A DNA stretch of 64,000 nucleotides from an uncultured Flavobacteriaceae bacterium (GTDB taxonomy: Bacteria; Bacteroidota; Bacteroidia; Flavobacteriales; Flavobacteriaceae), in assembly GCA_905181615.1 (NCBI GenBank), contig CAJIYH010000004.1, positions 1 through 64,000 on the forward strand, read 5' to 3'. The position numbers and the translations under genes are program-made. Positions 1-64,000 of this stretch are shown here, piece by piece. Within the stretch, counting starts at the first letter, position 1, and each line of letters begins with the position of its first letter. The notes beneath the pieces were generated by a model. That model made no database searches. It was not told the origin of the DNA and saw only the letters and a list, made by a program, of their open reading frames with translations.

Positions 1-2
1 GT

Positions 3-947
3 CCTTTTCATTTGGAGCCAGAAGGCGATTTGATCTGGCAAATAGGAACAGGTTATTTCGGATGTCGAACCAAAGCGGGTAATTTTTGTCCCGATACTTT
101 TGCTGAAAAAGCAAGCTTAGATTCTGTAAAAATGATAGAAATAAAAATTTCTCAAGGAGCAAAGCCAGGTCATGGAGGAATTTTACCAGCCGCCAAAAAC
201 ACCCCAGAAATTGCCGCTATTCGAGATGTTGAACCTCATACCGATGTACATTCTCCGCCCAGTCATTCTGCTTTTTCAAACCCAGCCGAATTAATTGACT
301 TTATTTCTTTATTACGTGAACGCGCTAACGGTAAACCCATTGGTATAAAACTGTGTGTTGGTAAAAAACAAGAATTTATAGACATCTGTAAAACCATGCT
401 CAAAACAGGTATTACTCCAGACTTTATAACGGTCGATGGAGGTGAAGGAGGAACAGGAGCTGCGCCGGTCGAATTTTCAAATTCTCTTGGAATGCCACTC
501 CGCGATGGACTTGCTTTTGTTCACGATACGCTGGTTGGTTTCGGTCTTAAGGATGAAATAAAATTAATAGCATCGGGTAAAATATTTACAGGATTTCATA
601 TTGCTCGCGCCTTGGCTTTAGGAGCCGATATGGTTAGCTGTGCTCGTGCTATGATGATGGCAATTGGTTGTATTCAAGCCTTAGAGTGTAATACGAATTC
701 TTGTCCGGTTGGAGTTGCTACTCAGGACAAAACTCTGATGAGCGGATTGGATGTGAATGATAAGTCTGTTCGAGTTGCAAATTTTCACAGAAAAACCCTC
801 AAAAGTTTTACGGAATTAATAGCTGCTGCAGGAGTTAACTCTCCCGAAAAGTTAGAACGAAAGCACATTAATCGCCGCATTGGAATGAACCTCATTAAAA
901 AATATGACGAGATTTTCCCTTATACAGAAAAGAATGCTTTGTTGTAA
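3..947 (+). CDS. FMN-binding glutamate synthase-like protein (5' truncated by window)
   Basis: C-terminal part of a glutamate-synthase large-subunit-like protein (Glu_synthase, FMN-binding barrel). The reading frame is open from the first bases of the window, and the track's start at 12 is an internal TTG, so the true start lies upstream. Visible signatures are HLEPEGDLIWQIGTGYFGCR, the substrate/FMN barrel stretch with DGGEGGTGAAP, ALALGADMVSCARAMMMAIG, and the cysteine motif CNTNSCPVGVATQ that in GltB-type enzymes helps bind the 3Fe-4S cluster. Stand-alone members of this family lack the glutaminase and GXGXG domains of full GltB. Whether those domains are present here cannot be seen, so the substrate is uncertain. 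It converges on the GNAT gene with a 17-bp gap. Confidence 0.9.
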   Translation, partial: PFHLEPEGDLIWQIGTGYFGCRTKAGNFCPDTFAEKASLDSVKMIEIKISQGAKPGHGGILPAAKNTPEIAAIRDVEPHTDVHSPPSHSAFSNPAELIDFISLLRERANGKPIGIKLCVGKKQEFIDICKTMLKTGITPDFITVDGGEGGTGAAPVEFSNSLGMPLRDGLAFVHDTLVGFGLKDEIKLIASGKIFTGFHIARALALGADMVSCARAMMMAIGCIQALECNTNSCPVGVATQDKTLMSGLDVNDKSVRVANFHRKTLKSFTELIAAAGVNSPEKLERKHINRRIGMNLIKKYDEIFPYTEKNALL

Positions 948-964
948 AAGCATGTGAGGTAGTT

Positions 965-1648
965 TTAAATGGTTTCTAGCAAACAGAACCCTATTTTACG
1001 TCTGGTTATGAAACCCAATTGCTCATAAAGCTTTATTGCGTTTAGATTCCGCTGGTCTACGTGGAGTATTGGTATTTTGTTATCTGCAAAGATTTTGTCA
1101 GTAGTCCTTTTCAAGAGTTGTTTTGCATAGCCTCTGTTTCTAAAATTGGGATGCGTAACCACTGCACTTACTTCGCAATAAGAATTCATTTGTATGCGTT
1201 CTCCAGAGGCAGCAATTAAATTCCCGTCGGCATAAATTCCAAAGTAAGTTCCCATCTCCGCTGTTTTTTTTCGCATAAATCCAGGCTGCACAAGGTTGAC
1301 TAAATCGAAAAGTTCTTTTTTCTGAAATTCAAATTTTAGTTCTACAATTGATTCTTTGATTTCTACTTCAAGTGGCTTGTAACTAATCATCTGATGTCCA
1401 TTCAGCTGGATTATTACTTTTGTGTTCTTACTTATTTTTGGTGGTCCGCCAACCATATAAAAACTAGTAGTAAGCTTACTATATTGATCTATTGCCAAAG
1501 GTTCATTAGATACTGCTCCAACTCCGCCAAAAGGACTGTATTCTGGTTTATAAAACTTACAACCATTAAATTCAACTGCATATTCCTTATGGGTCTCGCT
1601 TAGTGCGTACCATATGGGATTGTCTAATTTAAATTCTTCCTTAATCAT
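965..1648 (-). CDS. GNAT-family N-acetyltransferase
   Basis: A 227-residue protein whose C-terminal third (about 150-222) is a GNAT acetyltransferase core. SAVVTHPNFRNRGYAKQLL matches the acetyl-CoA-binding motif A (R/Q-x-x-G-x-G/A), followed by HVDQRNLNAIKLYEQLGF, the usual N-x-x-A-x-x-L-Y-x-x-x-G-F ending. The N-terminal 140 residues are not recognisable and may be a degenerate second GNAT lobe, as in FR47-like proteins. The acceptor substrate cannot be predicted. It lies just downstream of htpG on the same strand, separated by a clear terminator, so it is probably transcribed separately. The track ORF at 1394-1603 on the other strand is a shadow. Confidence 0.85.
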   Translation of the reverse strand: MIKEEFKLDNPIWYALSETHKEYAVEFNGCKFYKPEYSPFGGVGAVSNEPLAIDQYSKLTTSFYMVGGPPKISKNTKVIIQLNGHQMISYKPLEVEIKESIVELKFEFQKKELFDLVNLVQPGFMRKKTAEMGTYFGIYADGNLIAASGERIQMNSYCEVSAVVTHPNFRNRGYAKQLLKRTTDKIFADNKIPILHVDQRNLNAIKLYEQLGFITRRKIGFCLLETI

Positions 1649-1689
1649 CAGCTTTGGGGTATAATGAATGTTGCTAAGTTAAAAGAGTT

Positions 1690-1724
1690 TTAAAAAAAAG
1701 GCTGTCTTTTAAAAACAGCCTTTA
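1690..1724 (-). terminator. Rho-independent terminator of htpG
   Basis: Read on the minus strand, AAAGGCTGT pairs with ACAGCCTTT across a short A/T loop and is followed by a run of eight T. It sits about 10 bp after the htpG stop codon and before the GNAT gene, so it most likely ends the htpG transcript. The T tract is on the minus-strand side only, so termination should mainly affect htpG. Confidence 0.85.
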
Positions 1725-1733
1725 GAATAAAGT

Positions 1734-3617
1734 TTATTTAATTAAGTCAACACTTCGGACAATGAACTGGGTGAGTTCTTCCCCTTTTAGAAGGTTTTGA
1801 GATAATCGAGCCAAATCTAATGTCTGTTGAATTAGCCGTTCTCTCTTCTTTTCGGTTTTTGTGTTTAAAATTTGACTAACAAGCGGGTGGTTGGTGTTAA
1901 CTACCAGGGTGTGCATTTCCGGGAAATTCCCAAACATACTACCTGCACCTCCAGTTTGCTGCATCTCTTTCATTCTTCGCATAAACTCAGGCTGAGTTAA
2001 TACGAAAGGAAGTTGAGAGCTGCTAAGCGCTTCTAATTGAATGGTGTATTTTTCTTTTGGAACTACCGCTTCGATCAAAGGAGTTAGTGTTTCTTTTTCT
2101 TGATCAGATAATTTAGAAACTGTTACTTCATCTTTTTTGATGAGGTTTTCAATTGCATCACCATCTACCCTGGCAAAAGAAAGTTTATCGTTGGCACCTT
2201 CTAGTTTTTGAATCAAGTGAGGGACAATAGGAGAATCTAAGAGCAATACTTGATATCCTTTTTCTTTTGCAGCTTCAATATAGGAGTGTTGCTCGTCTTG
2301 ATTTGAAGCATAAAGAATAACGAGTTTATCGTCTTTGTCTGTTTGTAAATCTTTGACAGCTTCTTTAAGTTCATCGAAAGTAAAGTAATTTCCGTCTACT
2401 GTTGGGTAAAGAGCAAATTTGTCAGACTTTTCAAAGAACTTATCTTCAGAAAGCATTCCATATTCTATAACAACTTTAATATCATTCCACTTTTGCTCAA
2501 AAGCAGCTCTATCTTTCTTGAAAAGACTGGCTAGTTTATCAGCAACTTTTCGAGTAATGTAATTGCTTATTTTTTTGACAGCACCATCTGCTTGAAGGTA
2601 ACTTCTAGAAACGTTAAGAGGAATGTCTGGAGAATCAATTACTCCACGTAACATGGTTAAAAATTCCGGCACAATTCCTTCTACATTATCCGTTACAAAT
2701 ACTTGGTTTTGGTACAGTTGAATTCGGTCTTTCTGAATACTGAGGTCGTTACTCAGCTTTGGAAAGTATAAAATCCCGGTTAAGTTAAACGGGTAGTCTA
2801 CATTTAAGTGGATATTAAACAAGGGTTCTTCAAACTGCATTGGGTACAATTCACGATAAAATGAATTGTAATCGTCTTCTTTTAAATCTGCAGGAAGTTG
2901 TGTCCATGCAGGATTTGGATTATTGACAATATTGTCAACGGTTACTTTTTCAGCTTCTGTACCTTCGACAGCTCCTTCTGGAATAGGAAGACTTTCTTCT
3001 TTTGTTCCGAACTTAATTGCAACAGGCATGAACTTATTGTACTTGGTAAGTAATTCTGTTATTTTAGAATTTTCTAAAAATTCAACAGAATCTTCAGCGA
3101 TGTGAAGAATGATTTCAGTTCCACGTTCTGTTTTGTCATGGGGGACTAAAGTGAATTCTGGTGAACCGTCACAACTCCAATGAGCAGCAGGTTCGTCTTT
3201 AAATGATTTAGTAATCAATTCTACTTTCTCGGCAACCATAAAGGCAGAATAGAACCCTAAACCAAAATGTCCGATTATACCACTATCTGCAGCGCTGTCT
3301 TTGTATTGTTCCAAAAATTCTTCGGCACCAGAAAAGGCAACTTGATTGATGTATTTTTCAACTTCTTCCGAAGTCATTCCAATTCCTTGGTCAATGATAT
3401 GAAGCGTTTTGTTCTCCTTATCTAACTTAATTTCAATTATCGGATCTCCAACTTCTCCGGTCGGCTCTCCTAAATTGCTTAGATGCTTTAGTTTAAGAGT
3501 TGCATCGGTTGCATTGGATATTAATTCACGTAAAAATATTTCGTGATCACTGTATAAAAATTTCTTGATGAGTGGGAATATATTCTCAACAGAAACATTG
3601 ATTTTACCTTTTGACAT
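1734..3617 (-). CDS. htpG: Chaperone protein HtpG (Hsp90)
   Basis: Bacterial Hsp90, an ATP-dependent cytosolic chaperone that remodels late-folding client proteins as a homodimer. The 627-residue length matches the usual 620-630. The N-terminal GHKL ATPase is clear: ELISNATDA (Mg-coordinating Asn near residue 35), IIDQGIGMT (DxGxG ATP-binding motif near 94-100) and GHFGLGFYSAF (ATP lid). The middle domain has the conserved catalytic-loop stretch NVSRSYLQ, and the C-terminal third is the dimerisation domain. It is a single-gene unit with its own promoter and terminator. Its upstream region shares a long motif with the hsp20 gene of this window (see the element at 3642-3683), so I infer heat-shock control. 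Nothing looks truncated. Confidence 0.98.
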   Translation of the reverse strand: MSKGKINVSVENIFPLIKKFLYSDHEIFLRELISNATDATLKLKHLSNLGEPTGEVGDPIIEIKLDKENKTLHIIDQGIGMTSEEVEKYINQVAFSGAEEFLEQYKDSAADSGIIGHFGLGFYSAFMVAEKVELITKSFKDEPAAHWSCDGSPEFTLVPHDKTERGTEIILHIAEDSVEFLENSKITELLTKYNKFMPVAIKFGTKEESLPIPEGAVEGTEAEKVTVDNIVNNPNPAWTQLPADLKEDDYNSFYRELYPMQFEEPLFNIHLNVDYPFNLTGILYFPKLSNDLSIQKDRIQLYQNQVFVTDNVEGIVPEFLTMLRGVIDSPDIPLNVSRSYLQADGAVKKISNYITRKVADKLASLFKKDRAAFEQKWNDIKVVIEYGMLSEDKFFEKSDKFALYPTVDGNYFTFDELKEAVKDLQTDKDDKLVILYASNQDEQHSYIEAAKEKGYQVLLLDSPIVPHLIQKLEGANDKLSFARVDGDAIENLIKKDEVTVSKLSDQEKETLTPLIEAVVPKEKYTIQLEALSSSQLPFVLTQPEFMRRMKEMQQTGGAGSMFGNFPEMHTLVVNTNHPLVSQILNTKTEKKRERLIQQTLDLARLSQNLLKGEELTQFIVRSVDLIK

Positions 3618-3641
3618 AATTATAATTTTTAAAAACTACTG

Positions 3642-3683
3642 TTCAAAAAAAATACCACAATGCTTACGCTGACAAATTGACAT
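3642..3683 (-). promoter_or_regulatory. Candidate heat-shock promoter element upstream of htpG
   Basis: On the minus strand, TGTCAATTTGTC is followed by 12 nt and then GTGGTATTTTTTTTGAA, ending 24 nt before the htpG ATG. The hsp20 gene has TGACATTATGTC, again 12 nt, then GTGGTATTTTATTTGAA. The TTTG inside ATTTGTC and the TATTTTTT are 18 nt apart, which matches -33/-7 spacing, so the element overlays the core promoter. Shared sequence and spacing are seen directly; a heat-shock role is inferred from the two genes it precedes. Confidence 0.65.
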
Positions 3684-3725
3684 TTTATTTTGTTTAATTT
3701 TTAATCAAAAAAGATAAACATATTG

Positions 3726-3733
3726 TATTTTTG
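3726..3733 (+). promoter_or_regulatory. Bacteroidota -7 box of the TetR-like gene
   Basis: TATTTTTG matches TAnnTTTG exactly and lies 18 nt before the ATG at 3752. No convincing TTTG is at the right distance upstream, so only the -7 part is supported. Confidence 0.55.
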
Positions 3734-3751
3734 CTGTAAATATATGATATT

Positions 3752-4402
3752 ATGGCTGCAACGAAAACTTCAAAATCCCCTGAAATCCTATCTATTTTCA
3801 TGGATAGTGTATTGGAACATGAAAAATTTCCACTCTCGGTTTACAAGTTTTGTAAGACGAATGAAATTGACGAGCAAGATTTTTATAAATCCTACGCATC
3901 TTTAGACACCATAAAATACCATGTTTGGCAGGTTTTTTTCGATAATACAATGGGTTTGTTACATAAAAACAAGCAATATGATTCTATGGACAGAAAGGAT
4001 CGTTTACTTACATTCTATTTTACTTTTTTTGAAGTCCTTTTATTGAACCGTAGTTATGTTTTATTTGCCCTTGAGGGGAATGAAAGCCGAATGACTAAAA
4101 TTGGACAGTTAAAAAAATTAAGAATTAGTTTTAAAAGCTTCGCTTCTGAATTGATAGAAGAAGGTAACGACAACAAAACGTTAAGCCTTGCTAAGCATCC
4201 CGTTGGATTGTTTTCTGAAGCATCTTGGGCTCAGTTACTTTTTTTTCTTAAATTTTGGTTAGATGATACCTCTCCAAATTTTGAAAAAACGGATGCCGCA
4301 ATAGAGAAGTCAATTAATGTCGCTTTTGATGTTTTTGATAACACGCAATTGGACGCAATATTTGATTTAGGTAAGTTTTTATGGAAAGAAAAATTCATTT
4401 AA
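3752..4402 (+). CDS. TetR-family transcriptional regulator-like protein
   Basis: A 216-residue, largely helical protein. The first about 60 residues fit a TetR-type three-helix DNA-binding domain: a helix with SPEILSIFMDSVLEHEKFPL, a helix-turn-helix-like LSVYKFCKTNEIDEQDFYK, then YASLDTIKYHVW, which resembles the Y/F-hF-x-x-K-x-x-L region. The rest is an all-helical ligand or partner domain with many aromatic residues. The HTH is divergent, and Bacteroidota proteins of this kind are usually annotated only by the TetR C-terminal domain. It is followed after 4 bp by an ABC1 kinase gene, so the two are almost certainly co-transcribed and probably act together. The start at 3752 has a TAnnTTTG box 18 nt upstream. 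The overlapping track ORF at 3723 is out of frame and rejected. Confidence 0.7.
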   Translation: MAATKTSKSPEILSIFMDSVLEHEKFPLSVYKFCKTNEIDEQDFYKSYASLDTIKYHVWQVFFDNTMGLLHKNKQYDSMDRKDRLLTFYFTFFEVLLLNRSYVLFALEGNESRMTKIGQLKKLRISFKSFASELIEEGNDNKTLSLAKHPVGLFSEASWAQLLFFLKFWLDDTSPNFEKTDAAIEKSINVAFDVFDNTQLDAIFDLGKFLWKEKFI

Positions 4403-4406
4403 TTAA

Positions 4407-5714
4407 TTGAAAACATTAGACTATATACCAACAGGGAAACTGGAGCGTGCTGGAAAATTAGTTTCAACTGGTGTTAAAATCGGAGGAAACTATCTTAAGT
4501 ATATTGGCGAAAAAATCACTAATCCTGATGAAGCCAAAGAAAACTTTGATCAAAACAACGCCGAAGATATATACGACGGACTAAAGAGTCTGAAAGGAAG
4601 TGCACTGAAGGTTGCTCAAATGTTGAGTATGGAAAAGAACATACTTCCTGGTGCATATGTAGACAAATTTAGCTTGGCTCAATTTTCTGTTCCTCCCTTA
4701 TCAGGTCCATTAGTTCGAAAAACTTTCAATCAGTACCTTGGAAGTTATCCTGAAGAAATTTTTGATGATTTTACTTTCGAATCTATTAATGCGGCAAGTA
4801 TAGGTCAGGTTCATAAAGCAACAAAAGGTGAATTGAAACTTGCTGTTAAAATTCAATATCCTGGAGTTGCAAACAGTATCAGTTCAGATTTAGCCTTAGT
4901 AAAGCCAGTAGCAACTCGCTTATTTAACCTTAAAGGAAAAGATTCTGAAAAATATTTTAAAGAAGTTGAAAGCAAACTTCTCGAAGAAACAGATTATACA
5001 CTAGAATTAAAACAAAGTAGGGAGATAACAGAAGCTTGTTCACTAATTCCAAATCTAAAGTTCCCTACTTATTATGCAGATTTATCCTGTGATAAAATAC
5101 TAACCATGGACTGGATGGAGGGTATACACTTGTCAGAATATACTGCTCAAGGTATGGACAACAGGGAAGCTAATGTTGTAGGTCAAACCCTTTGGGATTT
5201 TTATATGTATCAAATGCATGTTCTAAAACGTGTGCATGCCGACCCCCATCCAGGTAATTTTTTGGTTGACGATTCAGGAGCTTTAGTTGCAATTGATTTT
5301 GGCTGTATTAAAGACGTGCCAGAAGATTTTTATGTTCCTTATTTTGAGTTAGCTACTTCAGAAGCGATGCAAGACCGTTCTTTTTTTATCGATAAAATAA
5401 CCACTCTTGAAATTCTAAGACCAGATGATTCGGAAGAAGACAGTGCTTATATTACTGATCTATTTCATGAATTGCTTGGTGTTTTAACCTTTCCATTTCA
5501 TAACGATACATTTGATTTTTCAGATGAACTCTTTTGGGTTAAAGTAGCCCATATGAGCGAACGCCTTTCTCAGGATGATAAATTAAAAAAATTAAATGGA
5601 AACAGAGGGTCTAAACATTTTCTTTATATAAACCGCACATTTTTTGGTCTCTATAATTTACTTCACGACCTTAAAGCAGATATCGTTGTAAATAATTACA
5701 AAAAGTTCATCTAA
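4407..5714 (+). CDS. ABC1/UbiB-family atypical kinase (AarF-like)
   Basis: A 435-residue member of the ABC1/ADCK/UbiB family, atypical kinases or ATPases linked to isoprenoid-lipid (quinone) metabolism. In order, I see a KxGQ-type N-terminal motif in the form ALKVAQMLS (Gly replaced by Ala), the alanine-rich loop NAASIGQVHKA that replaces the glycine loop, the catalytic loop HADPHPGNFLV and the metal-binding AIDFGCIKD. No membrane segment is evident at the C terminus, unlike E. coli UbiB. The start is TTG at 4407, four bases after the regulator's stop; no in-frame ATG precedes the conserved N terminus. Operon with the TetR-like gene is very likely. Its specific substrate is unknown. Confidence 0.92.
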   Translation: MKTLDYIPTGKLERAGKLVSTGVKIGGNYLKYIGEKITNPDEAKENFDQNNAEDIYDGLKSLKGSALKVAQMLSMEKNILPGAYVDKFSLAQFSVPPLSGPLVRKTFNQYLGSYPEEIFDDFTFESINAASIGQVHKATKGELKLAVKIQYPGVANSISSDLALVKPVATRLFNLKGKDSEKYFKEVESKLLEETDYTLELKQSREITEACSLIPNLKFPTYYADLSCDKILTMDWMEGIHLSEYTAQGMDNREANVVGQTLWDFYMYQMHVLKRVHADPHPGNFLVDDSGALVAIDFGCIKDVPEDFYVPYFELATSEAMQDRSFFIDKITTLEILRPDDSEEDSAYITDLFHELLGVLTFPFHNDTFDFSDELFWVKVAHMSERLSQDDKLKKLNGNRGSKHFLYINRTFFGLYNLLHDLKADIVVNNYKKFI

Positions 5715-5764
5715 ATCTTTTGTAGTACATTGTATTATTTATTATTTAAATTACTATTTAACTT

Positions 5765-6772
5765 ATGTATAATTCAAGAATTGTTGGCTTAGGAAAATAC
5801 CTCCCTGAAAATGTTGTGACCAATGCTGATCTGTCTAAAATGATCGACACATCTGATGAGTGGATCACCGAACGTACTGGAATTAAAGAGCGCCGACACA
5901 TCAAAAAAGGGGATGGCAATACTACAGCGACAATGGCATTGAAAGCAACTAAGATTGCTTTGGAACGTGCTAATATGGCAGCCGAGGATTTGGATTTAAT
6001 ACTTTTCGCAACACTAAGCCCAGACTATTATTTCCCTGGATCAGGTGTAGTTCTTCAAGACTTGCTTGGAATACCTGCATGTCCAGCTATGGATATTCGA
6101 AATCAATGTAGTGGATTTATCTATGCATTATCTACTGCGGATCAGTTTATAAAAACGGGGATGTATAAAAACGTCTTGGTGGTGGGTGCAGAAAATCATT
6201 CGGGTGGTTTGGATATGACTTCAAGAGGACGAGGGGTCTCTGTTATTTTTGGAGATGGAGCTGGTGCAGCAATACTAAAACGCGAAACTAATATAGAAAT
6301 AGGAATACTTTCTTCTCACATATATTCAGAAGGATCTCATGCTGAAGAACTTTCATTGATTGGACCGAGTACCAATCGTTGGGTTCCTGAAATAATTGCA
6401 GCAAACGATCCCGAAGACTTAAGCTATTATCCGTATATGAATGGACAAGTTGTTTTTAAACATGCAGTAGTTCGTTTTTCAGAAGTAATTAACGAAGGCT
6501 TACAAAAAAATAATTGGTTAGCAAGTGATATTGATATGCTGGTTCCGCATCAAGCAAACCTCAGAATCTCTCAATTCATTCAAAAGAAATTTGGACTCAA
6601 TGATGATCAGGTTTATAATAACATCATGCGATACGGAAACACGACTGCAGCATCAATTCCGATTGCTTTGACAGAAGCTTGGGAAGAAGGAAAAGTAAAA
6701 GAAGGTTCTAAGGTGGTTTTGGCTGCTTTTGGAAGTGGATTTACTTGGGGTAGCTCTATAATAGTTTGGTAA
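5765..6772 (+). CDS. 3-oxoacyl-ACP synthase III (FabH-type ketosynthase)
   Basis: A 335-residue beta-ketoacyl-ACP synthase III, which starts fatty-acid chains by condensing an acyl-CoA with malonyl-ACP. The catalytic triad is visible: Cys115 in NQCSGF, His262 in PHQANLR and Asn292 in GNTTAAS. The N terminus (IVGLGKYLPENVVTNADL) and DEWITERTGI are typical. There is no plsX or rpmF neighbour, as seen around the main fabH of many Bacteroidota. The region around residues 185-225 is longer than in E. coli FabH. It may therefore be a second, specialised KAS III, so I leave the symbol empty. A CoA-binding protein follows after 2 bp, consistent with an acyl-CoA-related unit. Confidence 0.9.
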   Translation: MYNSRIVGLGKYLPENVVTNADLSKMIDTSDEWITERTGIKERRHIKKGDGNTTATMALKATKIALERANMAAEDLDLILFATLSPDYYFPGSGVVLQDLLGIPACPAMDIRNQCSGFIYALSTADQFIKTGMYKNVLVVGAENHSGGLDMTSRGRGVSVIFGDGAGAAILKRETNIEIGILSSHIYSEGSHAEELSLIGPSTNRWVPEIIAANDPEDLSYYPYMNGQVVFKHAVVRFSEVINEGLQKNNWLASDIDMLVPHQANLRISQFIQKKFGLNDDQVYNNIMRYGNTTAASIPIALTEAWEEGKVKEGSKVVLAAFGSGFTWGSSIIVW

Positions 6773-6774
6773 CT

Positions 6775-7155
6775 ATGAATAACTCCCAAAAAGCAACACT
6801 GATTATCGGAGCTTCTTCTAACGAGGAACGCTATTCTTATAAAGCGTTTTATAAGCTAAAAGAATCAAATCATAAGGTTTATGCTCTTGGATTTAGAGAA
6901 GGAATGTTATCCGATACTCAGATTTATACTTACCATCAAGCAACTTGGACAGATGTTGATACAGTAACACTTTATTTAGGCGCTACAAGGCAAGAGCCTT
7001 ACTTTGAATATCTTGTAAAATTAAACCCAAGGCGCGTTATTTTTAATCCGGGAACAGAGAACGAAGAGTTTGAGAATCGTTTAAAAGAAGCGGGAATTCA
7101 AACAGAACAAGCGTGTACTTTAGTGCTTCTTGCTACGAATCAATACCAGTCCTAA
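6775..7155 (+). CDS. CoA-binding domain protein
   Basis: A 126-residue protein with a CoA_binding_2 Rossmann-like fold. The signature is [21 protein letters not shown], then a second strand HKVYALGF, and the late [20 protein letters not shown] and ACTLVLL segments typical of YccU-like proteins. Its biochemical role is unknown. The track begins at an upstream TTG that overlaps the fabH-type stop; ATG at 6775 is 2 bp after that stop and is the better start. The 3' end overlaps the convergent symporter gene by 36 bp. Confidence 0.88.
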
Positions 7156-8586
7156 GAACGTAAATAGTCCGTTCAAAGGCAGTAATTCATACCCAATCAC
7201 ATATCCTCCTAAAGCCTCAGAATCGACACTGCCTAGCAAGCTAGTTAGACCAACAGAAGCGAAGACCACAAACCAAACATAGCGATCCTTGATTTTATAT
7301 TTTGTGAATATTCCAAAGGCAAATAGCCCTAACAAAGGCCCGTAAGTATAACCGGCAACTGTTAGCAGACTATCAATTACATTTTGATCTAAGATATATT
7401 TAAAAGCTATCACAACCAGAATAAGCAGTATGCTCATCCCAATATGGATTTTCTTTCTAAGAATTTTCTGTTTATTAATTTCTTGATTATTTATGTTTAA
7501 AAAATCAACACAAAAAGAAGTTGTGAGTGAGGTAAGTGCACTGTCTGCACTACTATATGCTGCAGCAATTAAACCTAATATAAAAGTGATTCCAACACCC
7601 AGTCCTAATTTGCCATTCAATACAATCTCAGGGAACAATAGATCTGTTTTTGGTTTTTCATCCAGAAGCGGAATTGAGATTCCTTCTCTTTCAGCATATA
7701 TATAAAGTAGTGCTCCGAGTAGCATAAAAAGTCCAGTAACAACGACCAATACTAAGCTAAAAACAACCATATTTTTCTGAGCTTCTTTAAGGTTGCGACA
7801 GCTCAAGTTTTTTTGCATCATATCTTGATCCAATCCTGTCATACAGATGGTAATGAACATACCGCCAATAAAGGATTTAAGAAAATGATTTTTAGCTAAT
7901 AGAGAGTCGGTTACTAGTACTGAATTGTATTGCTCAAATTCTTCCGACTTTAAGAAATCCATCATACTCCAACCCAATTCTTGATTGATGTATATGATTG
8001 ACAAGAATACCGCCAAAATCATTAAAGTGGTCTGAAGTGTATCTGTCCAAACTATGGTTTTAATTCCACCTCTCTGAGTATATACCCATATTAAAACAAC
8101 CGATAGTATTACGGTAACTTCAAAGGGAACATTCCAAGAGTCGAAAATAAACTGTTGCAAAACAATAGCCACTAAAAATAAACGGAAAGAAGCTCCTAAA
8201 ACTCTAGATATGAAAAAGAACAAAGCTCCTGCCTGATGACTATTCTTTCCAAACCTTGTATTTAAATATTCATAAATTGAGGTTACATGATTTTTATAAT
8301 AAACTGGCAGTAGAACATAGGCTACAACAAAATAACCCACCAGATAGCCCAAGACGACTTGGAAGTAACTGAATTGAGATTCTTCAACCCAACCTGGAAC
8401 AGAAATAAAAGTTACCCCAGAAAGAGAAGCACCAACCATTCCGAAGGCAACTAAATACCAGGAGGAATTTCGATTTGCTGTAAAAAACTCTTGATTTGAA
8501 TCTTCTTTACTGGTAAAATAAGAAATCAACATTAACACTGCAAAATAGCAGATGATAAGGGTCAGGATAAATAAGGGTGTTATCAT
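7120..8586 (-). CDS. Sodium:solute symporter (SSS family)
   Basis: An integral membrane protein of 488 residues with about 13 predicted hydrophobic helices. It opens with an N-terminal helix ([21 protein letters not shown]) and carries SSS-family features such as [31 protein letters not shown] and [21 protein letters not shown], the conserved Na2-site region of LeuT-fold symporters. The class uses the sodium gradient to import sugars, amino acids, iodide, sialic acid and similar solutes; the substrate here cannot be read from sequence. The C terminus is encoded antisense to the last 36 bp of the CoA-binding gene. It stands alone and is divergent from recR. Confidence 0.93.
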
Positions 8587-8669
8587 ATTGGGCTAAAGGT
8601 ATAAAAGAAAATTTAATCAAACTTTTCAATGATTTACTCTGATTTAGTAAACACAAATGATTTATTCTG

Positions 8670-8677
8670 TATTTTTG
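8670..8677 (+). promoter_or_regulatory. -7 box of recR, 5 nt before the start codon
   Basis: TATTTTTG is an exact TAnnTTTG and ends at 8677, with the recR ATG at 8683. Transcription should begin at or within a few bases of the ATG, so the mRNA is probably leaderless. No good -33 TTTG is visible. Confidence 0.6.
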
Positions 8678-8682
8678 TATTC

Positions 8683-9300
8683 ATGGATTTTTCTTCAAAA
8701 TTACTAGAGTTAGCTGTTAATCAAATGTCTCAATTGCCGGGTATTGGAAAGCGAACTGCATTGCGCTTAGTTTTACATTTATTAAAGCAACCAAAAGAAC
8801 AAACCGAAGGAATTGTTTCTGCATTAAGCTTATTTCGATCTGAAATTATTTTTTGCTCAGAATGCCATAATATAGCCGATACTACGATTTGCGAAATATG
8901 TGCAAATCCAAGAAGAACCGATGAGCAAATTTGTGTTGTAGAAGACATTAGAGATGTTATGGCTATTGAGAATACAGGTCAATTTCAAGGAAAATATCAT
9001 GTATTGAATGGAATTATTTCTCCTATAGACGGTATCGGGCCTCAAGATTTGACAATCACTTCTTTGGTTAAAAAAGTAAAACTAGGGAAAGTAAAAGAGG
9101 TTATTTTTGCTTTAAGCGCAACAATGGAAGGTGATACTACTATTTTTTACATCAACAAACAGTTAAAGGCATTCGAGGTTTTAATATCTACGATAGCTCG
9201 AGGAATTCCTGTTGGAGATGAATTAGAGTATGCGGATGAAGTTACCTTAGGCCGAAGTATCCTAAAACGAATACCATACGAGGATTCACTTCAAGGTTAG
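8683..9300 (+). CDS. recR: Recombination mediator protein RecR
   Basis: RecR works with RecO (and RecF) to load RecA onto SSB-coated single-stranded DNA during gap repair. The N-terminal helix-hairpin-helix is clear ([20 protein letters not shown]), followed by the zinc finger [16 protein letters not shown], the Toprim domain starting [14 protein letters not shown], and the Walker-like end. At 205 residues from ATG 8683 it has the standard length of about 200. The track start at 8629 adds 18 residues unlike any RecR and lies upstream of the -7 box, so 8683 is preferred. It is transcribed alone, ahead of the E2 gene, which has its own promoter. Confidence 0.97.
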
Positions 9301-9314
9301 TAACCTTATTTATT

Positions 9315-9348
9315 TTTGATATACTCTCTAAGAATTTTGATACCTTTG
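9315..9348 (+). promoter_or_regulatory. Promoter of the E2 gene
   Basis: TTTG (9315-9318) and TACCTTTG (9341-9348) are separated by 22 nt, within the range for Bacteroidota -33/-7 promoters. The leader to the ATG at 9374 is about 20 nt. Confidence 0.6.
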
Positions 9349-9373
9349 TACCACTTAAAAAAAGCTTTAAACT

Positions 9374-10690
9374 ATGGGTAAATACCTACTTAAATTACCG
9401 AAAATGGGCGAGAGCGTTGCTGAGGCAACACTGACAGCTTGGCTTAAAAATGTCGGTGATTCTATTGCAATTGACGAATCAATAGTTGAAGTAGCTACAG
9501 ATAAAGTAGATTCTGACATTCCCTCCGAAGTAGAAGGAGTGCTTTTAGAAAAGAAATTCAAAGTAAACGAAATAGCCCAAGTTGGCGATGTAATTGCCGT
9601 AATTGAAATAGACGGACCAGGCGAAAAAGTTGCTCCAGACTTTGAAGAAGCTATTACTCCAGTTGAGCCAATTGCAAAAGTAGAAATAGTAGAAGAAGAC
9701 CCAATAACAGTAATTGAAGCTGAAGTTTCTTCTGCCAAAGTTATTGTTGATTCACCCGAAATAAAAACAACGGAATCCAGTCGATTCTATTCGCCATTAG
9801 TTAAGAATATCGCAAAGGAAGAAGGTATAACTCTCACTGAATTAGAAACTGTTCGGGGAACAGGAGATAAAAATCGAGTTACCAAGAAAGATATTTTAGG
9901 ATACATAGCCAAAAGAACTACAAACCCGCTTGGTAAAAGTGATGGAAAAGTTCCAGATGTAACTCCCATAGTCGCTTCTGGACAAGATCAAGTTATTGAA
10001 ATGACCCGAATGGGAAAAATGATTTCAGATCATATGGTTAATAGCCGAAAAGTTTCTGCTCATGTTCAATCTTTTGTTGAAGTTGATGTAACCGACCTTT
10101 GGGAATGGAGAGAACGCATAAAAAATAAGTTTCAAAATAGAGAGCACGAAAAATTAACTTTCACTCCAATATTTATAGCTGCAGTTGTAAAGGCACTAAA
10201 AGAATTTCCTTTACTCAACAGTTCGGTTAGTGAAAATAAGATTATCCAAAAGAAAGGTATTAATATAGGAATGGCTACAGCTTTAGCAGACGGAAATTTA
10301 ATTGTTCCAGTCATAAAAAACACGGATCATCTTAATTTAGTCGGATTGGCAAGAGCAGTGAATGATCTTTCTATTCGTGCACGTGAAAATAAGCTAACAC
10401 CAGACGAAGTTCAAGGAGGAACCTACACGGTTACTAACGTAGGCAACCATGGTTCTATTACAGGAATCCCGATTATCAATCAACCTCAAGTAGGTATTTT
10501 GGCAATAGGTGTTATTCGTAAAATGCCTGCAGTAATTGAAACGGCTAATGGTGATTTTATTGGAATAAGAAGAAAAATGATTCTATGTCACAGTTATGAC
10601 CATCGAATCATTAATGGAGCTATGGGAGGGCAGTTTGTAAAAGCTGTCGGAAATGCACTAGAGCAATGGGACACAACAATAGACTTTTAA
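9374..10690 (+). CDS. Dihydrolipoamide acyltransferase (E2 of a 2-oxo acid dehydrogenase complex)
   Basis: The E2 core component transfers an acyl group from E1-bound ThDP through lipoyl-lysine to CoA. Domain order is a lipoyl domain (1-78; lipoylated Lys44 in ATDKVDSD), an acidic linker, an E3-binding domain (about 137-180, YSPLVKNIAKEEGI), then the catalytic domain (about 205-438). The active-site motif is YDHRIINGA, with His410 and Asn414. Many E2s have HRxxDG, but Asn is also known there, for example in Azotobacter vinelandii E2p, so activity is expected. A single lipoyl domain and sequence like ITRMGKMISDHM-type branched-chain E2s suggest a branched-chain or general 2-oxo acid complex; E1 and E3 are not nearby. 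It starts a run of same-strand genes to cinA. Confidence 0.93.
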   Translation: MGKYLLKLPKMGESVAEATLTAWLKNVGDSIAIDESIVEVATDKVDSDIPSEVEGVLLEKKFKVNEIAQVGDVIAVIEIDGPGEKVAPDFEEAITPVEPIAKVEIVEEDPITVIEAEVSSAKVIVDSPEIKTTESSRFYSPLVKNIAKEEGITLTELETVRGTGDKNRVTKKDILGYIAKRTTNPLGKSDGKVPDVTPIVASGQDQVIEMTRMGKMISDHMVNSRKVSAHVQSFVEVDVTDLWEWRERIKNKFQNREHEKLTFTPIFIAAVVKALKEFPLLNSSVSENKIIQKKGINIGMATALADGNLIVPVIKNTDHLNLVGLARAVNDLSIRARENKLTPDEVQGGTYTVTNVGNHGSITGIPIINQPQVGILAIGVIRKMPAVIETANGDFIGIRRKMILCHSYDHRIINGAMGGQFVKAVGNALEQWDTTIDF

Positions 10691-10700
10691 ATAATTATAT

Positions 10701-11471
10701 ATGGGACTTGAACTACAAAGACCACTCTGCTTTTTTGATCTTGAAACAACTGGAGTAAATGTTGTTAATGATCGGATTGTAGAAATTGCGGTACTTAAAT
10801 TATTGCCTAATGGAAATAAAGAAGGTAAAACCTGGTTGGTAAATCCTGAAATGCCAATCCCAAAAGGAGCTTCTGATGTTCATGGAATAACAGATGATAG
10901 AGTCAAAGATGCCCCTAATTTCAAAGCCCTCTCTACAGAAATATACGCTTTTATGAAAGATTGTGATTGGGCCGGATTTAACTCAGATCGTTTTGACATA
11001 CCATTGATAGCTGAAGAATTTATGCGTGCGGAAGTTGATTTTGATCTTAAAAACCATAAAACAATTGATGTGCAAACCATTTTTCACAAAATGGAACAAC
11101 GAACACTAAGCGCTGCATTTAAGTTTTACTGTGATAAAGAACTCATTAATGCTCATTCTGCAATGGCAGATACCGATGCAACTTATGAAGTATTATTAGC
11201 ACAGTTAGACCGATATGAAGAGCTTGAAAATAATTTAGATTTTCTTAGTGAATTTTCTACTAGAAAAAGATCCCTTGATGTGGCAGGGTTTATAGTATTG
11301 AATAAAGAAGATCAGGCTTGTTTTTCTTTTGGAAAACACAAAGGTAAAACGGTGGATGAGGTTTTGGAAAAAGAGCCCGGCTATTTTGGATGGTTACTCA
11401 ATGCTGATTTCCCTTTATATACCAAAAAAGTTTTAACAGCGCTACGTTTAAGTAAATTTAATGGTGCTTAA
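10701..11471 (+). CDS. DEDDh 3'-5' exonuclease with C-terminal DUF3820-like domain
   Basis: The N-terminal about 175 residues form a DnaQ-like exonuclease with all DEDDh motifs: FFDLETTG (Exo I), AGFNSDRFDIPLI (Exo II) and NAHSAMADTDATYEV (Exo III His and Asp). Residues about 205-256 (CFSFGKHKGKTVDEVLEKEPGYFGWLL) match the short DUF3820 module found fused to exonucleases in Bacteroidota, whose role is not established. It probably trims single-stranded DNA or RNA ends; it is not the polymerase III epsilon subunit on present evidence. It lies 10 bp after the E2 gene in an apparent operon. Confidence 0.88.
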   Translation: MGLELQRPLCFFDLETTGVNVVNDRIVEIAVLKLLPNGNKEGKTWLVNPEMPIPKGASDVHGITDDRVKDAPNFKALSTEIYAFMKDCDWAGFNSDRFDIPLIAEEFMRAEVDFDLKNHKTIDVQTIFHKMEQRTLSAAFKFYCDKELINAHSAMADTDATYEVLLAQLDRYEELENNLDFLSEFSTRKRSLDVAGFIVLNKEDQACFSFGKHKGKTVDEVLEKEPGYFGWLLNADFPLYTKKVLTALRLSKFNGA

Positions 11472-11508
11472 AAAGGCCTCCTTTTTTGAATCTATAAAGT
11501 ATAAGCTT

Positions 11509-12120
11509 ATGAAAATAATATGTATTGGTCGAAATTATACGGATCATATAGAAGAATTAGAAAATGAAAGACCAGAAGACCCGGTTATTTTTTTAAAGCC
11601 AGAGACTTCCTTAGTATTAAAAAACCAACCCTTTTTTATTCCTCCGTTTTCAAATGATATTCACCACGAAGTGGAGGTTTTAATTCGAATAAATAAAATA
11701 GGTAAACATATCCAGCAAAAGTTTTCTTACAAATACTATAACGAAATTGGCTTAGGTATTGATTTTACTGCCCGCGATTTACAATCAAAATTAAAAGAAA
11801 AGGGATTGCCTTGGGAAAAAGCAAAAGCATTTGACGGAGCAGCAGTTGTAGGGGATTGGATTAATAAATCTGAATTACCTAATGTAGATGAACTGCAGTT
11901 CGAAATGACCAAAAATAATGAAGTAGTTCAAAGCGCTTCAACCTCTCTTATGCTTTGGAAAGTTGATGAGATAATTGCCTATGTTTCTCAATTCTTTACA
12001 CTCAAAATAGGAGATATAATATTCACAGGCACGCCAGCTGGAGTAGGTAAAGTGTCTGAAAATGACATCTTGGAAGGCTCTTTAGAAGGGCGTAAGTTAT
12101 TTTCCATTAAAGTAAAATAA
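11509..12120 (+). CDS. Fumarylacetoacetate hydrolase-family protein
   Basis: A 203-residue single-domain FAH-fold protein, a family of metal-dependent C-C hydrolases, decarboxylases and oxaloacetate tautomerases. Visible family features are the start KIICIGRNYTDHIEEL, PVIFLKPETS, the metal-binding HHEVEVLIRINK, GIDFTARDLQ, WEKAKAFDGAA and FTGTPAGVG. The short length matches FahD1/YcgM-like members, so oxaloacetate decarboxylase or tautomerase activity is possible but unproven. The track start at 11461 overlaps the exonuclease gene and encodes 16 residues without family similarity; ATG at 11509 begins right at the conserved strand. cinA follows after 4 bp. Confidence 0.9.
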   Translation: MKIICIGRNYTDHIEELENERPEDPVIFLKPETSLVLKNQPFFIPPFSNDIHHEVEVLIRINKIGKHIQQKFSYKYYNEIGLGIDFTARDLQSKLKEKGLPWEKAKAFDGAAVVGDWINKSELPNVDELQFEMTKNNEVVQSASTSLMLWKVDEIIAYVSQFFTLKIGDIIFTGTPAGVGKVSENDILEGSLEGRKLFSIKVK

Positions 12121-12124
12121 ATAC

Positions 12125-13366
12125 ATGATTGCAGAAATAGTTAGTATTGGAGATGAAATACTTATAGGTCAAATCGTAAATACGAACGCAGTCCTTATAG
12201 CCAAAGAACTCAATAAAATAGGAATTGAAGTAGGACAAATAACTTCTATTTCAGACCGAAAAGAACACATTGAAAGTTGTTTAGATGATGCTCAAAAAAG
12301 AGCTCAGGTGATTATTCTAACTGGAGGTTTAGGGCCGACCAAAGATGATTTAACTAAACATACGCTTTGTTCATATTTTGATGATGTCTTAGTGAAAAAC
12401 CAAGTTGTGCTCGATCGAATAGAGGAGATGTTTGCCAAGTACGTTCCAACTCCAATAAACGATGAAAACAGAAAACAAGCTTTACTACCTTCTAAGGCTA
12501 AAGTGTTAAATAACTTCTTTGGAACCGCATCAGGTATGTGGTTTGAAATAGATGATAAGGTGGTTATATCCCTCCCAGGTGTTCCTTTTGAAATGAAAGC
12601 TCTAATAAGTAATGAAGTGATCCCTGCATTACAAAAACATTATACACGTCCATTCATTATTCACAAGACCCTTTTGACTTACGGTCTTGGGGAAAGTGTA
12701 ATTGCAGAAAGAATTGAACTTTGGGAAAACGATCTTCCCAAAGACATAAAACTGGCTTACCTTCCTAATCTAGGAAGAGTGCGGTTGCGATTATCCGGAA
12801 AAGGAACTGATGAAAATTTGCTTAATAATCGAATTGATGCAGAAATAGAAAAATTATACCCTCTAATTGGAGATATTATAATGGGTTTTGAAGAAGAAGC
12901 CTCGATTGAAGAACAGCTTCAAGCTCAATTTATAAAAACTAACAATTCTCTTGCGTTAGCAGAAAGTTGTACAGGAGGTAAAATAGCAAGTCGTTTGACT
13001 CAAATACCTGGTGCATCTAGATATTTTAAGGGGGGTATGGTTGCATACGCAACTGAAGTTAAAGTAAATTTATTAGGAGTTTCAAAAGGTCTGATAGATA
13101 ACTTTTCTGTAGTTAGTGCTCCTGTTGCAGAAGCCATGGCAGTTGGTGTTCGACAGCGATTTGGATCTACCATAGGGGTTTCTACAACAGGCAATGCAGG
13201 ACCATCTAAGGGCGATTCAGATGCTGATTTAGGAACTGTTTTTATTGCTGTTTCTTCTGTTAGTGGTGTTGTTAGTTATGAGCTTCATTTAGGTAAACAC
13301 AGAGAAAGGGTGGTTGAGAAAGCAGTTAATAAAGCCATGGAATTACTTCACAAAGAAGTTTTTTAG
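12125..13366 (+). CDS. cinA: CinA-family nicotinamide-nucleotide amidohydrolase
   Basis: A two-domain CinA of 413 residues. The N-terminal part (1-170) is a molybdopterin-binding-like domain with EIVSIGDEILIGQIVNTN and ILTGGLGPTKDDLTK, used for ADP-ribose/CoA pyrophosphatase activity in some homologues. The C-terminal part (about 250-413) is the PncC-like NMN deamidase domain with LALAESCTGGKIASRLT and GVSTTGNAGP. CinA salvages NAD precursors by deamidating NMN and is named for competence induction in Gram-positive bacteria, a role not implied here. It is the last gene of the E2-exonuclease-FAH-cinA run; about 200 bp with a strong promoter separates it from rpmB. Confidence 0.95.
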   Translation: MIAEIVSIGDEILIGQIVNTNAVLIAKELNKIGIEVGQITSISDRKEHIESCLDDAQKRAQVIILTGGLGPTKDDLTKHTLCSYFDDVLVKNQVVLDRIEEMFAKYVPTPINDENRKQALLPSKAKVLNNFFGTASGMWFEIDDKVVISLPGVPFEMKALISNEVIPALQKHYTRPFIIHKTLLTYGLGESVIAERIELWENDLPKDIKLAYLPNLGRVRLRLSGKGTDENLLNNRIDAEIEKLYPLIGDIIMGFEEEASIEEQLQAQFIKTNNSLALAESCTGGKIASRLTQIPGASRYFKGGMVAYATEVKVNLLGVSKGLIDNFSVVSAPVAEAMAVGVRQRFGSTIGVSTTGNAGPSKGDSDADLGTVFIAVSSVSGVVSYELHLGKHRERVVEKAVNKAMELLHKEVF

Positions 13367-13505
13367 AAAGTTTTAATTTTCTTTATCCTTTGTATTTTCG
13401 GGCTCTATAACCTGTTTTTCTAAAGGGTTGGTTATGATAAAACAGGAAAAAAATGATTTTCAGGTATATTACCTAACAAAGACTTTAAAATATGGGGTAA
13501 ACTAT

Positions 13506-13535
13506 TTTGTTACTCCATAAAAAACATTAAATTTG
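13506..13535 (+). promoter_or_regulatory. Promoter of the rpmB-rpmG-DUF4295 operon
   Basis: TTTG (13506-13509), 18-nt spacer, TAAATTTG (13528-13535): a full -33/-7 Bacteroidota promoter. The leader to the rpmB ATG is about 30 nt. CCTGTTTT occurs at 13411 and 13539 and inverted at 13439, so one copy falls right at the expected transcription start. Confidence 0.75.
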
Positions 13536-13570
13536 CAACCTGTTTTAAAAGAACAATAAAGTCTAGAATT

Positions 13571-13807
13571 ATGTCAAGAGTTTGTGAAATAAGTGGTAAA
13601 AGAGCAATGTTTGGTAACAATGTTTCTAAAGCCGTAAATAAAACGAAGCGTCGTTTTGAGGTTAACCTTATCAAAAAGAGATTTTTCATCCCTGAAGAAG
13701 ATAAGTGGATTAGCTTAAAAGTTACAGCTTCCGTATTAAAAACAATTAATAGAAAAGGAATTTCTGTTGTCTTGAAAGAGGCTAGAGCAAAAGGAAAATC
13801 CATCTAA
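13571..13807 (+). CDS. rpmB: 50S ribosomal protein L28
   Basis: L28, a 78-residue component of the large ribosomal subunit near the E site. It starts SRVCEISGKRAMFGNNVSKA, typical of L28 (C-x-x-x-G-K), continues with the basic strand region TKRRFEVNLIKKRFFIP and ends KEARAKGKSI. The length is normal. It is the first gene of a three-gene ribosomal cluster with rpmG (10 bp later) and a DUF4295 gene, an arrangement characteristic of Bacteroidota. The opposing 97-residue track ORF is an antisense shadow. Confidence 0.98.
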   Translation: MSRVCEISGKRAMFGNNVSKAVNKTKRRFEVNLIKKRFFIPEEDKWISLKVTASVLKTINRKGISVVLKEARAKGKSI

Positions 13808-13817
13808 TATATAGATC

Positions 13818-14000
13818 ATGGCAAGAAAAGGAAACCGTGTACAAGTGATACTTGAATGTACTGAACACAAAGAATCTGGAAGACCAGGTACTTCGCGTTA
13901 TATCACAACTAAGAATAAAAAAAACACCCCAGATCGATTAGAAATTAAAAAATTCAATCCGATCTTGAAGAAAATGACAGTTCACAAAGAAATTAAATAA
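13818..14000 (+). CDS. rpmG: 50S ribosomal protein L33
   Basis: L33, 60 residues: [20 protein letters not shown] and the basic tail [20 protein letters not shown] identify it. Only one cysteine (in LECTEH) is left of the two CxxC zinc pairs of C+ forms, so this is a zinc-independent (C-) type paralogue. It is co-transcribed between rpmB and the DUF4295 gene (2 bp gap). Confidence 0.97.
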
Positions 14001-14002
14001 TA

Positions 14003-14155
14003 ATGGCAAAGAAATCAGTAGCTACCCTGCAGACGGGATCGAAAAGACTTACCAAAGTAATTAAAATGATAAAAAAAGTTGACTCAAAAAGTTATTCTTT
14101 CGTAGAAACAATTACTACACCAGACGCTGTAAATGATTGGTTAAGTAAACACTAA
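14003..14155 (+). CDS. DUF4295 small basic protein
   Basis: This gene is too short for the ORF track. ATG at 14003 opens a 50-codon frame encoding MAKKSVATLQTGSKRLTKVI and ending DAVNDWLSKH. It is Lys-rich and matches the DUF4295 family, found in Bacteroidota right after rpmB and rpmG. The position, basic composition and co-transcription suggest a ribosome-associated role, but no function has been shown that I know of. A strong terminator follows 25 bp after the stop. Confidence 0.93.
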   Translation: MAKKSVATLQTGSKRLTKVIKMIKKVDSKSYSFVETITTPDAVNDWLSKH

Positions 14156-14177
14156 ATTGAATTTATATTCTATTAAA

Positions 14178-14210
14178 TAAAAAGCTACTTTTACAGTAGC
14201 TTTTTTTATT
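14178..14210 (+). terminator. Rho-independent terminator of the rpmB operon
   Basis: AAAGCTACT (14181-14189), loop TTTAC, AGTAGCTTT (14195-14203), then more T residues. It lies between the DUF4295 stop and ftsY and should end the ribosomal protein transcript. Confidence 0.9.
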
Positions 14211-14220
14211 TTACAATCTC

Positions 14221-15174
14221 ATGAGTTTATTAAAATCATTGTTTTCTGGAGATCAAGAGAAGAACCTTAATAAAGGTCTTGAGGCTACTCGTAAATCCTT
14301 TTTCTCAAAATTGGGAACGGCAATTGCCGGTAAGTCAACTGTAGACTCTGATTTACTTGATGATTTAGAAGAAGTTTTAGTTACAGCTGATGTAGGTGTT
14401 ATAACGACTCTTAAGATTATTGAAGCTATTGAGGCACGTGTTGCAAAAGATAATTATTTAGGCATAAAAGAACTTGGTAAAATTCTTAAAGAAGAAATAT
14501 CAAGAATACTAATCAACCAACAGCCACAAACTCCATTTTCTTTTTCTGATACTTATAAAAACCAGCCACATGTAATTATGGTAGTTGGAGTCAATGGTGT
14601 TGGAAAAACAACTACAATTGGAAAATTAGCACATCATTTTAAAGTGGCAGGTAAAAAGGTACTTCTTGGAGCTGCCGATACTTTTAGAGCTGGAGCTATT
14701 GATCAATTACAAGTTTGGGCTAATCGTTCGGATGTCCCTTTAGTGAAACAACAGATGGGAAGCGATCCAGCTTCTGTTGCATTTGACACTTTAGAGTCAG
14801 CAGTTAAGCAACAAGCCGACATTGTCATTATTGACACGGCTGGGCGTTTGCATAATAAAGTAAACCTAATGAACGAGCTTTCTAAAGTAAAGCGTGTTAT
14901 GGATCGGGTAATTCCAGCTGCTCCACACGAGGTGCTTTTGGTTTTGGATGGATCAACTGGTCAAAATGCTTTTGAACAAGCAAAACAATTTTCTCAAGCA
15001 ACGGAGGTTACTTCTCTAGCAGTCACCAAACTAGATGGTACTGCCAAAGGAGGAGTTGTTCTTGGTATATCTGATTCTTTTCAAATTCCAGTTAAGTTTA
15101 TTGGAGTAGGAGAAGGAATTGATGATTTACAAATTTTTAATGTACAAACATTTCTACATTCCTTTTTTAACTAA
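14221..15174 (+). CDS. ftsY: Signal recognition particle receptor FtsY
   Basis: FtsY is the SRP-docking GTPase at the inner membrane that delivers ribosomes making membrane proteins to SecYEG and YidC. The 317-residue protein has the compact NG form without the long acidic A domain of E. coli. The N-domain helices (1-90) are followed by the G domain: P-loop GVNGVGKTTTIGKLAHHF, ADTFRAGAIDQLQVW, DTAGRLHNKVNLMNEL (G3), TKLDGTAKGG (G4) and GVGEGIDDLQIF near the end. It begins just 10 bp after the terminator hairpin, so its own promoter is either inside the DUF4295 gene or relies on readthrough. The hydrolase gene follows after 4 bp. Confidence 0.97.
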   Translation: MSLLKSLFSGDQEKNLNKGLEATRKSFFSKLGTAIAGKSTVDSDLLDDLEEVLVTADVGVITTLKIIEAIEARVAKDNYLGIKELGKILKEEISRILINQQPQTPFSFSDTYKNQPHVIMVVGVNGVGKTTTIGKLAHHFKVAGKKVLLGAADTFRAGAIDQLQVWANRSDVPLVKQQMGSDPASVAFDTLESAVKQQADIVIIDTAGRLHNKVNLMNELSKVKRVMDRVIPAAPHEVLLVLDGSTGQNAFEQAKQFSQATEVTSLAVTKLDGTAKGGVVLGISDSFQIPVKFIGVGEGIDDLQIFNVQTFLHSFFN

Positions 15175-15178
15175 GCAT

Positions 15179-16174
15179 ATGATAAAAAAAATTCTCAAAA
15201 TAATTTTAGGCATATTTGGACTTTTGTTCATTTTGTTTTTTTCAGGTCCAAAAGTAGAAGCTCCTATTCTTTACAAAGATTTACCAGCGGTTTCACAAAA
15301 TCTTACAGAATTAAATGATTGGATTAATTCGAATGAAGATACAATTTCAAACCTTAAAAAAGGAAACAGATCACGGATTGAATTTTTTGATTCAATTCCT
15401 CAGAAAACTAAATATGCAGTTATATACTTTCATGGTTTTTCTGCAAGTTCAGAAGAGGGAGCCCCTTTTCATCAAAACATAGCCAAACACTTCAAGGCAA
15501 ACTTATATTTACCTCGTCTGTATGGACATGGGATAGCTGGAGAAAGTCCTTTAGAGGACTTCACAGGAGATGCTTATATAGATAGCGCCAGAGAGGCACT
15601 GGCAGTTGCTAAAACCTTAGGAGATCAAGTAATTGTTCTTGGCACATCCAATGGAGGTACTTTAAGTCTTTTATTAGGTACCGATCCACAAGTTGTCTCT
15701 ATCGGTTTATATTCTCCAAACATCAGAATCAATGACCCGTTAGCTGGTCTAATAACGATGCCCTGGGGTCTTGATTTAGCTACATCTGTAGTGGGATCAG
15801 ATTATCACATCGTGCAAGGGATGGTATCCCCAAAAGAAAACTTTTGGACTCCTCGATATCATATGCAATCCCTTTCACACGTTCAGAAACTACTTGAAGT
15901 TGCTATGATTCCTGAAATGTTTGCTAAAATTAAAGTCCCTGTTTTTATGGGTTATTACTACAAAGATGAACAGAATCAAGACAATGTAGTTTCTGTCCCA
16001 GCTATGTTAGACATGTTTGAACAATTAGGAACGCCAAATGATAAAAAAGAAAAAATGGCATTTCCTGACTCAGGAGATCATGTAATGACTTCTCATATGA
16101 CGAGTAAAGATATTAAAGGGGTTACCCGGGAGAGTATTCGTTTTTTTGAAGCTCATTTGCCAACCAATAAATAA
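15179..16174 (+). CDS. Membrane-anchored alpha/beta hydrolase
   Basis: A 331-residue alpha/beta-hydrolase. Residues 1-22 (IKKILKIILGIFGLLFILFF) form an N-terminal membrane anchor or uncleaved signal, so the domain is probably periplasmic. The core has IYFHGFSAS (oxyanion-hole HG), LPRLYGHGIAGE, the nucleophile elbow GTSNGGT with Ser, and a late DSGDHVMTSH segment giving the catalytic His; GYYYKDEQNQDNVV carries the probable acid. The pattern is closest to lysophospholipase or carboxylesterase-like hydrolases; the substrate is unknown. ATG at 15179 is chosen because the track start at 15119 lies inside ftsY. It is likely co-transcribed with ftsY and perhaps rimO. Confidence 0.88.
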   Translation: MIKKILKIILGIFGLLFILFFSGPKVEAPILYKDLPAVSQNLTELNDWINSNEDTISNLKKGNRSRIEFFDSIPQKTKYAVIYFHGFSASSEEGAPFHQNIAKHFKANLYLPRLYGHGIAGESPLEDFTGDAYIDSAREALAVAKTLGDQVIVLGTSNGGTLSLLLGTDPQVVSIGLYSPNIRINDPLAGLITMPWGLDLATSVVGSDYHIVQGMVSPKENFWTPRYHMQSLSHVQKLLEVAMIPEMFAKIKVPVFMGYYYKDEQNQDNVVSVPAMLDMFEQLGTPNDKKEKMAFPDSGDHVMTSHMTSKDIKGVTRESIRFFEAHLPTNK

Positions 16175-16204
16175 ACGTCGGATTCATCCAATAGAAAATT
16201 TCAT

Positions 16205-17506
16205 ATGCGTACAAAAAGCACAACCAAGAATAAAATTAATGTAATTACTTTAGGGTGTTCAAAGAACATATACGACTCCGAAGTTCTTATGGGTCAGCTT
16301 AAGGCAAATGATAAAGATGTAGTTCATGAAGAGGAAGGTAATATTGTAGTAATCAATACCTGTGGCTTTATTGATAATGCTAAAGAAGAATCGGTCAACA
16401 CAATTTTAGATAACATTCAGCGCAAAGAGGCTGGTGAAATAGACAAAGTATTCGTTACGGGTTGCTTGAGTGAACGTTATAAGCCAGATCTAGAAAAAGA
16501 AATTCCCAGTGTAGATCAATATTTTGGAACTAGTGAATTACCTCAATTACTAAAAGCTTTAGAGGCAGATTATAAGCACGAATTGTTGGGAGAGCGCATG
16601 ACAACAACTCCCAAAAATTTCGCTTATTTTAAAATTTCTGAAGGTTGTGATCGACCTTGTTCATTCTGTGCAATTCCATTAATGCGAGGTAAACACCGTT
16701 CAACTCCGATCGAAGAATTGGTGAAACAAGCAGAGTCTTTGGCTCGAGATGGAGTTAAAGAACTAATATTAATAGCTCAAGACCTTACTTATTACGGACT
16801 TGATATATATAAAAAACGAAACTTGGCAGAGCTTTTAAGGTCTTTGGCAAAAGTTGAAGGTATTGAATGGATTAGAATGCATTATGCATTTCCAACTGGT
16901 TTTCCTCTAGATGTTTTGGATGTAATGAAATCTGAACCTAAAGTTTGTAATTATTTAGATATTCCATTACAACATATTTCAGATGATATTCTAAAATCGA
17001 TGCGTAGAGGAACTACTAAAGAAAAAACCACTAAATTACTTCAGGAGTTTAGAAAACATGTCCCAGGGATTACAATCAGAACCAGTTTGATTGTGGGCTA
17101 TCCTGGAGAAACTTTGGATCATTTCGAAGAATTAAAAGCTTGGGTGAAAGAAATGCGTTTCGAACGCTTAGGCTGTTTCACATATAGTCATGAAGAAAAT
17201 ACCCACGCGTATCAATTGGTTGATGATGTGCCAGAAGAAGAGAAACAAAGACGCTCATCAGAAATAATGGATATTCAATCTCAGATTTCTTGGGAATTAA
17301 ACCAAGAAAAAATAGGCAATACTTACCGCTGTATTATTGACAGAAAAGAAGGTAACTTTTTTGTAGGTCGTTCAGAAATGGATTCACCCGATGTTGATAA
17401 TGAAGTACTTGTTGATGCTGCCAAATATTATCTTAAGCATGGAGAATACGTAGACCTCACTATTGTTGAGGCAGCAGATTTTGATCTTTATGCAGAACCT
17501 GCTTAA
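16205..17506 (+). CDS. rimO: Ribosomal protein S12 methylthiotransferase RimO
   Basis: RimO is a radical-SAM methylthiotransferase that adds a methylthio group to an Asp of ribosomal protein S12. The N-terminal UPF0004 domain has INVITLGCSKNIYDSEVLMG and VVINTCGFIDNAKEES plus VTGCLSERY, giving the three cysteines of the auxiliary 4Fe-4S cluster. The radical SAM site is GCDRPCSFCAIPLMRG (CxxxCxxC). A C-terminal TRAM domain (about 365-433) completes it. Length 433 and the NCGF/LGCSKN motifs separate RimO from MiaB and MtaB. It ends 6 bp before the convergent M14 peptidase gene with no terminator visible. Confidence 0.97.
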   Translation: MRTKSTTKNKINVITLGCSKNIYDSEVLMGQLKANDKDVVHEEEGNIVVINTCGFIDNAKEESVNTILDNIQRKEAGEIDKVFVTGCLSERYKPDLEKEIPSVDQYFGTSELPQLLKALEADYKHELLGERMTTTPKNFAYFKISEGCDRPCSFCAIPLMRGKHRSTPIEELVKQAESLARDGVKELILIAQDLTYYGLDIYKKRNLAELLRSLAKVEGIEWIRMHYAFPTGFPLDVLDVMKSEPKVCNYLDIPLQHISDDILKSMRRGTTKEKTTKLLQEFRKHVPGITIRTSLIVGYPGETLDHFEELKAWVKEMRFERLGCFTYSHEENTHAYQLVDDVPEEEKQRRSSEIMDIQSQISWELNQEKIGNTYRCIIDRKEGNFFVGRSEMDSPDVDNEVLVDAAKYYLKHGEYVDLTIVEAADFDLYAEPA

Positions 17507-17512
17507 GTACTT

Positions 17513-19972
17513 TTAGTGAAAAACAGCATTCATTACCCAAAGTTTTCCATTCTCCCAAAACCCTCTATATAGTGGGTTATCTATAATGTAGACTACACTT
17601 CCTTTACCAATATTTTCTATTCCAAATATCATCGACTCACTTTGTTCTTTAGTGGCTTCACTTCCACTGAAACCAGCCAAAGGCTGGATGTTTTTTGCTA
17701 ATCTACCAACAGTTCCGTCTTCTAAAAACTCATAGGAGCGTGCACTATTTTTTAAGCTGTAATATTTTTTATCATATCCAAAGCCTAAGGGGTGGGTATT
17801 GTCAATATCAACTTCATAAATACTACCATATATGGCTGAACTTATATTATTTCTTTCAATAGCAGCGTAGGGTATGTTTTGTTTGTCCTTCTCATCTTCA
17901 TCTGCATTACTTTTACTTTCCAAAGTAAAAGAATCACTATCAGCGAATGCATTTACTGCTGAGCCTAAAGCGACAATCCGCCCACCTTTTTTGATCCATT
18001 TAAGTAATTCAGAATCTAGACTAGCAAAATTAGAATAGTATCCAGGGGGGAGTATCAAAACATCAAACTGGTCTAAGTTGCGATCATTTAGTCGATCCAT
18101 TTGAATTTGTGTGATAGGGTAGTTTAATTGTTGTTCAAAGAAATGCCAAATCTCACCATATCCTTGAGCTCGAGCACTTTCACTTTTTATTAAGCCAACT
18201 CTTTTTGGTGCTATAAATTTCATTTGGTTGGATCCAAGATCCAGCCCTCTATCAGAGAATCCAGAAGCAAGTGGTGTTATTTGTTGCTTTGTTTCATTTG
18301 CAACTCTTCTGAGGGTTGCATCAAAATCTTCTAGTTTTTTATTTTCTCCTTTGAGTATAAATACACTTCCTTCTGCCCAGCGTTGACCTCCATTTTGAAT
18401 AGGCTTAAGGTTGTATCGAACTCTAATTTTTTCTTTTAAAAGTGCCGCTAAGAACTTTCCGTCCTCGAAACTTCTCCAAGCCGCTGCATAAGCATAAGCT
18501 TTAGATGATGTATTTGTTTTATTTGTATCCTCTTTGAAAGGAACCGTATTTTTAAAACTTTGCTGACTTGCCATAGCTTTAAGTCCGTATGCATAGGGGA
18601 GTGACCATGAGGTGATGTCGTATGTAACCGAATCAGAAAGCTTAGCGTTAGGCTCAAATAAGGCTTGAATCAAACGACTTCTTTTTCCATTTCCATCCAA
18701 TACCAAGGCCCCTGTGTCAAAAGTATGTGTCGTATTTTTTTGCTTTACATAATCCCATCCTTTAATACTCGTCTTTATTTTTGGGCTTGAATACGGAATG
18801 TGATGGGTGTCTAAAAGTTTACGAAGACCTGCCAGTTTTTCAGGTTCACCCTCCATGACATAAGTTGCGTATTTAGCTTTTTTTTTGGTAAAATATTTTT
18901 TAAATTCTGAGTTGAGAAGCGCACTGTTTTTATGCGCTGTTTCTACTGTAGAAAGACCGGTAGTGTAGTGATGTGCGATTCGATCGCTTAATGTTAAATA
19001 GTCTCCTATTTCGTTTTTTATACTCAAGCCAGCGCGTCCACTCCCTCCTTGTTCATAGGTCATTCCAATAGCTCCATGATACATTGGATAGGTGTCGCCA
19101 TAACCAGGATATAATAAGTCAAACACTTCTTTTGTGAAATATGACCATCCTTCGTTGTCAAAGTATTTTGCATGATTTTTCCCAATGGTATGCTGAAAAT
19201 CTCTTTGAAAATCTGTTATAATTTCATGAAGTGGTTCTGCTGCTGGAGCAAAATAGTATGGACTGTTAACTCCTTGTTCATGAAAATCTACATGAATTTG
19301 TGGATACCATTTGTGGTATACCTTTAGGCGCTGTTGTGTTTCTTTTTGAGATGCCCAAGCCCAGTCTCTATTCAAATCAAAATAATAATGGTTATATCTC
19401 CCGCCAGGCCAGTCTTCATAGTGTTCATTAGCAATAGGTTTGCTGTCATAAGGGGTGCTTTTTACTTGATTATACCAATTTACATAACGATCTCTCCCAT
19501 CAGGATTAATACAGGGATCCATAAGTACAACCACATTTTCAAGCCATTCAGATTTTTCGGTTACTAATGAATATATAGTTTTCATTGCAGCTTCGGTGCT
19601 GACTGCTTCATTTCCATGGATGTTATAACTCAACCAAACAATACTTTTTGGAGCCAAAGAAGTAACAATTCCTTCTTTTAGTCCCGATTGAATTAAATGG
19701 TTTTTTTGAATTTCGTCAAGATTAGACAGATTCTTAGCAGATGAAATCGATGCTATTTGTAAGGGCCTTCCTTCATAAGTGGTTCCGTAAGTAGAGAGTT
19801 TTACTTGCTCAGTTGCTGCGGCAACCGAATTAAAATATGAAACAACTTGATGGTGTCTTGTAAATTGTGTTCCCAGTTCATATCCAAGAAATTCAGTTGG
19901 AGAAGGGATGTTTTGGGCAGATATTATGGAAAAAGAAAAGCTTAATATAATGCCTAATAAAATGTTTTTCAT
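17513..19972 (-). CDS. Secreted M14-family zinc carboxypeptidase
   Basis: A large (819-residue) exported metallopeptidase. Residues 1-19 are a signal peptide (KNILLGIILSFSFSIISAQ). The M14 catalytic domain (about 30-350) has the zinc ligands His119 and Glu122 in NIHGNEAVS, RDRYVNWYNQ, NLNRDWAW-like FDLNRDWAWASQKE, the third ligand in HVDFHEQG, and the catalytic Glu region TYEQGGSGRAG. The remaining about 450 residues include a glutamine-amidotransferase-like Rossmann segment (VLILPPGYYSNF, GGRIVALGSAV), as in other long Bacteroidota M14 peptidases. It probably trims peptides in the periplasm or outside the cell. It is divergent from bshC across a palindromic intergenic region. Confidence 0.93.
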   Translation of the reverse strand: MKNILLGIILSFSFSIISAQNIPSPTEFLGYELGTQFTRHHQVVSYFNSVAAATEQVKLSTYGTTYEGRPLQIASISSAKNLSNLDEIQKNHLIQSGLKEGIVTSLAPKSIVWLSYNIHGNEAVSTEAAMKTIYSLVTEKSEWLENVVVLMDPCINPDGRDRYVNWYNQVKSTPYDSKPIANEHYEDWPGGRYNHYYFDLNRDWAWASQKETQQRLKVYHKWYPQIHVDFHEQGVNSPYYFAPAAEPLHEIITDFQRDFQHTIGKNHAKYFDNEGWSYFTKEVFDLLYPGYGDTYPMYHGAIGMTYEQGGSGRAGLSIKNEIGDYLTLSDRIAHHYTTGLSTVETAHKNSALLNSEFKKYFTKKKAKYATYVMEGEPEKLAGLRKLLDTHHIPYSSPKIKTSIKGWDYVKQKNTTHTFDTGALVLDGNGKRSRLIQALFEPNAKLSDSVTYDITSWSLPYAYGLKAMASQQSFKNTVPFKEDTNKTNTSSKAYAYAAAWRSFEDGKFLAALLKEKIRVRYNLKPIQNGGQRWAEGSVFILKGENKKLEDFDATLRRVANETKQQITPLASGFSDRGLDLGSNQMKFIAPKRVGLIKSESARAQGYGEIWHFFEQQLNYPITQIQMDRLNDRNLDQFDVLILPPGYYSNFASLDSELLKWIKKGGRIVALGSAVNAFADSDSFTLESKSNADEDEKDKQNIPYAAIERNNISSAIYGSIYEVDIDNTHPLGFGYDKKYYSLKNSARSYEFLEDGTVGRLAKNIQPLAGFSGSEATKEQSESMIFGIENIGKGSVVYIIDNPLYRGFWENGKLWVMNAVFH

Positions 19973-19994
19973 GTTTATGACTTTTTGTTAGTGA

Positions 19995-20002
19995 TAAAGA
20001 TA
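19995..20002 (-). promoter_or_regulatory. Possible -7 box of the M14 peptidase gene
   Basis: Minus-strand TATCTTTA matches TAnnTTTG at seven of eight positions and lies 22 nt before the start codon. The palindrome at 20022-20043 would cover the -33 region of this promoter. Confidence 0.4.
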
Positions 20003-20021
20003 AAATTTATCCGATATTTTT

Positions 20022-20043
20022 ATATTCCTTAGATAAGGAATAT
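20022..20043. promoter_or_regulatory. Perfect 22-bp palindrome, candidate operator between the M14 gene and bshC
   Basis: ATATTCCTTA, GA, TAAGGAATAT: ten-base perfect inverted arms with a two-base centre. The right end overlaps the bshC -7 box (TATCTTTA, 20041-20048) by three bases, and the whole element sits in the -33 area of the opposite promoter. That placement suits a dimeric repressor acting on both genes. The regulator is unknown. The two-base centre makes an RNA hairpin role less likely. Confidence 0.6.
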
Positions 20044-20048
20044 CTTTA
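20041..20048 (+). promoter_or_regulatory. Possible -7 box of bshC
   Basis: TATCTTTA matches the -7 consensus at seven of eight positions, 18 nt before the bshC ATG, overlapping the palindrome's right arm. Confidence 0.4.
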
Positions 20049-20066
20049 CCTATACGAATCTAATTT

Positions 20067-21677
20067 ATGCAATCTCATCAAATTTCCTATCGTGAAACTG
20101 GTTTTGTTTCTAAATTGATCTGCAACCTTTTCGAGGAGAATAATCAATTGAAAGCTTTCTATGGAAATAGTCCAAAAATAGATGGCTTTAAAACACAGCT
20201 TTTAGCTAAGCAAAAGTCTTTCACTCAAGACCAACGATCAGTATTGATTTCTGCTCTAATAAACCAATACGGAACTCTCCTTGAAAAAGACAGTTTAGTT
20301 TTGGATCACATTAACAGTCTTTCTCTATCAAATACCTTTACAATAACTACGGGTCACCAACTCAACTTAATGACGGGGCCTCTGTATTTTTTATATAAAA
20401 TAATAAGCGTTCTTAATCTTTGTAAAACTTTAAAGAAATCTCATCCAGACCATAACTTTATTCCAGTTTTTTGGATGGCAACTGAAGATCATGATTTTGA
20501 AGAAATCTCATTTTTTAATTTTAAAAATAAAAATTTTAAATGGTATAGAGAAAAAGCAGGAGCTGTTGGAAGATTTTCACTAGATGGTTTGGAGCATTTA
20601 TTTACCTTGTTTGAAAAAGAATTAGGAAATTCATCTTCAGCTGAAGAAATTAAAAACTTAATAAAAATCAGTTACTCAAATTCAACTTCGCTTACTGAAG
20701 CTACCCGTAAATTAGTTCATGAATTATTTAAAGAAGAAGGACTGGTAATTCTAGATGGTGACGATCGTTCTTTGAAAGAGGTTTTTGTTCCAAAAATGAA
20801 AGAAGAATTACGTTTAAGCAGTTGTCAAATTAATGTAGAAAAAACCATAAGTAAGATTCAATCGGATTATGATTCTTCTTATCTACCACAGGTAAAACCG
20901 AGAGAAATCAATTTGTTTTATTTAACCCAAAATGATCGGTCAAGAATAGTTCGAACACCTCTTGGTTTTGCAGATGCGGATAATAAAATCACTTGGACAA
21001 ATGAAGAGTTAATGGAGGTACTGGATCAAACGCCTGAATGCTTTTCTCCAAACGTACTAATGCGCCCATTATATCAAGAAACTATTCTTCCTAATCTATG
21101 TTACGTTGGAGGTGGAGGAGAGTTGGCTTATTGGCTTGAACTTAAAGCTTATTTTGTTTCTCAAAACATCCCCTTTCCAATATTATTACATCGAAACGCA
21201 GCGGTTCTTATTCCAAGTAAAACAGCTAAAAAATTAGATAGCCTAAACCTTAAGTCAGAAGATCTATTTTTAAAACGTTCTTCTTTAATAAATAAAAAAG
21301 TGCGCCAGATTAGTAATATTGATTTGGATCTTCAATCGCTTAAAGAAACGCTGGAAGTTCAATTTAAAGAATTGGAATCCTTAGTTAAGCAGACCGACGC
21401 TTCTTTTGAGGGAGCTGTAAAAGCTCAGCGTGCAAAGCAATTCAAAGGGATTGATAATTTAGAGCATAGATTACTCAAAGCCCAAAAAACAAAATTAGCA
21501 GATCAGGTAGCGCGTTTAACACTTTTACATGAAACACTATTTCCTAACGAATCGCTTCAGGAACGAACGGTCAATTTTTCTGAATTTCACCTTCAATATG
21601 GCAAAGAACTGATTTCAATTTTATCTAAAAAACTCGATCCTCTTTCTTTAAAATTTGATTGGATTGTTTTAGACTAA
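20067..21677 (+). CDS. bshC: Bacillithiol biosynthesis cysteine-adding enzyme BshC
   Basis: BshC attaches cysteine to glucosaminyl-malate, the last step of making bacillithiol, the low-molecular-weight thiol used by Firmicutes and many Bacteroidota. Family features are the HUP-like core FTITTGHQLNLMTGPLYFLYKIIS, FIPVFWMATEDHDFEEI, NVLMRPLYQETILPNLCYVGGGGELAYW and a C-terminal coiled-coil segment (about 400-490, Lys/Gln/Glu-rich). The 536-residue length is normal. bshA and bshB are not in the window. It is probably a single-gene unit; guaA downstream has its own -7 box. The ATG at 20067 agrees with the promoter position. Confidence 0.95.
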   Translation: MQSHQISYRETGFVSKLICNLFEENNQLKAFYGNSPKIDGFKTQLLAKQKSFTQDQRSVLISALINQYGTLLEKDSLVLDHINSLSLSNTFTITTGHQLNLMTGPLYFLYKIISVLNLCKTLKKSHPDHNFIPVFWMATEDHDFEEISFFNFKNKNFKWYREKAGAVGRFSLDGLEHLFTLFEKELGNSSSAEEIKNLIKISYSNSTSLTEATRKLVHELFKEEGLVILDGDDRSLKEVFVPKMKEELRLSSCQINVEKTISKIQSDYDSSYLPQVKPREINLFYLTQNDRSRIVRTPLGFADADNKITWTNEELMEVLDQTPECFSPNVLMRPLYQETILPNLCYVGGGGELAYWLELKAYFVSQNIPFPILLHRNAAVLIPSKTAKKLDSLNLKSEDLFLKRSSLINKKVRQISNIDLDLQSLKETLEVQFKELESLVKQTDASFEGAVKAQRAKQFKGIDNLEHRLLKAQKTKLADQVARLTLLHETLFPNESLQERTVNFSEFHLQYGKELISILSKKLDPLSLKFDWIVLD

Positions 21678-21727
21678 ATCTTTTAGCTAAAAATTCGATG
21701 TAGCTTTTATTCAACCAAGATTAATTG

Positions 21728-21735
21728 TATTTTTG
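21728..21735 (+). promoter_or_regulatory. -7 box of guaA, 3 nt before the start codon
   Basis: TATTTTTG, an exact TAnnTTTG, ends at 21735 and the ATG is at 21739. A leaderless or nearly leaderless guaA mRNA is predicted. The -33 region has only T-rich sequence without a clear TTTG. Confidence 0.6.
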
Positions 21736-21738
21736 TGT

Positions 21739-23268
21739 ATGGAAGAAAAAGTACTCATTTTAGACTTCGGATCGCAATACACTCAATTAATTGCCCGACG
21801 TGTTCGCGAACTATTTATCTATTGCGAAATTCATCCCTACAATAACATCCCTGCGGATATAAGTCCCTTTAAAGCGGTTATTTTATCAGGTTCTCCTTAT
21901 TCCGTAAGATCAGAAGATGCACCTCATCCAGATTTGTTTGAAATTAGAGGTAAAGTTCCTTTGTTGGCAGTTTGTTATGGAGCTCAATATTTAGCTCATT
22001 TTTTTGGTGGAAAAGTTAGTCCTTCCAACATAAGAGAATATGGAAGAGCCAATTTGTCTTTTGTAGCTTCAGAAGAAGCTTTTTTCAAATCCATAAATAA
22101 AGGAAGTCAAGTTTGGATGAGTCACAGTGATACAATCAAAGGGCTTCCAACAGGAGGTGTGCGTTTAGCGAGTACTTCAGATGTCGAAAATGCAGCCTAT
22201 AGAATTGAAGGTGAGTCTACTTTTGCTATTCAATTTCATCCTGAGGTATATCATTCGACGGATGGAAAACAAATGCTTTCAAATTTCTTAGTTGATATTG
22301 CCAATGTAAAACAAGATTGGACACCAGATTCGTTTGTTTCCATGACTTTAGAATCCCTTCGAAATCAGATTGGAGAAGAAAAAGTTATTCTTGGATTGTC
22401 TGGAGGTGTAGATTCAACTGTAGCAGCCGTATTGTTGCATCAAGCTATTGGAGATCAATTGACTTGTATTTTTGTTGATAATGGGTTGTTGCGCAAAGAT
22501 GAATTTTCAAGTGTTTTAGAACAATACCACGGAATGGGTCTGAATGTAAAAGGAGTAAATGCTTCCAAGCGTTTTTTAGATAAACTAAAGGGAATTTCAG
22601 ATCCTGAAGCAAAGAGAAAAGCGATAGGCAATACATTTATTGATGTTTTTGATGACGAGTCAAAATTAATTGAAGGAGCAACATTTTTAGCTCAAGGAAC
22701 TATATATCCTGACGTTATTGAATCCATTTCTGTAAATGGCCCCTCCGCAACTATAAAATCACATCACAATGTCGGAGGTTTACCTGATTATATGAAATTA
22801 AAGGTAGTCGAGCCATTGCGTATGCTTTTCAAAGACGAAGTAAGGCGAGTTGGAACAAGTTTAGGGATTGATTCTGAATTGATTGGAAGACATCCTTTTC
22901 CAGGTCCGGGCTTAGCTATACGTATTTTGGGGGATATTACAGAAGAAAAAGTAAGTATGTTACAAGAGGTTGATGCTATTTTTATCAACGGACTAAGAGA
23001 CCATGGTCTTTACGATAAAGTTTGGCAAGCCGGTGTAATCTTACTTCCTGTAAACAGTGTTGGGGTAATGGGAGATGAACGTACTTATGAAAAATGTGTA
23101 GCTTTAAGAGCTGTTTCTTCTACCGATGGAATGACTGCCGATTGGGTAGATTTACCCTATGAATTTTTACAAAAAACATCAAACGAAATAATTAATCGGG
23201 TCAAAGGAGTTAACCGTGTGGTTTATGATATTAGCTCGAAACCACCTGCAACTATTGAATGGGAATAA
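21739..23268 (+). CDS. guaA: GMP synthase (glutamine-hydrolysing)
   Basis: GuaA converts XMP to GMP with ATP and glutamine. The class I glutaminase domain (1-195) has the nucleophile in [17 protein letters not shown] and the His/Glu pair in [10 protein letters not shown]. The ATP-pyrophosphatase domain starts with the PP-loop [13 protein letters not shown], and the C-terminal dimerisation domain contains [16 protein letters not shown] and ends PPATIEWE, as in nearly all GuaA. The length of 509 is typical. The track start at 21733 is a TTG inside the -7 box; ATG at 21739 begins [20 protein letters not shown]. Confidence 0.98.
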
Positions 23269-23286
23269 TTTTTTTTATCTTAGTAT

Positions 23287-25017
23287 ATGCGAATTAAACA
23301 ATTCTTAGCAATCTTATTCTTTTTAGTTTCCTTGAATTTAATTAGTCAAGAGAAGCCTGATTCATTTGCGACTCATAAGGTTAAGAAGAAAGAAACTTTA
23401 TACGGTTTAGCGCGAAAATATGACGTGCAAATTGAACAAATACTCCAATACAATCCACTGATAAAAAAAATAGGTTTAAAGAAAAGAATGCTTCTTCAAA
23501 TCCCAGTTTATTTAAAACCAGAACCCATCACTAAATCCAGTCTTCCAGACAGCTTAACTATGTATTTAGTTCAGCCTAAAGAAACAAAATGGAGGTTAGC
23601 CTATAGATTTGGAATTACAATTCAGGACTTAGAAAAGTACAACCCCGAAATTATCTCGGGTCTTAAAATAGGGCAAGAACTTATAGTGCCTATTCGCACA
23701 GAAGAAGAAACACTGAAGCTTGAAGAAGAGTTTAATTATTATACCGTAAAGTCGAAAGAAGGTTATTATCGATTAGAAAAAAAACTAGGGGTAGCACAAG
23801 CTGAATTAATTTTACTTAACCCTATTCTTCAAGTAACCGGTTTACAAGAGGGAATGATATTAAAGATACCCCCTAAACTTACAGGTGATCTTAAAATTGA
23901 AAACAGTCTTTTGGTCGAAAAAATGGATCTAAGAGATTCAATACCTGAAAACTCCAAAATTACCTTAGGACTTTTATTGCCATTTAAAGCAAACCAAATT
24001 GAGTTTGATTCTATAGACAAAACTAAGGAACTTCTAAAAAAAAGAAATCTACATACTCTGGCATTAGATTTTTATTCAGGGGTTTATATGGCAGTTGAAG
24101 AGGCAGGTAAACTAGGAATTGAAGTTGTTCTTAACGTATTTGACACTCAGAATGATAAAGATTATTTAAAAACAGACATAGCAAGAAGAAAATGGTCTAA
24201 TAATGATGTTATCATTGGGCCCATGATTCCTTCAAACTTTGACATTCTTTCTTTACAAGATAGTTTGCAATTAGTTCCTATGATTGCTCCTTTGTCATCT
24301 AATCCTGTAAAAAGTAGAGAAAATGTTTATCAATCTGTTACTTCACCTAAATTGTTGCGCGAAAAAATGTTTCTTTATTTAAATAAAGTTCTTGATTCGA
24401 CTCAAAATGTTGTCCTAATCACGGACACGCTAAACCGGGAGGTAGAAACGAAATTACATGACCGCTTTCCCTTTGCTCAAATACTAAGACCAGAACCAGG
24501 AGGCTATGTGGTTCCAGATTTAATAGACTCTTTACTGGTAGATACTTTAATTAATAAAGTTGTTTTTGAATCTCAGAATTTAGGGCTTATTGCTAGTGTC
24601 ACTTCTCTTCTTAACTCACAAGTCTCTGAAGAGCGTGATGTTCAATTGTTCACTACATTTAGATCAAATGCATATAACAATCAAAACATATCTAAAAAGC
24701 AACTAGGTAATTTGAAGTTTACCTATACAGCTGGAGAATTTTCATATAACAGTCCACGCTCTAAAGTTTTTGATTCCCTTTACGTAACAGCCTTTGGTGA
24801 TTTACCTAAGCGAGAAGCATTGCGGGGATATGATGTAGCACTTGACGTAATATTACGTTGGTCGCATATAAATCAATTAAGTTCTGATAGTTTGGGAGAG
24901 ACTGAATACATTGAAAGTCGATTTGATTATGTGCCTAATTCGGCTGCAGGTTTCGAGAATCGTGCATTTTATTTATTAGAACATAGTGGCTATGAAATTT
25001 CTGAAATTAAGAAATGA
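23287..25017 (+). CDS. Secreted LysM protein with periplasmic-binding-protein-like domain
   Basis: A 576-residue exported protein. Residues 1-21 are a signal peptide (FLAILFFLVSLNLISQ). Three LysM modules follow at about 28-76 (KVKKKETLYGLARKY), 92-138 (YLVQPKETKWRLAYRFGI) and 150-195 (YTVKSKEGYYRLEKKLGV); these bind peptidoglycan. From about 220 to the end the sequence resembles a type I periplasmic binding or receptor fold (ITLGLLLPFKAN, DFYSGVYMAVEEAGKLGI, VIGPMIPSNFDIL). The combination is common in Bacteroidota, and some relatives are annotated as amino acid ABC transporter binding proteins. The role is unknown, perhaps cell-wall-tethered sensing or an LpoA-like function. It lies 18 bp after guaA and may share its transcript. 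Confidence 0.88.
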   Translation: MRIKQFLAILFFLVSLNLISQEKPDSFATHKVKKKETLYGLARKYDVQIEQILQYNPLIKKIGLKKRMLLQIPVYLKPEPITKSSLPDSLTMYLVQPKETKWRLAYRFGITIQDLEKYNPEIISGLKIGQELIVPIRTEEETLKLEEEFNYYTVKSKEGYYRLEKKLGVAQAELILLNPILQVTGLQEGMILKIPPKLTGDLKIENSLLVEKMDLRDSIPENSKITLGLLLPFKANQIEFDSIDKTKELLKKRNLHTLALDFYSGVYMAVEEAGKLGIEVVLNVFDTQNDKDYLKTDIARRKWSNNDVIIGPMIPSNFDILSLQDSLQLVPMIAPLSSNPVKSRENVYQSVTSPKLLREKMFLYLNKVLDSTQNVVLITDTLNREVETKLHDRFPFAQILRPEPGGYVVPDLIDSLLVDTLINKVVFESQNLGLIASVTSLLNSQVSEERDVQLFTTFRSNAYNNQNISKKQLGNLKFTYTAGEFSYNSPRSKVFDSLYVTAFGDLPKREALRGYDVALDVILRWSHINQLSSDSLGETEYIESRFDYVPNSAAGFENRAFYLLEHSGYEISEIKK

Positions 25018-25090
25018 AGACAAGAACTCCATTTATTTCAATAGTTTTTGTAATTTTAAGCCCGGTAAATAACTAACATACACTACCTAA

Positions 25091-26710
<1,620 letters not shown>

Positions 26711-26735
26711 CCTCTAGTAAAAGGTTCCAAACATT

Positions 26736-28565
26736 ATGGAAGAAAAAAAATTTGACCCCTGGCAGTTTGTAGGATTTTTCCTAATAGCATTGATTCTAAC
26801 ATGGATGCTTTATAATCAAGCTCCCGTTGAAGAAGCTACTTTAGAAAATGTAAATCAAACAGAATCTGCTGCAAGAAATGTACCTGAGCAAAGCAATACA
26901 GTTGTAGTTAATGATTCACTTCAAAGCAATCAACGACAAGCTTCTTATGGTTCTTTCACTAATTTATTTCAATTTACAACAACTAAAAAAGTTGATTTTG
27001 AGAATGAGAAATTAGCAATAAAATTTAATCCAAAAGGAGCGCAAATATCAAGTTTGCTTTTAAAAGAGTTTAATAATTATAAGCAAGAACCTTTATACCT
27101 TATAAAGGATAATCAAAATTTCAATTATAGCTTTACTACTTCAGATGGTAGATTTTTAAATACTGGTGACTTTTATTTTACTCCTAAAGTAACCGAGGAA
27201 AGTGGAAATCAGATCATAACTTTTACCGCAGAAGTTAGCTCTGCTCAGTACATTGTTTTTGAATATAAAATTAAAGCCAACGATTATATGATTTATTTTT
27301 CGATACGTTCTGAAGGAATGCGTCGTTTAATAAATACAAGAGAAGAGCAGCGAATAACTTGGGATTTAAAAGCATTTAGAAATTCGCGAAGTATTGAGTA
27401 TGAAAACAGATTTCATTTATTGACCTACAGTTTTGAGGATGATAAAATAGACTACCTTTCCGGAGCTTCAGAAGACGAAGAAGAAGAAATAGACGTCCAT
27501 TGGGTTTCATATAAACAACATTTTTTCAATTCTATATTAATACCTTCAAAGGCATTTGAAACGGTTAATTTCACTTCTGAAAGTCTTGTAGACTCAGATA
27601 TTATAGACCAAGAATTCACCAAAATATATAAAACGGTAATTCCTATTGTTTCAGAGGGAGAAATTGATCATAACTTCAAGTGGTATTTTGGACCTACAGA
27701 ATATGACACTCTAGCGCAGTATGAAATTGGATTAGAGAATTCTATTGACTTTGGTTGGGGAATTTTTGGATGGATCAACAAATATGTTTTCACGCCTACA
27801 TTTAATTTTCTTAGTGGATTTTTACCTTACGGAATTGCAATCATTGTACTGACTGTTTTGGTGCGTTTGGTGATGTCACCGGTTACATATAAGTCCTATG
27901 TTTCACAAATCAAAATGAAGGTTTTAAAGCCAGAAGTTGATGTATTAGCTGAGAAGTATAAGGATGATTCAGTTAAACGTCAACAGGAAACAATGGCACT
28001 ATATTCTAAGGCTGGAGCAAACCCAATGTCTGGGTGTTTACCTGCTTTAATTCAGTTGCCTGTTTTTTATGCTCTATTCAGTTTTTTCCCTGTGGCTTTC
28101 GCTCTGAGAGAAAAAAGTTTTTTATGGGCCGACGATTTATCTTCTTATGATTCCATTTACGAATTAGGATTCAACATTCCTTTTTATGGGGATCATATCA
28201 GTCTGTTTCCAATACTTGCTTCTATTGCAATTTTCTTTTATACCATGATGACCGCGGGGCAGCAGTCAGCACCTCAACAGCCTGGAATGCCAAACATGAA
28301 AGTAATCATGTATCTTATGCCTTTGATGATGTTATTCTTTTTCAATAATTATGCAAGTGGATTGAGTTTGTATTACTTTGTTTCCAATGTATTGACTATT
28401 GTCTTAATGCTTGTAATTAAGAATTTCATTGTAGATGACGCTAAAATTTTAATGCAGCTCGAGGAAAATAAAAAGAAACCAAAGAAGAAAGGTGGCTTTT
28501 CTGCACGATTACAGAAAGCGATGGAGCAAGCAGAACAACAGAAAAAAGCTAAAGGGAAGCGATAA
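26736..28565 (+). CDS. yidC: Membrane protein insertase YidC
   Basis: YidC inserts and folds inner-membrane proteins, alone or with SecYEG. The 609-residue Gram-negative form has an N-terminal membrane segment (WQFVGFFLIALILTWMLY), a large periplasmic beta-sandwich (about 70-340), then the conserved five-helix core (about 355-575) with GIAIIVLTVLVRLVMSPVTYKSY, whose Arg lies in the hydrophilic groove, GANPMSGCLPALIQLPVFYALF and LMPLMMLFFFNNYASGLSLYYF. A basic C-terminal tail (KKKPKKKGGF, EQQKKAKGKR) may contact the ribosome. In this window the SRP receptor ftsY is the other gene of the same pathway. Confidence 0.97.
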   Translation: MEEKKFDPWQFVGFFLIALILTWMLYNQAPVEEATLENVNQTESAARNVPEQSNTVVVNDSLQSNQRQASYGSFTNLFQFTTTKKVDFENEKLAIKFNPKGAQISSLLLKEFNNYKQEPLYLIKDNQNFNYSFTTSDGRFLNTGDFYFTPKVTEESGNQIITFTAEVSSAQYIVFEYKIKANDYMIYFSIRSEGMRRLINTREEQRITWDLKAFRNSRSIEYENRFHLLTYSFEDDKIDYLSGASEDEEEEIDVHWVSYKQHFFNSILIPSKAFETVNFTSESLVDSDIIDQEFTKIYKTVIPIVSEGEIDHNFKWYFGPTEYDTLAQYEIGLENSIDFGWGIFGWINKYVFTPTFNFLSGFLPYGIAIIVLTVLVRLVMSPVTYKSYVSQIKMKVLKPEVDVLAEKYKDDSVKRQQETMALYSKAGANPMSGCLPALIQLPVFYALFSFFPVAFALREKSFLWADDLSSYDSIYELGFNIPFYGDHISLFPILASIAIFFYTMMTAGQQSAPQQPGMPNMKVIMYLMPLMMLFFFNNYASGLSLYYFVSNVLTIVLMLVIKNFIVDDAKILMQLEENKKKPKKKGGFSARLQKAMEQAEQQKKAKGKR

Positions 28566-28606
28566 ACCTAACTTATTTATACAACCTATTTCTACATACT
28601 ATTAGC

Positions 28607-28614
28607 TATCTTTG
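28607..28614 (+). promoter_or_regulatory. -7 box of mnmA, 4 nt before the start codon
   Basis: TATCTTTG (exact TAnnTTTG) ends at 28614; ATG is at 28619. This predicts a leaderless or near-leaderless mRNA. Confidence 0.6.
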
Positions 28615-28618
28615 AACC

Positions 28619-29812
28619 ATGAAAAAGAAAGTCGTTGTAGGCCTCTCGGGAGGCGTCGATTCTAGTGTTGCTGCATATTTGCTTCAAGAGCAAGGCTATG
28701 AAGTAATTGCTCTTTTCATGAAAAATTGGCATGATGAATCTGTTACTATTTCAGATGAGTGCCCTTGGCTAGAGGATAGTAACGACGCTATGATTGTTGC
28801 AGATAAATTAGGAATTCCATTTCAAACAGTAGATTTAAGTGTTGAGTACAAGGATCGTATTGTAGATTATATGTTTTCGGAATATCAGAAAGGCCGAACC
28901 CCTAACCCTGATGTTTTATGTAACCGTGAAATTAAGTTTGATGTTTTTATGGACATAGCACTTTCTTTAGGAGCGGATTATGTTGCAACGGGTCATTATT
29001 GTCAAAAGGATACTCTTGTTGGTCCTGAAGGAAAAACCATTCATCGTTTATTAGGTGGGGCAGATGCAAATAAGGATCAATCTTATTTTTTATGTCAGCT
29101 TACCCAAGATCAGCTTTCAAAAGTATTATTTCCTATTGGAGCTCTGCAAAAAGAAAAAGTAAGAAAAATTGCCGCACAACAAGATTTAGTTACAGCGAAC
29201 AAAAAAGATTCACAAGGACTCTGTTTTATTGGTAAAGTAAGTTTGCCAGATTTTTTACAGCAGCAACTTAAGGCCAAGACTGGAAATATTTTTGATATAC
29301 CAGAACATCATATAGCCTATCAAAATCCACAAACTAATTTCGCTTCTCAACTTGATATGTTGATGTATAACAGTACAAAAAAAACATATAACCCTTCAGA
29401 CGGTAAGCTTGTTGGCAGTCATCAAGGGGCGCACTTTTTTACAAAGGGACAGCGCAAAGGATTAGGGGTCGGAGGAACTCCTGAGCCCTTATTTATCATT
29501 GATACAGATGTAAATGAAAACATAGTTTATACGGGTCAAGGGAAAAAGCATCCCGGTCTTCTAAGAAGAGGATTATTGGTTTTAGGTGATGAAATTCATT
29601 GGGTTCGAAAAGATCTTGAAATAAAAGAAGGTGAACAATTGAGCGTTATGGCTCGGATTAGGTACCGACAGCCCCTAGAGAAAGCAACCCTTTATCGCGA
29701 AGTTAATGGGCTATATGTAATGTTTGACTCCCCTCAGACAGCAATAAGTGAAGGTCAGTTTGTTGCCTGGTATAAAGAGGAAGAATTACTTGGGTCTGGA
29801 GTTATTTCTTAA
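28619..29812 (+). CDS. mnmA: tRNA-specific 2-thiouridylase MnmA
   Basis: MnmA thiolates U34 at the wobble position of tRNAs for Lys, Glu and Gln. The PP-loop [15 protein letters not shown] sits at the very N terminus, [12 protein letters not shown] carries the catalytic Cys and [11 protein letters not shown] carries the second active-site Cys. Next come HYCQKDTLV in the tRNA-binding insertion region and the C-terminal beta-barrel (about 300-397, [11 protein letters not shown]). Bacteroidota members carry extra residues around 230-265 ([20 protein letters not shown]), seen here. The stop codon TAA overlaps the stop of the convergent lysA (shared TTAA). Confidence 0.97.
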
Positions 29813-31047
29813 GCTTTAGTACTTTCTTGATGAAGTACTTTATCAAAATCTAAAATAATCTGATTGTGAAGAATATCTTCGAAGGTTTCTTCTCTTCTAA
29901 TTAAATGTGCCTCATCATTAAGCCATAAAACTTCTGCTGGTCTAAATCTAGAGTTGTAATTACTAGCCATTGTTTGACAATATGCGCCAGCGTTTCTAAA
30001 AATTAAAAAATCTCCTTCGTTAATTTCTGCAATTTTCCGATTACTACCAAAAGTGTCTGTTTCACAGATATAACCTACAACAGAATAAAAACGTTCTCTA
30101 CCTTTAGGGTTGGATATATTTTCAATTTCGTGATGTGACCCGTAAAACATGGGGCGAATGAGATGATTAAATCCACTGTCTATTTGCGCAAAAACAGTTG
30201 AGGTGGTCTGTTTAACTACATTTACTTTTGAGATAAAAAATCCAGCTTCACTGACTAAAAACTTTCCAGGCTCAAAAGCTAGGGTAAGTTCACGTCCATA
30301 TTCTTCACAAAAATCATTAAACTTTTCTGTTAGTCGTTCTCCTAGCTCTTCAATGTTAGTTTCAATATCCCCAATTTTATAAGGAACTTTAAACCCAGAA
30401 CCAAAATCAATAAAACTTAGGTTTTTAAAATTCTTAGCAGTTTCAAAGAGTATTTCAGATGCGTGTAGAAATACATCAATATCCAAAATATCACTTCCGG
30501 TATGCATGTGAATCCCGTTGATGTTCATTCTAGTATTTTCGGTAATTCGAATCAAATGTGGGATTTGATGAATAGATATTCCGAATTTTGAATCGATATG
30601 ACCTACAGAAATATTGCTATTTCCACCTGCCATTACATGAGGATTGATCCTAATACAAACTGGTATAGAAGGGTATTTACTTCCAAATTGTTCTAATATA
30701 GATAGGTTGTCTATATTTATTTGTACCCCTAAGTGAGCTACCTCCTCTATTTCGGATAAGGAAACTCCGTTGGGTGTATAAATTATTGAACTAGGCGCAA
30801 AACCAGCAGCAAGACCTAAGCGTACTTCTTGTATGGAAACTGTATCTAATCCTGCTCCCAGTTTTTGGATGTATGATAATACAGAAACATTGGACAACGC
30901 CTTTGTTGCGTAATTTAGTTTTAAATTTTTCACTCCACTAAAAGCATTGCTTAGTCTGTCGTATTGAAATTTAATTTTCTCTGCATCATAAACGTAGAGT
31001 GGGCCTCTAAATTTTTCTGCTATAGAACGTAATTCTGCGTAGTTCAT
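29809..31047 (-). CDS. lysA: Diaminopimelate decarboxylase
   Basis: LysA decarboxylates meso-diaminopimelate to L-lysine, the last step of lysine synthesis. It is a fold-type III PLP enzyme. The PLP-binding lysine is in [10 protein letters not shown] (about residue 48), followed by [16 protein letters not shown], the HxH-like HMHTGSDI segment, GSGFKVPY and [11 protein letters not shown], and the C-terminal active-site piece ICETDTFG (CESxD motif variant) with [14 protein letters not shown]. Its length of 412 is normal. It has a complete -33/-7 promoter in the divergent region with sucC. dapD, an earlier enzyme of the same pathway, lies 13 kb away. Confidence 0.96.
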
Positions 31048-31063
31048 TTATAATTATTTTCCA

Positions 31064-31093
31064 CAAAAATAAGAACATTTCTAAGCTGACAAA
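31064..31093 (-). promoter_or_regulatory. Promoter of lysA
   Basis: Minus strand TTTG (31090-31093), 18 nt, TATTTTTG (31064-31071), 16 nt before the ATG. The TTTG is part of TTTGTCAGC, which is preceded by ATGTCAA; both blocks also occur upstream of htpG. Confidence 0.75.
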
Positions 31094-31106
31094 GGGTTTT
31101 GACATA

Positions 31107-31138
31107 ATATATTAAAAATATAAATTTTTGTTATATAT
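31107..31138. repeat. Imperfect AT-rich inverted repeat between lysA and sucC
   Basis: ATATATT-AAAAAT on the left pairs with ATTTTT-gt-TATATAT on the right around a four-base centre. It is centred between the two divergent promoters. It may bind a regulator, but the pure A/T content makes chance likely. Confidence 0.3.
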
Positions 31139-31162
31139 GAAACAAAATACTTTTCCTACTGA

Positions 31163-31195
31163 TTGATTTTAATTGATTTAACTTCTCTATTTTTG
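31163..31195 (+). promoter_or_regulatory. Promoter of sucC
   Basis: TTG (31163-31165), 22 nt, TATTTTTG (31188-31195), 21 nt before the ATG. The -7 is an exact match; the -33 is partial. Confidence 0.6.
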
Positions 31196-31216
31196 TCTGA
31201 ATAAATTTTAAAATAA

Positions 31217-32410
31217 ATGAATTTACACGAATATCAAGGGAAAGAGATTTTAGCTAGTTTTGGTGTTGCAATCCAACGCGGTATTGTTGCTCAAACTGTT
31301 GAAGAAGCTGTATCTGCTGCAAAAGCCTTAACCGAAGAAACTGGAACAGGATGGCACGTCATAAAAGCACAAATTCATGCTGGTGGACGTGGTAAAGGTG
31401 GTGGTGTTAAGTTAGCTAAGAATCTTAGTGAAGTTTCTTCTATTGCAGGTCATATTATAGGGATGCAATTAATTACACCTCAAACTCCTCCCCAAGGGAA
31501 GCCAGTTCATCAGGTTTTGATTTGTGAAGACGTTTATTATCCTGGTGAAACAGAAACTAGTGAATTCTATGTTTCGGTTTTATTAAATCGTGCAACAGGA
31601 AGGAACATGATCATGTATTCTACTGAAGGTGGAATGGATATAGAAACTGTAGCTGAAGAAACACCTCATTTGATTTTCACAGAAGAAATTGACCCGGGTA
31701 CAGGTATGATACCTTTTCAGGCACGTAAAGTAGCTTTTAATTTAGGTTTAAGTGGACATGCCTTTAAGGAGATGACTAAATTCATTACCGCACTATATAC
31801 TGCTTATGTAGAATCAGATTCTTCTTTATTTGAAATTAATCCTGTTTTAAAAACATCCGATAATAAAATTTTAGCTGTTGATGCTAAAGTGTCTATTGAC
31901 GACAATGCCTTATTCAGACATAAAGATTACTTAGCTCTTCGAGATATTCGAGAAGAAAATCAGATAGAAGTTGAAGCTGGAGAGATTGGTCTTAACTATG
32001 TTGATCTTGACGGTAATGTTGGCTGTATGGTTAACGGAGCTGGATTGGCAATGGCAACTATGGATTTGATTAAGCAGGCGGGAGGAGACCCTGCTAACTT
32101 TTTAGATGTTGGCGGTACAGCAGATGCTGCTCGTGTAGAAATGGCATTTCGTTTAATATTGAAAGATCCAAATGTAAAAGCAATTCTAGTTAATATTTTT
32201 GGAGGTATAGTTCGTTGTGATCGTGTAGCTCAAGGTATTGTAGATGCATATAAGAACCTTGGAGATGCTATTAATGTTCCAATTATCGTTCGTTTGCAAG
32301 GTACTAATGCGGATATTGCGAAGGAATTAATTGATAGTTCAGGCTTGAATGTTTTATCTGCTACAGCTTTTCAGGAAGCTGCTGATAAAGTACAGGAGGC
32401 TATAGGATAG
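31217..32410 (+). CDS. sucC: Succinyl-CoA ligase (ADP-forming) beta subunit
   Basis: The TCA-cycle enzyme subunit that, with SucD, interconverts succinyl-CoA and succinate while making ATP or GTP. The ATP-grasp domain begins MNLHEYQGKEILASFGV and has IKAQIHAGGRGKGGGVKLAK (nucleotide binding) and EINPVL (metal site). The C-terminal CoA-ligase domain has MVNGAGLAMATMDLIKQAGG and NIFGGIVRCDRVAQGIV. The length of 397 is standard. sucD is not next to it, unlike in E. coli; the downstream gene is hsp20. Separate location of sucC and sucD is known in Flavobacteriia. Confidence 0.97.
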   Translation: MNLHEYQGKEILASFGVAIQRGIVAQTVEEAVSAAKALTEETGTGWHVIKAQIHAGGRGKGGGVKLAKNLSEVSSIAGHIIGMQLITPQTPPQGKPVHQVLICEDVYYPGETETSEFYVSVLLNRATGRNMIMYSTEGGMDIETVAEETPHLIFTEEIDPGTGMIPFQARKVAFNLGLSGHAFKEMTKFITALYTAYVESDSSLFEINPVLKTSDNKILAVDAKVSIDDNALFRHKDYLALRDIREENQIEVEAGEIGLNYVDLDGNVGCMVNGAGLAMATMDLIKQAGGDPANFLDVGGTADAARVEMAFRLILKDPNVKAILVNIFGGIVRCDRVAQGIVDAYKNLGDAINVPIIVRLQGTNADIAKELIDSSGLNVLSATAFQEAADKVQEAIG

Positions 32411-32441
32411 GACATACTGTCAGTATTTAACTCACTTTTAA

Positions 32442-32482
32442 TGACATTATGTCTTATTTTTTAAAGTGGTATTTTATTTGAA
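32442..32482 (+). promoter_or_regulatory. Candidate heat-shock promoter element upstream of hsp20
   Basis: TGACATTATGTC, 12 nt, GTGGTATTTTATTTGAA, ending 37 nt before the ATG. The htpG element has the same two blocks at the same spacing, with one mismatch in the 17-base right block and three in the 12-base left block. GACAT-T-ATGTC is itself palindromic here. The heat-shock role is inferred from gene identity. Confidence 0.65.
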
Positions 32483-32519
32483 TGAATCAGTTCAAGTATT
32501 AACCTTTAAAAAATAAGAT

Positions 32520-32942
32520 ATGAATTTAATTAAAAGTAATTTTCAATCAACCCCTTCGGTTTTTGATCAACTGATTTATAAACAACTTACACGTCACAAT
32601 CTTCCGGAAGTTAAACAGCCTGCTGTTAATATATCAGAAGATGATCTTCAGTTTATAATTGAATTTGCTGTTCCTGGTAGGGCTAAGACTGATTTTATTA
32701 TTGAAGCTAAGGATGATGTTTTGTCCGTTAGTCTTGAAACTGAGCATTCAGATTCCGATGTTACCAACTTATATTACAAAAAGGAATTTGATTACACATC
32801 ATTTCAGAGAAATTTTAATTTACCAGATAGTGTTGCAACTGATAAAATAAAAGCGGCTTATAAAGAGGGTGTTTTGAAATTAACATTACCTAAAAAAGAG
32901 GAAAGTTTACCACAGCCTAAAAAGCTGATTACCGTCAAGTAA
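32520..32942 (+). CDS. Hsp20/alpha-crystallin small heat-shock protein
   Basis: A 140-residue ATP-independent holdase that binds unfolding proteins in large oligomers. The alpha-crystallin domain spans about 33-125, with VNISEDDLQFIIEFAVPGRAK, FIIEAKDDVLSVSLE, the RxFxLP-like FQRNFNLPDSV and IKAAYKEGVLKLTLPK, the hallmark A-x-x-x-n-G-V-L. A short C-terminal tail (KKLITVK) contains the I/L-x-I/V-like anchoring motif. It shares an upstream element with htpG. A strong bidirectional terminator follows. Confidence 0.96.
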   Translation: MNLIKSNFQSTPSVFDQLIYKQLTRHNLPEVKQPAVNISEDDLQFIIEFAVPGRAKTDFIIEAKDDVLSVSLETEHSDSDVTNLYYKKEFDYTSFQRNFNLPDSVATDKIKAAYKEGVLKLTLPKKEESLPQPKKLITVK

Positions 32943-32957
32943 TTAAAAAAAGTCCAG

Positions 32958-32988
32958 AGAAAACGGCTCCACTTTGGAGCTGTTTTTT
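32958..32988. terminator. Bidirectional terminator between hsp20 and the FAD oxidoreductase
   Basis: AAAACGGCTCCA, loop CTT, TGGAGCTGTTTT: a 12-bp stem with one G-U wobble pair, followed by T residues on the plus side and A/T-rich sequence that gives T runs on the minus side. It can serve both convergent genes. Confidence 0.88.
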
Positions 32989-33004
32989 ATAGTTGCACTT
33001 TATT

Positions 33005-34591
33005 TTAATTGTAAATTTTCTTCCATAAATTTTTTCCAGTAATCGCAGTGGCTGTTATAAAGCCAGAAAACAAAGCCCCTCCAACTCCAGCTGTTACAAT
33101 ATCTTGCCCAGTTAAATATAAACCCTTAATGGGGGTTCTTGGATTTAAAAACTTTTGTTTGTAACGTTCTGGTGTATGTTCTAAACCATAAAGTTCACCT
33201 TGTTCATAATTTACAAAGTGTTTTGTGGTTAGTGGGGTAGAGAGTTCATAACAATCAACTTTATCTTTTAGGTGTGGGAATATTTCAAACAAATGATTCA
33301 ATAAGCGCTGTGCAAACCTTTCTTTATAGGCTTCATAAGTGTCTCCACGTTTCATCCAGCGGGTTTTGTCCCATTGATGAAAGCTTTCGAAGGGGAGTAA
33401 CGTAATGATATCTATTGTACTTTTGCCTGGATAACGGTTGGACCAATCTGGATCTTTTGCGGACGGGAAAGAAACATATACAACTGGAAAGGGTTGCTCA
33501 TGGTCTTTTAAGAAACGATCTACACAACCATCATGATCTAAGTCATCAGGATAAATCCATAAATTTTTTTTAGCCAATTTAAGCTCTTCAGGAGATCCGT
33601 TTAGACCTATGTACAGACATCCATGGGCAACGGACGGATTTACTTTGGTTAATTGTTCTGAAAACTTTTTAAATATTTTATGATCTTTGGAAATCATTTT
33701 TTTATAAGTATTCATAATCCCTGCGCCACTTATAATTAAAGGGGCATAAAAACATTTTCCATCACTCATTTTTACTCCAACCGCTCGTCGCTTTTCTAGT
33801 ATTATTTCTTCAACCTCTGCACTAATCAAAATTGTTCCTTTTGAAGCTTCAATTACTGGATCAATAGTTTTTACAATTTCAGAAGAGCCACCAATTGGAA
33901 AGCTACCACCACCAAAATAATGTTTTACAACCGAGGCATGCATTGCAAAACTACTTTGTTTAGGAGGCAGCCCATAATCACCATATTGCCCACAAAGCAC
34001 TTTAATAAGTTCCTCATTATCTGTTAGTGATCGGAGGACTTCGTAGGTTGTTTTGTCTGAAAACTCTTTGTATGGTTTTTGTAATATGCCTCCAACAAGA
34101 TTTCCAATAATATTAGGTAGGGTCTTGTTTATATAAAATTTGCCCATAGCCTTATTTGCCTTGAATACCAAATCGACATAGGCTTCAATCGCTTTTCGTT
34201 CTTCCGGAAAATAGGATACGTTCTGGTCAATAAAATTATCAACTCCTTTTACAAAGTCATATTTTTTATTTCCAATTATGATTTGATCATAAACCTCGCC
34301 CATGTCTGCCCAATGAAGATTCTTGTCGGTGATATAATCAAACATTTTGCGCAGGGCGCTGTTTTCTTTTTGAACTTCTCCTATGTAGTGAATACCAACA
34401 TCCCATTCATAGCCCTTTCGTTTAAAAACATGAGTAAACCCACCCGCAGTATAGTGCCGCTCTAGCATTAAGATTTTTTTACCTTCTTTAGCTAAAAATG
34501 CAGCAGTAGTTAAACTCCCCATTCCGGTACCTATAATAATAGCATCATATTGTTCTTCTAATTGCAGTGGCTTTTTATAGGATTGGATCAT
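33005..34591 (-). CDS. FAD-dependent oxidoreductase, CrtI/retinol saturase-like
   Basis: A 528-residue flavoprotein of the phytoene desaturase/carotene isomerase/retinol saturase superfamily. The N-terminal dinucleotide-binding motif is DAIIIGTGMGSLTTAAFLAKEG, ending in the acidic MLERHYTAGGFTHVF segment, with WDVGIHYIGEV conserved in all-trans-retinol 13,14-reductase-like proteins. The C-terminal FAD motif is LYLTGQDIVTAGVGGALFSG. In Bacteroidota such proteins are often annotated as NAD(P)/FAD-dependent oxidoreductases acting on isoprenoids or lipids, and the natural substrate is not known. No carotenoid gene is adjacent. It has a long (about 545 bp) gene-free region upstream. Confidence 0.88.
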   Translation of the reverse strand: MIQSYKKPLQLEEQYDAIIIGTGMGSLTTAAFLAKEGKKILMLERHYTAGGFTHVFKRKGYEWDVGIHYIGEVQKENSALRKMFDYITDKNLHWADMGEVYDQIIIGNKKYDFVKGVDNFIDQNVSYFPEERKAIEAYVDLVFKANKAMGKFYINKTLPNIIGNLVGGILQKPYKEFSDKTTYEVLRSLTDNEELIKVLCGQYGDYGLPPKQSSFAMHASVVKHYFGGGSFPIGGSSEIVKTIDPVIEASKGTILISAEVEEIILEKRRAVGVKMSDGKCFYAPLIISGAGIMNTYKKMISKDHKIFKKFSEQLTKVNPSVAHGCLYIGLNGSPEELKLAKKNLWIYPDDLDHDGCVDRFLKDHEQPFPVVYVSFPSAKDPDWSNRYPGKSTIDIITLLPFESFHQWDKTRWMKRGDTYEAYKERFAQRLLNHLFEIFPHLKDKVDCYELSTPLTTKHFVNYEQGELYGLEHTPERYKQKFLNPRTPIKGLYLTGQDIVTAGVGGALFSGFITATAITGKNLWKKIYN

Positions 34592-35136
34592 TTAAATAAA
34601 TCTTTTAGTTCTCTAAAATTACATTTTTTAGCCTTCATATCCTATGAGTGACTTTAAGCTATACCTAAAACCGTTTTATTTAAAAGTAAAATAAATAATT
34701 TCATTTAACTGTCTATTTAAATCAAGGCAGTAATAAGTTATAAATTTTATTTTCTAAAGTAATTTTCAGCATTACTTTTGGTAATCATAATTCATCAGTA
34801 AGAGTAGTTTAATTGCTATATCTTACAATTATAAATATCATTATTTAAAATGTATTTTTATTTAAGTTCCCCCAAAAACTAACCAATTCTTAATATATGC
34901 TTATTAAAGAACATTATTTCTCAAAGGAATTTTTAAAAAAATCATAAGAAGGTCTCTTTTGAAAAGCGAATGTAAATTAGAAATCACAAGAAAAAATGAT
35001 TTACCCCATCTAAAAGATTCTGAGATTTTGATGCTTGGAAAATAAAATTTAATTATTAGTTGAACAAGTATTGTATATTCTTAAAAGACATTAGCTCAAT
35101 ATTTTTTACATTTAGTAACTACTAAAAAAATATTCT
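34592..35136. other. Gene-free divergent region, about 545 bp, AT-rich
   Basis: This is the only stretch over 300 bp without a gene. It separates the divergent FAD oxidoreductase and S10 peptidase genes. I find no RNA gene and no start-proper ORF. It contains a perfect 8-bp inverted repeat, AAAGTAAT (34756-34763) and ATTACTTT (34771-34778) with a 7-base loop, without a T run, so it is more operator-like than terminator-like. A frame at about 34905-35045 reads open for about 45 codons (KSECKLEITRKNDLPHLKDS) but has no ATG and is probably chance or a remnant. Confidence 0.6.
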
Positions 35137-36621
35137 ATGAAAAATTTAATACTCTTTATTTTGAATGGATTAATCTCCTGCACTCTTTTTGCCCAAGAAC
35201 GTCAAATTCCAATTGATACACTTGTAGTTACAAATCATACTACAAATATTAAAGGTTTTTCTATTTCTTATCAAGCTCAAACTGGTACGCAACCCGTTTG
35301 GAATGAGGATGGAAAGCCTATGGCAACTCTTTTCTATACTTATTATAAGAGAACTAACGATAAAAGTAAAGCCCCTCGACCAATTATTTTTTCTTTTAAT
35401 GGAGGACCAGGATCTGCATCGGTATGGATGCATGTTGCCTATACTGGTCCAAACATCTTACGTATTGATTCTGAAGGTTACCCGGTTCAACCGTATGGCT
35501 TTGATAGTAATCCCTATTCCATATTAGATGTAGCTGATATTGTGTTCATTAATCCTGTTAATACTGGATATTCTAGAATCATTGAATATGATGGTGAAAA
35601 AGGAAAAAAGGAAACTTTTTTTGGGGTCAACGAAGACATTAAATACCTCGCAGAATGGATGAACACATTTGTGAATAGAAAAGAGCTGTGGGAAGCTCCA
35701 AAATACATTATAGGGGAGAGTTATGGAGGTACTCGTGTCATGGGGCTTTCATTGGCTTTACAAAATCAACAATGGATGTATTTAAATGGAGTTATTATGG
35801 TTTCTCCAGCAGATTATAAAGTATTAAGAACAGGGGGTCCAGTGTCTTCAGCACTTAATTTACCCTACTATACTGCTGCTGCTTGGTATCACAAACAATT
35901 ACCTCCAGAACTTCAGGACTTAGACTTACCTGACATCCTTCCACTCGCTGAAAAATTTGCAGTTGATGAACTTATACCTGCTTTAGCTCGGGGTGGTTTT
36001 TTAAGTCTTGAAGAAAAACAAAAAGTTGCAGTTCAAATGGCATATTATTCAGGTTTAAGTGAAGAGGTTATTATGCAAAATAATCTCGATGTACCAAATT
36101 CATTTTTTTGGAAAGAGCTCCTAAGGGATGAAGGAAAAACGATTGGAAGGCTCGATTCTCGTTATATTGGTATAGATAAAAAAGAAGTTGGAATGCGTCC
36201 AGATTATAGCGCTGAACTTACTTCTTGGTTACATTCATTTACCCCTGCGATAAACCATTATATTCGAACGGATTTAAATTTCAAAACCGATGTAAAATAT
36301 AATATGTTTGGTTCTGTTCGTCCTTGGAACTACGATAACGAAAATACACGTGAAAATTTACGTCAGGCAATGGCTCAAAACCCGTATTTAAAAGTTTTGA
36401 CACAGTCTGGCTATTATGATGGAGCTACAACTTACTTCAGTGCAAAATATTCTCAATGGCAAATAGATCCAAGTGGAAAAATGAAAGATCGTTTTTATTT
36501 TGAAGGATATCGATCGGGTCACATGATGTACTTAAGGAGAGAGGATCTTATTAAGGCAAATGAAGATCTTAGAGTTTTTATAAAAAATTCATCTGCAAAC
36601 GGAAAATCAGCAAAGTATTAG
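35137..36621 (+). CDS. Secreted S10-family serine carboxypeptidase
   Basis: A 494-residue exported serine carboxypeptidase (carboxypeptidase Y/D family). The signal peptide is about residues 1-19 (NLILFILNGLISCTLFAQ). S10 landmarks are FSFNGGPGSASVWMH (oxyanion/substrate region), the nucleophile Ser195 in IIGESYGGTR, the catalytic Asp in SGYYDGATTY and the catalytic His in GYRSGHMMYL. It removes C-terminal residues, probably from peptides in the periplasm or outside the cell. The stop TAG interlocks with the stop of convergent pnuC (shared TTAG). No exact TAnnTTTG was found close to the start. Confidence 0.94.
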   Translation: MKNLILFILNGLISCTLFAQERQIPIDTLVVTNHTTNIKGFSISYQAQTGTQPVWNEDGKPMATLFYTYYKRTNDKSKAPRPIIFSFNGGPGSASVWMHVAYTGPNILRIDSEGYPVQPYGFDSNPYSILDVADIVFINPVNTGYSRIIEYDGEKGKKETFFGVNEDIKYLAEWMNTFVNRKELWEAPKYIIGESYGGTRVMGLSLALQNQQWMYLNGVIMVSPADYKVLRTGGPVSSALNLPYYTAAAWYHKQLPPELQDLDLPDILPLAEKFAVDELIPALARGGFLSLEEKQKVAVQMAYYSGLSEEVIMQNNLDVPNSFFWKELLRDEGKTIGRLDSRYIGIDKKEVGMRPDYSAELTSWLHSFTPAINHYIRTDLNFKTDVKYNMFGSVRPWNYDNENTRENLRQAMAQNPYLKVLTQSGYYDGATTYFSAKYSQWQIDPSGKMKDRFYFEGYRSGHMMYLRREDLIKANEDLRVFIKNSSANGKSAKY

Positions 36622-37181
36622 TTAATAGCGACTAGTTTTATTCTCCATTCTCGAAGACCATAAAAAGAAAGAGCAAGATAAATTAGTGTCAAGGAAAAAT
36701 AGAAATACAATTCTTTATCAAAGTATAGACCTAGAGTTACACCATTGACTATAATCCAATAATACCAGCCGCTTAATATTTTTTTGGCTTCTAGGTAACT
36801 CGCAATAAAACTAAAAATTGTTGTAAAAGCATCTAAATAAGGATAGCTTGCTTTGGTGTAATTTGTAAGAACATATCCAAGAAACATTGCAAATAAAACA
36901 CCGCCAATGAGGTATAGAATATGCTTTTGAGGAACAACGTCATTAATAAATAATTCTTGAGTGTTTCCTTTTGAATTCCAAAGGAGGTAACCATAAACGC
37001 CAATTATGACATAATAGATGTAAAGTATTGATTCTGCATAAAGACCAATATTGTAAAACAATAAAATACTTAGTAAAGAACCTGCTATACCAAAAAACCA
37101 ACAATAAAAATTTTCTCTAATAAGTAAAACTAAAAAAGTTAAATTAAGAGTCACCGCAACAATTTCAAGAAGTAAATTCAT
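36618..37181 (-). CDS. pnuC: Nicotinamide riboside transporter PnuC-like protein
   Basis: A 187-residue membrane protein with about seven helices and PnuC features: an N-terminal LLLEIVAVTLNLTFLVLLIREN, WFFGIAGSLLSILLFYNI, YAESILYIYYVIIGVYGYLLW (the W-x-x-x/YGW-like motif at the pore) and SYLEAKKILSGWYYWIIVNG. PnuC imports uncharged NAD precursors, and some Bacteroidota paralogues carry thiamine (PnuT). No NAD kinase NadR or thiamine gene is adjacent, and no riboswitch is visible in the 38 bp upstream, so the substrate is unresolved. It follows uvrB on the same strand, so it may be the second gene of that operon. Confidence 0.88.
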   Translation of the reverse strand: MNLLLEIVAVTLNLTFLVLLIRENFYCWFFGIAGSLLSILLFYNIGLYAESILYIYYVIIGVYGYLLWNSKGNTQELFINDVVPQKHILYLIGGVLFAMFLGYVLTNYTKASYPYLDAFTTIFSFIASYLEAKKILSGWYYWIIVNGVTLGLYFDKELYFYFSLTLIYLALSFYGLREWRIKLVAIN

Positions 37182-37219
37182 AAGATTAGATTAAGTTCAT
37201 CATGGATTATAAATGAATT

Positions 37220-39208
37220 CTACAATTGCTCTTTTAATGTTTTAATCTCATCTCGTAATCGAGCAGCTTCAATAAAATTTAAATCTTTAGCTGCAACCTC
37301 CATGAGTTTTCTTGTGTCACGAATTTTTTGCTCAATTTGAGGTTTTGTCAGGTAACGTGTAGCTTCTTCAGCTGCTCTTTTAGATTCTTTCTCTGATGCA
37401 AAAGTGGCAACAGAATTTTTTGACAGAGCACTATCTAAGGATTTGTTTAATGCTTTAGGAACCTGATTATGCAAAGTGTTGTATTCCATTTGCTTCTCTC
37501 TTCTGTAGGTTGTTTGGTCCATTGTAAACTGCATACTTTTTGTAATCCTATCAGCATAGAAAATAGCAAGGCCATTGACATTTCTAGCAGCTCGCCCAAC
37601 GGTTTGAGTTAAAGATCTGTTTGAACGTAAAAACCCTTCTTTGTCTGCATCTAATATAGCAACTAAGGAAACCTCAGGTAAATCCAAACCTTCTCTTAAA
37701 AGATTAATACCAATCAAAACGTCGAAAACACCTTTTCTTAGGTCTTGCATAATCTCTACCCGTTCCAAAGTATCTACATCAGAATGAATATACCGACACC
37801 GAATTTGAATACGACTCATGTATTTGGTTAGCTCTTCTGCCATTCTTTTGGTTAAGGTAGTAACCAGAGTTCGTTCGTCTTTTTCGGTTCTTTTATGTAT
37901 TTCTTCGATCAAATCATCAATCTGATTTTCACTTGGACGAACCTCGATTAAGGGGTCTAGAAGCCCTGTAGGGCGAATAATTTGTTCAACAAAAACACCT
38001 TCAGTTTTTTCTAATTCATAGTCAGCTGGAGTAGCACTAACATAAAGAACTTGATTTTGAAGTTCCTCAAATTCCTCAAACTTAAGAGGTCTATTGTCCA
38101 TAGCAGCTGGAAGTCTAAAGCCATATTCCACAAGGTTTTCTTTTCTACTTCTGTCGCCACCATACATAGCATGAACTTGAGAAACGGTTACGTGACTCTC
38201 GTCAATAACCATTAAAAAGTCGTCAGGAAAGTAATCGAGCAAACAGAAAGGTCTTGTCCCGGGGTTTCTTCCGTCTAAATACCGTGAATAATTTTCAATC
38301 CCAGAGCAGTAACCTAATTCTCGAATCATTTCAAGGTCAAAATTAGTCCGTTCTTCTAATCGTTTTGCTTCTAAGTGTTTTCCAATTTCTCTAAAAAAAT
38401 CGAGTTGTTTAACCAAATCGTCTTGTATGGAATGAATTGCATTTTGAAGAATGTCTGGAGACGTTACAAACATATTAGCAGGAAATATGTTTAGTTGATT
38501 GTACTTTTCAATTCGTTCATTTGTGATTGGATCAAATGCTTCAATTTCTTCAATTTCATCTCCAAAAAAATGAATTCTAAAAGCTGTGTCTGCATAACTC
38601 GGATATACATCAACCACATCACCCTTCACTCTAAAATTTCCATGCTGAAAATCAGCCATTGTTCTTGAATACAGACTCTGAACGAGTTGACGCAAAAATT
38701 TAGTTCTTGAAATTACTTGGTCCTTTTTTAAAGAAACCACATTTTTTTGAAATTCGGCAGGATTTCCAATACCATAAAGACAAGATACTGAGGCAACAAC
38801 AATTACATCTCTTCTTCCAGAGAGTAGGGATGAGGTAGTACTGAGTCGAAGTTTTTCTATTTCTTCGTTTATGGATAAGTCTTTTTCAATATAAGTTCCA
38901 GTTACAGGAAGGTAAGCTTCGGGTTGATAGTAGTCGTAATATGAAACGAAATATTCGACTGCATTTTCTGGAAAAAACTGTTTAAATTCTGAATACAATT
39001 GGGCGGCTAATGTTTTGTTGTGGGCTAAAACAAGAGTTGGATGGTCTAGTTGTTCCACTACATTAGCAACTGTAAAGGTCTTTCCAGAGCCGGTAACGCC
39101 CTGAAGTGTCATGTATTTTTCGGTTTGTGAAAATCCATCTACCAGTTGCTTGATTGCGGTTGGCTGATCTCCGGTGGGTGAAAATTCTGAAACTAACTTA
39201 AATGACAT
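37220..39208 (-). CDS. uvrB: Excinuclease ABC subunit B
   Basis: UvrB is the damage-verifying helicase-like subunit of nucleotide excision repair. Visible parts are GVTGSGKTFTVANV (Walker A), the damage-sensing beta-hairpin YFVSYYDYYQPEAYLP, the DEAD-box-like MVIDESHVTVSQ, helicase motif V/VI NLLREGLDLPEVSL and QTVGRAARNVNG, and the C-terminal UVR domain with FIEAARLRDEIKTLKEQ for UvrC binding. The length of 662 is normal. uvrA is not in the window. In many bacteria uvrB is SOS-regulated; I see no LexA-like box in the 110 bp upstream. Confidence 0.98.
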   Translation of the reverse strand: MSFKLVSEFSPTGDQPTAIKQLVDGFSQTEKYMTLQGVTGSGKTFTVANVVEQLDHPTLVLAHNKTLAAQLYSEFKQFFPENAVEYFVSYYDYYQPEAYLPVTGTYIEKDLSINEEIEKLRLSTTSSLLSGRRDVIVVASVSCLYGIGNPAEFQKNVVSLKKDQVISRTKFLRQLVQSLYSRTMADFQHGNFRVKGDVVDVYPSYADTAFRIHFFGDEIEEIEAFDPITNERIEKYNQLNIFPANMFVTSPDILQNAIHSIQDDLVKQLDFFREIGKHLEAKRLEERTNFDLEMIRELGYCSGIENYSRYLDGRNPGTRPFCLLDYFPDDFLMVIDESHVTVSQVHAMYGGDRSRKENLVEYGFRLPAAMDNRPLKFEEFEELQNQVLYVSATPADYELEKTEGVFVEQIIRPTGLLDPLIEVRPSENQIDDLIEEIHKRTEKDERTLVTTLTKRMAEELTKYMSRIQIRCRYIHSDVDTLERVEIMQDLRKGVFDVLIGINLLREGLDLPEVSLVAILDADKEGFLRSNRSLTQTVGRAARNVNGLAIFYADRITKSMQFTMDQTTYRREKQMEYNTLHNQVPKALNKSLDSALSKNSVATFASEKESKRAAEEATRYLTKPQIEQKIRDTRKLMEVAAKDLNFIEAARLRDEIKTLKEQL

Positions 39209-39305
39209 AGTATTTTTATAAGGCCTTAAATTTAAGCATTTAGAATCATTGTTTTACTAGCTTATCCACTTCATTTTTATAAAAATAACCCATAGAATAA
39301 AGTAG

Positions 39306-39313
39306 TACCTTTG
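39306..39313 (+). promoter_or_regulatory. -7 box of the unknown gene at 39322
   Basis: TACCTTTG, an exact TAnnTTTG, ends 8 nt before the ATG at 39322 (14 nt before the alternative ATG at 39328). No clear -33 box. Confidence 0.55.
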
Positions 39314-39321
39314 AATAAAGA

Positions 39322-40401
39322 ATGCTTATGGAAGATAAATTAATTTCTCAGAAAAAACCATTTTACCCAATTAATGACACATTAAAAAGCTATTTAAAAA
39401 ATTATAATCGTTGGGTGTATACTCCTGTTTATTACGATGATTTGCTTCGTTTTTCTGGCTCTGTTGTTGTTTATGATGAAAACGATAACGATACCTTATG
39501 GATTCGTGTTTATTATTCTGATAGCGAACGTCAAGAAATTGATTTTAACCTCAAAAAAGTATATGCTTTTCTTCACTCCGACGGTAACGAATCTTCTATG
39601 CCTTTCTTAAATATAGATGCAATAGACTATTGTACCTTTGGAAATTCTAAACCATTTAGGATAAAAGTTCGTAATATTTTGAACGATAATTTCACCTATT
39701 TCTATGTAAAAAAAACTGATGCTTCTCGTGTTTATGGAATTGAATTTGAGCACATGTTATCTCCACATAACCTTAATTTCCTAATCAACGATTCAACTTT
39801 AATTGAAGAGCACATTGCAGGAATCCCAGGAGATATTTTTATAGAAAAGCATTTAGACACTTGTTCACCATCAGAGCAAGCACAGATTGCTAAGGAATAT
39901 GTTAAATTCAATGAACGTTGTATGATTCGTTTGCTTGGAGATATGCGAGCATATAATTATGTTGTAATTCCAATTCACGATTTTGATCAAGTGATTTATA
40001 AAATTCGCGCAATTGATTTTGACCAACAAAGTTTTGAAGGAAAACTCATGGTTTATCGACCTCAGTTTTTCAAAGAAAATTTTCCAATGATTTCTGTAGT
40101 AAAAGCTAAACTTTCTCAAGATTCAATAACACAATATAAAATTGAGGAACGATCTATTCTAGCTAAAAGAATTCAGAGTACAAAGGGTAGGTTAGACAAG
40201 CTATTGAAAATTATGGTTTCAGATGTAGTCGCTAAGCCAGAAAACATTAAAAATCTTTCCGAGGAAATATATAAGTTTACAAAAGACACCTCTTTTAAAA
40301 AATGTAAAAACATGGGTGAAATTGTGCAAGCTTCATTTTCTTATGTCAGACGAAATTATGAAAACTTGAACATGACGAATCTAGTAAACTCTAGACTTTA
40401 G
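39322..40401 (+). CDS. Conserved-looking protein of unknown function, possible kinase-like fold
   Basis: I do not recognise this 359-residue protein. It has no signal peptide or membrane helix and looks cytosolic and alpha/beta. The N-terminal half is strand-rich (VVVYDENDNDTLWIRVYY, PFRIKVRNILNDNFTYFYV). The middle contains MIRLLGDMRAYNYVVIPIHD (about 207-226), then AIDFDQQSFEG. The spacing of GD-x-R-x-x-N and I-D-F-D recalls the catalytic loop and metal-binding Asp of kinase-like phosphotransferases (H-G-D-x-x-x-x-N and I-D-F-D), but this is only motif similarity. The C-terminal 100 residues are Lys-rich helices. It has its own -7 box, and its stop interlocks with the convergent pRiA4b-like gene. 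Start could be 39322 or 39328 (MLMEDK or MEDK). Confidence 0.75.
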   Translation: MLMEDKLISQKKPFYPINDTLKSYLKNYNRWVYTPVYYDDLLRFSGSVVVYDENDNDTLWIRVYYSDSERQEIDFNLKKVYAFLHSDGNESSMPFLNIDAIDYCTFGNSKPFRIKVRNILNDNFTYFYVKKTDASRVYGIEFEHMLSPHNLNFLINDSTLIEEHIAGIPGDIFIEKHLDTCSPSEQAQIAKEYVKFNERCMIRLLGDMRAYNYVVIPIHDFDQVIYKIRAIDFDQQSFEGKLMVYRPQFFKENFPMISVVKAKLSQDSITQYKIEERSILAKRIQSTKGRLDKLLKIMVSDVVAKPENIKNLSEEIYKFTKDTSFKKCKNMGEIVQASFSYVRRNYENLNMTNLVNSRL

Positions 40402-40895
40402 TAAAAATCCGCATCGTTATAATCATCTAAGCCTTCTTCATCGCTGTCCGCTTCCAATTCATCTTCTGATTGATTTTCTTCAGCGACAAAATCTTTGTTT
40501 GGAGCTTCATCAGGCACTACTCCTTGGGCGAAAATTAAGTTAGGGTAAAGTGTAGAAACTTCAGGTTCTCCAATTTCAATAAGCTCAACAAAGAATGTCC
40601 ATAAATCAAGAAAATCATAGACGTATATTAAGTGATGATTTTCAGCATCAAAAACAGAATCTATTTGTTCTTGTCCCATAGGAACAATTCCCTCGTCCAT
40701 ATCTAGTAAGGGAATTTCATCACCCTGTTCCCATTCTTTATTAGTTCTATAGAATGATGCCATCTCACTTCCACCAAAACCAAATGCTTGTGCAATAGCG
40801 TAATGAAAATCCTCTAAAGTAGCAGAAGCTTCAATTTCAATATCTCTTAAGATGTCTTCTTTTGTGTCAAGAATAATTCTGAATCTATATACCAT
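40398..40895 (-). CDS. pRiA4b ORF-3-family protein
   Basis: A 165-residue protein of the plasmid pRiA4b ORF-3-like family (PF07929). The fold is seen from VYRFRIILDTKEDILRDIEI and ASATLEDFHYAIAQAFGF, then a ubiquitin-like beta region with YVYDFLDLWTFFVELIEI. The C-terminal 35 residues are strongly acidic (EENQSEDELEADSDEEGL) and probably disordered. Despite the name, nothing here looks plasmid- or transposon-borne: it overlaps ctaA by 11 bp and appears to be its operon partner. Function is unknown. Such proteins are also annotated as IS1096 element passenger TnpR, which should not be read as evidence of mobility here. Confidence 0.85.
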   Translation of the reverse strand: MVYRFRIILDTKEDILRDIEIEASATLEDFHYAIAQAFGFGGSEMASFYRTNKEWEQGDEIPLLDMDEGIVPMGQEQIDSVFDAENHHLIYVYDFLDLWTFFVELIEIGEPEVSTLYPNLIFAQGVVPDEAPNKDFVAEENQSEDELEADSDEEGLDDYNDADFY

Positions 40896-41925
40896 CAGTG
40901 GTAGTGTTTATGTTGTGATTGAATAATTGTAATAAAAAATATAGTTGAGCTCCAAACAATAAAGAAGCTAAGAGTAAATGTATGGGTTGTGATCCAAAAG
41001 GGAAGTCCAAATAATACATTAAAATCCCTGTTAAAACCTCACATGATAAGGTGATTACAATCCACTTGAACACATTTAAGCTAAAATTAATTTCACGAAG
41101 TTTATAAAATAAGTAACCGTTAACAAGAACTACTAATAGCGAAAAAGTTCTATGAAAATAAAACTTAAAGGGAGCCGGATTTAACCATTGGGAAACTTGT
41201 TCCTTTCCTAATAAATCAATTTGAATATCAATAAACTGTCGAACTTGTGTCCCAATTCCGATTTGAATTAGGGTTAGTACAAGGGCAATAATCCCAAGAT
41301 TTTTAATTCTAATGGTTGTTGTCGTTTTAGAATTATTAGGTGCAGTATATGCATATAAATAAACCAATAGCGCAACAATTAATAATGCCATGATCATATG
41401 AATACTAATTTTAGTAGGTAATAAATTAGAGTCTACAACTGTTTTTCCAAGCCATGCTTGAAACCCCATCCCTAAGACGATGAGAAAAGAAAGTAGCGGC
41501 ACCCTCTTTTTTTTCTTCCAATAACGAACAGATAATATCCCAACGATCAGGGTTGCTAGACCAGATAGTGCTCCTGCAAGGCGATTAATAAACTCTACCC
41601 AGGTATGGAATGCATTGAAATGAGCATAATCATGTTTTGTATATGATTCCCAATTAGATTCAGAGTAATCGGCTGTGCTTGTAAAATCTTCTAAGGCTAC
41701 TCTCAGGCTTTCATTTACAATAATTACTTCTCCTTTGTTGTATTCATGTTGAGACTTCCAGTCTAATTGGGCTCGTTCTATAGGAGGAATCAAATAACCA
41801 AAACATTTTGGCCAATCGGGGCAACCCATGCCGCTTCCTGTAACCCTTACAATTGCTCCAGCAGCTATAACGGCATATACTAGAACCAAAGAAACACCAA
41901 CCCAAAACCGAAAATTTGCTTTCAT
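40885..41925 (-). CDS. ctaA: Heme A synthase (COX15/CtaA family)
   Basis: CtaA/Cox15 oxidises the C8 methyl of heme O to a formyl group, making heme A for aa3-type cytochrome oxidases. The 346-residue membrane protein has eight hydrophobic helices, starting FRFWVGVSLVLVYAVIAAGAIVRVTGSGMGCPDWPKCFGY, whose R-x-T-GSG-MGCPDWP is the family signature. Histidine ligands lie in FNAFHTWVEFINRLAG, KISIHMIMALL, FYFHRTFSLLV and PIHLLLASLL. The track start at 41943 is TTG and would overlap cca; ATG at 41925 leaves a 7-bp gap and is preferred. It is in a run with cca and the Sua5-type gene. A protoheme farnesyltransferase is not in view. Confidence 0.95.
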   Translation of the reverse strand: MKANFRFWVGVSLVLVYAVIAAGAIVRVTGSGMGCPDWPKCFGYLIPPIERAQLDWKSQHEYNKGEVIIVNESLRVALEDFTSTADYSESNWESYTKHDYAHFNAFHTWVEFINRLAGALSGLATLIVGILSVRYWKKKKRVPLLSFLIVLGMGFQAWLGKTVVDSNLLPTKISIHMIMALLIVALLVYLYAYTAPNNSKTTTTIRIKNLGIIALVLTLIQIGIGTQVRQFIDIQIDLLGKEQVSQWLNPAPFKFYFHRTFSLLVVLVNGYLFYKLREINFSLNVFKWIVITLSCEVLTGILMYYLDFPFGSQPIHLLLASLLFGAQLYFLLQLFNHNINTTTDGI

Positions 41926-41932
41926 AGTGTTG

Positions 41933-43366
41933 TTATTTTTCAATAAAATTCAAACCCAGTTTCCTACCCTCTTCCTTCATTAATTCAAATGCTGCTTTGG
42001 GCTCGTTAGGAATTAAACCTTCGAGAATAGCTTCTTTAATAGTTTCTTTAATCTGACCAATAGCTTTGCACGGACCTAGACCAAAAGATTCCATTATTAA
42101 CTCACCAGATACAGGTGGTTGAAAACTTCTAATATGATCACGTTCTTCTACTTCTTCAATTTTTTTACGTACAATTTTGAAGTTGTTATGATAACGTTCA
42201 AAGCGCTTTGGATTTTTGGTAGTAATGTCAGCTTCACAAAGTGTAATGAGGTGGTTTATGTTTTCTCCGGCATCAAAAATAAGACGCCGTACAGCAGAGT
42301 CAGTAACCAAGTCTTCGGCAATAACAATCGGACGGGAACTCATCAATACCATTTTTTGAACAAATTTCATTTTTTCATTCAACGGCATTTTCATGCGTTT
42401 AAATAATTTATACACCATTTTAGAACCAACAAATTCATGACCATGAAAAGTCCATCCTACTTTTTTACTGAATCGCTTTGTAGGGGCTTTTCCAATATCA
42501 TGGAGAAGTGCAGCCCATCGAAGCCAAAGGTCTTCAGTTGCTTCACAAATATTATCAACTACTTCAAAAGTATGATAAAAATTATCTTTGTGTTTTTGTC
42601 CTTCAACTTCTTCTATGCCCTTTAAATCTACTAATTCAGGCAGAAGTAGGGGAAGTAAATTAACTTCATCGAGCAGTAAAAAACCAAAAGAAGGCTGATC
42701 ACACATCATTATTTTATTGATTTCTTCAACACAACGTTCTTTTGTTATGATCGAAATTCTATCAGCATTTTTTTTGATTGCATCCAACGATTCTTTCTCT
42801 ATAATGAAGCCCAATTGGGAAGCAAAACGAATAGCGCGAAGCATGCGCAATGGATCATCTGAGTATGTAATTTCTGGTTCTAGTGGGGTTCTGAGTATGC
42901 CCTTTTTTAAATCTGTAATTCCGTCAAAAGGATCCAAAAACTCACCGTATGTTGTTGGATTTAGGCTTACAGCCAATGCATTAATTGTAAAATCTCTTCT
43001 TTTTTGGTCGTCTTTCAAACTTCCAGCAATTACTTCTGGGTTTCGACTCTCTGGCGCGTAAGATTCTTTTCTTGCCCCAACAAATTCTAAACTAATACCT
43101 TCCCATTTAATCATTGCAGTCCCATAGGTTTTAAAAACCTGTGCTTTAGATGCGTTTGGTAGTTTTTTTTGAATTTCTTTTGCAAATACAATACCTGATC
43201 CGATTACTACAAAATCAATATCCGTATTTTTTCTTTTTCTATTAAGCAAGTGATCACGCACAAATCCGCCGACGACATAGATTTCTATTCCTAGATCAAC
43301 TGAAGTTTCTGCAACAGTTTTGAAAAGTTGTGAATTTAAAATTTCGTTAAAATCTGTATTTAACAT
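41933..43366 (-). CDS. CCA tRNA nucleotidyltransferase with HD domain
   Basis: This enzyme adds or repairs the 3' CCA of tRNAs. The nucleotidyltransferase head has EIYVVGGFVRDHLLNRKRKNTDIDFVV, where the GG and DxD motifs bind nucleotide and metal, plus RRDFTINALAVSL and DDPLRMLRAIRFASQLGF. The HD phosphohydrolase module lies at about 255-345, with LHDIGKAPTKRF and WTFHGHEFVGSKMV. The length of 477 and HD fusion match the class found in Bacteroidota. It is embedded in a minus-strand operon: Sua5-type gene (2-bp gap) then this gene (7-bp gap) then ctaA. Plus-strand track ORFs over it are shadows. Confidence 0.95.
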   Translation of the reverse strand: MLNTDFNEILNSQLFKTVAETSVDLGIEIYVVGGFVRDHLLNRKRKNTDIDFVVIGSGIVFAKEIQKKLPNASKAQVFKTYGTAMIKWEGISLEFVGARKESYAPESRNPEVIAGSLKDDQKRRDFTINALAVSLNPTTYGEFLDPFDGITDLKKGILRTPLEPEITYSDDPLRMLRAIRFASQLGFIIEKESLDAIKKNADRISIITKERCVEEINKIMMCDQPSFGFLLLDEVNLLPLLLPELVDLKGIEEVEGQKHKDNFYHTFEVVDNICEATEDLWLRWAALLHDIGKAPTKRFSKKVGWTFHGHEFVGSKMVYKLFKRMKMPLNEKMKFVQKMVLMSSRPIVIAEDLVTDSAVRRLIFDAGENINHLITLCEADITTKNPKRFERYHNNFKIVRKKIEEVEERDHIRSFQPPVSGELIMESFGLGPCKAIGQIKETIKEAILEGLIPNEPKAAFELMKEEGRKLGLNFIEK

Positions 43367-43368
43367 GC

Positions 43369-43926
43369 TTATGCTCTTAACGTATTCAGGTTTCCTTCTA
43401 CATCAATTTGTACTAAGGTAGAAGGGGTGGTTCTTATTTCTTTTGTTCTCAAAGTTACGATATAGTCAACACCATCCAAAATGGGCTGGTCAATTGTATT
43501 AAACTCTTTCGGACTACTATTACCACTAATGTTAGCAGATGTAGATACAATGGGCTTGCCAAATGCTTGAATTAAATTTCGGCAAAACTCATCTTGAACA
43601 ATGCGAATAGCAACACTACCATCGTCAGCCATTAAATTTTCGGCTAATCCTTCTGCTTTTCGGTAAATTATAGTTGTAGGTTTTTTACTGAGTGCAATTT
43701 TTTTAATTTTTGTTTCCAATGGACCTGTCAATTTTTCCAACATGGTTAAATCAGAAACCAAACAAATTAGGGCTTTACTATCTGCTCTTTGTTTGATTTC
43801 ATATATACTATTTACAGCATCTGGATTTGTTGCATCGCACCCAATTCCCCATATTGTATCGGTAGGGTAAAGTAGGGTTTGACCTTTTTTCAAAGCAGTA
43901 CAACCAGCACTTACAAAAGCTTTCAT
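43369..43926 (-). CDS. Threonylcarbamoyl-AMP synthase (Sua5/YciO/TsaC)
   Basis: A 185-residue YrdC-domain protein that makes threonylcarbamoyl-AMP from threonine, bicarbonate and ATP for t6A37 of ANN-decoding tRNAs. Signatures are LLYPTDTIWGIGCDATNPDAV (the PTDT-YG nucleotide site), IKQRADSKALICLVSDL and KPIVSTSANISGNSSP. It lacks the C-terminal Sua5 domain, so it is the short TsaC/YciO type. It is next to the CCA-adding enzyme, both tRNA maturation enzymes, and separated by only 2 bp. It follows dapD by 13 bp, so all four genes may form one operon. Confidence 0.93.
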   Translation of the reverse strand: MKAFVSAGCTALKKGQTLLYPTDTIWGIGCDATNPDAVNSIYEIKQRADSKALICLVSDLTMLEKLTGPLETKIKKIALSKKPTTIIYRKAEGLAENLMADDGSVAIRIVQDEFCRNLIQAFGKPIVSTSANISGNSSPKEFNTIDQPILDGVDYIVTLRTKEIRTTPSTLVQIDVEGNLNTLRA

Positions 43927-43939
43927 TCGATTAAGTTAT

Positions 43940-44746
43940 CTATACAGCTACATTATGTTCTCTGAGTGCGTCGTTCAAAGAGGTTTTTTTATTAGTACTT
44001 TCTTTGCGCTTTCCAATAATTAAAGCACATGGAACTTGATATTCTCCAGCGGGAAACTGTTTTGCGTATGTTCCAGGGATTACTACAGAACGTGCCGGAA
44101 CGACACCTTTATATTCAATGGGTTGATCACCTGAAACATCGATTATTTTGGTTGAAGCTGTAAGGACAACATTTGCCCCAAGAACTGATTCACGTTCTAC
44201 ACGAACTCCTTCGACTACAATGCAACGTGAGCCAACAAAAGCATCATCTTCTATGATAACGGGTTTCGCTTGAAGTGGTTCCAAAACTCCCCCAATTCCA
44301 ACGCCTCCGCTCAAGTGAACATTTTTACCAATTTGCGCACAACTACCCACGGTAGCCCATGTGTCTATCATAGATCCAGAATCTACATAAGCACCAATAT
44401 TAACATAACTAGGCATCAGAATAACCCCCGAAGCAATGTATGCTCCTTGACGGGCAACTGCATGAGGAACCACTCGAATTCCTTTAGCTGCATAATCTTT
44501 TTTTAGAGGCATTTTATCATGAAATTCCATAGGACCCGCATGAAGAGTTTCCATCTTTTGAATCGGAAAATATAACACAACTGCTTTTTTAACCCATTCA
44601 TTTACTTGCCAACCGTTTGGAGTTGGTTCAGCTACACGAAGTACACCTTCGTCTAGTTGTTTGACTATGGATCGAATCGCATTTTGCGTTTCTTCTTGTT
44701 CTAAAAGGCTTCTGTCTTCCCAAGCTGCTTCTATAATTGCTCTCAT
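43940..44746 (-). CDS. dapD: Tetrahydrodipicolinate N-succinyltransferase
   Basis: DapD transfers a succinyl group from succinyl-CoA to tetrahydrodipicolinate in the succinylase branch of lysine and diaminopimelate synthesis. The N-terminal helical region starts RAIIEAAWEDRSLLEQ. The left-handed beta-helix (about 100-240) holds hexapeptide repeats such as VILMPSYVNIGAYVDSGSMIDTWATVGSCAQIG, with the catalytic Asp in the D-S-G/MIDTWA area. The track start at 44770 is a GTG that overlaps the -7 box (44770-44777), so translation from there is unlikely; ATG at 44746 gives 268 residues and a short leader. Confidence 0.96.
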   Translation of the reverse strand: MRAIIEAAWEDRSLLEQEETQNAIRSIVKQLDEGVLRVAEPTPNGWQVNEWVKKAVVLYFPIQKMETLHAGPMEFHDKMPLKKDYAAKGIRVVPHAVARQGAYIASGVILMPSYVNIGAYVDSGSMIDTWATVGSCAQIGKNVHLSGGVGIGGVLEPLQAKPVIIEDDAFVGSRCIVVEGVRVERESVLGANVVLTASTKIIDVSGDQPIEYKGVVPARSVVIPGTYAKQFPAGEYQVPCALIIGKRKESTNKKTSLNDALREHNVAV

Positions 44747-44769
44747 TAAAATGTTTTTAAAATTTTGCA

Positions 44770-44777
44770 CAAATTTA
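44770..44777 (-). promoter_or_regulatory. -7 box of dapD
   Basis: Minus-strand TAAATTTG, exact TAnnTTTG, 23 nt before ATG 44746. It decides the start of dapD, since the upstream GTG lies within it. Confidence 0.6.
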
Positions 44778-44830
44778 AGCTTTTCACCTGACTTTATTTA
44801 GTTTTTTTATACGAACCCAATAAGGAGCTG

Positions 44831-44838
44831 TATATTTG
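44831..44838 (+). promoter_or_regulatory. -7 box of ruvX, 3 nt before the start codon
   Basis: TATATTTG, exact TAnnTTTG, ends at 44838; ATG is at 44842. A leaderless mRNA is predicted for the ruvX-def-DUF5606-mazG operon. The T-run around 44800-44810 may act as the -33 region. Confidence 0.6.
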
Positions 44839-44841
44839 CAC

Positions 44842-45267
44842 ATGCCAGAAATTATAGCAATCGATTTTGGAACCAAACGCACCGGAATAGCAGCAACAGA
44901 TCCGTTACAGCTTGTAGCCTCTGCATTAACTTCGCTTACTACTAATGAGGTTATTCCTTTTTTAAAAGAATACATCACTACTCATGATGTTTCTGTTTGT
45001 GTTCTTGGGCAGCCTAAACGTCACGACGGTTCTTTGTCGGAAGTTGAAAATGAAATAAAAAAGTTTATTATTGCATTAAATAACAAAATTCCAAGTTTAA
45101 AAATTGAGCGTCACGATGAGCGCTTTACCTCTAAGATGGCTTTTCAAACCCTTTTAGATTCTGGAATAGGAAAAAAGAAAAGACAAGACAAAGGTTTGCT
45201 TGATAAAATAAGTGCAACTCTTATCTTGCAGTCGTATTTAGAAGCAAGAAACAATACTAGTTTATGA
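44842..45267 (+). CDS. ruvX: Holliday junction resolvase-like protein RuvX (YqgF)
   Basis: A 141-residue YqgF/RuvX RNase H-fold nuclease, linked to 16S rRNA maturation and to Holliday junction resolution. The first strand has PEIIAIDFGTKRTGIAATD (catalytic Asp), then CVLGQPKRHDGSLSEVE, ERHDERFTSKMAFQTL and DKGLLDKISATLILQSYL, whose late Asp completes the site. The track start at 44836 is a TTG within the -7 box; ATG at 44842 has the canonical N terminus. Its stop overlaps the start of def by 4 bp (ATGA), indicating coupled translation. Confidence 0.94.
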   Translation: MPEIIAIDFGTKRTGIAATDPLQLVASALTSLTTNEVIPFLKEYITTHDVSVCVLGQPKRHDGSLSEVENEIKKFIIALNNKIPSLKIERHDERFTSKMAFQTLLDSGIGKKKRQDKGLLDKISATLILQSYLEARNNTSL

Positions 45268-45851
45268 TATTACCCATTGTAGCATACGGAACGTCCGTAT
45301 TGAAGAAAAAAGGAAAGGACATTAATCCAGAATATCCTGATTTAGATCAACTACTCGTAAACATGTGGGAAACCATGTATGAGGCTAAAGGAGTTGGATT
45401 GGCTGCACCACAAGTTGGAATAGGCATCCGGGTCTTTATAGTTGATGCATCTCCATTTGCAGAAGATGAAGAATTAACAGAAGATGAACAAAAACAATTA
45501 GCAGGCTTTAAAAAAGTTTTTATCAATCCTCAAATTAAAGAGTCAGGAGAAGAATGGGCTTTTAATGAAGGCTGTTTAAGTATTCCAGATGTTCGTGAAG
45601 ATGTGTATCGACAAGAAGATATAGAAGTACATTATTTCGATGAAAACTTCAAAGAACATACTGAGGTTTTAACTGGGCTTGCCGCTCGTGTTGTCCAGCA
45701 TGAATTCGATCACGTCGAAGGGGTATTGTTCACAGACAAATTATCTCCACTCAAAAAAAGATTAATCAAAGGAAAATTAAATAATATAGCAAAAGGAAAT
45801 ATAGACGTAAATTATAAAATGCGTTTTCCTTTAGCGTCAAAAAAACGATAA
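45264..45851 (+). CDS. def: Peptide deformylase
   Basis: Def removes the N-formyl group from new proteins. The three motifs are present: GVGLAAPQVGIG (motif 1), EGCLSIPDV (motif 2, Cys metal ligand) and VVQHEFDHVEGVLF (motif 3, HExxH). A residue insertion between motifs 1 and 2 (FAEDEELTEDEQKQLAGF) is acidic and seen in other Bacteroidota deformylases. The 195-residue length is normal for these. It is translationally coupled to ruvX (4-bp overlap) and followed after 8 bp by the DUF5606 gene. fmt is not adjacent, unlike in many Proteobacteria. Confidence 0.97.
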   Translation: MILPIVAYGTSVLKKKGKDINPEYPDLDQLLVNMWETMYEAKGVGLAAPQVGIGIRVFIVDASPFAEDEELTEDEQKQLAGFKKVFINPQIKESGEEWAFNEGCLSIPDVREDVYRQEDIEVHYFDENFKEHTEVLTGLAARVVQHEFDHVEGVLFTDKLSPLKKRLIKGKLNNIAKGNIDVNYKMRFPLASKKR

Positions 45852-45859
45852 ATATAGAT

Positions 45860-46324
45860 ATGGAATTAGATAAAATAATAGCTATTTCAGGTCGTCCAGG
45901 ACTTTTTGAAGTTCAAGTTCAAACCCGAACTGGTTTTGTTGCTCATTCATTAGTTGACGGTAAGCGAATTACTGCAAGTATTCGAGATCAAGTAAGTTTA
46001 CTTTCGGAGATTAATATTTATGGATTACAAGACGAAGTTCCATTAGCAGAGATTTTCCAGAAAATTCTTGCAAAAGAAAATGGTGCAGTTTGCTCCGTGA
46101 AGCCTAAAGCTCCAGCTACAGACTTAGAGGCATTCTTCTTTGAAGTTTTTCAAGATTATGATGAAGAACGCGTATATCCTAGTGATATTAAGAAAATCAT
46201 TCAATGGTATAATGTTTTGGTAAACAAAGGACTTTTGGTTACCGAAAAAGCACCAGAAAAGAAAGCTCCAGCAAAAAAGGTACCAGCAAAAAAGGCAAAA
46301 GCAACGGCCACTAAAAAAGATTAA
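45860..46324 (+). CDS. DUF5606 protein
   Basis: A 154-residue protein of the Bacteroidota-restricted DUF5606 family: ELDKIIAISGRPGLFEVQVQ and SRTGFVAHSLVDGKRITAS-like start, then a helical region with FFEVFQDYDEERVYPSDIKK. The start resembles an SH3-like beta barrel. The last 25 residues (KKAPAKKVPAKKAKATATKK) are a Lys/Ala/Pro repeat that looks like a nucleic-acid-binding histone-H1-type tail. Function is not established. The stop and start of mazG overlap by one base (TAATG), so the genes are in one operon. Confidence 0.88.
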   Translation: MELDKIIAISGRPGLFEVQVQTRTGFVAHSLVDGKRITASIRDQVSLLSEINIYGLQDEVPLAEIFQKILAKENGAVCSVKPKAPATDLEAFFFEVFQDYDEERVYPSDIKKIIQWYNVLVNKGLLVTEKAPEKKAPAKKVPAKKAKATATKKD

Positions 46325-47100
46325 TGAATTCTAGAGCCCAACAATTAGAGGCGATCGATAGGTTGCTTACCATCATGGATGAGCTCCGTGAGCAATGCCC
46401 TTGGGACAAGAACCAAACCTTCGAATCTTTACGCCACTTAACAATTGAGGAAACTTATGAGTTGAGCGATGCAATATTAGATCGTAATCTAGAGGAAATT
46501 AAAAATGAACTTGGAGACTTACTCCTCCATTTAGCTTTTTATTCCAAATTAGGAAGCGAAGAAAAAGCATTTGATATTGCAGACGTAGCAAACAGCATTT
46601 CCGATAGGCTCGTTCATAGACATCCACATGTATATGGCGATTTAGAAGTACAAGACGAGGAAGAAGTGAAGAAAAACTGGGAGGCTCTCAAACTTAAAGA
46701 GGGAAAAAAATCTGTTTTAGAAGGTGTCCCTAAGGGGCTTCCTTCTCTTGTAAAAGCCCAGCGCATCCAAGATAAAGTTGCAGGTGTTGGTTTTGACTGG
46801 GAACACCCAGATCAAGTTTGGCAAAAGGTACAAGAAGAACTTTCAGAACTAAATGCCGAGGTGAAGAATGGAACTTCAGAACGAATTGAAGCTGAATTTG
46901 GTGATGTTCTTTTCTCGATGATTAACTATGCCCGTTTTCTTAAAATCAACCCAGACATGGCACTTGAACGTACCAATCAAAAATTTACAAAACGTTTTCA
47001 GTATTTAGAAAAACAGACAAAAAAAGTAGGCAAAACCCTCCACGAAATGTCACTAGACGAAATGGATACTGTTTGGGAAAATGCTAAAAAAGAGGATTAA
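46324..47100 (+). CDS. mazG: Nucleoside triphosphate pyrophosphohydrolase MazG
   Basis: MazG hydrolyses NTPs to NMP and PPi, cleansing noncanonical nucleotides and lowering (p)ppGpp in some systems. The tandem-domain type is seen: LTIMDELREQCPWDKNQTFESLRHLTIEETYEL starts the first MazG domain, EIKNELGDLLLHLAFYSKL holds the ExxE/D metal motif, and the second domain repeats EEELSELNAEVKNG and EAEFGDVLFSMINYARF. The length of 258 is normal. It is the last gene of the ruvX operon and ends in the shared TTAA with the convergent DUF349 gene. Confidence 0.96.
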   Translation: MNSRAQQLEAIDRLLTIMDELREQCPWDKNQTFESLRHLTIEETYELSDAILDRNLEEIKNELGDLLLHLAFYSKLGSEEKAFDIADVANSISDRLVHRHPHVYGDLEVQDEEEVKKNWEALKLKEGKKSVLEGVPKGLPSLVKAQRIQDKVAGVGFDWEHPDQVWQKVQEELSELNAEVKNGTSERIEAEFGDVLFSMINYARFLKINPDMALERTNQKFTKRFQYLEKQTKKVGKTLHEMSLDEMDTVWENAKKED

Positions 47101-49010
47101 TCTTCCATTTCCTCTGTACTTTCTTCTTCAACCTTAAGCTCAAAACTTTTTTTCAATTCCCGACTAAGCGCCTTGATCTGTTTTAATTTAGTTTTCCAAG
47201 ATTCAATCTTGTTTGTGAGTTGTTCTATTTTAGTATTTACATCTTGAACCAGTTGATTTTCGCTAGAAGTATTACTGAAAAATGCCAGATTATTTTGCAA
47301 CTGAATTAATTCGCTATTGGATTCCTCTATTTTCTTGTTCAACAAGATTTGTTCTTTATTTAAACTATCTTGATTGTCTTTAATTAAGAGTAAGTCGGTT
47401 CTAAATAAGGCATCTGATTTTTGTTTTCCTTTCAGAGTCGTATTTTTCCAGAGTCCTTTTAGGAAATCCACATATTCTCTATGCAAAGAATTTTTCAATC
47501 CCTGAGAGGGTTCTCCCATTTCATTCCAATGTTTGAATGCATTTTCTATATAAGAAAACAATTCTTCAGTTTTTGTTGGTGCTTTTTGCGATTTAAAATC
47601 TTCAAAATAAGTACGTTTTGCTTTTAAAATCGCTTGATCTTCATCGCTATACGCTTCTTCTTTGTTTTTTAAACGAGCAAAATAGGTGTCTGTCGTAGTT
47701 TTAAATTCTCCCCAAAGTTGATTTGAAAGTTTTCTAGATATTCGCCCTGTTTTTTTCCAGGCAACTTGAATCGCTTTCATCCGATCCGAATAAGCACGCC
47801 AGTCAGAACTTTCTAAAATGGATTTTACTTCTTTAATAAGATTCTTCTTTGCCTCTATATGAGATTTTTCTTCTTTCTTTTGAGTTTTGTAGAAGACATT
47901 TTTTTGGTGATTGAAGTTTTTCAAAGTTAAGCGAAACTCGTTCCAAATGGATTTATTTTGTGCTCCAGGAACACGACCAATGTTGTGAAAATCTTCTTTT
48001 AATGCACTAACCTTTTTTAATGAATTTTGCCAAGCATTGTGGTTGCTTGGATGGTCTACGTATAACCCGTTGATTACTTCTAAAATTTCTTTTTTCTTCT
48101 CTAAGTTTTCAAGTTGTATGGCATCTATATTCTTGTTGTACTCGTTTTTATATTCATGGACTTTAGAAGTAGCTTCTTGAAAACGGTTCCAAAGCGTTTC
48201 TTTATGCTCTTTAGCAACAGGCCCTAAATCATTTTTCCATTGTCTGTGTAATACATTCAACTCTCGAATGGCCACTATTACATCTGAATGCTCGACAAGG
48301 GCTTCTGCTTTTTGAATTAGTTTAAGCTTTTCTTCGTAATTGTACTTGTAGTCTTTTTCACGCAAAGCTCGATCTAAATGAAGAAAATCATAAAAGCGTT
48401 CTACATGATGCTTGTAGGTTTCCCATACATTATTACTCTCTTCCCTAGGAACAGCTCCGACTTGATGCCACTCTTCTTGAAGTCCTCTGAATTTTTTATA
48501 GTTATTCGAATTATTTTCACTAATTCCAACCAAGGCTTTTATTTTCTCAATAATTTCCAACCGTTTCCCCAGATTCTCTTTCTGACTTTTTTCTTGGCTT
48601 TTATAGTGTGCACTTTTGTTTGTTTTGTATTCCTGAATTAGTTGTCTGAATTCTTTTTTGTAATTAGGACTGAATTCAAAATCTAAATCATTCCCCTCCA
48701 GTTCAATAAAAGCTTTTCTTTTTGTATCAAATTTAATTCCAAAACGACCTTCAAATTGAGTGATAACCTCTTGAATTTCTTTCCCTCTTTTAATCCATTG
48801 ATCTGAATGAATCATTTTCTTTAAAACAGCAGAATAGTCTTCTAACTCAAGCTTATCGAAGTCAATTTTGGTAACAATAGTATCATTTTTAGGCAAATCT
48901 GGAGTTGTTGATTCACTTTTCTTCTCCTCTTGTGCTGCATTGATTTCAGATGCTTCTTTGATCCCCTTTTCTTCTAAAGATTCATTAGGCTCAGTTGATT
49001 TTTCCATCAT
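47097..49010 (-). CDS. DUF349-repeat protein
   Basis: A 637-residue, highly charged, helical protein with five DUF349 units at about 178-215, 256-292, 338-375, 416-452 and 490-525. Each has a W-x-x-x-G-x-[VI] motif then W-x-x-[FY] and a helix, for example EEWHQVGAVPREESNNVWET and VAWKKTGRISRKLSNQLWGE. A coiled-coil tail follows (NKEQILLNKKIEESNSELIQLQ). The first 60 residues are acidic and low-complexity. The family is widespread in Bacteroidota, has no firm function that I know of, and may be a scaffold. It is convergent with mazG and follows aroE by 72 bp. Confidence 0.9.
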   Translation of the reverse strand: MMEKSTEPNESLEEKGIKEASEINAAQEEKKSESTTPDLPKNDTIVTKIDFDKLELEDYSAVLKKMIHSDQWIKRGKEIQEVITQFEGRFGIKFDTKRKAFIELEGNDLDFEFSPNYKKEFRQLIQEYKTNKSAHYKSQEKSQKENLGKRLEIIEKIKALVGISENNSNNYKKFRGLQEEWHQVGAVPREESNNVWETYKHHVERFYDFLHLDRALREKDYKYNYEEKLKLIQKAEALVEHSDVIVAIRELNVLHRQWKNDLGPVAKEHKETLWNRFQEATSKVHEYKNEYNKNIDAIQLENLEKKKEILEVINGLYVDHPSNHNAWQNSLKKVSALKEDFHNIGRVPGAQNKSIWNEFRLTLKNFNHQKNVFYKTQKKEEKSHIEAKKNLIKEVKSILESSDWRAYSDRMKAIQVAWKKTGRISRKLSNQLWGEFKTTTDTYFARLKNKEEAYSDEDQAILKAKRTYFEDFKSQKAPTKTEELFSYIENAFKHWNEMGEPSQGLKNSLHREYVDFLKGLWKNTTLKGKQKSDALFRTDLLLIKDNQDSLNKEQILLNKKIEESNSELIQLQNNLAFFSNTSSENQLVQDVNTKIEQLTNKIESWKTKLKQIKALSRELKKSFELKVEEESTEEMED

Positions 49011-49082
49011 CAGTTTTTTTAGTGCGAACGATAATTGCGCGCAAGTATGTTAATTACAGGCAAAATTTACAAAAAAATAAGC

Positions 49083-49844
49083 TTAATCAGTTGCTTCGTT
49101 CCATATATTCCAAGATTTTTCTGCTTGCTGTTCAAGCATGAAAAGACCGTTTTGGATTGTTGCTCCTCTCTTTTTTCCCTCTTTTAAAAACAGAGTTAAC
49201 TCGGGATTATATATTAAGTCAAACAAAAAATGCTTGGAACTAATCGACTCGTATGGAATAGCGGGAGCTTTATTTACTTCAGGATGAGTTCCTAAGGGCG
49301 TACAATTTATAATAAGTAAATGCGCTTGCATTAACTCAGAATCTATTTGTTCATAACCGATCTGACCTTCTTTAGGATTCCTAGAAACGAACAAAGGTTT
49401 AATGTTCTTTTGCTCAAGCACATATTTAATAGCTTTTGAGGCACCACCTGTACCTAATATAAGCGCTTTTTTTACGTGGTTGTCCAAATATTTCCTCAAG
49501 GCGGCTTTAAAGCCATAGGCGTCAGTATTGTGCCCTTCTGCTTTGCCGTTAGGTAAAAAACGAATTGTATTGACTGCTCCTATTATTTTTGCGTCTTCCG
49601 AAAGCTCATCTAGGTATGGAATTATCGCTTCTTTATAGGGTATTGTTATGTTTAGACCGCCTAGATTTTTAGCTTTCAATACCTCTTTAATCTTCTCTAT
49701 AGATACTAAATCAAAATTTTCATAAGAACAAGAACTAATACCTTCATTTTTGAATTTTTCAGCGAAGTAAGAACGTGAAAAAGAGTAGGCAATATCTTTA
49801 CCTACCAGCCCATATCGTGTCTTATTTTGCATTTCTTTTTTCAT
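49083..49844 (-). CDS. aroE: Shikimate dehydrogenase
   Basis: AroE reduces 3-dehydroshikimate to shikimate with NADPH in aromatic amino acid synthesis. Key signatures are RYGLVGKDIAYSFSRSYF (substrate-binding Ser residues), GLNITIPYKEAIIPYLD (catalytic Lys in N-x-T-x-P-x-K), GAVNTIRF and GHNTDAYGF (Asp), the dinucleotide motif ALILGTGGASKAI, NCTPLGTHP and NGLFMLEQQAEKSW. The short 253-residue length is typical of Bacteroidota. Start could also be the Met at residue 5 (49832). It overlaps the upstream DUF368 gene by 23 bp (11 with the shorter start), implying co-transcription. Confidence 0.95.
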   Translation of the reverse strand: MKKEMQNKTRYGLVGKDIAYSFSRSYFAEKFKNEGISSCSYENFDLVSIEKIKEVLKAKNLGGLNITIPYKEAIIPYLDELSEDAKIIGAVNTIRFLPNGKAEGHNTDAYGFKAALRKYLDNHVKKALILGTGGASKAIKYVLEQKNIKPLFVSRNPKEGQIGYEQIDSELMQAHLLIINCTPLGTHPEVNKAPAIPYESISSKHFLFDLIYNPELTLFLKEGKKRGATIQNGLFMLEQQAEKSWNIWNEATD

Positions 49845-50805
49845 ATATTTCTAATAGTGTAACAATTCCAAACCCTAAAAGTATGAAAAGCATTACGTAG
49901 ATGTTTTGTATTTCGTTTAGATTCGGCCAAATTAATTCTTGCCTGGTGACTTCGGATTCTATAACCGTTTTGTTCCCTACTAATTTCCAAGGCCAAGTTA
50001 TACTCAATGAACCGAGAATAAAACCAATTAATAGGGCTGTTATTTTTTTTGGATAATATTTTAAAAGCCAGCGGAGAACTTTTGATAAAACGAGTAAACC
50101 GGTTACAGAGCCTAAAGTGAAAACCAGTAATACACCTAGAAGGTTCATTCGAGCAGGATCATCAGTAAAGCTGAAATCAAAAGAAACTATATCTCCAAGT
50201 GAATAATAAAGTGCATTTACTGAATCGATTAATAAAAGTGTATAGTTCCCTAGAACCAGTATTAGAAATGACCCTGAAAGCCCCGGTAATATCATTCCAC
50301 TAATGCTAAGCATGCCACATAAAAAAACAAATGACAAGTTGTCGTTTTCTTGCCCAGGAGTTACTAAAGACAAAAGGATTCCAAAGCTAGCGCCTAGTAT
50401 AATCAAGATGTATTCTTTATAGCTAAACTTTTTTTCCTTAACCCAAATATGAATAACAGAGGCTAGAATCATACCAAAAAAGAATCCCCATACTTGTTTA
50501 GGATAGTGCTGAATTAAACGATCTAAAATCAAAGAAGCACTAAAGAAACTAAGAATTACTCCTGTGAAGAGCAACGTTAAAAAAGAGCCATTTACGTAGT
50601 TGTAGAACGCTTTAAATTCTGTTTTAAGAAGTAAGGATAAAGCCGTTTTATTGAACTTAGAAAATGAAAAAATAAGTTCTTCATAAAACCCTGCCGCTAA
50701 GGCTACAATCCCACCCGAAATTCCTGGGATTTTATTAGCTATTCCCATAGCAATTCCCTTGCAAATCAAGATAATTTTTTGGCTGTTACTTTTTTTAAGT
50801 TGCAT
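49822..50805 (-). CDS. DUF368 family membrane protein, copy B (PopT-like)
   Basis: A polytopic membrane protein of about 327 residues with 8-10 hydrophobic helices. The DUF368 signature near the N terminus is GIAMGIANKIPGISGGIVALAAGFYEELI, and the mid-protein pseudo-repeat is SGMILPGLSGSFLILVLGNY. DUF368 proteins (PopT) have been described as undecaprenyl phosphate translocases that recycle the lipid carrier for wall and surface glycans. Copy A lies immediately upstream; the two genes overlap by 11 bp with ATG at 50805. The track start at 50832 is a TTG. The assignment to lipid-carrier flipping is by family, not shown here. Confidence 0.9.
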   Translation of the reverse strand: MQLKKSNSQKIILICKGIAMGIANKIPGISGGIVALAAGFYEELIFSFSKFNKTALSLLLKTEFKAFYNYVNGSFLTLLFTGVILSFFSASLILDRLIQHYPKQVWGFFFGMILASVIHIWVKEKKFSYKEYILIILGASFGILLSLVTPGQENDNLSFVFLCGMLSISGMILPGLSGSFLILVLGNYTLLLIDSVNALYYSLGDIVSFDFSFTDDPARMNLLGVLLVFTLGSVTGLLVLSKVLRWLLKYYPKKITALLIGFILGSLSITWPWKLVGNKTVIESEVTRQELIWPNLNEIQNIYVMLFILLGFGIVTLLEIYEKRNAK

Positions 50806-51733
50806 CAGTTTTTTTGCTCGAATTTCGTTCAAGGAAATATAGAAAAAGAAATCCGATAATCATCAATATAACAGCAATAACAACTTGAGGGTCTCCTTCG
50901 TAATTCCATGGAGAAGTGAATTCTGTTTGGCCACCATTTTTTTTTTGCCAAGGCCATATTTTTGGTAAAGCACCTCCCATAAACCCAATCAGAAGCATTA
51001 AAGTACCTTGTTTATGTTTATCAAAGAGCCATTTTAGGATTTTGGTAAACGATTTCAATCCAACTATAATTCCAAGACCAATAACTAAAAGTCGCGAGTA
51101 GATCAAAACAAAGTTGTCCCATTCAAAATTTATGAGGGCAAGAATACTGTTTTTTGAAGTGTGTATTACAGTCTCATATGCACCCAGCAGAATATAAATA
51201 AACGAACCTGAAATTCCAGGAAGTATCATGGCGATGATGGCAATCATAGAACAGAAAAAGAGGTACGGTAAACTTACTTCATCTCCGCTAGGGGTTATTT
51301 GTGTTATGCTGTATGCAAGGACAAAACCGGAAATTAATAAGGTTATAGATGTAATTGAATTTGGTTTATTTTGTTTCAGTAACAAAACAATACTGCCGCA
51401 AATCAATCCAAAAAAGAATGCCCATACGGGTATAGGGTATTCTATTAAAAGATCATGAATAATGCCAGAAAAAAACACAATACTTGATCCAATACCCAGA
51501 ATTAACGGAAGTAGAAACCGACCATTTATTTTATTCCAAAATTCGGAAAAGCCTTCTTTTTTTAGCACCAGTAAAGAAGTAAGATTGAGATTATCTATAG
51601 AGTCGATTAGCTCTTCATAAATCCCACTAATTAAGGCAATTGTCCCTCCTGAAACTCCAGGAATCACATCAGCTATTCCCATAGCCACTCCTTTCAGGAA
51701 AACACTAAGTTTTGATACAGGTTTGTTTTTCAA
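50795..51733 (-). CDS. DUF368 family membrane protein, copy A (PopT-like)
   Basis: The 312-residue upstream paralogue of the tandem pair. It carries GVAMGIADVIPGVSGGTIALISGIYEELIDSI at the start and the internal partner IAMILPGISGSFIYILLGAYE; both the N-terminal and middle P-G-[IV]-S-G motifs match copy B. The last membrane segment ends with IGFLFLYFLERNSSKKTD. The copies are clearly divergent in sequence, so the duplication is not recent. Family knowledge suggests undecaprenyl phosphate translocation. The TPR gene lies 28 bp upstream on the same strand, so a transcript TPR-DUF368-DUF368-aroE is plausible. Confidence 0.9.
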   Translation of the reverse strand: MKNKPVSKLSVFLKGVAMGIADVIPGVSGGTIALISGIYEELIDSIDNLNLTSLLVLKKEGFSEFWNKINGRFLLPLILGIGSSIVFFSGIIHDLLIEYPIPVWAFFFGLICGSIVLLLKQNKPNSITSITLLISGFVLAYSITQITPSGDEVSLPYLFFCSMIAIIAMILPGISGSFIYILLGAYETVIHTSKNSILALINFEWDNFVLIYSRLLVIGLGIIVGLKSFTKILKWLFDKHKQGTLMLLIGFMGGALPKIWPWQKKNGGQTEFTSPWNYEGDPQVVIAVILMIIGFLFLYFLERNSSKKTDAT

Positions 51734-51761
51734 AAAATAAAATTAAAACAAGTTGACGTTA

Positions 51762-53126
51762 TTAAATGTCGAAGATCGACTTAAATTCAGGAAACAGATT
51801 TAAAAATGTTTCTGATGGTACTGTTTTGTTTTTTAGAAGGTTTTGAATAAAATAATCCGCTTCATTTAAACGGCTTAATCTTTTATAGCTTCCCGCAATT
51901 CTGAAATCTATTTCATTAGAGTCAGGATAAAACTCTTTTGCTTGATTACCAATAGAAATTAACTTTTCCCATTCATTGAGGAAGATTAAAGTGTTCATCC
52001 ATTCTAACCAAATTTCGAGTTCGTAGTTGCCGAGTTCAATGGTGCTCTGATAAGCGATTTCAGCTTCGGTATACTGCCCTAGGGTTTGTAATAGCAACGC
52101 ATTTCTTTTATTATACCCAACACTATTGTTGTTAATTAGAAGCGCCTCTTTAGTGAAGTATAATGCTTTTTCGATGTTCTTCTGGTAAATGTAAAAATCA
52201 ATTAAAGCGACCCAGCTTTTCTCGCTAGAGGGATCTTCTTTTACAGATTTTTTATAGTATTGAATAGCTAACAAATCATTTCTAAGTAATTCATGGCACT
52301 TTGCTATTCTCAAATATGCATAAGAACTAGGGTCATCTATTTGGTTAGAGATTTGATAATTTTCTATAGCTTCATTTAAGCGTCCCATCTTTTCAAGGAC
52401 TTTCCCTTTTTCAATATAGGCTCCAGTAAATTGATCTTCTGAAATGATAGCGAAATCAAATGCACTTAGCGCCTCTTCGTTACAGTTTAGATTTAAATAC
52501 TGTTTTCCAACCTCATGCCATGCAATTTCATTGTATGGATTTTTTTCTAAAAGAGAATTAAGAACTTCTACAGCTTCTTCATACTCTTTTAGGTATTCTA
52601 AACAGTAGAGTAAGTTGTAGAGTACTTGATAATCTTCAGGATCCTCATTTAAGCAAAGCTTGAAATTTTCTTTGGCTTTATAATAATCTTCAATAACCAT
52701 ATATTCCATTCCAAGTAGGCACCATATTTCAGTGAGTTCCTCGGCATATTGGAGTGCTTCTTGAAGTAATTCGATAGCAGCTCTATGCTCTTTGTTTTTT
52801 GAATAAATAGTAGCTTTTTGAACAAATATTTCTTGGTTGTGTGGATCAAGTTCTTCTATTATTTCTAAAAGCAATTTAGCTTGATCATCTGCACCGTCAA
52901 AAATTAGAAGCTCGGATTTTAAGAGTAACAAATCGCTGTGAACAGGATGTTGTTTTGTGGCTAGATGTAATGCTTTTTTTGCAAGATTAATTTCTCCAGA
53001 ATCTATGTAGTACTGGATGATGCATTCAAAATCCTCAGCATCAAAGTAGTAAACCTCATTCGTTTTGAGCATTTGCTCAAATCTTGGTATGGGTGAATCA
53101 GAATTGTCTGAATAAGAGTTCTTCAT
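51762..53126 (-). CDS. Tetratricopeptide repeat protein
   Basis: A protein of about 454 residues built almost wholly of TPR-like helix pairs, with no signal peptide, so it is probably cytosolic and a scaffold for protein-protein contacts. At least ten repeats can be followed, such as TEIWCLLGMEYMVIEDYYKAKENF, YQVLYNLLYCLEYLKEYEEAVEVL and NEIAWHEVGKQYLNLNCNEEALSAF, with the W-x-x-L-G-x-x-Y-x-x-x-x-x-x-A pattern. The chosen ATG at 53126 starts MKNSYSDNSDSPIPRFEQML; the track start at 53171 adds 15 residues without repeat character. The partner is unknown. Confidence 0.85.
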   Translation of the reverse strand: MKNSYSDNSDSPIPRFEQMLKTNEVYYFDAEDFECIIQYYIDSGEINLAKKALHLATKQHPVHSDLLLLKSELLIFDGADDQAKLLLEIIEELDPHNQEIFVQKATIYSKNKEHRAAIELLQEALQYAEELTEIWCLLGMEYMVIEDYYKAKENFKLCLNEDPEDYQVLYNLLYCLEYLKEYEEAVEVLNSLLEKNPYNEIAWHEVGKQYLNLNCNEEALSAFDFAIISEDQFTGAYIEKGKVLEKMGRLNEAIENYQISNQIDDPSSYAYLRIAKCHELLRNDLLAIQYYKKSVKEDPSSEKSWVALIDFYIYQKNIEKALYFTKEALLINNNSVGYNKRNALLLQTLGQYTEAEIAYQSTIELGNYELEIWLEWMNTLIFLNEWEKLISIGNQAKEFYPDSNEIDFRIAGSYKRLSRLNEADYFIQNLLKNKTVPSETFLNLFPEFKSIFDI

Positions 53127-53224
53127 AAACGGATAACTATCTTTTATTAAAGTTATGGCAGAACACTGCATTTAAATTGCCCCGATTCATATTGTTTTTA
53201 ACAAAGTAATTAACAGTTTTGATG

Positions 53225-54410
53225 TTATAAATCATTTAAAACTTCGTTTATAATTGTGCATCCTTTTCTTATTTCCTCTAAAGAAATATTAAGAGGAGGT
53301 GATATCCTCACTGCTTTTTTCTCCCATAATAACCAGAATAAAATCAATCCTTTTTCCATGCTTTTTAGAACTACTTGATTCGCAATTTCTTCGCTTTCAA
53401 AAAAAGGAGCAAGCATCAGTCCAGTGCCGTTTATATGCTTAATTGTAGGGTGCTATTAATAGGCTTCTGAACAATTTTTCTTTTTCTGCAATCGCTTCAA
53501 TGATGTGTTCAGATTTTATGGTTCTTAGGGTTGCTAGTGCAGCAGATGCAATTACAGGATTCCCGCCAAAAGTTGTTATATGCCCTAGTTTTGGTTGTTC
53601 CGAAAGCAATTTCATATGTTCAGATGAACTGCTAAACGCTCCAATTGGTAATCCTCCTCCCATTCCTTTTCCCATAACTAAAATGTCTGGAACTACGTCA
53701 AAGTGTTCAAATCCAAATAGTTTTCCTGTTCTTCCAAAACCAGGTTGTATTTCGTCTAGAATGAGCATTGCTCCAACTGCTTCACACTTACGTTTTACTT
53801 TCTTTAAATAATCATTTTTGGGAACTATAAATCCAGCTCCTCCTTGAATTGTTTCAAGTAATACAGCTGCTGTTTGCGTTGTTATTTTTTCTAAATCCTT
53901 CTCCTCATTAAATTCAATGAATTGAATTCCAGGCAATAAAGGACGATAAGCTTTTTTTTGGTTCTCTGCGCCTAAAAGACTTAATGCCCCATGCGTACTT
54001 CCATGATATGCATTATGGGCTGCAATTAATCCACCTCTTCCGGTTACGCGTTTGGCTAGTTTTATAGCTCCTTCTATAGCCTCAGTACCCGAATTCACTA
54101 GATAGGTAACCTTCAAGCTATCTGGCAGCTCTTTCGCAAGTTCTTTAGCTAAATTTACAGCAGGCTCTTGAGCAAATTCGCCATAAACCATAACGTGTAA
54201 ATAACGTTCACTTTGTGCTTTAATAGCCGCTACAATGTTTGGATGACAATGCCCTAAACTACAAGCAGATACTCCAGCAACAAAATCTAGATATTTCTTT
54301 TCATCCGTGTCATAAACATAACTTCCTTTTGCATGATCTATCTCTATTCCGAGAGGGAAGGGGGTCGTCTTTGCTTGATATTTTAAGAAGTCTCTTTGAA
54401 GTTCTTTCAT
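53225..54410 (-). pseudogene. Class III aminotransferase, interrupted by a +1 frameshift
   Basis: Two track ORFs (54410-53439, 323 residues, and 53416-53225, 63 residues) are one gene broken near 53452. The first part is a class III PLP aminotransferase: NSGTEAIEGAIKLAK, the PLP-binding ILDEIQPGFGRTGKLFG and the Schiff-base lysine in MGKGMGGGLPIGAFSS. It ends FRSLLI then APYN-stop. Removing one G after LLI restores HPTIKHINGTGLMLAP, which joins the 63-residue tail EKGLILFWLLWEKKAVRISP. The joined length of about 394 is right for the family (acetylornithine or 4-aminobutyrate type). The tail remains well conserved, so the break is recent or an assembly error. Its start overlaps the OstA-like gene by 4 bp. 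It is probably co-transcribed with purA and ostA. Confidence 0.85.
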
Positions 54411-56038
54411 TCTTTGGTTATTGTAACTTCGGGTATGTTGGATTTTTCCCCATCATCGTTTTCGAAAAGGTCTTCAAATGTTTCAGGTCGTTCGTTTCTT
54501 CTCCAAAGGAACCCTTTCAACTTTCTTAAGTTTCGATCAATTTGTTCTTCTGGAAATACTTCTCCTTCTGGACTTACATAAAATGAAATTTCATTAATTT
54601 CATTATTATCAAAAACAATATCAATTGCACTGCAAATGGTTTTATTAATACCGATTAATTCTCCTGCTTCTGAGTACAGATAATAAATTACCATGGTATT
54701 TTTAATAACGTCTAAATTTTTTAAAGCTCCTTCTTCAAAATTCCCATAGAGTTCACTTCCTACAATTTGATTATAGCCATCGGCACTCAGGGAGTCTTTT
54801 TCAATTATGAATGCATTCCCAAAGATTTGTAAAGAGTCTAATTTTTTCTCACCAGGTTCTGTTAAAAGATGAATAACTTCACCGCTCATTTGACTTGCTC
54901 CAAACCACAAAACAGGGTTTCTAGAGTTCTTTTCATCATCGCTTAGAATTTGATCTTCCTTTTTTGATAACGGTCGTTTATGAAGTTCAATTTTACCAAT
55001 TTGGTCATCTAAGTAAAGTGAATCTGATTTACCTCTAATATCAGATTTTAATATCTTAACCCCATAATATCCTCTCAAAACTCTATGTTCAGGAGGTCCA
55101 GTTCCTATAAGGGTATCTGCTTTTATGTATAAAGAATCTTTTTCTAAAATATTAATAGCATATGCTCTTCGAGTAATAATTGCGGAGTCTTTTGCTTTAA
55201 ATATTTCAGCATAATTCCCTCTAATAATTGAGTTGTTAATCGTGTCTGTTATAGAAACATCATTTGTAGCTGCTGCATATTCTCTTTCGTTTTCAAAATA
55301 TAAACTATCTCCTTTGATGATCTTTTCATTGTAATTGATAAGAGCATTTTCCTTGAAATTTCCTTGTTGTGTGTCTAGATTATAAAACCCTCGCTCACAG
55401 TAAATGTCATAATCTTCTCCAATAATTTTAGTTGGACCGTATAAAAAAGCTTTGTTTGTTTCTGTAAAATAATCTAGTTGGGCAGAGTTGACTTTATATT
55501 CGGGGTTGTCGATACGAACATTTGAAATGAAACGATACTTTTTTTCATTCATAAAGTATTTTCCTCGGTTACTTTTCAAAACACTGCTGCTATCTACTAT
55601 CGTTCCCGGGGTTTCGTAGTAGGCTATATTTGCGTTTCTATCCAGATATAGAGTATCTGTCTCTAGAGTCATGTCGGGTTGTTTCAAAAAAACATTTCCC
55701 CATGCTATAGCTTGTCCGTTTGCTCCGTCGTACTCAAGATAATCACTTGTCATTCTAAGCGTGTCACCTTGCTTAAAAACCACATCACCACTGGCTTCAA
55801 AAAAGTTTTTCTTTGAATAAAAAAACGATTTATTTGATTTTACAAGGGCCCCTTTATGGAATAGATGAACACGTGTTTTTCCTTTTCTTAGTAGAATATT
55901 TGCTCCAGGATATAAAGCTTCATCTTTTTCAAATGAACCTGCTTGTCTGATTTCTACAATTTTAGATTCTTGAGCAGATATAGCTCCTGACCAAAAACTA
56001 ATAAAGAGGTATAAAACAAGTTTTTTTGAAAATTTCAA
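54407..56038 (-). CDS. OstA-like (LptA/LptD N-terminal-type) secreted protein
   Basis: A 543-residue exported protein with a signal peptide (KKLVLYLFISFWSGAISAQ). The rest is a long beta-rich OstA-type jelly-roll: repeated units such as FEASGDVVFKQGDTLRMTSDYLEYDG, NIAYYETPGTIVDSSSVLKSNRGKYF and NFKENALINYNEKIIKGDSLYFENE. The family (LptA/LptC/OstA) bridges inner and outer membranes for lipopolysaccharide transport, and this Bacteroidota branch is annotated as OstA-like. It lacks the LptD beta-barrel. A role in LPS transport is inferred. It overlaps the start of the aminotransferase gene by 4 bp (ATGA). Confidence 0.88.
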   Translation of the reverse strand: MKFSKKLVLYLFISFWSGAISAQESKIVEIRQAGSFEKDEALYPGANILLRKGKTRVHLFHKGALVKSNKSFFYSKKNFFEASGDVVFKQGDTLRMTSDYLEYDGANGQAIAWGNVFLKQPDMTLETDTLYLDRNANIAYYETPGTIVDSSSVLKSNRGKYFMNEKKYRFISNVRIDNPEYKVNSAQLDYFTETNKAFLYGPTKIIGEDYDIYCERGFYNLDTQQGNFKENALINYNEKIIKGDSLYFENEREYAAATNDVSITDTINNSIIRGNYAEIFKAKDSAIITRRAYAINILEKDSLYIKADTLIGTGPPEHRVLRGYYGVKILKSDIRGKSDSLYLDDQIGKIELHKRPLSKKEDQILSDDEKNSRNPVLWFGASQMSGEVIHLLTEPGEKKLDSLQIFGNAFIIEKDSLSADGYNQIVGSELYGNFEEGALKNLDVIKNTMVIYYLYSEAGELIGINKTICSAIDIVFDNNEINEISFYVSPEGEVFPEEQIDRNLRKLKGFLWRRNERPETFEDLFENDDGEKSNIPEVTITKE

Positions 56039-56059
56039 GATGTTGATTTAAATTTTCGT

Positions 56060-57331
56060 TTAACGGAAAATCGTTTGTTTTCGATCGGGTCCTACAGAAA
56101 CAATTTTGATTGGTGTTTCTAATTCTTTTTCAAGGTAGGCTATGTATTCATTAAAAGATTTTGGGAATTGATCTTCAGAAGTTAATTGTGTAAGATCTTC
56201 TTTCCATCCATCTAATTCTATATATTCTGGAGTTACATGTTCAGGTTCAATACTAAACGGTAAATGATCGATCGATCCTTCTGATGTTTTGTATGTGGTA
56301 CATACTTTTATAGTTTCAAATCCAGAGAGTACATCTCCTTTCATCATCATTAGTTGAGTAACACCATTAACACGTATAGCATACTTAAGAGCGACTAAAT
56401 CAATCCACCCGCAGCGTCTAGCACGGCCAGTTGTAGCTCCAAATTCCATTCCAACACGTCCCATGGTTTCTCCATCTTCATCAAATAGTTCGGTAGGGAA
56501 AGGCCCACTTCCAACTCGAGTTGCATATGCTTTAAAAATCCCAAAAACATCTCCAATAGTATTTGGAGCAATTCCAAGGCCTGTACACGCACCTGCAGCT
56601 GTTGTAGTAGATGAGGTAACAAAAGGATAAGTTCCAAAGTCAATATCAAGTAAAGAACCTTGAGCACCTTCAGCTAATACTTTTTTTCCTTCTTTTAGTG
56701 CTGAATGAAGTAAGTTTTCACTGTCAACAAAAGGAAGCTTTTTAAGTTCTTCTATTGCCTTAAAAAACACTTCTTCAAGCACAGCTAAGTCAAATTCAAT
56801 TTTACCTTCATAAGATCCAAGCATTTTTAAATGCTTTTTCTTTAAATTCTCATATCGTTTTTTCCAGTCGGGTAATAAGATGTCTCCAACTCGAATTCCG
56901 TTACGACCTGTTTTATCCATATAGGTAGGTCCAATTCCTTTTAAAGTAGAACCAATTTTAGCTTTTCCTTTTGAAGCCTCCGAAGCTGCATCTAATAGAC
57001 GGTGAGTTGGTAAAATTAAATGTGCTTTTTTTGATATGAGAAGCTTGTTTGGAAAGTCTATATGAAAGGGTGCTAATTTCTCGATCTCTGTTTGAAAAAT
57101 AACAGGGTCTATAACCACTCCATTTCCAATTAAATTGAGTGCTGTTGGATGAAATATACCGGAAGGAATTGTATGTAATACATGTGAAAATCCATCAAAT
57201 TTTAAAGTATGACCCGCGTTTGGGCCTCCTTGAAAACGTGCTATAATATCGTAATTTTCGGTCAGGACATCTACAATTTTTCCTTTCCCTTCGTCTCCCC
57301 ATTGGAGACCTAATAATAAGTCAATAGACAT
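56060..57331 (-). CDS. purA: Adenylosuccinate synthetase
   Basis: PurA condenses IMP and aspartate with GTP to adenylosuccinate, the first committed step to AMP. The N-terminal catalytic loop LLGLQWGDEGKGKIVDVL (Asp13) and GGPNAGHTLKFDG (His about 41) are visible, with IGPTYMDKTGRNGIRV, the IMP-loop SSTTTAAGACTGLGIAP and GRARRCGWIDLVALKYA, plus the GTP-binding MKGDVLSGFETIKVC. The length of 423 is typical. It lies 16 bp after fur and 21 bp before the OstA-like gene in one apparent operon. Confidence 0.98.
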   Translation of the reverse strand: MSIDLLLGLQWGDEGKGKIVDVLTENYDIIARFQGGPNAGHTLKFDGFSHVLHTIPSGIFHPTALNLIGNGVVIDPVIFQTEIEKLAPFHIDFPNKLLISKKAHLILPTHRLLDAASEASKGKAKIGSTLKGIGPTYMDKTGRNGIRVGDILLPDWKKRYENLKKKHLKMLGSYEGKIEFDLAVLEEVFFKAIEELKKLPFVDSENLLHSALKEGKKVLAEGAQGSLLDIDFGTYPFVTSSTTTAAGACTGLGIAPNTIGDVFGIFKAYATRVGSGPFPTELFDEDGETMGRVGMEFGATTGRARRCGWIDLVALKYAIRVNGVTQLMMMKGDVLSGFETIKVCTTYKTSEGSIDHLPFSIEPEHVTPEYIELDGWKEDLTQLTSEDQFPKSFNEYIAYLEKELETPIKIVSVGPDRKQTIFR

Positions 57332-57347
57332 AGTATACTAATAGTTT

Positions 57348-57791
57348 TTATGATTCTTTTTTGGTTCCGTAAAAGTATAAAGAATGATGATGAATATCAA
57401 CATTAAAAACCTCCTCGATTGTTTTTTTTATGCTTTGTATTCTAGGATCGCAAAATTCTTTTACTTCACCTGTGTCTGTAAGTATGATGTGATCATGTTG
57501 TTTGTCAAAAAATGATTTTTCATATTGCGCTTGGTTGTTTTCGAATTGATGTTTTCTTACCAATCCAGATTCAAGTAAAAGATCGATTGTATTGTACAAT
57601 GTAGCTCTACTAACACGGTAATTTTTGTTTTTCATCATGATGTACAATGATTCAATATCAAAATGATCATCGTTTTCATAGATTTCATGTAGAATTGCAA
57701 AACGTTCAGGAGTTTTTCGGTGCTTTTTTTGATCCAAAAAATTAATGAAGACACCTTTTACGATTTCTTGAGGATTTTGTGTTTCCGCCAT
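57348..57791 (-). CDS. Fur-family transcriptional regulator without CxxC pairs
   Basis: A 147-residue Fur-family metal-sensing or stress regulator. The winged helix (about 20-90) has [25 protein letters not shown] and [20 protein letters not shown], both typical of Fur. The dimerisation domain has [20 protein letters not shown]. In most Fur proteins a CxxC pair lies at the position of TDTG; here both cysteines are replaced, and there is no C-terminal CxxC either, so the structural zinc site is absent. Remaining histidines (KQHDHII, IHHHS) could still bind a regulatory metal. The ATG at 57791 follows a -7 box; the track's GTG is 2 residues longer. It is the first gene of an operon with purA, ostA and the aminotransferase. 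Confidence 0.92.
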
Positions 57792-57808
57792 TATCACGAT
57801 TTAGATTA

Positions 57809-57816
57809 CAAATGTA
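57809..57816 (-). promoter_or_regulatory. -7 box of fur
   Basis: Minus-strand TACATTTG, exact TAnnTTTG, 17 nt before the ATG at 57791, in the 37-bp gap after spoT. No -33 is recognisable in the overlapping spoT coding end. Confidence 0.5.
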
Positions 57817-57828
57817 TTGTTTCTTTAA

Positions 57829-60030
57829 CTATTCTCGGGTAACTTTTTCAATTCCATTTATTTTTAACAAATTGTTAACCAGTTTGTCTAAAGTAACACT
57901 GTTTTTTATTCCAACGCTTATACTGCCATTAAAAAGCCCTTCTTCGGAATCAAAATTTAGCTTAAATATATCAACATTCATATTGTTAGAAATAACTCGA
58001 GTCACTTGGTTAACTATACCTGTTTGGTCAATCCCACTAAGTTTTAATTTAGCATTGAATTGTTGTTCAGAAGAATCAACCCACCATGCAGGCAATACCC
58101 GATAAGCAAAGTTGGATTGAAGTGATAAAGAGTTTGGGCAGTCATGCCTATGAACTTTAATTCCTTCATTAATTGTTACAAACCCAAAAACCTTGTCACC
58201 AGCTATTGGTGTACAACATTTTGATAAGGAATAGGGGAGTTCTTCTTTGTCTTTTCCAAAAACTAATTTATCATAATTAGAGGTAAATTCTGCTCGGTCT
58301 TCGATTTTTTTTCGATTCGAAGAGGGCATACGTTTTTTAATAAAATTTAAGAACGTATTGTTATAATTTGCTGCAAAATCTTTCAACTTTTTATTGTCCA
58401 GAGTTCCTATTCCTACACGATAAAATAAGTCTAGGCTAGTATTTACTTTGAAATATGAAACAAGTCTTCGAATAGTTCTTTCATTAAGATTTATTTTCAG
58501 TTGTTTTAGCTTTCTCCTTAGTAATTCTCTACCATCTTCCGAAATGCGTTTTTTCTCTTCATTTAATGCTGCTTTTATTCGCGTGCGCGCTCTAGAAGTT
58601 ATTACATGATCCAACCAGTTTGCGGTTGGTTTTGAGTTTTCTGAAGTAATGATTTCTACATTTTCTCCACTCTTTAATGTACGACTTAGAGGGACTAACT
58701 TCCCATTAATCCTAGCTCCTCTTGCTTTAGCTCCAATTTCTGTGTGAATACTAAAAGCAAAATCTAATATGGAAGAACCCGTAGGGAGGGATTTTAATTC
58801 TCCTTGCGGTGTAAATACAAAAATTTCTTCTGCATATAAATTAAGTTTAAAGTCTTCGACAAAGTCAACTGCATTACCATCTTTGTTTTCTAGAACTTCT
58901 TGAACACGATTCAGCCAGGTGTCAATTCCACTTTCTTTTTGTTCACCTTGTTTATACTTAAAATGAGCAGCGTACCCTTTCTCAGCAATTTCATGCATTC
59001 GTTCCGAACGTATTTGTACTTCAACCCATTTGTTATTGGGCCCCATAACAGTAATATGAAGTGATTCATATCCATTTGATTTTGGAGAAGAAATCCAATC
59101 TCTTAATCGGGTAGGGTTAGGGATAAAGTGATCTGTAATTATCGAATAGATTTTCCAGGCTAAGAACTTTTCGTTCTTAGGTGTTGATTTATAAACCACC
59201 CGAATTGCAAATTTGTCAAATACCCCTTCATAAGGAATATTTTGTTTTTGCATTTTCATGTGAATCGAGAAAATAGATTTATTTCTACCCTTGATGAAGT
59301 ATTTTAAACGCTCACCATTCAGAGATTTCTCAATGAAGGTGGAGAAGTCTTTGATGTATTTCTTTTGTTCATCCTGACTATCGTCTATTTTACTCTTGAT
59401 TCCGTCAAATCTGAGAGGCTCTGTGTATTTTAAGCTTAAATCTTCAAGCTCTGTTTTAATATTATACATTCCAATTCTATGCGCAATGGGGGCATAGATA
59501 TATAAAGTTTCTGATGCAATTTTGACCTGTTTATGTTCGGGCATAGCATCCATGGTTTGCATATTATGCAAACGATCTGCAATCTTGATTATGATTACCC
59601 TAATATCATCATTTAAAGTTAATAGCATTTTCCTGAAGTTCTCTGCTTGCAGTGAAATATCTGTGTCTTTTTTTAGATGTGAAATTTTAGTTAGTCCATA
59701 TACTATTTTGGCAACAGTACTTCCAAAAAGACGTTCAATGTCATCAAGTGTATAATCCGTGTCTTCAATAGTATCATGAAGTAATGCAGCAGCAATTGAA
59801 GCAGCATCTAAACCAATTTCAGATGCTACAATTTTTGCTACAGCAATTGGATGAAAAATATAAGCTTCGCCTGATTTTCTTCTTTGGTTTTTATGAGCAT
59901 CAACAGCAGTGTCAAAAGCAAGTCGAATAAGCTTTTTGTCCTCATCTGTGAGTTGAAGGTAACTGATCCTAAGCAATTCTTTGTATTGCTTTGCAATTTC
60001 CTTATTCTCTATCTGTTGGTCGATTATCAT
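57829..60030 (-). CDS. spoT: Bifunctional (p)ppGpp synthetase/hydrolase (RelA/SpoT)
   Basis: This enzyme makes and degrades the alarmone (p)ppGpp. Domains in order are an HD hydrolase (about 35-190) with AAALLHDTIEDTDYT and IIKIADRLHNM, so it is hydrolase-competent; a synthetase (about 245-355) with KFAIRVVYKS and SPKSNGYESLHITVMGP; a TGS domain (about 395-455) with EIFVFTPQGELKSLPTGSSILDFAF; a helical/zinc-finger-like region with YSLSKCCTPIAGDKV; and a C-terminal ACT domain (about 660-733). At 733 residues it is a long RSH, the type that is the main RSH in Bacteroidota. Its stop is 37 bp from the fur start. Confidence 0.96.
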   Translation of the reverse strand: MIIDQQIENKEIAKQYKELLRISYLQLTDEDKKLIRLAFDTAVDAHKNQRRKSGEAYIFHPIAVAKIVASEIGLDAASIAAALLHDTIEDTDYTLDDIERLFGSTVAKIVYGLTKISHLKKDTDISLQAENFRKMLLTLNDDIRVIIIKIADRLHNMQTMDAMPEHKQVKIASETLYIYAPIAHRIGMYNIKTELEDLSLKYTEPLRFDGIKSKIDDSQDEQKKYIKDFSTFIEKSLNGERLKYFIKGRNKSIFSIHMKMQKQNIPYEGVFDKFAIRVVYKSTPKNEKFLAWKIYSIITDHFIPNPTRLRDWISSPKSNGYESLHITVMGPNNKWVEVQIRSERMHEIAEKGYAAHFKYKQGEQKESGIDTWLNRVQEVLENKDGNAVDFVEDFKLNLYAEEIFVFTPQGELKSLPTGSSILDFAFSIHTEIGAKARGARINGKLVPLSRTLKSGENVEIITSENSKPTANWLDHVITSRARTRIKAALNEEKKRISEDGRELLRRKLKQLKINLNERTIRRLVSYFKVNTSLDLFYRVGIGTLDNKKLKDFAANYNNTFLNFIKKRMPSSNRKKIEDRAEFTSNYDKLVFGKDKEELPYSLSKCCTPIAGDKVFGFVTINEGIKVHRHDCPNSLSLQSNFAYRVLPAWWVDSSEQQFNAKLKLSGIDQTGIVNQVTRVISNNMNVDIFKLNFDSEEGLFNGSISVGIKNSVTLDKLVNNLLKINGIEKVTRE

Positions 60031-60075
60031 TGTAAGAGTAAATTACGGAAACTAATTTAGCTTCCAAAATTTTTC

Positions 60076-60873
60076 TTATAAGTTTCTTTGTCGAACAGCC
60101 TCAAAAAGTATAACTCCAGCTGCTACAGAAACATTAAGTGAATCATTAACGCCTTGCATTGGGATTTGAATATGATTGTCAGAGCGATGTAACCATCCCT
60201 CTGACAGCCCTTTATCTTCCGTCCCCACAGCTATTGCTGTAGATGAAGTGTAATTTTCGCTAGTATATGATTTTGATTTTTCTGAAAGGGCGGCACTAAA
60301 TAGTTTGATGTTTTTAAACTCTATAAAACTAAAAACTTCATCTTGAGTTGCAATTACAATTGGAATTGAAAATAAACAACCCACGCTTGAGCGTATTACA
60401 TTAGGATTATAAAGATCTGTTCTTGGATCGATTATTATCATGGCATCGATCTTAGCAGCATCAACAGTTCGAGCCAAAGCCCCAATATTTCCGGGTTTCT
60501 CTAGAGATTCTGCAATAAGAATCAAGCTGTTTTCTTTTAACTTCAATTCCGCTAGCCGATGTTCTTTTTTTTGACAAATCCCTAAAACATCTGATGTTGA
60601 GCGGTAGCATAATGTTTTAAATAAAGTAACAGACAACTCGTATAGCTGTCCGTCTTTATTTTGCATCATACCAGCAATACTCTCGGTTTTGTCAGATCGT
60701 TTTGAATCGGTTATATAGAGTTCATCGAGGATATATCCGGCTTCGATTGCATAGGTGAGTTCTTTGCTACCTTCAATTACAAATTGATTACTTTCTGACC
60801 TTTTTCTAGCCTTTTCTTGAAGGCCCTTCACTTTTTTTATTTGTGAATTTTGGGCGCTAGAAATGTATTTCAT
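60076..60873 (-). CDS. TrmH/SpoU-family RNA 2'-O-methyltransferase
   Basis: A 265-residue SPOUT methyltransferase that should 2'-O-methylate rRNA or tRNA. The N-terminal substrate-binding region (1-95) has KGLQEKARKRSESNQFVIEG, typical of the RlmB/TrmH L30e-like domain. The knotted SPOUT core has motif 1 ESLEKPGNIGALARTVDAA, motif 2 AVGTEDKGLSEGW and motif 3 IPMQGVNDSLNVSVAAGVILFEA, including the SAM-binding N-S-L-N-V-S. The exact RNA site is not predictable. It lies 4 bp after an amidohydrolase gene and 45 bp before spoT, on the same strand. Confidence 0.93.
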   Translation of the reverse strand: MKYISSAQNSQIKKVKGLQEKARKRSESNQFVIEGSKELTYAIEAGYILDELYITDSKRSDKTESIAGMMQNKDGQLYELSVTLFKTLCYRSTSDVLGICQKKEHRLAELKLKENSLILIAESLEKPGNIGALARTVDAAKIDAMIIIDPRTDLYNPNVIRSSVGCLFSIPIVIATQDEVFSFIEFKNIKLFSAALSEKSKSYTSENYTSSTAIAVGTEDKGLSEGWLHRSDNHIQIPMQGVNDSLNVSVAAGVILFEAVRQRNL

Positions 60874-60877
60874 TCAG

Positions 60878-62170
60878 TTATTTCCTAGAATATTTTTCCA
60901 TGTAACGTTTCCAAAGTTCTGTCTGATGAGTTTCTAAGGAAAGATCTCTTCCCCCAATAAACGCATGACTTATTTGGTTTGTTCTCATGTCAAGAGCATC
61001 TCCAATAGAAAGGAACAAAGTAGCATCTTTTCCAACAGTTAAGCTTCCTAAACGATTATCCACTCCAATAATCTTAGCAGCATTCAGAGTAATCATTTCC
61101 ACAGCTTTTTCTTTGGGTAAGCCATAGGCTGCAAAACTACCTGCGTAAAAAGGTAAATTACGTGTATTCATCCGTTCCATTCTTCCGCTAACATCAATTG
61201 TGATTAATAACCCTGCATCCATAAGAATTTTCGCCATTTTAAAGGGAAGCTTCACGTCTTGATCTTCTTGAGTTGGAAGTCTGTGAGGTCTAGAGACAAT
61301 AACTGGAATGTCATGCGCTATTAGAAAACTACTTACAAGATGTGCTTCGATTCCACCAACTAAAACAATTTTTTGGATGTTATGATCTTTTAAAAATTCT
61401 ATACCATCAACAATTTCACGTTGACCGTTAGCATGTAAATAAACAGTTTGATTGCCTTTAAATGTTTTGCTCATTGCAGCAAAAGGTAGGTGCTTAGTTT
61501 CAGCCTTAGTTTTGTTGTAAGCTGAGGCTTCTGTCAAAAATACTCCGAGGTCTTTTATTTTTTGTTCGTAGCTTTTTTGATTATACTTCAAACTGCTTGG
61601 CCCCATTCTCCAACTAGAAGTATAAGCTCTTGGCCAATTGATGTGCAAACCTTCATCTGTTAGCAATGCAGCATCTTCCCAATTCCATGCATCTAGTTTT
61701 ACAACAGAAGAGCTTCCAGAGATCACCCCTCTATTAGGAACAACCTGTGCAGTTAAAATTCCATTTGGACGTAAACTCTCTACAACTTTAGATTCAGCAT
61801 TATAAGCAACTATTGTTCGAATGTGCGGAAGATATTCCCCAATTTCATTGAGGTCATTTGTTGGACGAATTGCATCAATTTCAACCATTCCAACAGTACT
61901 GTTTGTAGCGATAAAGCCAGGGTATACATGTTGACCTGTGGCATCAATTGTTTTGTCGTATTTGTTTTTCACTGCATTTGCAGTAGTAACTTCTAAAATC
62001 TTACCATCCAACAAACCAATAGCACTATTTTCAAGAACTGTTCCATCACCAATGTGTGCAGTAGCTCCTAGAATAAGGATCGAATTTTGTTGATTTGCAG
62101 CAGGTGTTTGTTGAGCTATTCCAATGCTGCAGCTAATAAGGAATGCTAATGTTAGGATATAATTTTTCAT
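60878..62170 (-). CDS. Secreted amidohydrolase-family protein lacking the HxH metal motif
   Basis: A 430-residue exported amidohydrolase-fold protein. The signal peptide is MKNYILTLAFLISCSIGIAQ. The composite beta-sandwich and TIM barrel are evident (ILILGATAHIGDGTVLENSAI, GQHVYPGFIATNSTVGM, NAAKIIGVDNRLGSLTVGKDATLFLS). In active enzymes PG-x-I-D-x-H-x-H follows at the first position; here it is PGFIATNST, so the HxH metal ligands are missing. It is probably a degenerate partner of the neighbouring metal-complete amidohydrolase. The track start at 62197 overlaps that gene; ATG at 62170 starts the signal peptide. Confidence 0.88.
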   Translation of the reverse strand: MKNYILTLAFLISCSIGIAQQTPAANQQNSILILGATAHIGDGTVLENSAIGLLDGKILEVTTANAVKNKYDKTIDATGQHVYPGFIATNSTVGMVEIDAIRPTNDLNEIGEYLPHIRTIVAYNAESKVVESLRPNGILTAQVVPNRGVISGSSSVVKLDAWNWEDAALLTDEGLHINWPRAYTSSWRMGPSSLKYNQKSYEQKIKDLGVFLTEASAYNKTKAETKHLPFAAMSKTFKGNQTVYLHANGQREIVDGIEFLKDHNIQKIVLVGGIEAHLVSSFLIAHDIPVIVSRPHRLPTQEDQDVKLPFKMAKILMDAGLLITIDVSGRMERMNTRNLPFYAGSFAAYGLPKEKAVEMITLNAAKIIGVDNRLGSLTVGKDATLFLSIGDALDMRTNQISHAFIGGRDLSLETHQTELWKRYMEKYSRK

Positions 62171-62180
62171 AATAATAAGT

Positions 62181-64000
62181 TTAATCAAGGGTTTCACAAT
62201 GGAATTCTACTGTCTTTTTTTGTATTGGCTTTTGTGTTTTAGCACCACCATTTTTAGCTGAAAGCATGTCTTGAATCAGTTTATTTTTTTCTTTAGCAAT
62301 CTCATCTACTTGAGCTGTTGCTCGATCAAGGTCGTAATAAATAACCCCTTCTATCATCGTTTTTTCTGCTATCGCATATATAGACATTGGATGGTCACTC
62401 CATAAAACTAGATCAGCAGATTTCCCAACTTTTACACTTCCTACTTCGTCGTCAATGTGGAGTAATTTTGCTGGATTTAGTGTTACAAACTTCCAAGCGT
62501 CTTCTTCAGAAACTCCTCCATATTTTACTGCTTTCGCTGCCTCTTGATTTAGCCTTCTGGACATTTCAGAGTCATCCGAGTTAAATGCAACCGTTACACC
62601 TTGACTGTGCATAATAGCACCGTTATATGGTATAGCATCGTTTACTTCAAATTTATACGCCCACCAATCCGAGAAGGTTGATCCACCCACTCCGTGTTCT
62701 TTCATTTTGTCTGCAACTTTATATCCTTCAAGAATATGAGTAAATGTATTGATTCGAACTCCAAAACGATCGGCCACTTTAAGCAGCATATTGATTTCAC
62801 TTTGAACATAAGAGTGACAAGAAATAAAACGTTCCCCGTTTAGAATTTCTACTAAGGTTTCCATTTCGAGATCGTATCTAGGAGCAGCTGTTCTAGCTTT
62901 TACTTTTCGAGATAAACCGTTGTAATTACTCCAGGTTGTTTTGTATTCTTTTGCCCGTTGAAAATAATCCGTGAATACTTGTTCCACTCCCATTCTTGTT
63001 TGAGGGAAACGTGCATAACTACTCCAATTGGATTGTTTTACATTTTCTCCTAAGGCAAATTTAATGTAAGGATCAGCATTGGGGTATAAAAGCTCATCTG
63101 CACTTGCACCCCATTTAGGCTTGATGATTGCTGAGCGTCCTCCAATTGGGTTAGCAGAACCATGCAGGATTTGAAGTGTTGTTACTCCCCCAGAAAGGTT
63201 TCTGTATAAATTAATATCGTCGGGATTAATTACATCCTCAATGGTAACTTCAGCAGATGAATTTTGCCCTCCTTCGTTGATGCTAGAAGCACCAATATGA
63301 GAGTGTTCGTCAATTACTCCACTAGTAAGATGCTTTCCAGTACCATCAATTACCTTGGCTCCAGGAGCATCTATTGCAGTTCCAACGGCTTTAATTTTCC
63401 CATCAACAACCCAGACACTAGCATTTTCTATTATTCCATCTTCTTCATTTGTCCAAACAGTTACGTTTTTAAACAATACGTTTTCTGAACTTGGCCGTAC
63501 TTTAAATCCAAAACCGTTATTTGGAAAAGTTATAGGAAGTGCTTTTTGAACTACATCCTTTTTCTTTTTATCTTTTTTTGATTTTACATTTTCAGATTTA
63601 GTTGCGGTCCAAACTATTGATTTTCCATCAAAAAAAGTACCATCTCCATTGAAAGAATTTGGATTACTGACCTTAGATTTTAGTTGAGCAAACTTGCTGT
63701 TTGAGCTATCTGAAATTCTAAGAGTTAACCAACCGTTAACATACTTAACACTTGTTTTAAGTGTAGTAGAATCTTTAACGATTTTGGCTGATATTTTAGA
63801 ATTACTTTTTGAGACTGTTAGCTTATAGGTCTCATCCATCATGTTTACTAAATATTGACCATCAATTAGGTTTTTTGGAGATTCCTTAATAATGTGTTGA
63901 TGACCTTGCACCCAGTTTTCGTGAATAAGAGTTTCTTTTTCAAATACGGGACCATCGGTCACTAAAAAGTTTGCATAGGCTCCTTTTTTTAATTCACCAA
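62181..64000 (-). CDS. Secreted amidohydrolase-family protein, metal site intact (5' end outside window)
   Basis: The coding frame stays open to the window end (GELKKGAYANFLVTDGP), so the track's GTG start at 63962 is internal and the true start lies beyond 64000. Family features are VIDEHSHIGAS (HxH), SCHSYVQSEINML and THILEGYKVADKM (two further His), and the Asp in VAFNSDDSEMSRR, so the metal site is complete, as in imidazolonepropionase-like amidohydrolases. The stretch at the window end resembles the C-terminal part of another amidohydrolase domain (GELKKGAYANFLVTDG), so the full protein may be a fusion of two. It overlaps nothing; the degenerate partner begins 10 bp after its stop. Confidence 0.88.
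   Translation of the reverse strand, partial: GELKKGAYANFLVTDGPVFEKETLIHENWVQGHQHIIKESPKNLIDGQYLVNMMDETYKLTVSKSNSKISAKIVKDSTTLKTSVKYVNGWLTLRISDSSNSKFAQLKSKVSNPNSFNGDGTFFDGKSIVWTATKSENVKSKKDKKKKDVVQKALPITFPNNGFGFKVRPSSENVLFKNVTVWTNEEDGIIENASVWVVDGKIKAVGTAIDAPGAKVIDGTGKHLTSGVIDEHSHIGASSINEGGQNSSAEVTIEDVINPDDINLYRNLSGGVTTLQILHGSANPIGGRSAIIKPKWGASADELLYPNADPYIKFALGENVKQSNWSSYARFPQTRMGVEQVFTDYFQRAKEYKTTWSNYNGLSRKVKARTAAPRYDLEMETLVEILNGERFISCHSYVQSEINMLLKVADRFGVRINTFTHILEGYKVADKMKEHGVGGSTFSDWWAYKFEVNDAIPYNGAIMHSQGVTVAFNSDDSEMSRRLNQEAAKAVKYGGVSEEDAWKFVTLNPAKLLHIDDEVGSVKVGKSADLVLWSDHPMSIYAIAEKTMIEGVIYYDLDRATAQVDEIAKEKNKLIQDMLSAKNGGAKTQKPIQKKTVEFHCETLD

Follow-up and report, generated by a model that had tools for sequence, protein, structure and literature searches.

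Predicted sigma-54 promoters with an upstream TGnCA palindrome at chaperone genes of an uncultured Flavobacteriaceae bacterium, and a candidate enhancer-binding protein

Introduction

Which promoter and which regulator serve the heat-shock chaperone genes htpG and hsp20 of an uncultured Flavobacteriaceae bacterium? Both genes lie in the window that we analysed, i.e. the first 64,000 nucleotides of one contig. An initial annotation reported that they share a two-part upstream element with a fixed spacing. It read this element as a stress-specific variant of the usual promoter, with a −33/−7 core, an added GTGG block and a TGTC box, and knew of no described element of this form. Here we ask what the two blocks of the element are, where else they occur and which protein might act on them.

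The element shared by htpG and hsp20

The shared element is present as annotated. The htpG site (minus strand, 3682..3642) reads TGTCAATTTGTCA-GCGTAAGCATTG-TGGTATTTTTTTTGAA and the hsp20 site (plus strand, 32442..32482) reads TGACATTATGTCT-TATTTTTTAAAG-TGGTATTTTATTTGAA. The distances from the right-hand 17-mer to the ATG (24 nt for htpG, 37 nt for hsp20) were also correct, and profile matches confirmed the gene names HSP90/HtpG and HSP20 (Table 1). Allowing up to three mismatches, we found the full pattern at these two sites and nowhere else in the window, compared to no match in 100 shuffles. A chance likeness of two AT-rich promoters would fit the observation that the 17-mer alone, at three mismatches, is just mildly enriched; against the empty shuffles and the retention of the pattern in 79 of 79 htpG promoters, we consider its probability negligible. 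Perfect copies of the 17-mer GTGGTATTTTNTTTGAA number exactly two in the whole genome (2.19 Mb), and the window holds both. We thus regard the stress-associated shared element with fixed spacing as real.

Among the named loci returned, the closest htpG is 97% identical and comes from a Candidatus Arcticimaribacter genome. Between htpG and a divergent TetR-type gene (3752-4402) we also observed a GTTTA...TAAAC inverted repeat (3685-3745), which recurs in related htpG loci and is perhaps the operator of the TetR-like gene.

Table 1. Positions of the genes, predicted promoters and boxes, and of the candidate activator EBP2 (C6, in the same genome)
Feature	Sequence	Position	Strand	Basis and remarks
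htpG (HSP90 chaperone)		1734..3617	−	Pfam PF00183 and NCBIfam NF003555 HtpG, above cut-off
Predicted sigma-54 −24/−12 promoter of htpG	GTGGTATTTTTTTTGAA	3642..3658	−	conservation over 80 loci; −25/−24 GG at 3656-3655, −13/−12 GA at 3644-3643
Box of htpG (TGnCA-N3-TGnCA palindrome)	TGTCAATTTGTCA	3670..3682	−	8/8 match; centre ~−45
Distal box of hsp20	GGACATACTGTCA	32410..32422	+	7/8 match; 44 nt before TGG, centre ~−77
Proximal box of hsp20	TGACATTATGTCT	32442..32454	+	7/8 match; 12 nt before TGG, centre ~−45
Predicted sigma-54 −24/−12 promoter of hsp20	GTGGTATTTTATTTGAA	32466..32482	+	−25/−24 GG at 32468-32469
hsp20 (small heat-shock protein, 140 aa)		32520..32942	+	PF00011, E 4.6e-18
EBP2 (421 aa)		C6:231366-232628		AAA+ from the N-terminus, GAFTGA, long linker, Fis-type HTH

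The right-hand block has the form of a sigma-54 promoter

To judge from its conservation, the right-hand block GTGGTATTTTWTTTGAA is a sigma-54 (RpoN) −24/−12 promoter of the form GG-N10-G[A/C] and no sigma-A −33/−7 promoter. This assignment rests on the distance of 10 nt between GG and G[A/C], and on htpG orthologues that carry the classical sigma-54 form TTGGCATTTTTGTTGCC at the orthologous place. The consensus of the block upstream of 80 related htpG genes is [N]TGG[T/C]A[T/C]TTTTTTTTG[A/C/T]C. In the main class, TGG and G are invariant at 55 of 55 htpG sites, with 10 nt from GG to G, and every promoter that we aligned has the GG-N10-G[A/C] geometry. The genome has one copy of rpoN (PF04552 match, E 2.9e-50). 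From the usual distance between a sigma-54 element and its start, ~12 nt after TTG[A/C], transcription is predicted to begin near 3631 for htpG (leader ~14 nt) and near 32493 for hsp20 (leader ~27 nt).

The initial annotation had placed TATTTT at −7 and TTTG/TATG at −33, and indeed TATTTT and TTTG look like parts of the flavobacterial sigma-A motif TAnnTTTG. A sigma-A stress promoter to which a GTGG block and a TGTC box were added is nevertheless very unlikely, as conservation tracks GG-N10-G: at the htpG promoter it is TGG..A and TTG, with a T-rich filling, that are conserved and not TAnnTTTG, and several orthologues have TGGCA for TGGTA. Furthermore, starts of the same genes have been mapped to sigma-54 promoters in Flavobacterium psychrophilum, according to the main text of that study (PMC9723704). 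The placement at −33/−7 is thus refuted; GTGG...TTTG corresponds to the −24/−12 element, and the GTGG block, taken for an addition, is its −24 box.

That sigma-54 controls flavobacterial chaperones is not new; two papers from 2021 and 2025 already report it. In F. psychrophilum, 5'-end RNA-Seq linked the starts of groESL, lon, dnaK, grpE-dnaJ, htpG and clpB with a sigma-54 motif; as conditions of induction, the main text names blood agar, osmotic stress and plasma, without mention of heat (PMC9723704). A comparative study finds the chaperone cluster GroEL/GroES/DnaK/DnaJ/GrpE/IbpA sigma-54-enriched in Bacteroidota, with the highest value in Flavobacteriia (PMC12316311). The statement that no such element had been described therefore does not hold for the promoter, which is known in F. 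psychrophilum and predicted by the comparative study; it holds for the left-hand block, of which we found no description in the literature texts consulted.

The left-hand block is a palindrome at a fixed position

The left-hand block TGNCANTNTGTC is a palindrome, TGnCA-N3-TGnCA, with its centre near −45. The TGTC box of the initial annotation was a real element, but it is better described by this palindrome, of which the annotated left block is one half; in htpG, the palindrome also takes in the A that follows TGTC. The htpG box is the sole 8/8 match within the window.

To avoid circularity, promoter sets were drawn by gene family and not by motif: the −24/−12 element was picked blind to the box, and the box was measured afterwards. 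The box precedes the −24 TGG by 11-13 nt in 79 of 79 htpG promoters, 22 of 25 grpE promoters (one per family of the class) and 11 of 12 hsp20 promoters, and is missing from this proximal place in the remaining three grpE promoters and one hsp20 promoter. The background density of the box, at a match of at least 7/8, is 0.03 per 100 nt (447,000 positions around htpG).

Other chaperone genes show different layouts. Most groES promoters have a half-site alone at the proximal place, and among 37 of them the box is found at N11-13 in 6, at N32-34 in 15, at N42-44 in 11 and at N61-65 in 5. For hsp20, a second box at N43-44 is present in 9 of 12 promoters; these include the promoter in the window, whose distal box, absent from the initial annotation, is 32 bp (three helical turns) further upstream than the proximal one. 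Copies at N44 were also found for clpB. The secondary boxes are phased at 10.5 bp (Rayleigh p ~6e-5, 20 distinct gene-spacing pairs), a p-value to be taken as a guide only, the sequences being related by descent.

The distal groES box is, in this genus, part of a terminator-like hairpin after secG. The secG-groES region of our genome (L147, 7740-7830), like loci L182, L184 and L186-L194, has a hairpin that holds a full box 32-33 nt before the groES −24, and in other genera the secG-groES box is one turn further, on the opposite hairpin arm. The genome under study (G000) lacks a true ClpB; its ClpB-like match (C2:555382-557862) appears to be of the ClpC type and is present in all relatives.

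The lon gene has a strong, near-consensus −24/−12 element ~100 nt before its start codon (loci L303-L321). We had considered lon as a sigma-54 negative control without a box, and dropped it when boxes were found downstream of the element, in the leader and at the gene start, in 16 of 17 loci. Codon conservation may explain one of the two lon boxes, which falls at the beginning of the coding sequence (D-x-L-S).

Distribution across genomes

The element is found at further chaperone genes, i.e. at dnaK and grpE, and in the variant layouts described above at groES, clpB and lon; it is seldom found away from chaperone genes. With up to three mismatches, the combined pattern of box and promoter has five matches in this genome compared to none for the reversed control: dnaK, htpG, hsp20, grpE and a weak one, with three mismatches, in the promoter of the miaB-EBP2 operon described below. 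The 21 relatives have 57 matches, the reversed control 7. In 148 genomes of the phylum, searched at no more than one mismatch, the control gave one match. The matches that were read out lie upstream of htpG, dnaK, grpE, hsp20, trxA and clpB, two are at miaB-EBP2, and three fall outside the class and have no clear target. For trxA (thioredoxin), box and sigma-54 promoter were observed in three genomes of other families (L244, L245, L246).

The same arrangement of box and promoter thus is, as far as sequence comparison goes, a recurrent feature of chaperone genes across the class Bacteroidia. The combined pattern is concentrated in the class that also has the EBP2 relatives, a co-occurrence that is confounded by descent (one clade).

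A candidate protein for the box

The palindrome and its phased distal or downstream copies make the box a candidate upstream activating site of a sigma-54 enhancer-binding protein (EBP), for which the main position at −45 is atypical. We found two genuine sigma-54 activators in the genome. EBP1 has a receiver domain and a GAFTSA loop, and its gene adjoins grpE-dnaJ. It was ruled out as a binder of the box by its lack of an HTH and its atypical loop. EBP1 (here L146, 5648-6811) is conserved across the genus; its loop is GAFTSA or GSFTSA, and it lacks a DNA-binding domain.

EBP2 is the only sigma-54 activator of this genome that has a DNA-binding domain. It consists of an AAA+ sigma-54 interaction domain (PF00158, E 1.3e-66), without an N-terminal sensor domain, and a C-terminal HTH (PF02954, residues 377-413). 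A structure model of modest quality (mean pLDDT 69), used for the domain order alone, shows helices at 373-412. The GAFTGA loop reads GSFTGA in one orthologue, and the recognition helix SERTLYRKIK is invariant across 13 orthologues. Full-length relatives with at least 54% identity were found in genomes of the same class, and a match in G056 reaches only residue 309.

The gene order miaB-EBP2-lptE-TPR-secG-groES-groEL is shared by this genome and G018; in G014, G017 and G019 we read miaB-EBP2-lptE-TPR, then groES. EBP2 is the only strong EBP match in G019, where the one pattern match precedes a gene not identified as a chaperone. G134 has a single match to the EBP2 query and carries the combined pattern at htpG. 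Larger genomes have several EBPs.

The strongest link between EBP2 and the box is the presence of the box at the promoter of its own operon. We found a box upstream of miaB in 41 of 41 genomes examined, compared to 2.9 expected from shuffles. In 37 of the 41, a sigma-A-type TAnnTTTG follows 8-20 nt after the box, and a −24/−12 element was found at this operon promoter in none of them. Self-repression of the operon by EBP2, which we consider probable, would be expected to show just this layout, a box across the apparent sigma-A promoter.

The same layout would also be expected for a repressor site, and the main site at −45 borders the polymerase, closer than is the norm for an EBP. We therefore considered that the promoters are of the sigma-54 type while a different factor sits on the box: a repressor that keeps them off without stress, with EBP2 or another EBP acting from elsewhere or from solution. 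We judge this improbable. The helix-stepped distal copies of groES, hsp20 and clpB and the downstream copies of lon better fit a tethered activator, the box in the operon of EBP2 suggests EBP2 as the binder, and a non-systematic look at the neighbourhoods brought up no shared repressor gene adjoining these genes.

Proposed mechanism

The best explanation, and one that we hold with considerable confidence, is that these are sigma-54 heat-shock promoters whose box is bound by EBP2 acting as an activator. RNA polymerase carrying RpoN would lie on the −24/−12 element (TGG[T/C]A-N8-TTG[A/C]) as a closed complex. A dimer or higher assembly of EBP2 would bind the palindrome just upstream, with its centre at ~−45, and its AAA+ GAFTGA loop would open the complex at the chaperone promoters. 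A proximal box that is weak or missing (groES, clpB) or in need of help (hsp20) would be supported or replaced by extra boxes, which lie on the same DNA face at a distance of 2, 3 or 5 helical turns upstream. The box over the sigma-A promoter would damp the synthesis of EBP2. Given that EBP2 lacks a sensor domain at its N-terminus, a partner probably governs its activity; the simplest candidate is a chaperone, which would hold it inactive and release it as unfolded protein builds up. This release signal is a guess; the hold may be at the conserved linker helix (281-308). The regulon in this genome would comprise htpG, hsp20, dnaK, grpE-dnaJ and groES-groEL, with lon as a probable further member.

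Sequence comparison gives strong evidence for the promoter class, the box, its spacing and phasing, and the gene set, and it supports the autoregulatory box, the domain make-up of EBP2 and the synteny. From autoregulation, synteny and elimination we infer that EBP2 would bind the box; that it activates rather than represses is likewise our inference. More tentative, and in our estimate slightly more doubtful than probable, is the full proposal of EBP2 as master regulator of Bacteroidia heat shock: restrained by a chaperone through its linker, docked at −45 without a long loop, and repressing itself.

Comparison to known systems

PspF, the phage shock activator, is an EBP without an N-terminal regulatory domain that represses itself and serves a stress regulon. 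EBP2 resembles it in the missing domain and in the proposed self-repression and stress regulon. It does not belong to the PspF family (269.9 bits compared to the curated TIGR02974 cut-off of 443.55), and it differs in its long conserved helical linker and in its proposed targets, which are cytosolic chaperones. NtrC at glnA is similarly an EBP with a C-terminal Fis-type HTH, and its palindromes stand in tandem ahead of a sigma-54 promoter. Between the two strong sites of glnA there are about three helical turns, as between the hsp20 boxes described here. The sites of glnA are 90-140 bp upstream, and according to a review NtrC needs its site no closer than 70 bp to the start (PMC7408454), whereas the main site predicted here is at −45, with a spacing fixed within 1 nt. 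Such a position would be unusual for an enhancer and conflicts with that statement. Either EBP2 acts at short range, or the proximal box contributes in another way and the classical work falls to the distal or downstream copies.

In other phyla, the same target genes are controlled by sigma-32 (RpoH) and by HrcA/CIRCE. The main text on F. psychrophilum lists only sigma-A, sigma-54 and ECF sigma factors (PMC9723704). HrcA/CIRCE control was rejected, as exact CIRCE (TTAGCACTC-N9-GAGTGCTAA) has no match in 429 loci.

The closest system is that of F. psychrophilum, whose SM4 sigma-54 promoters are of the same class and serve the same genes (htpG, dnaK, grpE-dnaJ, groESL, clpB and lon; PMC9723704, 2021). 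Unlike our analysis, the main text of that paper gives no enhancer motif, and it reports three PF00158 proteins with none assigned as activator; the consulted part of the comparative sigma-54 regulon study similarly assigns neither an upstream activating site nor an activator (PMC12316311). The B. thetaiotaomicron modulome paper does not mention RpoN, DnaK or GroEL. Within the literature texts that we consulted, we found no description of the TGnCA box, its helical phasing, its −45 position or its link to EBP2.

Conclusion

In the consulted literature texts, we found no assignment of the activator and the DNA signal of flavobacterial sigma-54 chaperone control. With a box of 13 bp and a single syntenic candidate gene, control of the folding-stress response becomes directly testable throughout the Bacteroidia, a class to which dominant bacteria of the gut and the sea belong. 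Furthermore, an enhancer that is fixed at −45, and phased when it is moved, bears on the question of how near an enhancer-binding protein can act.
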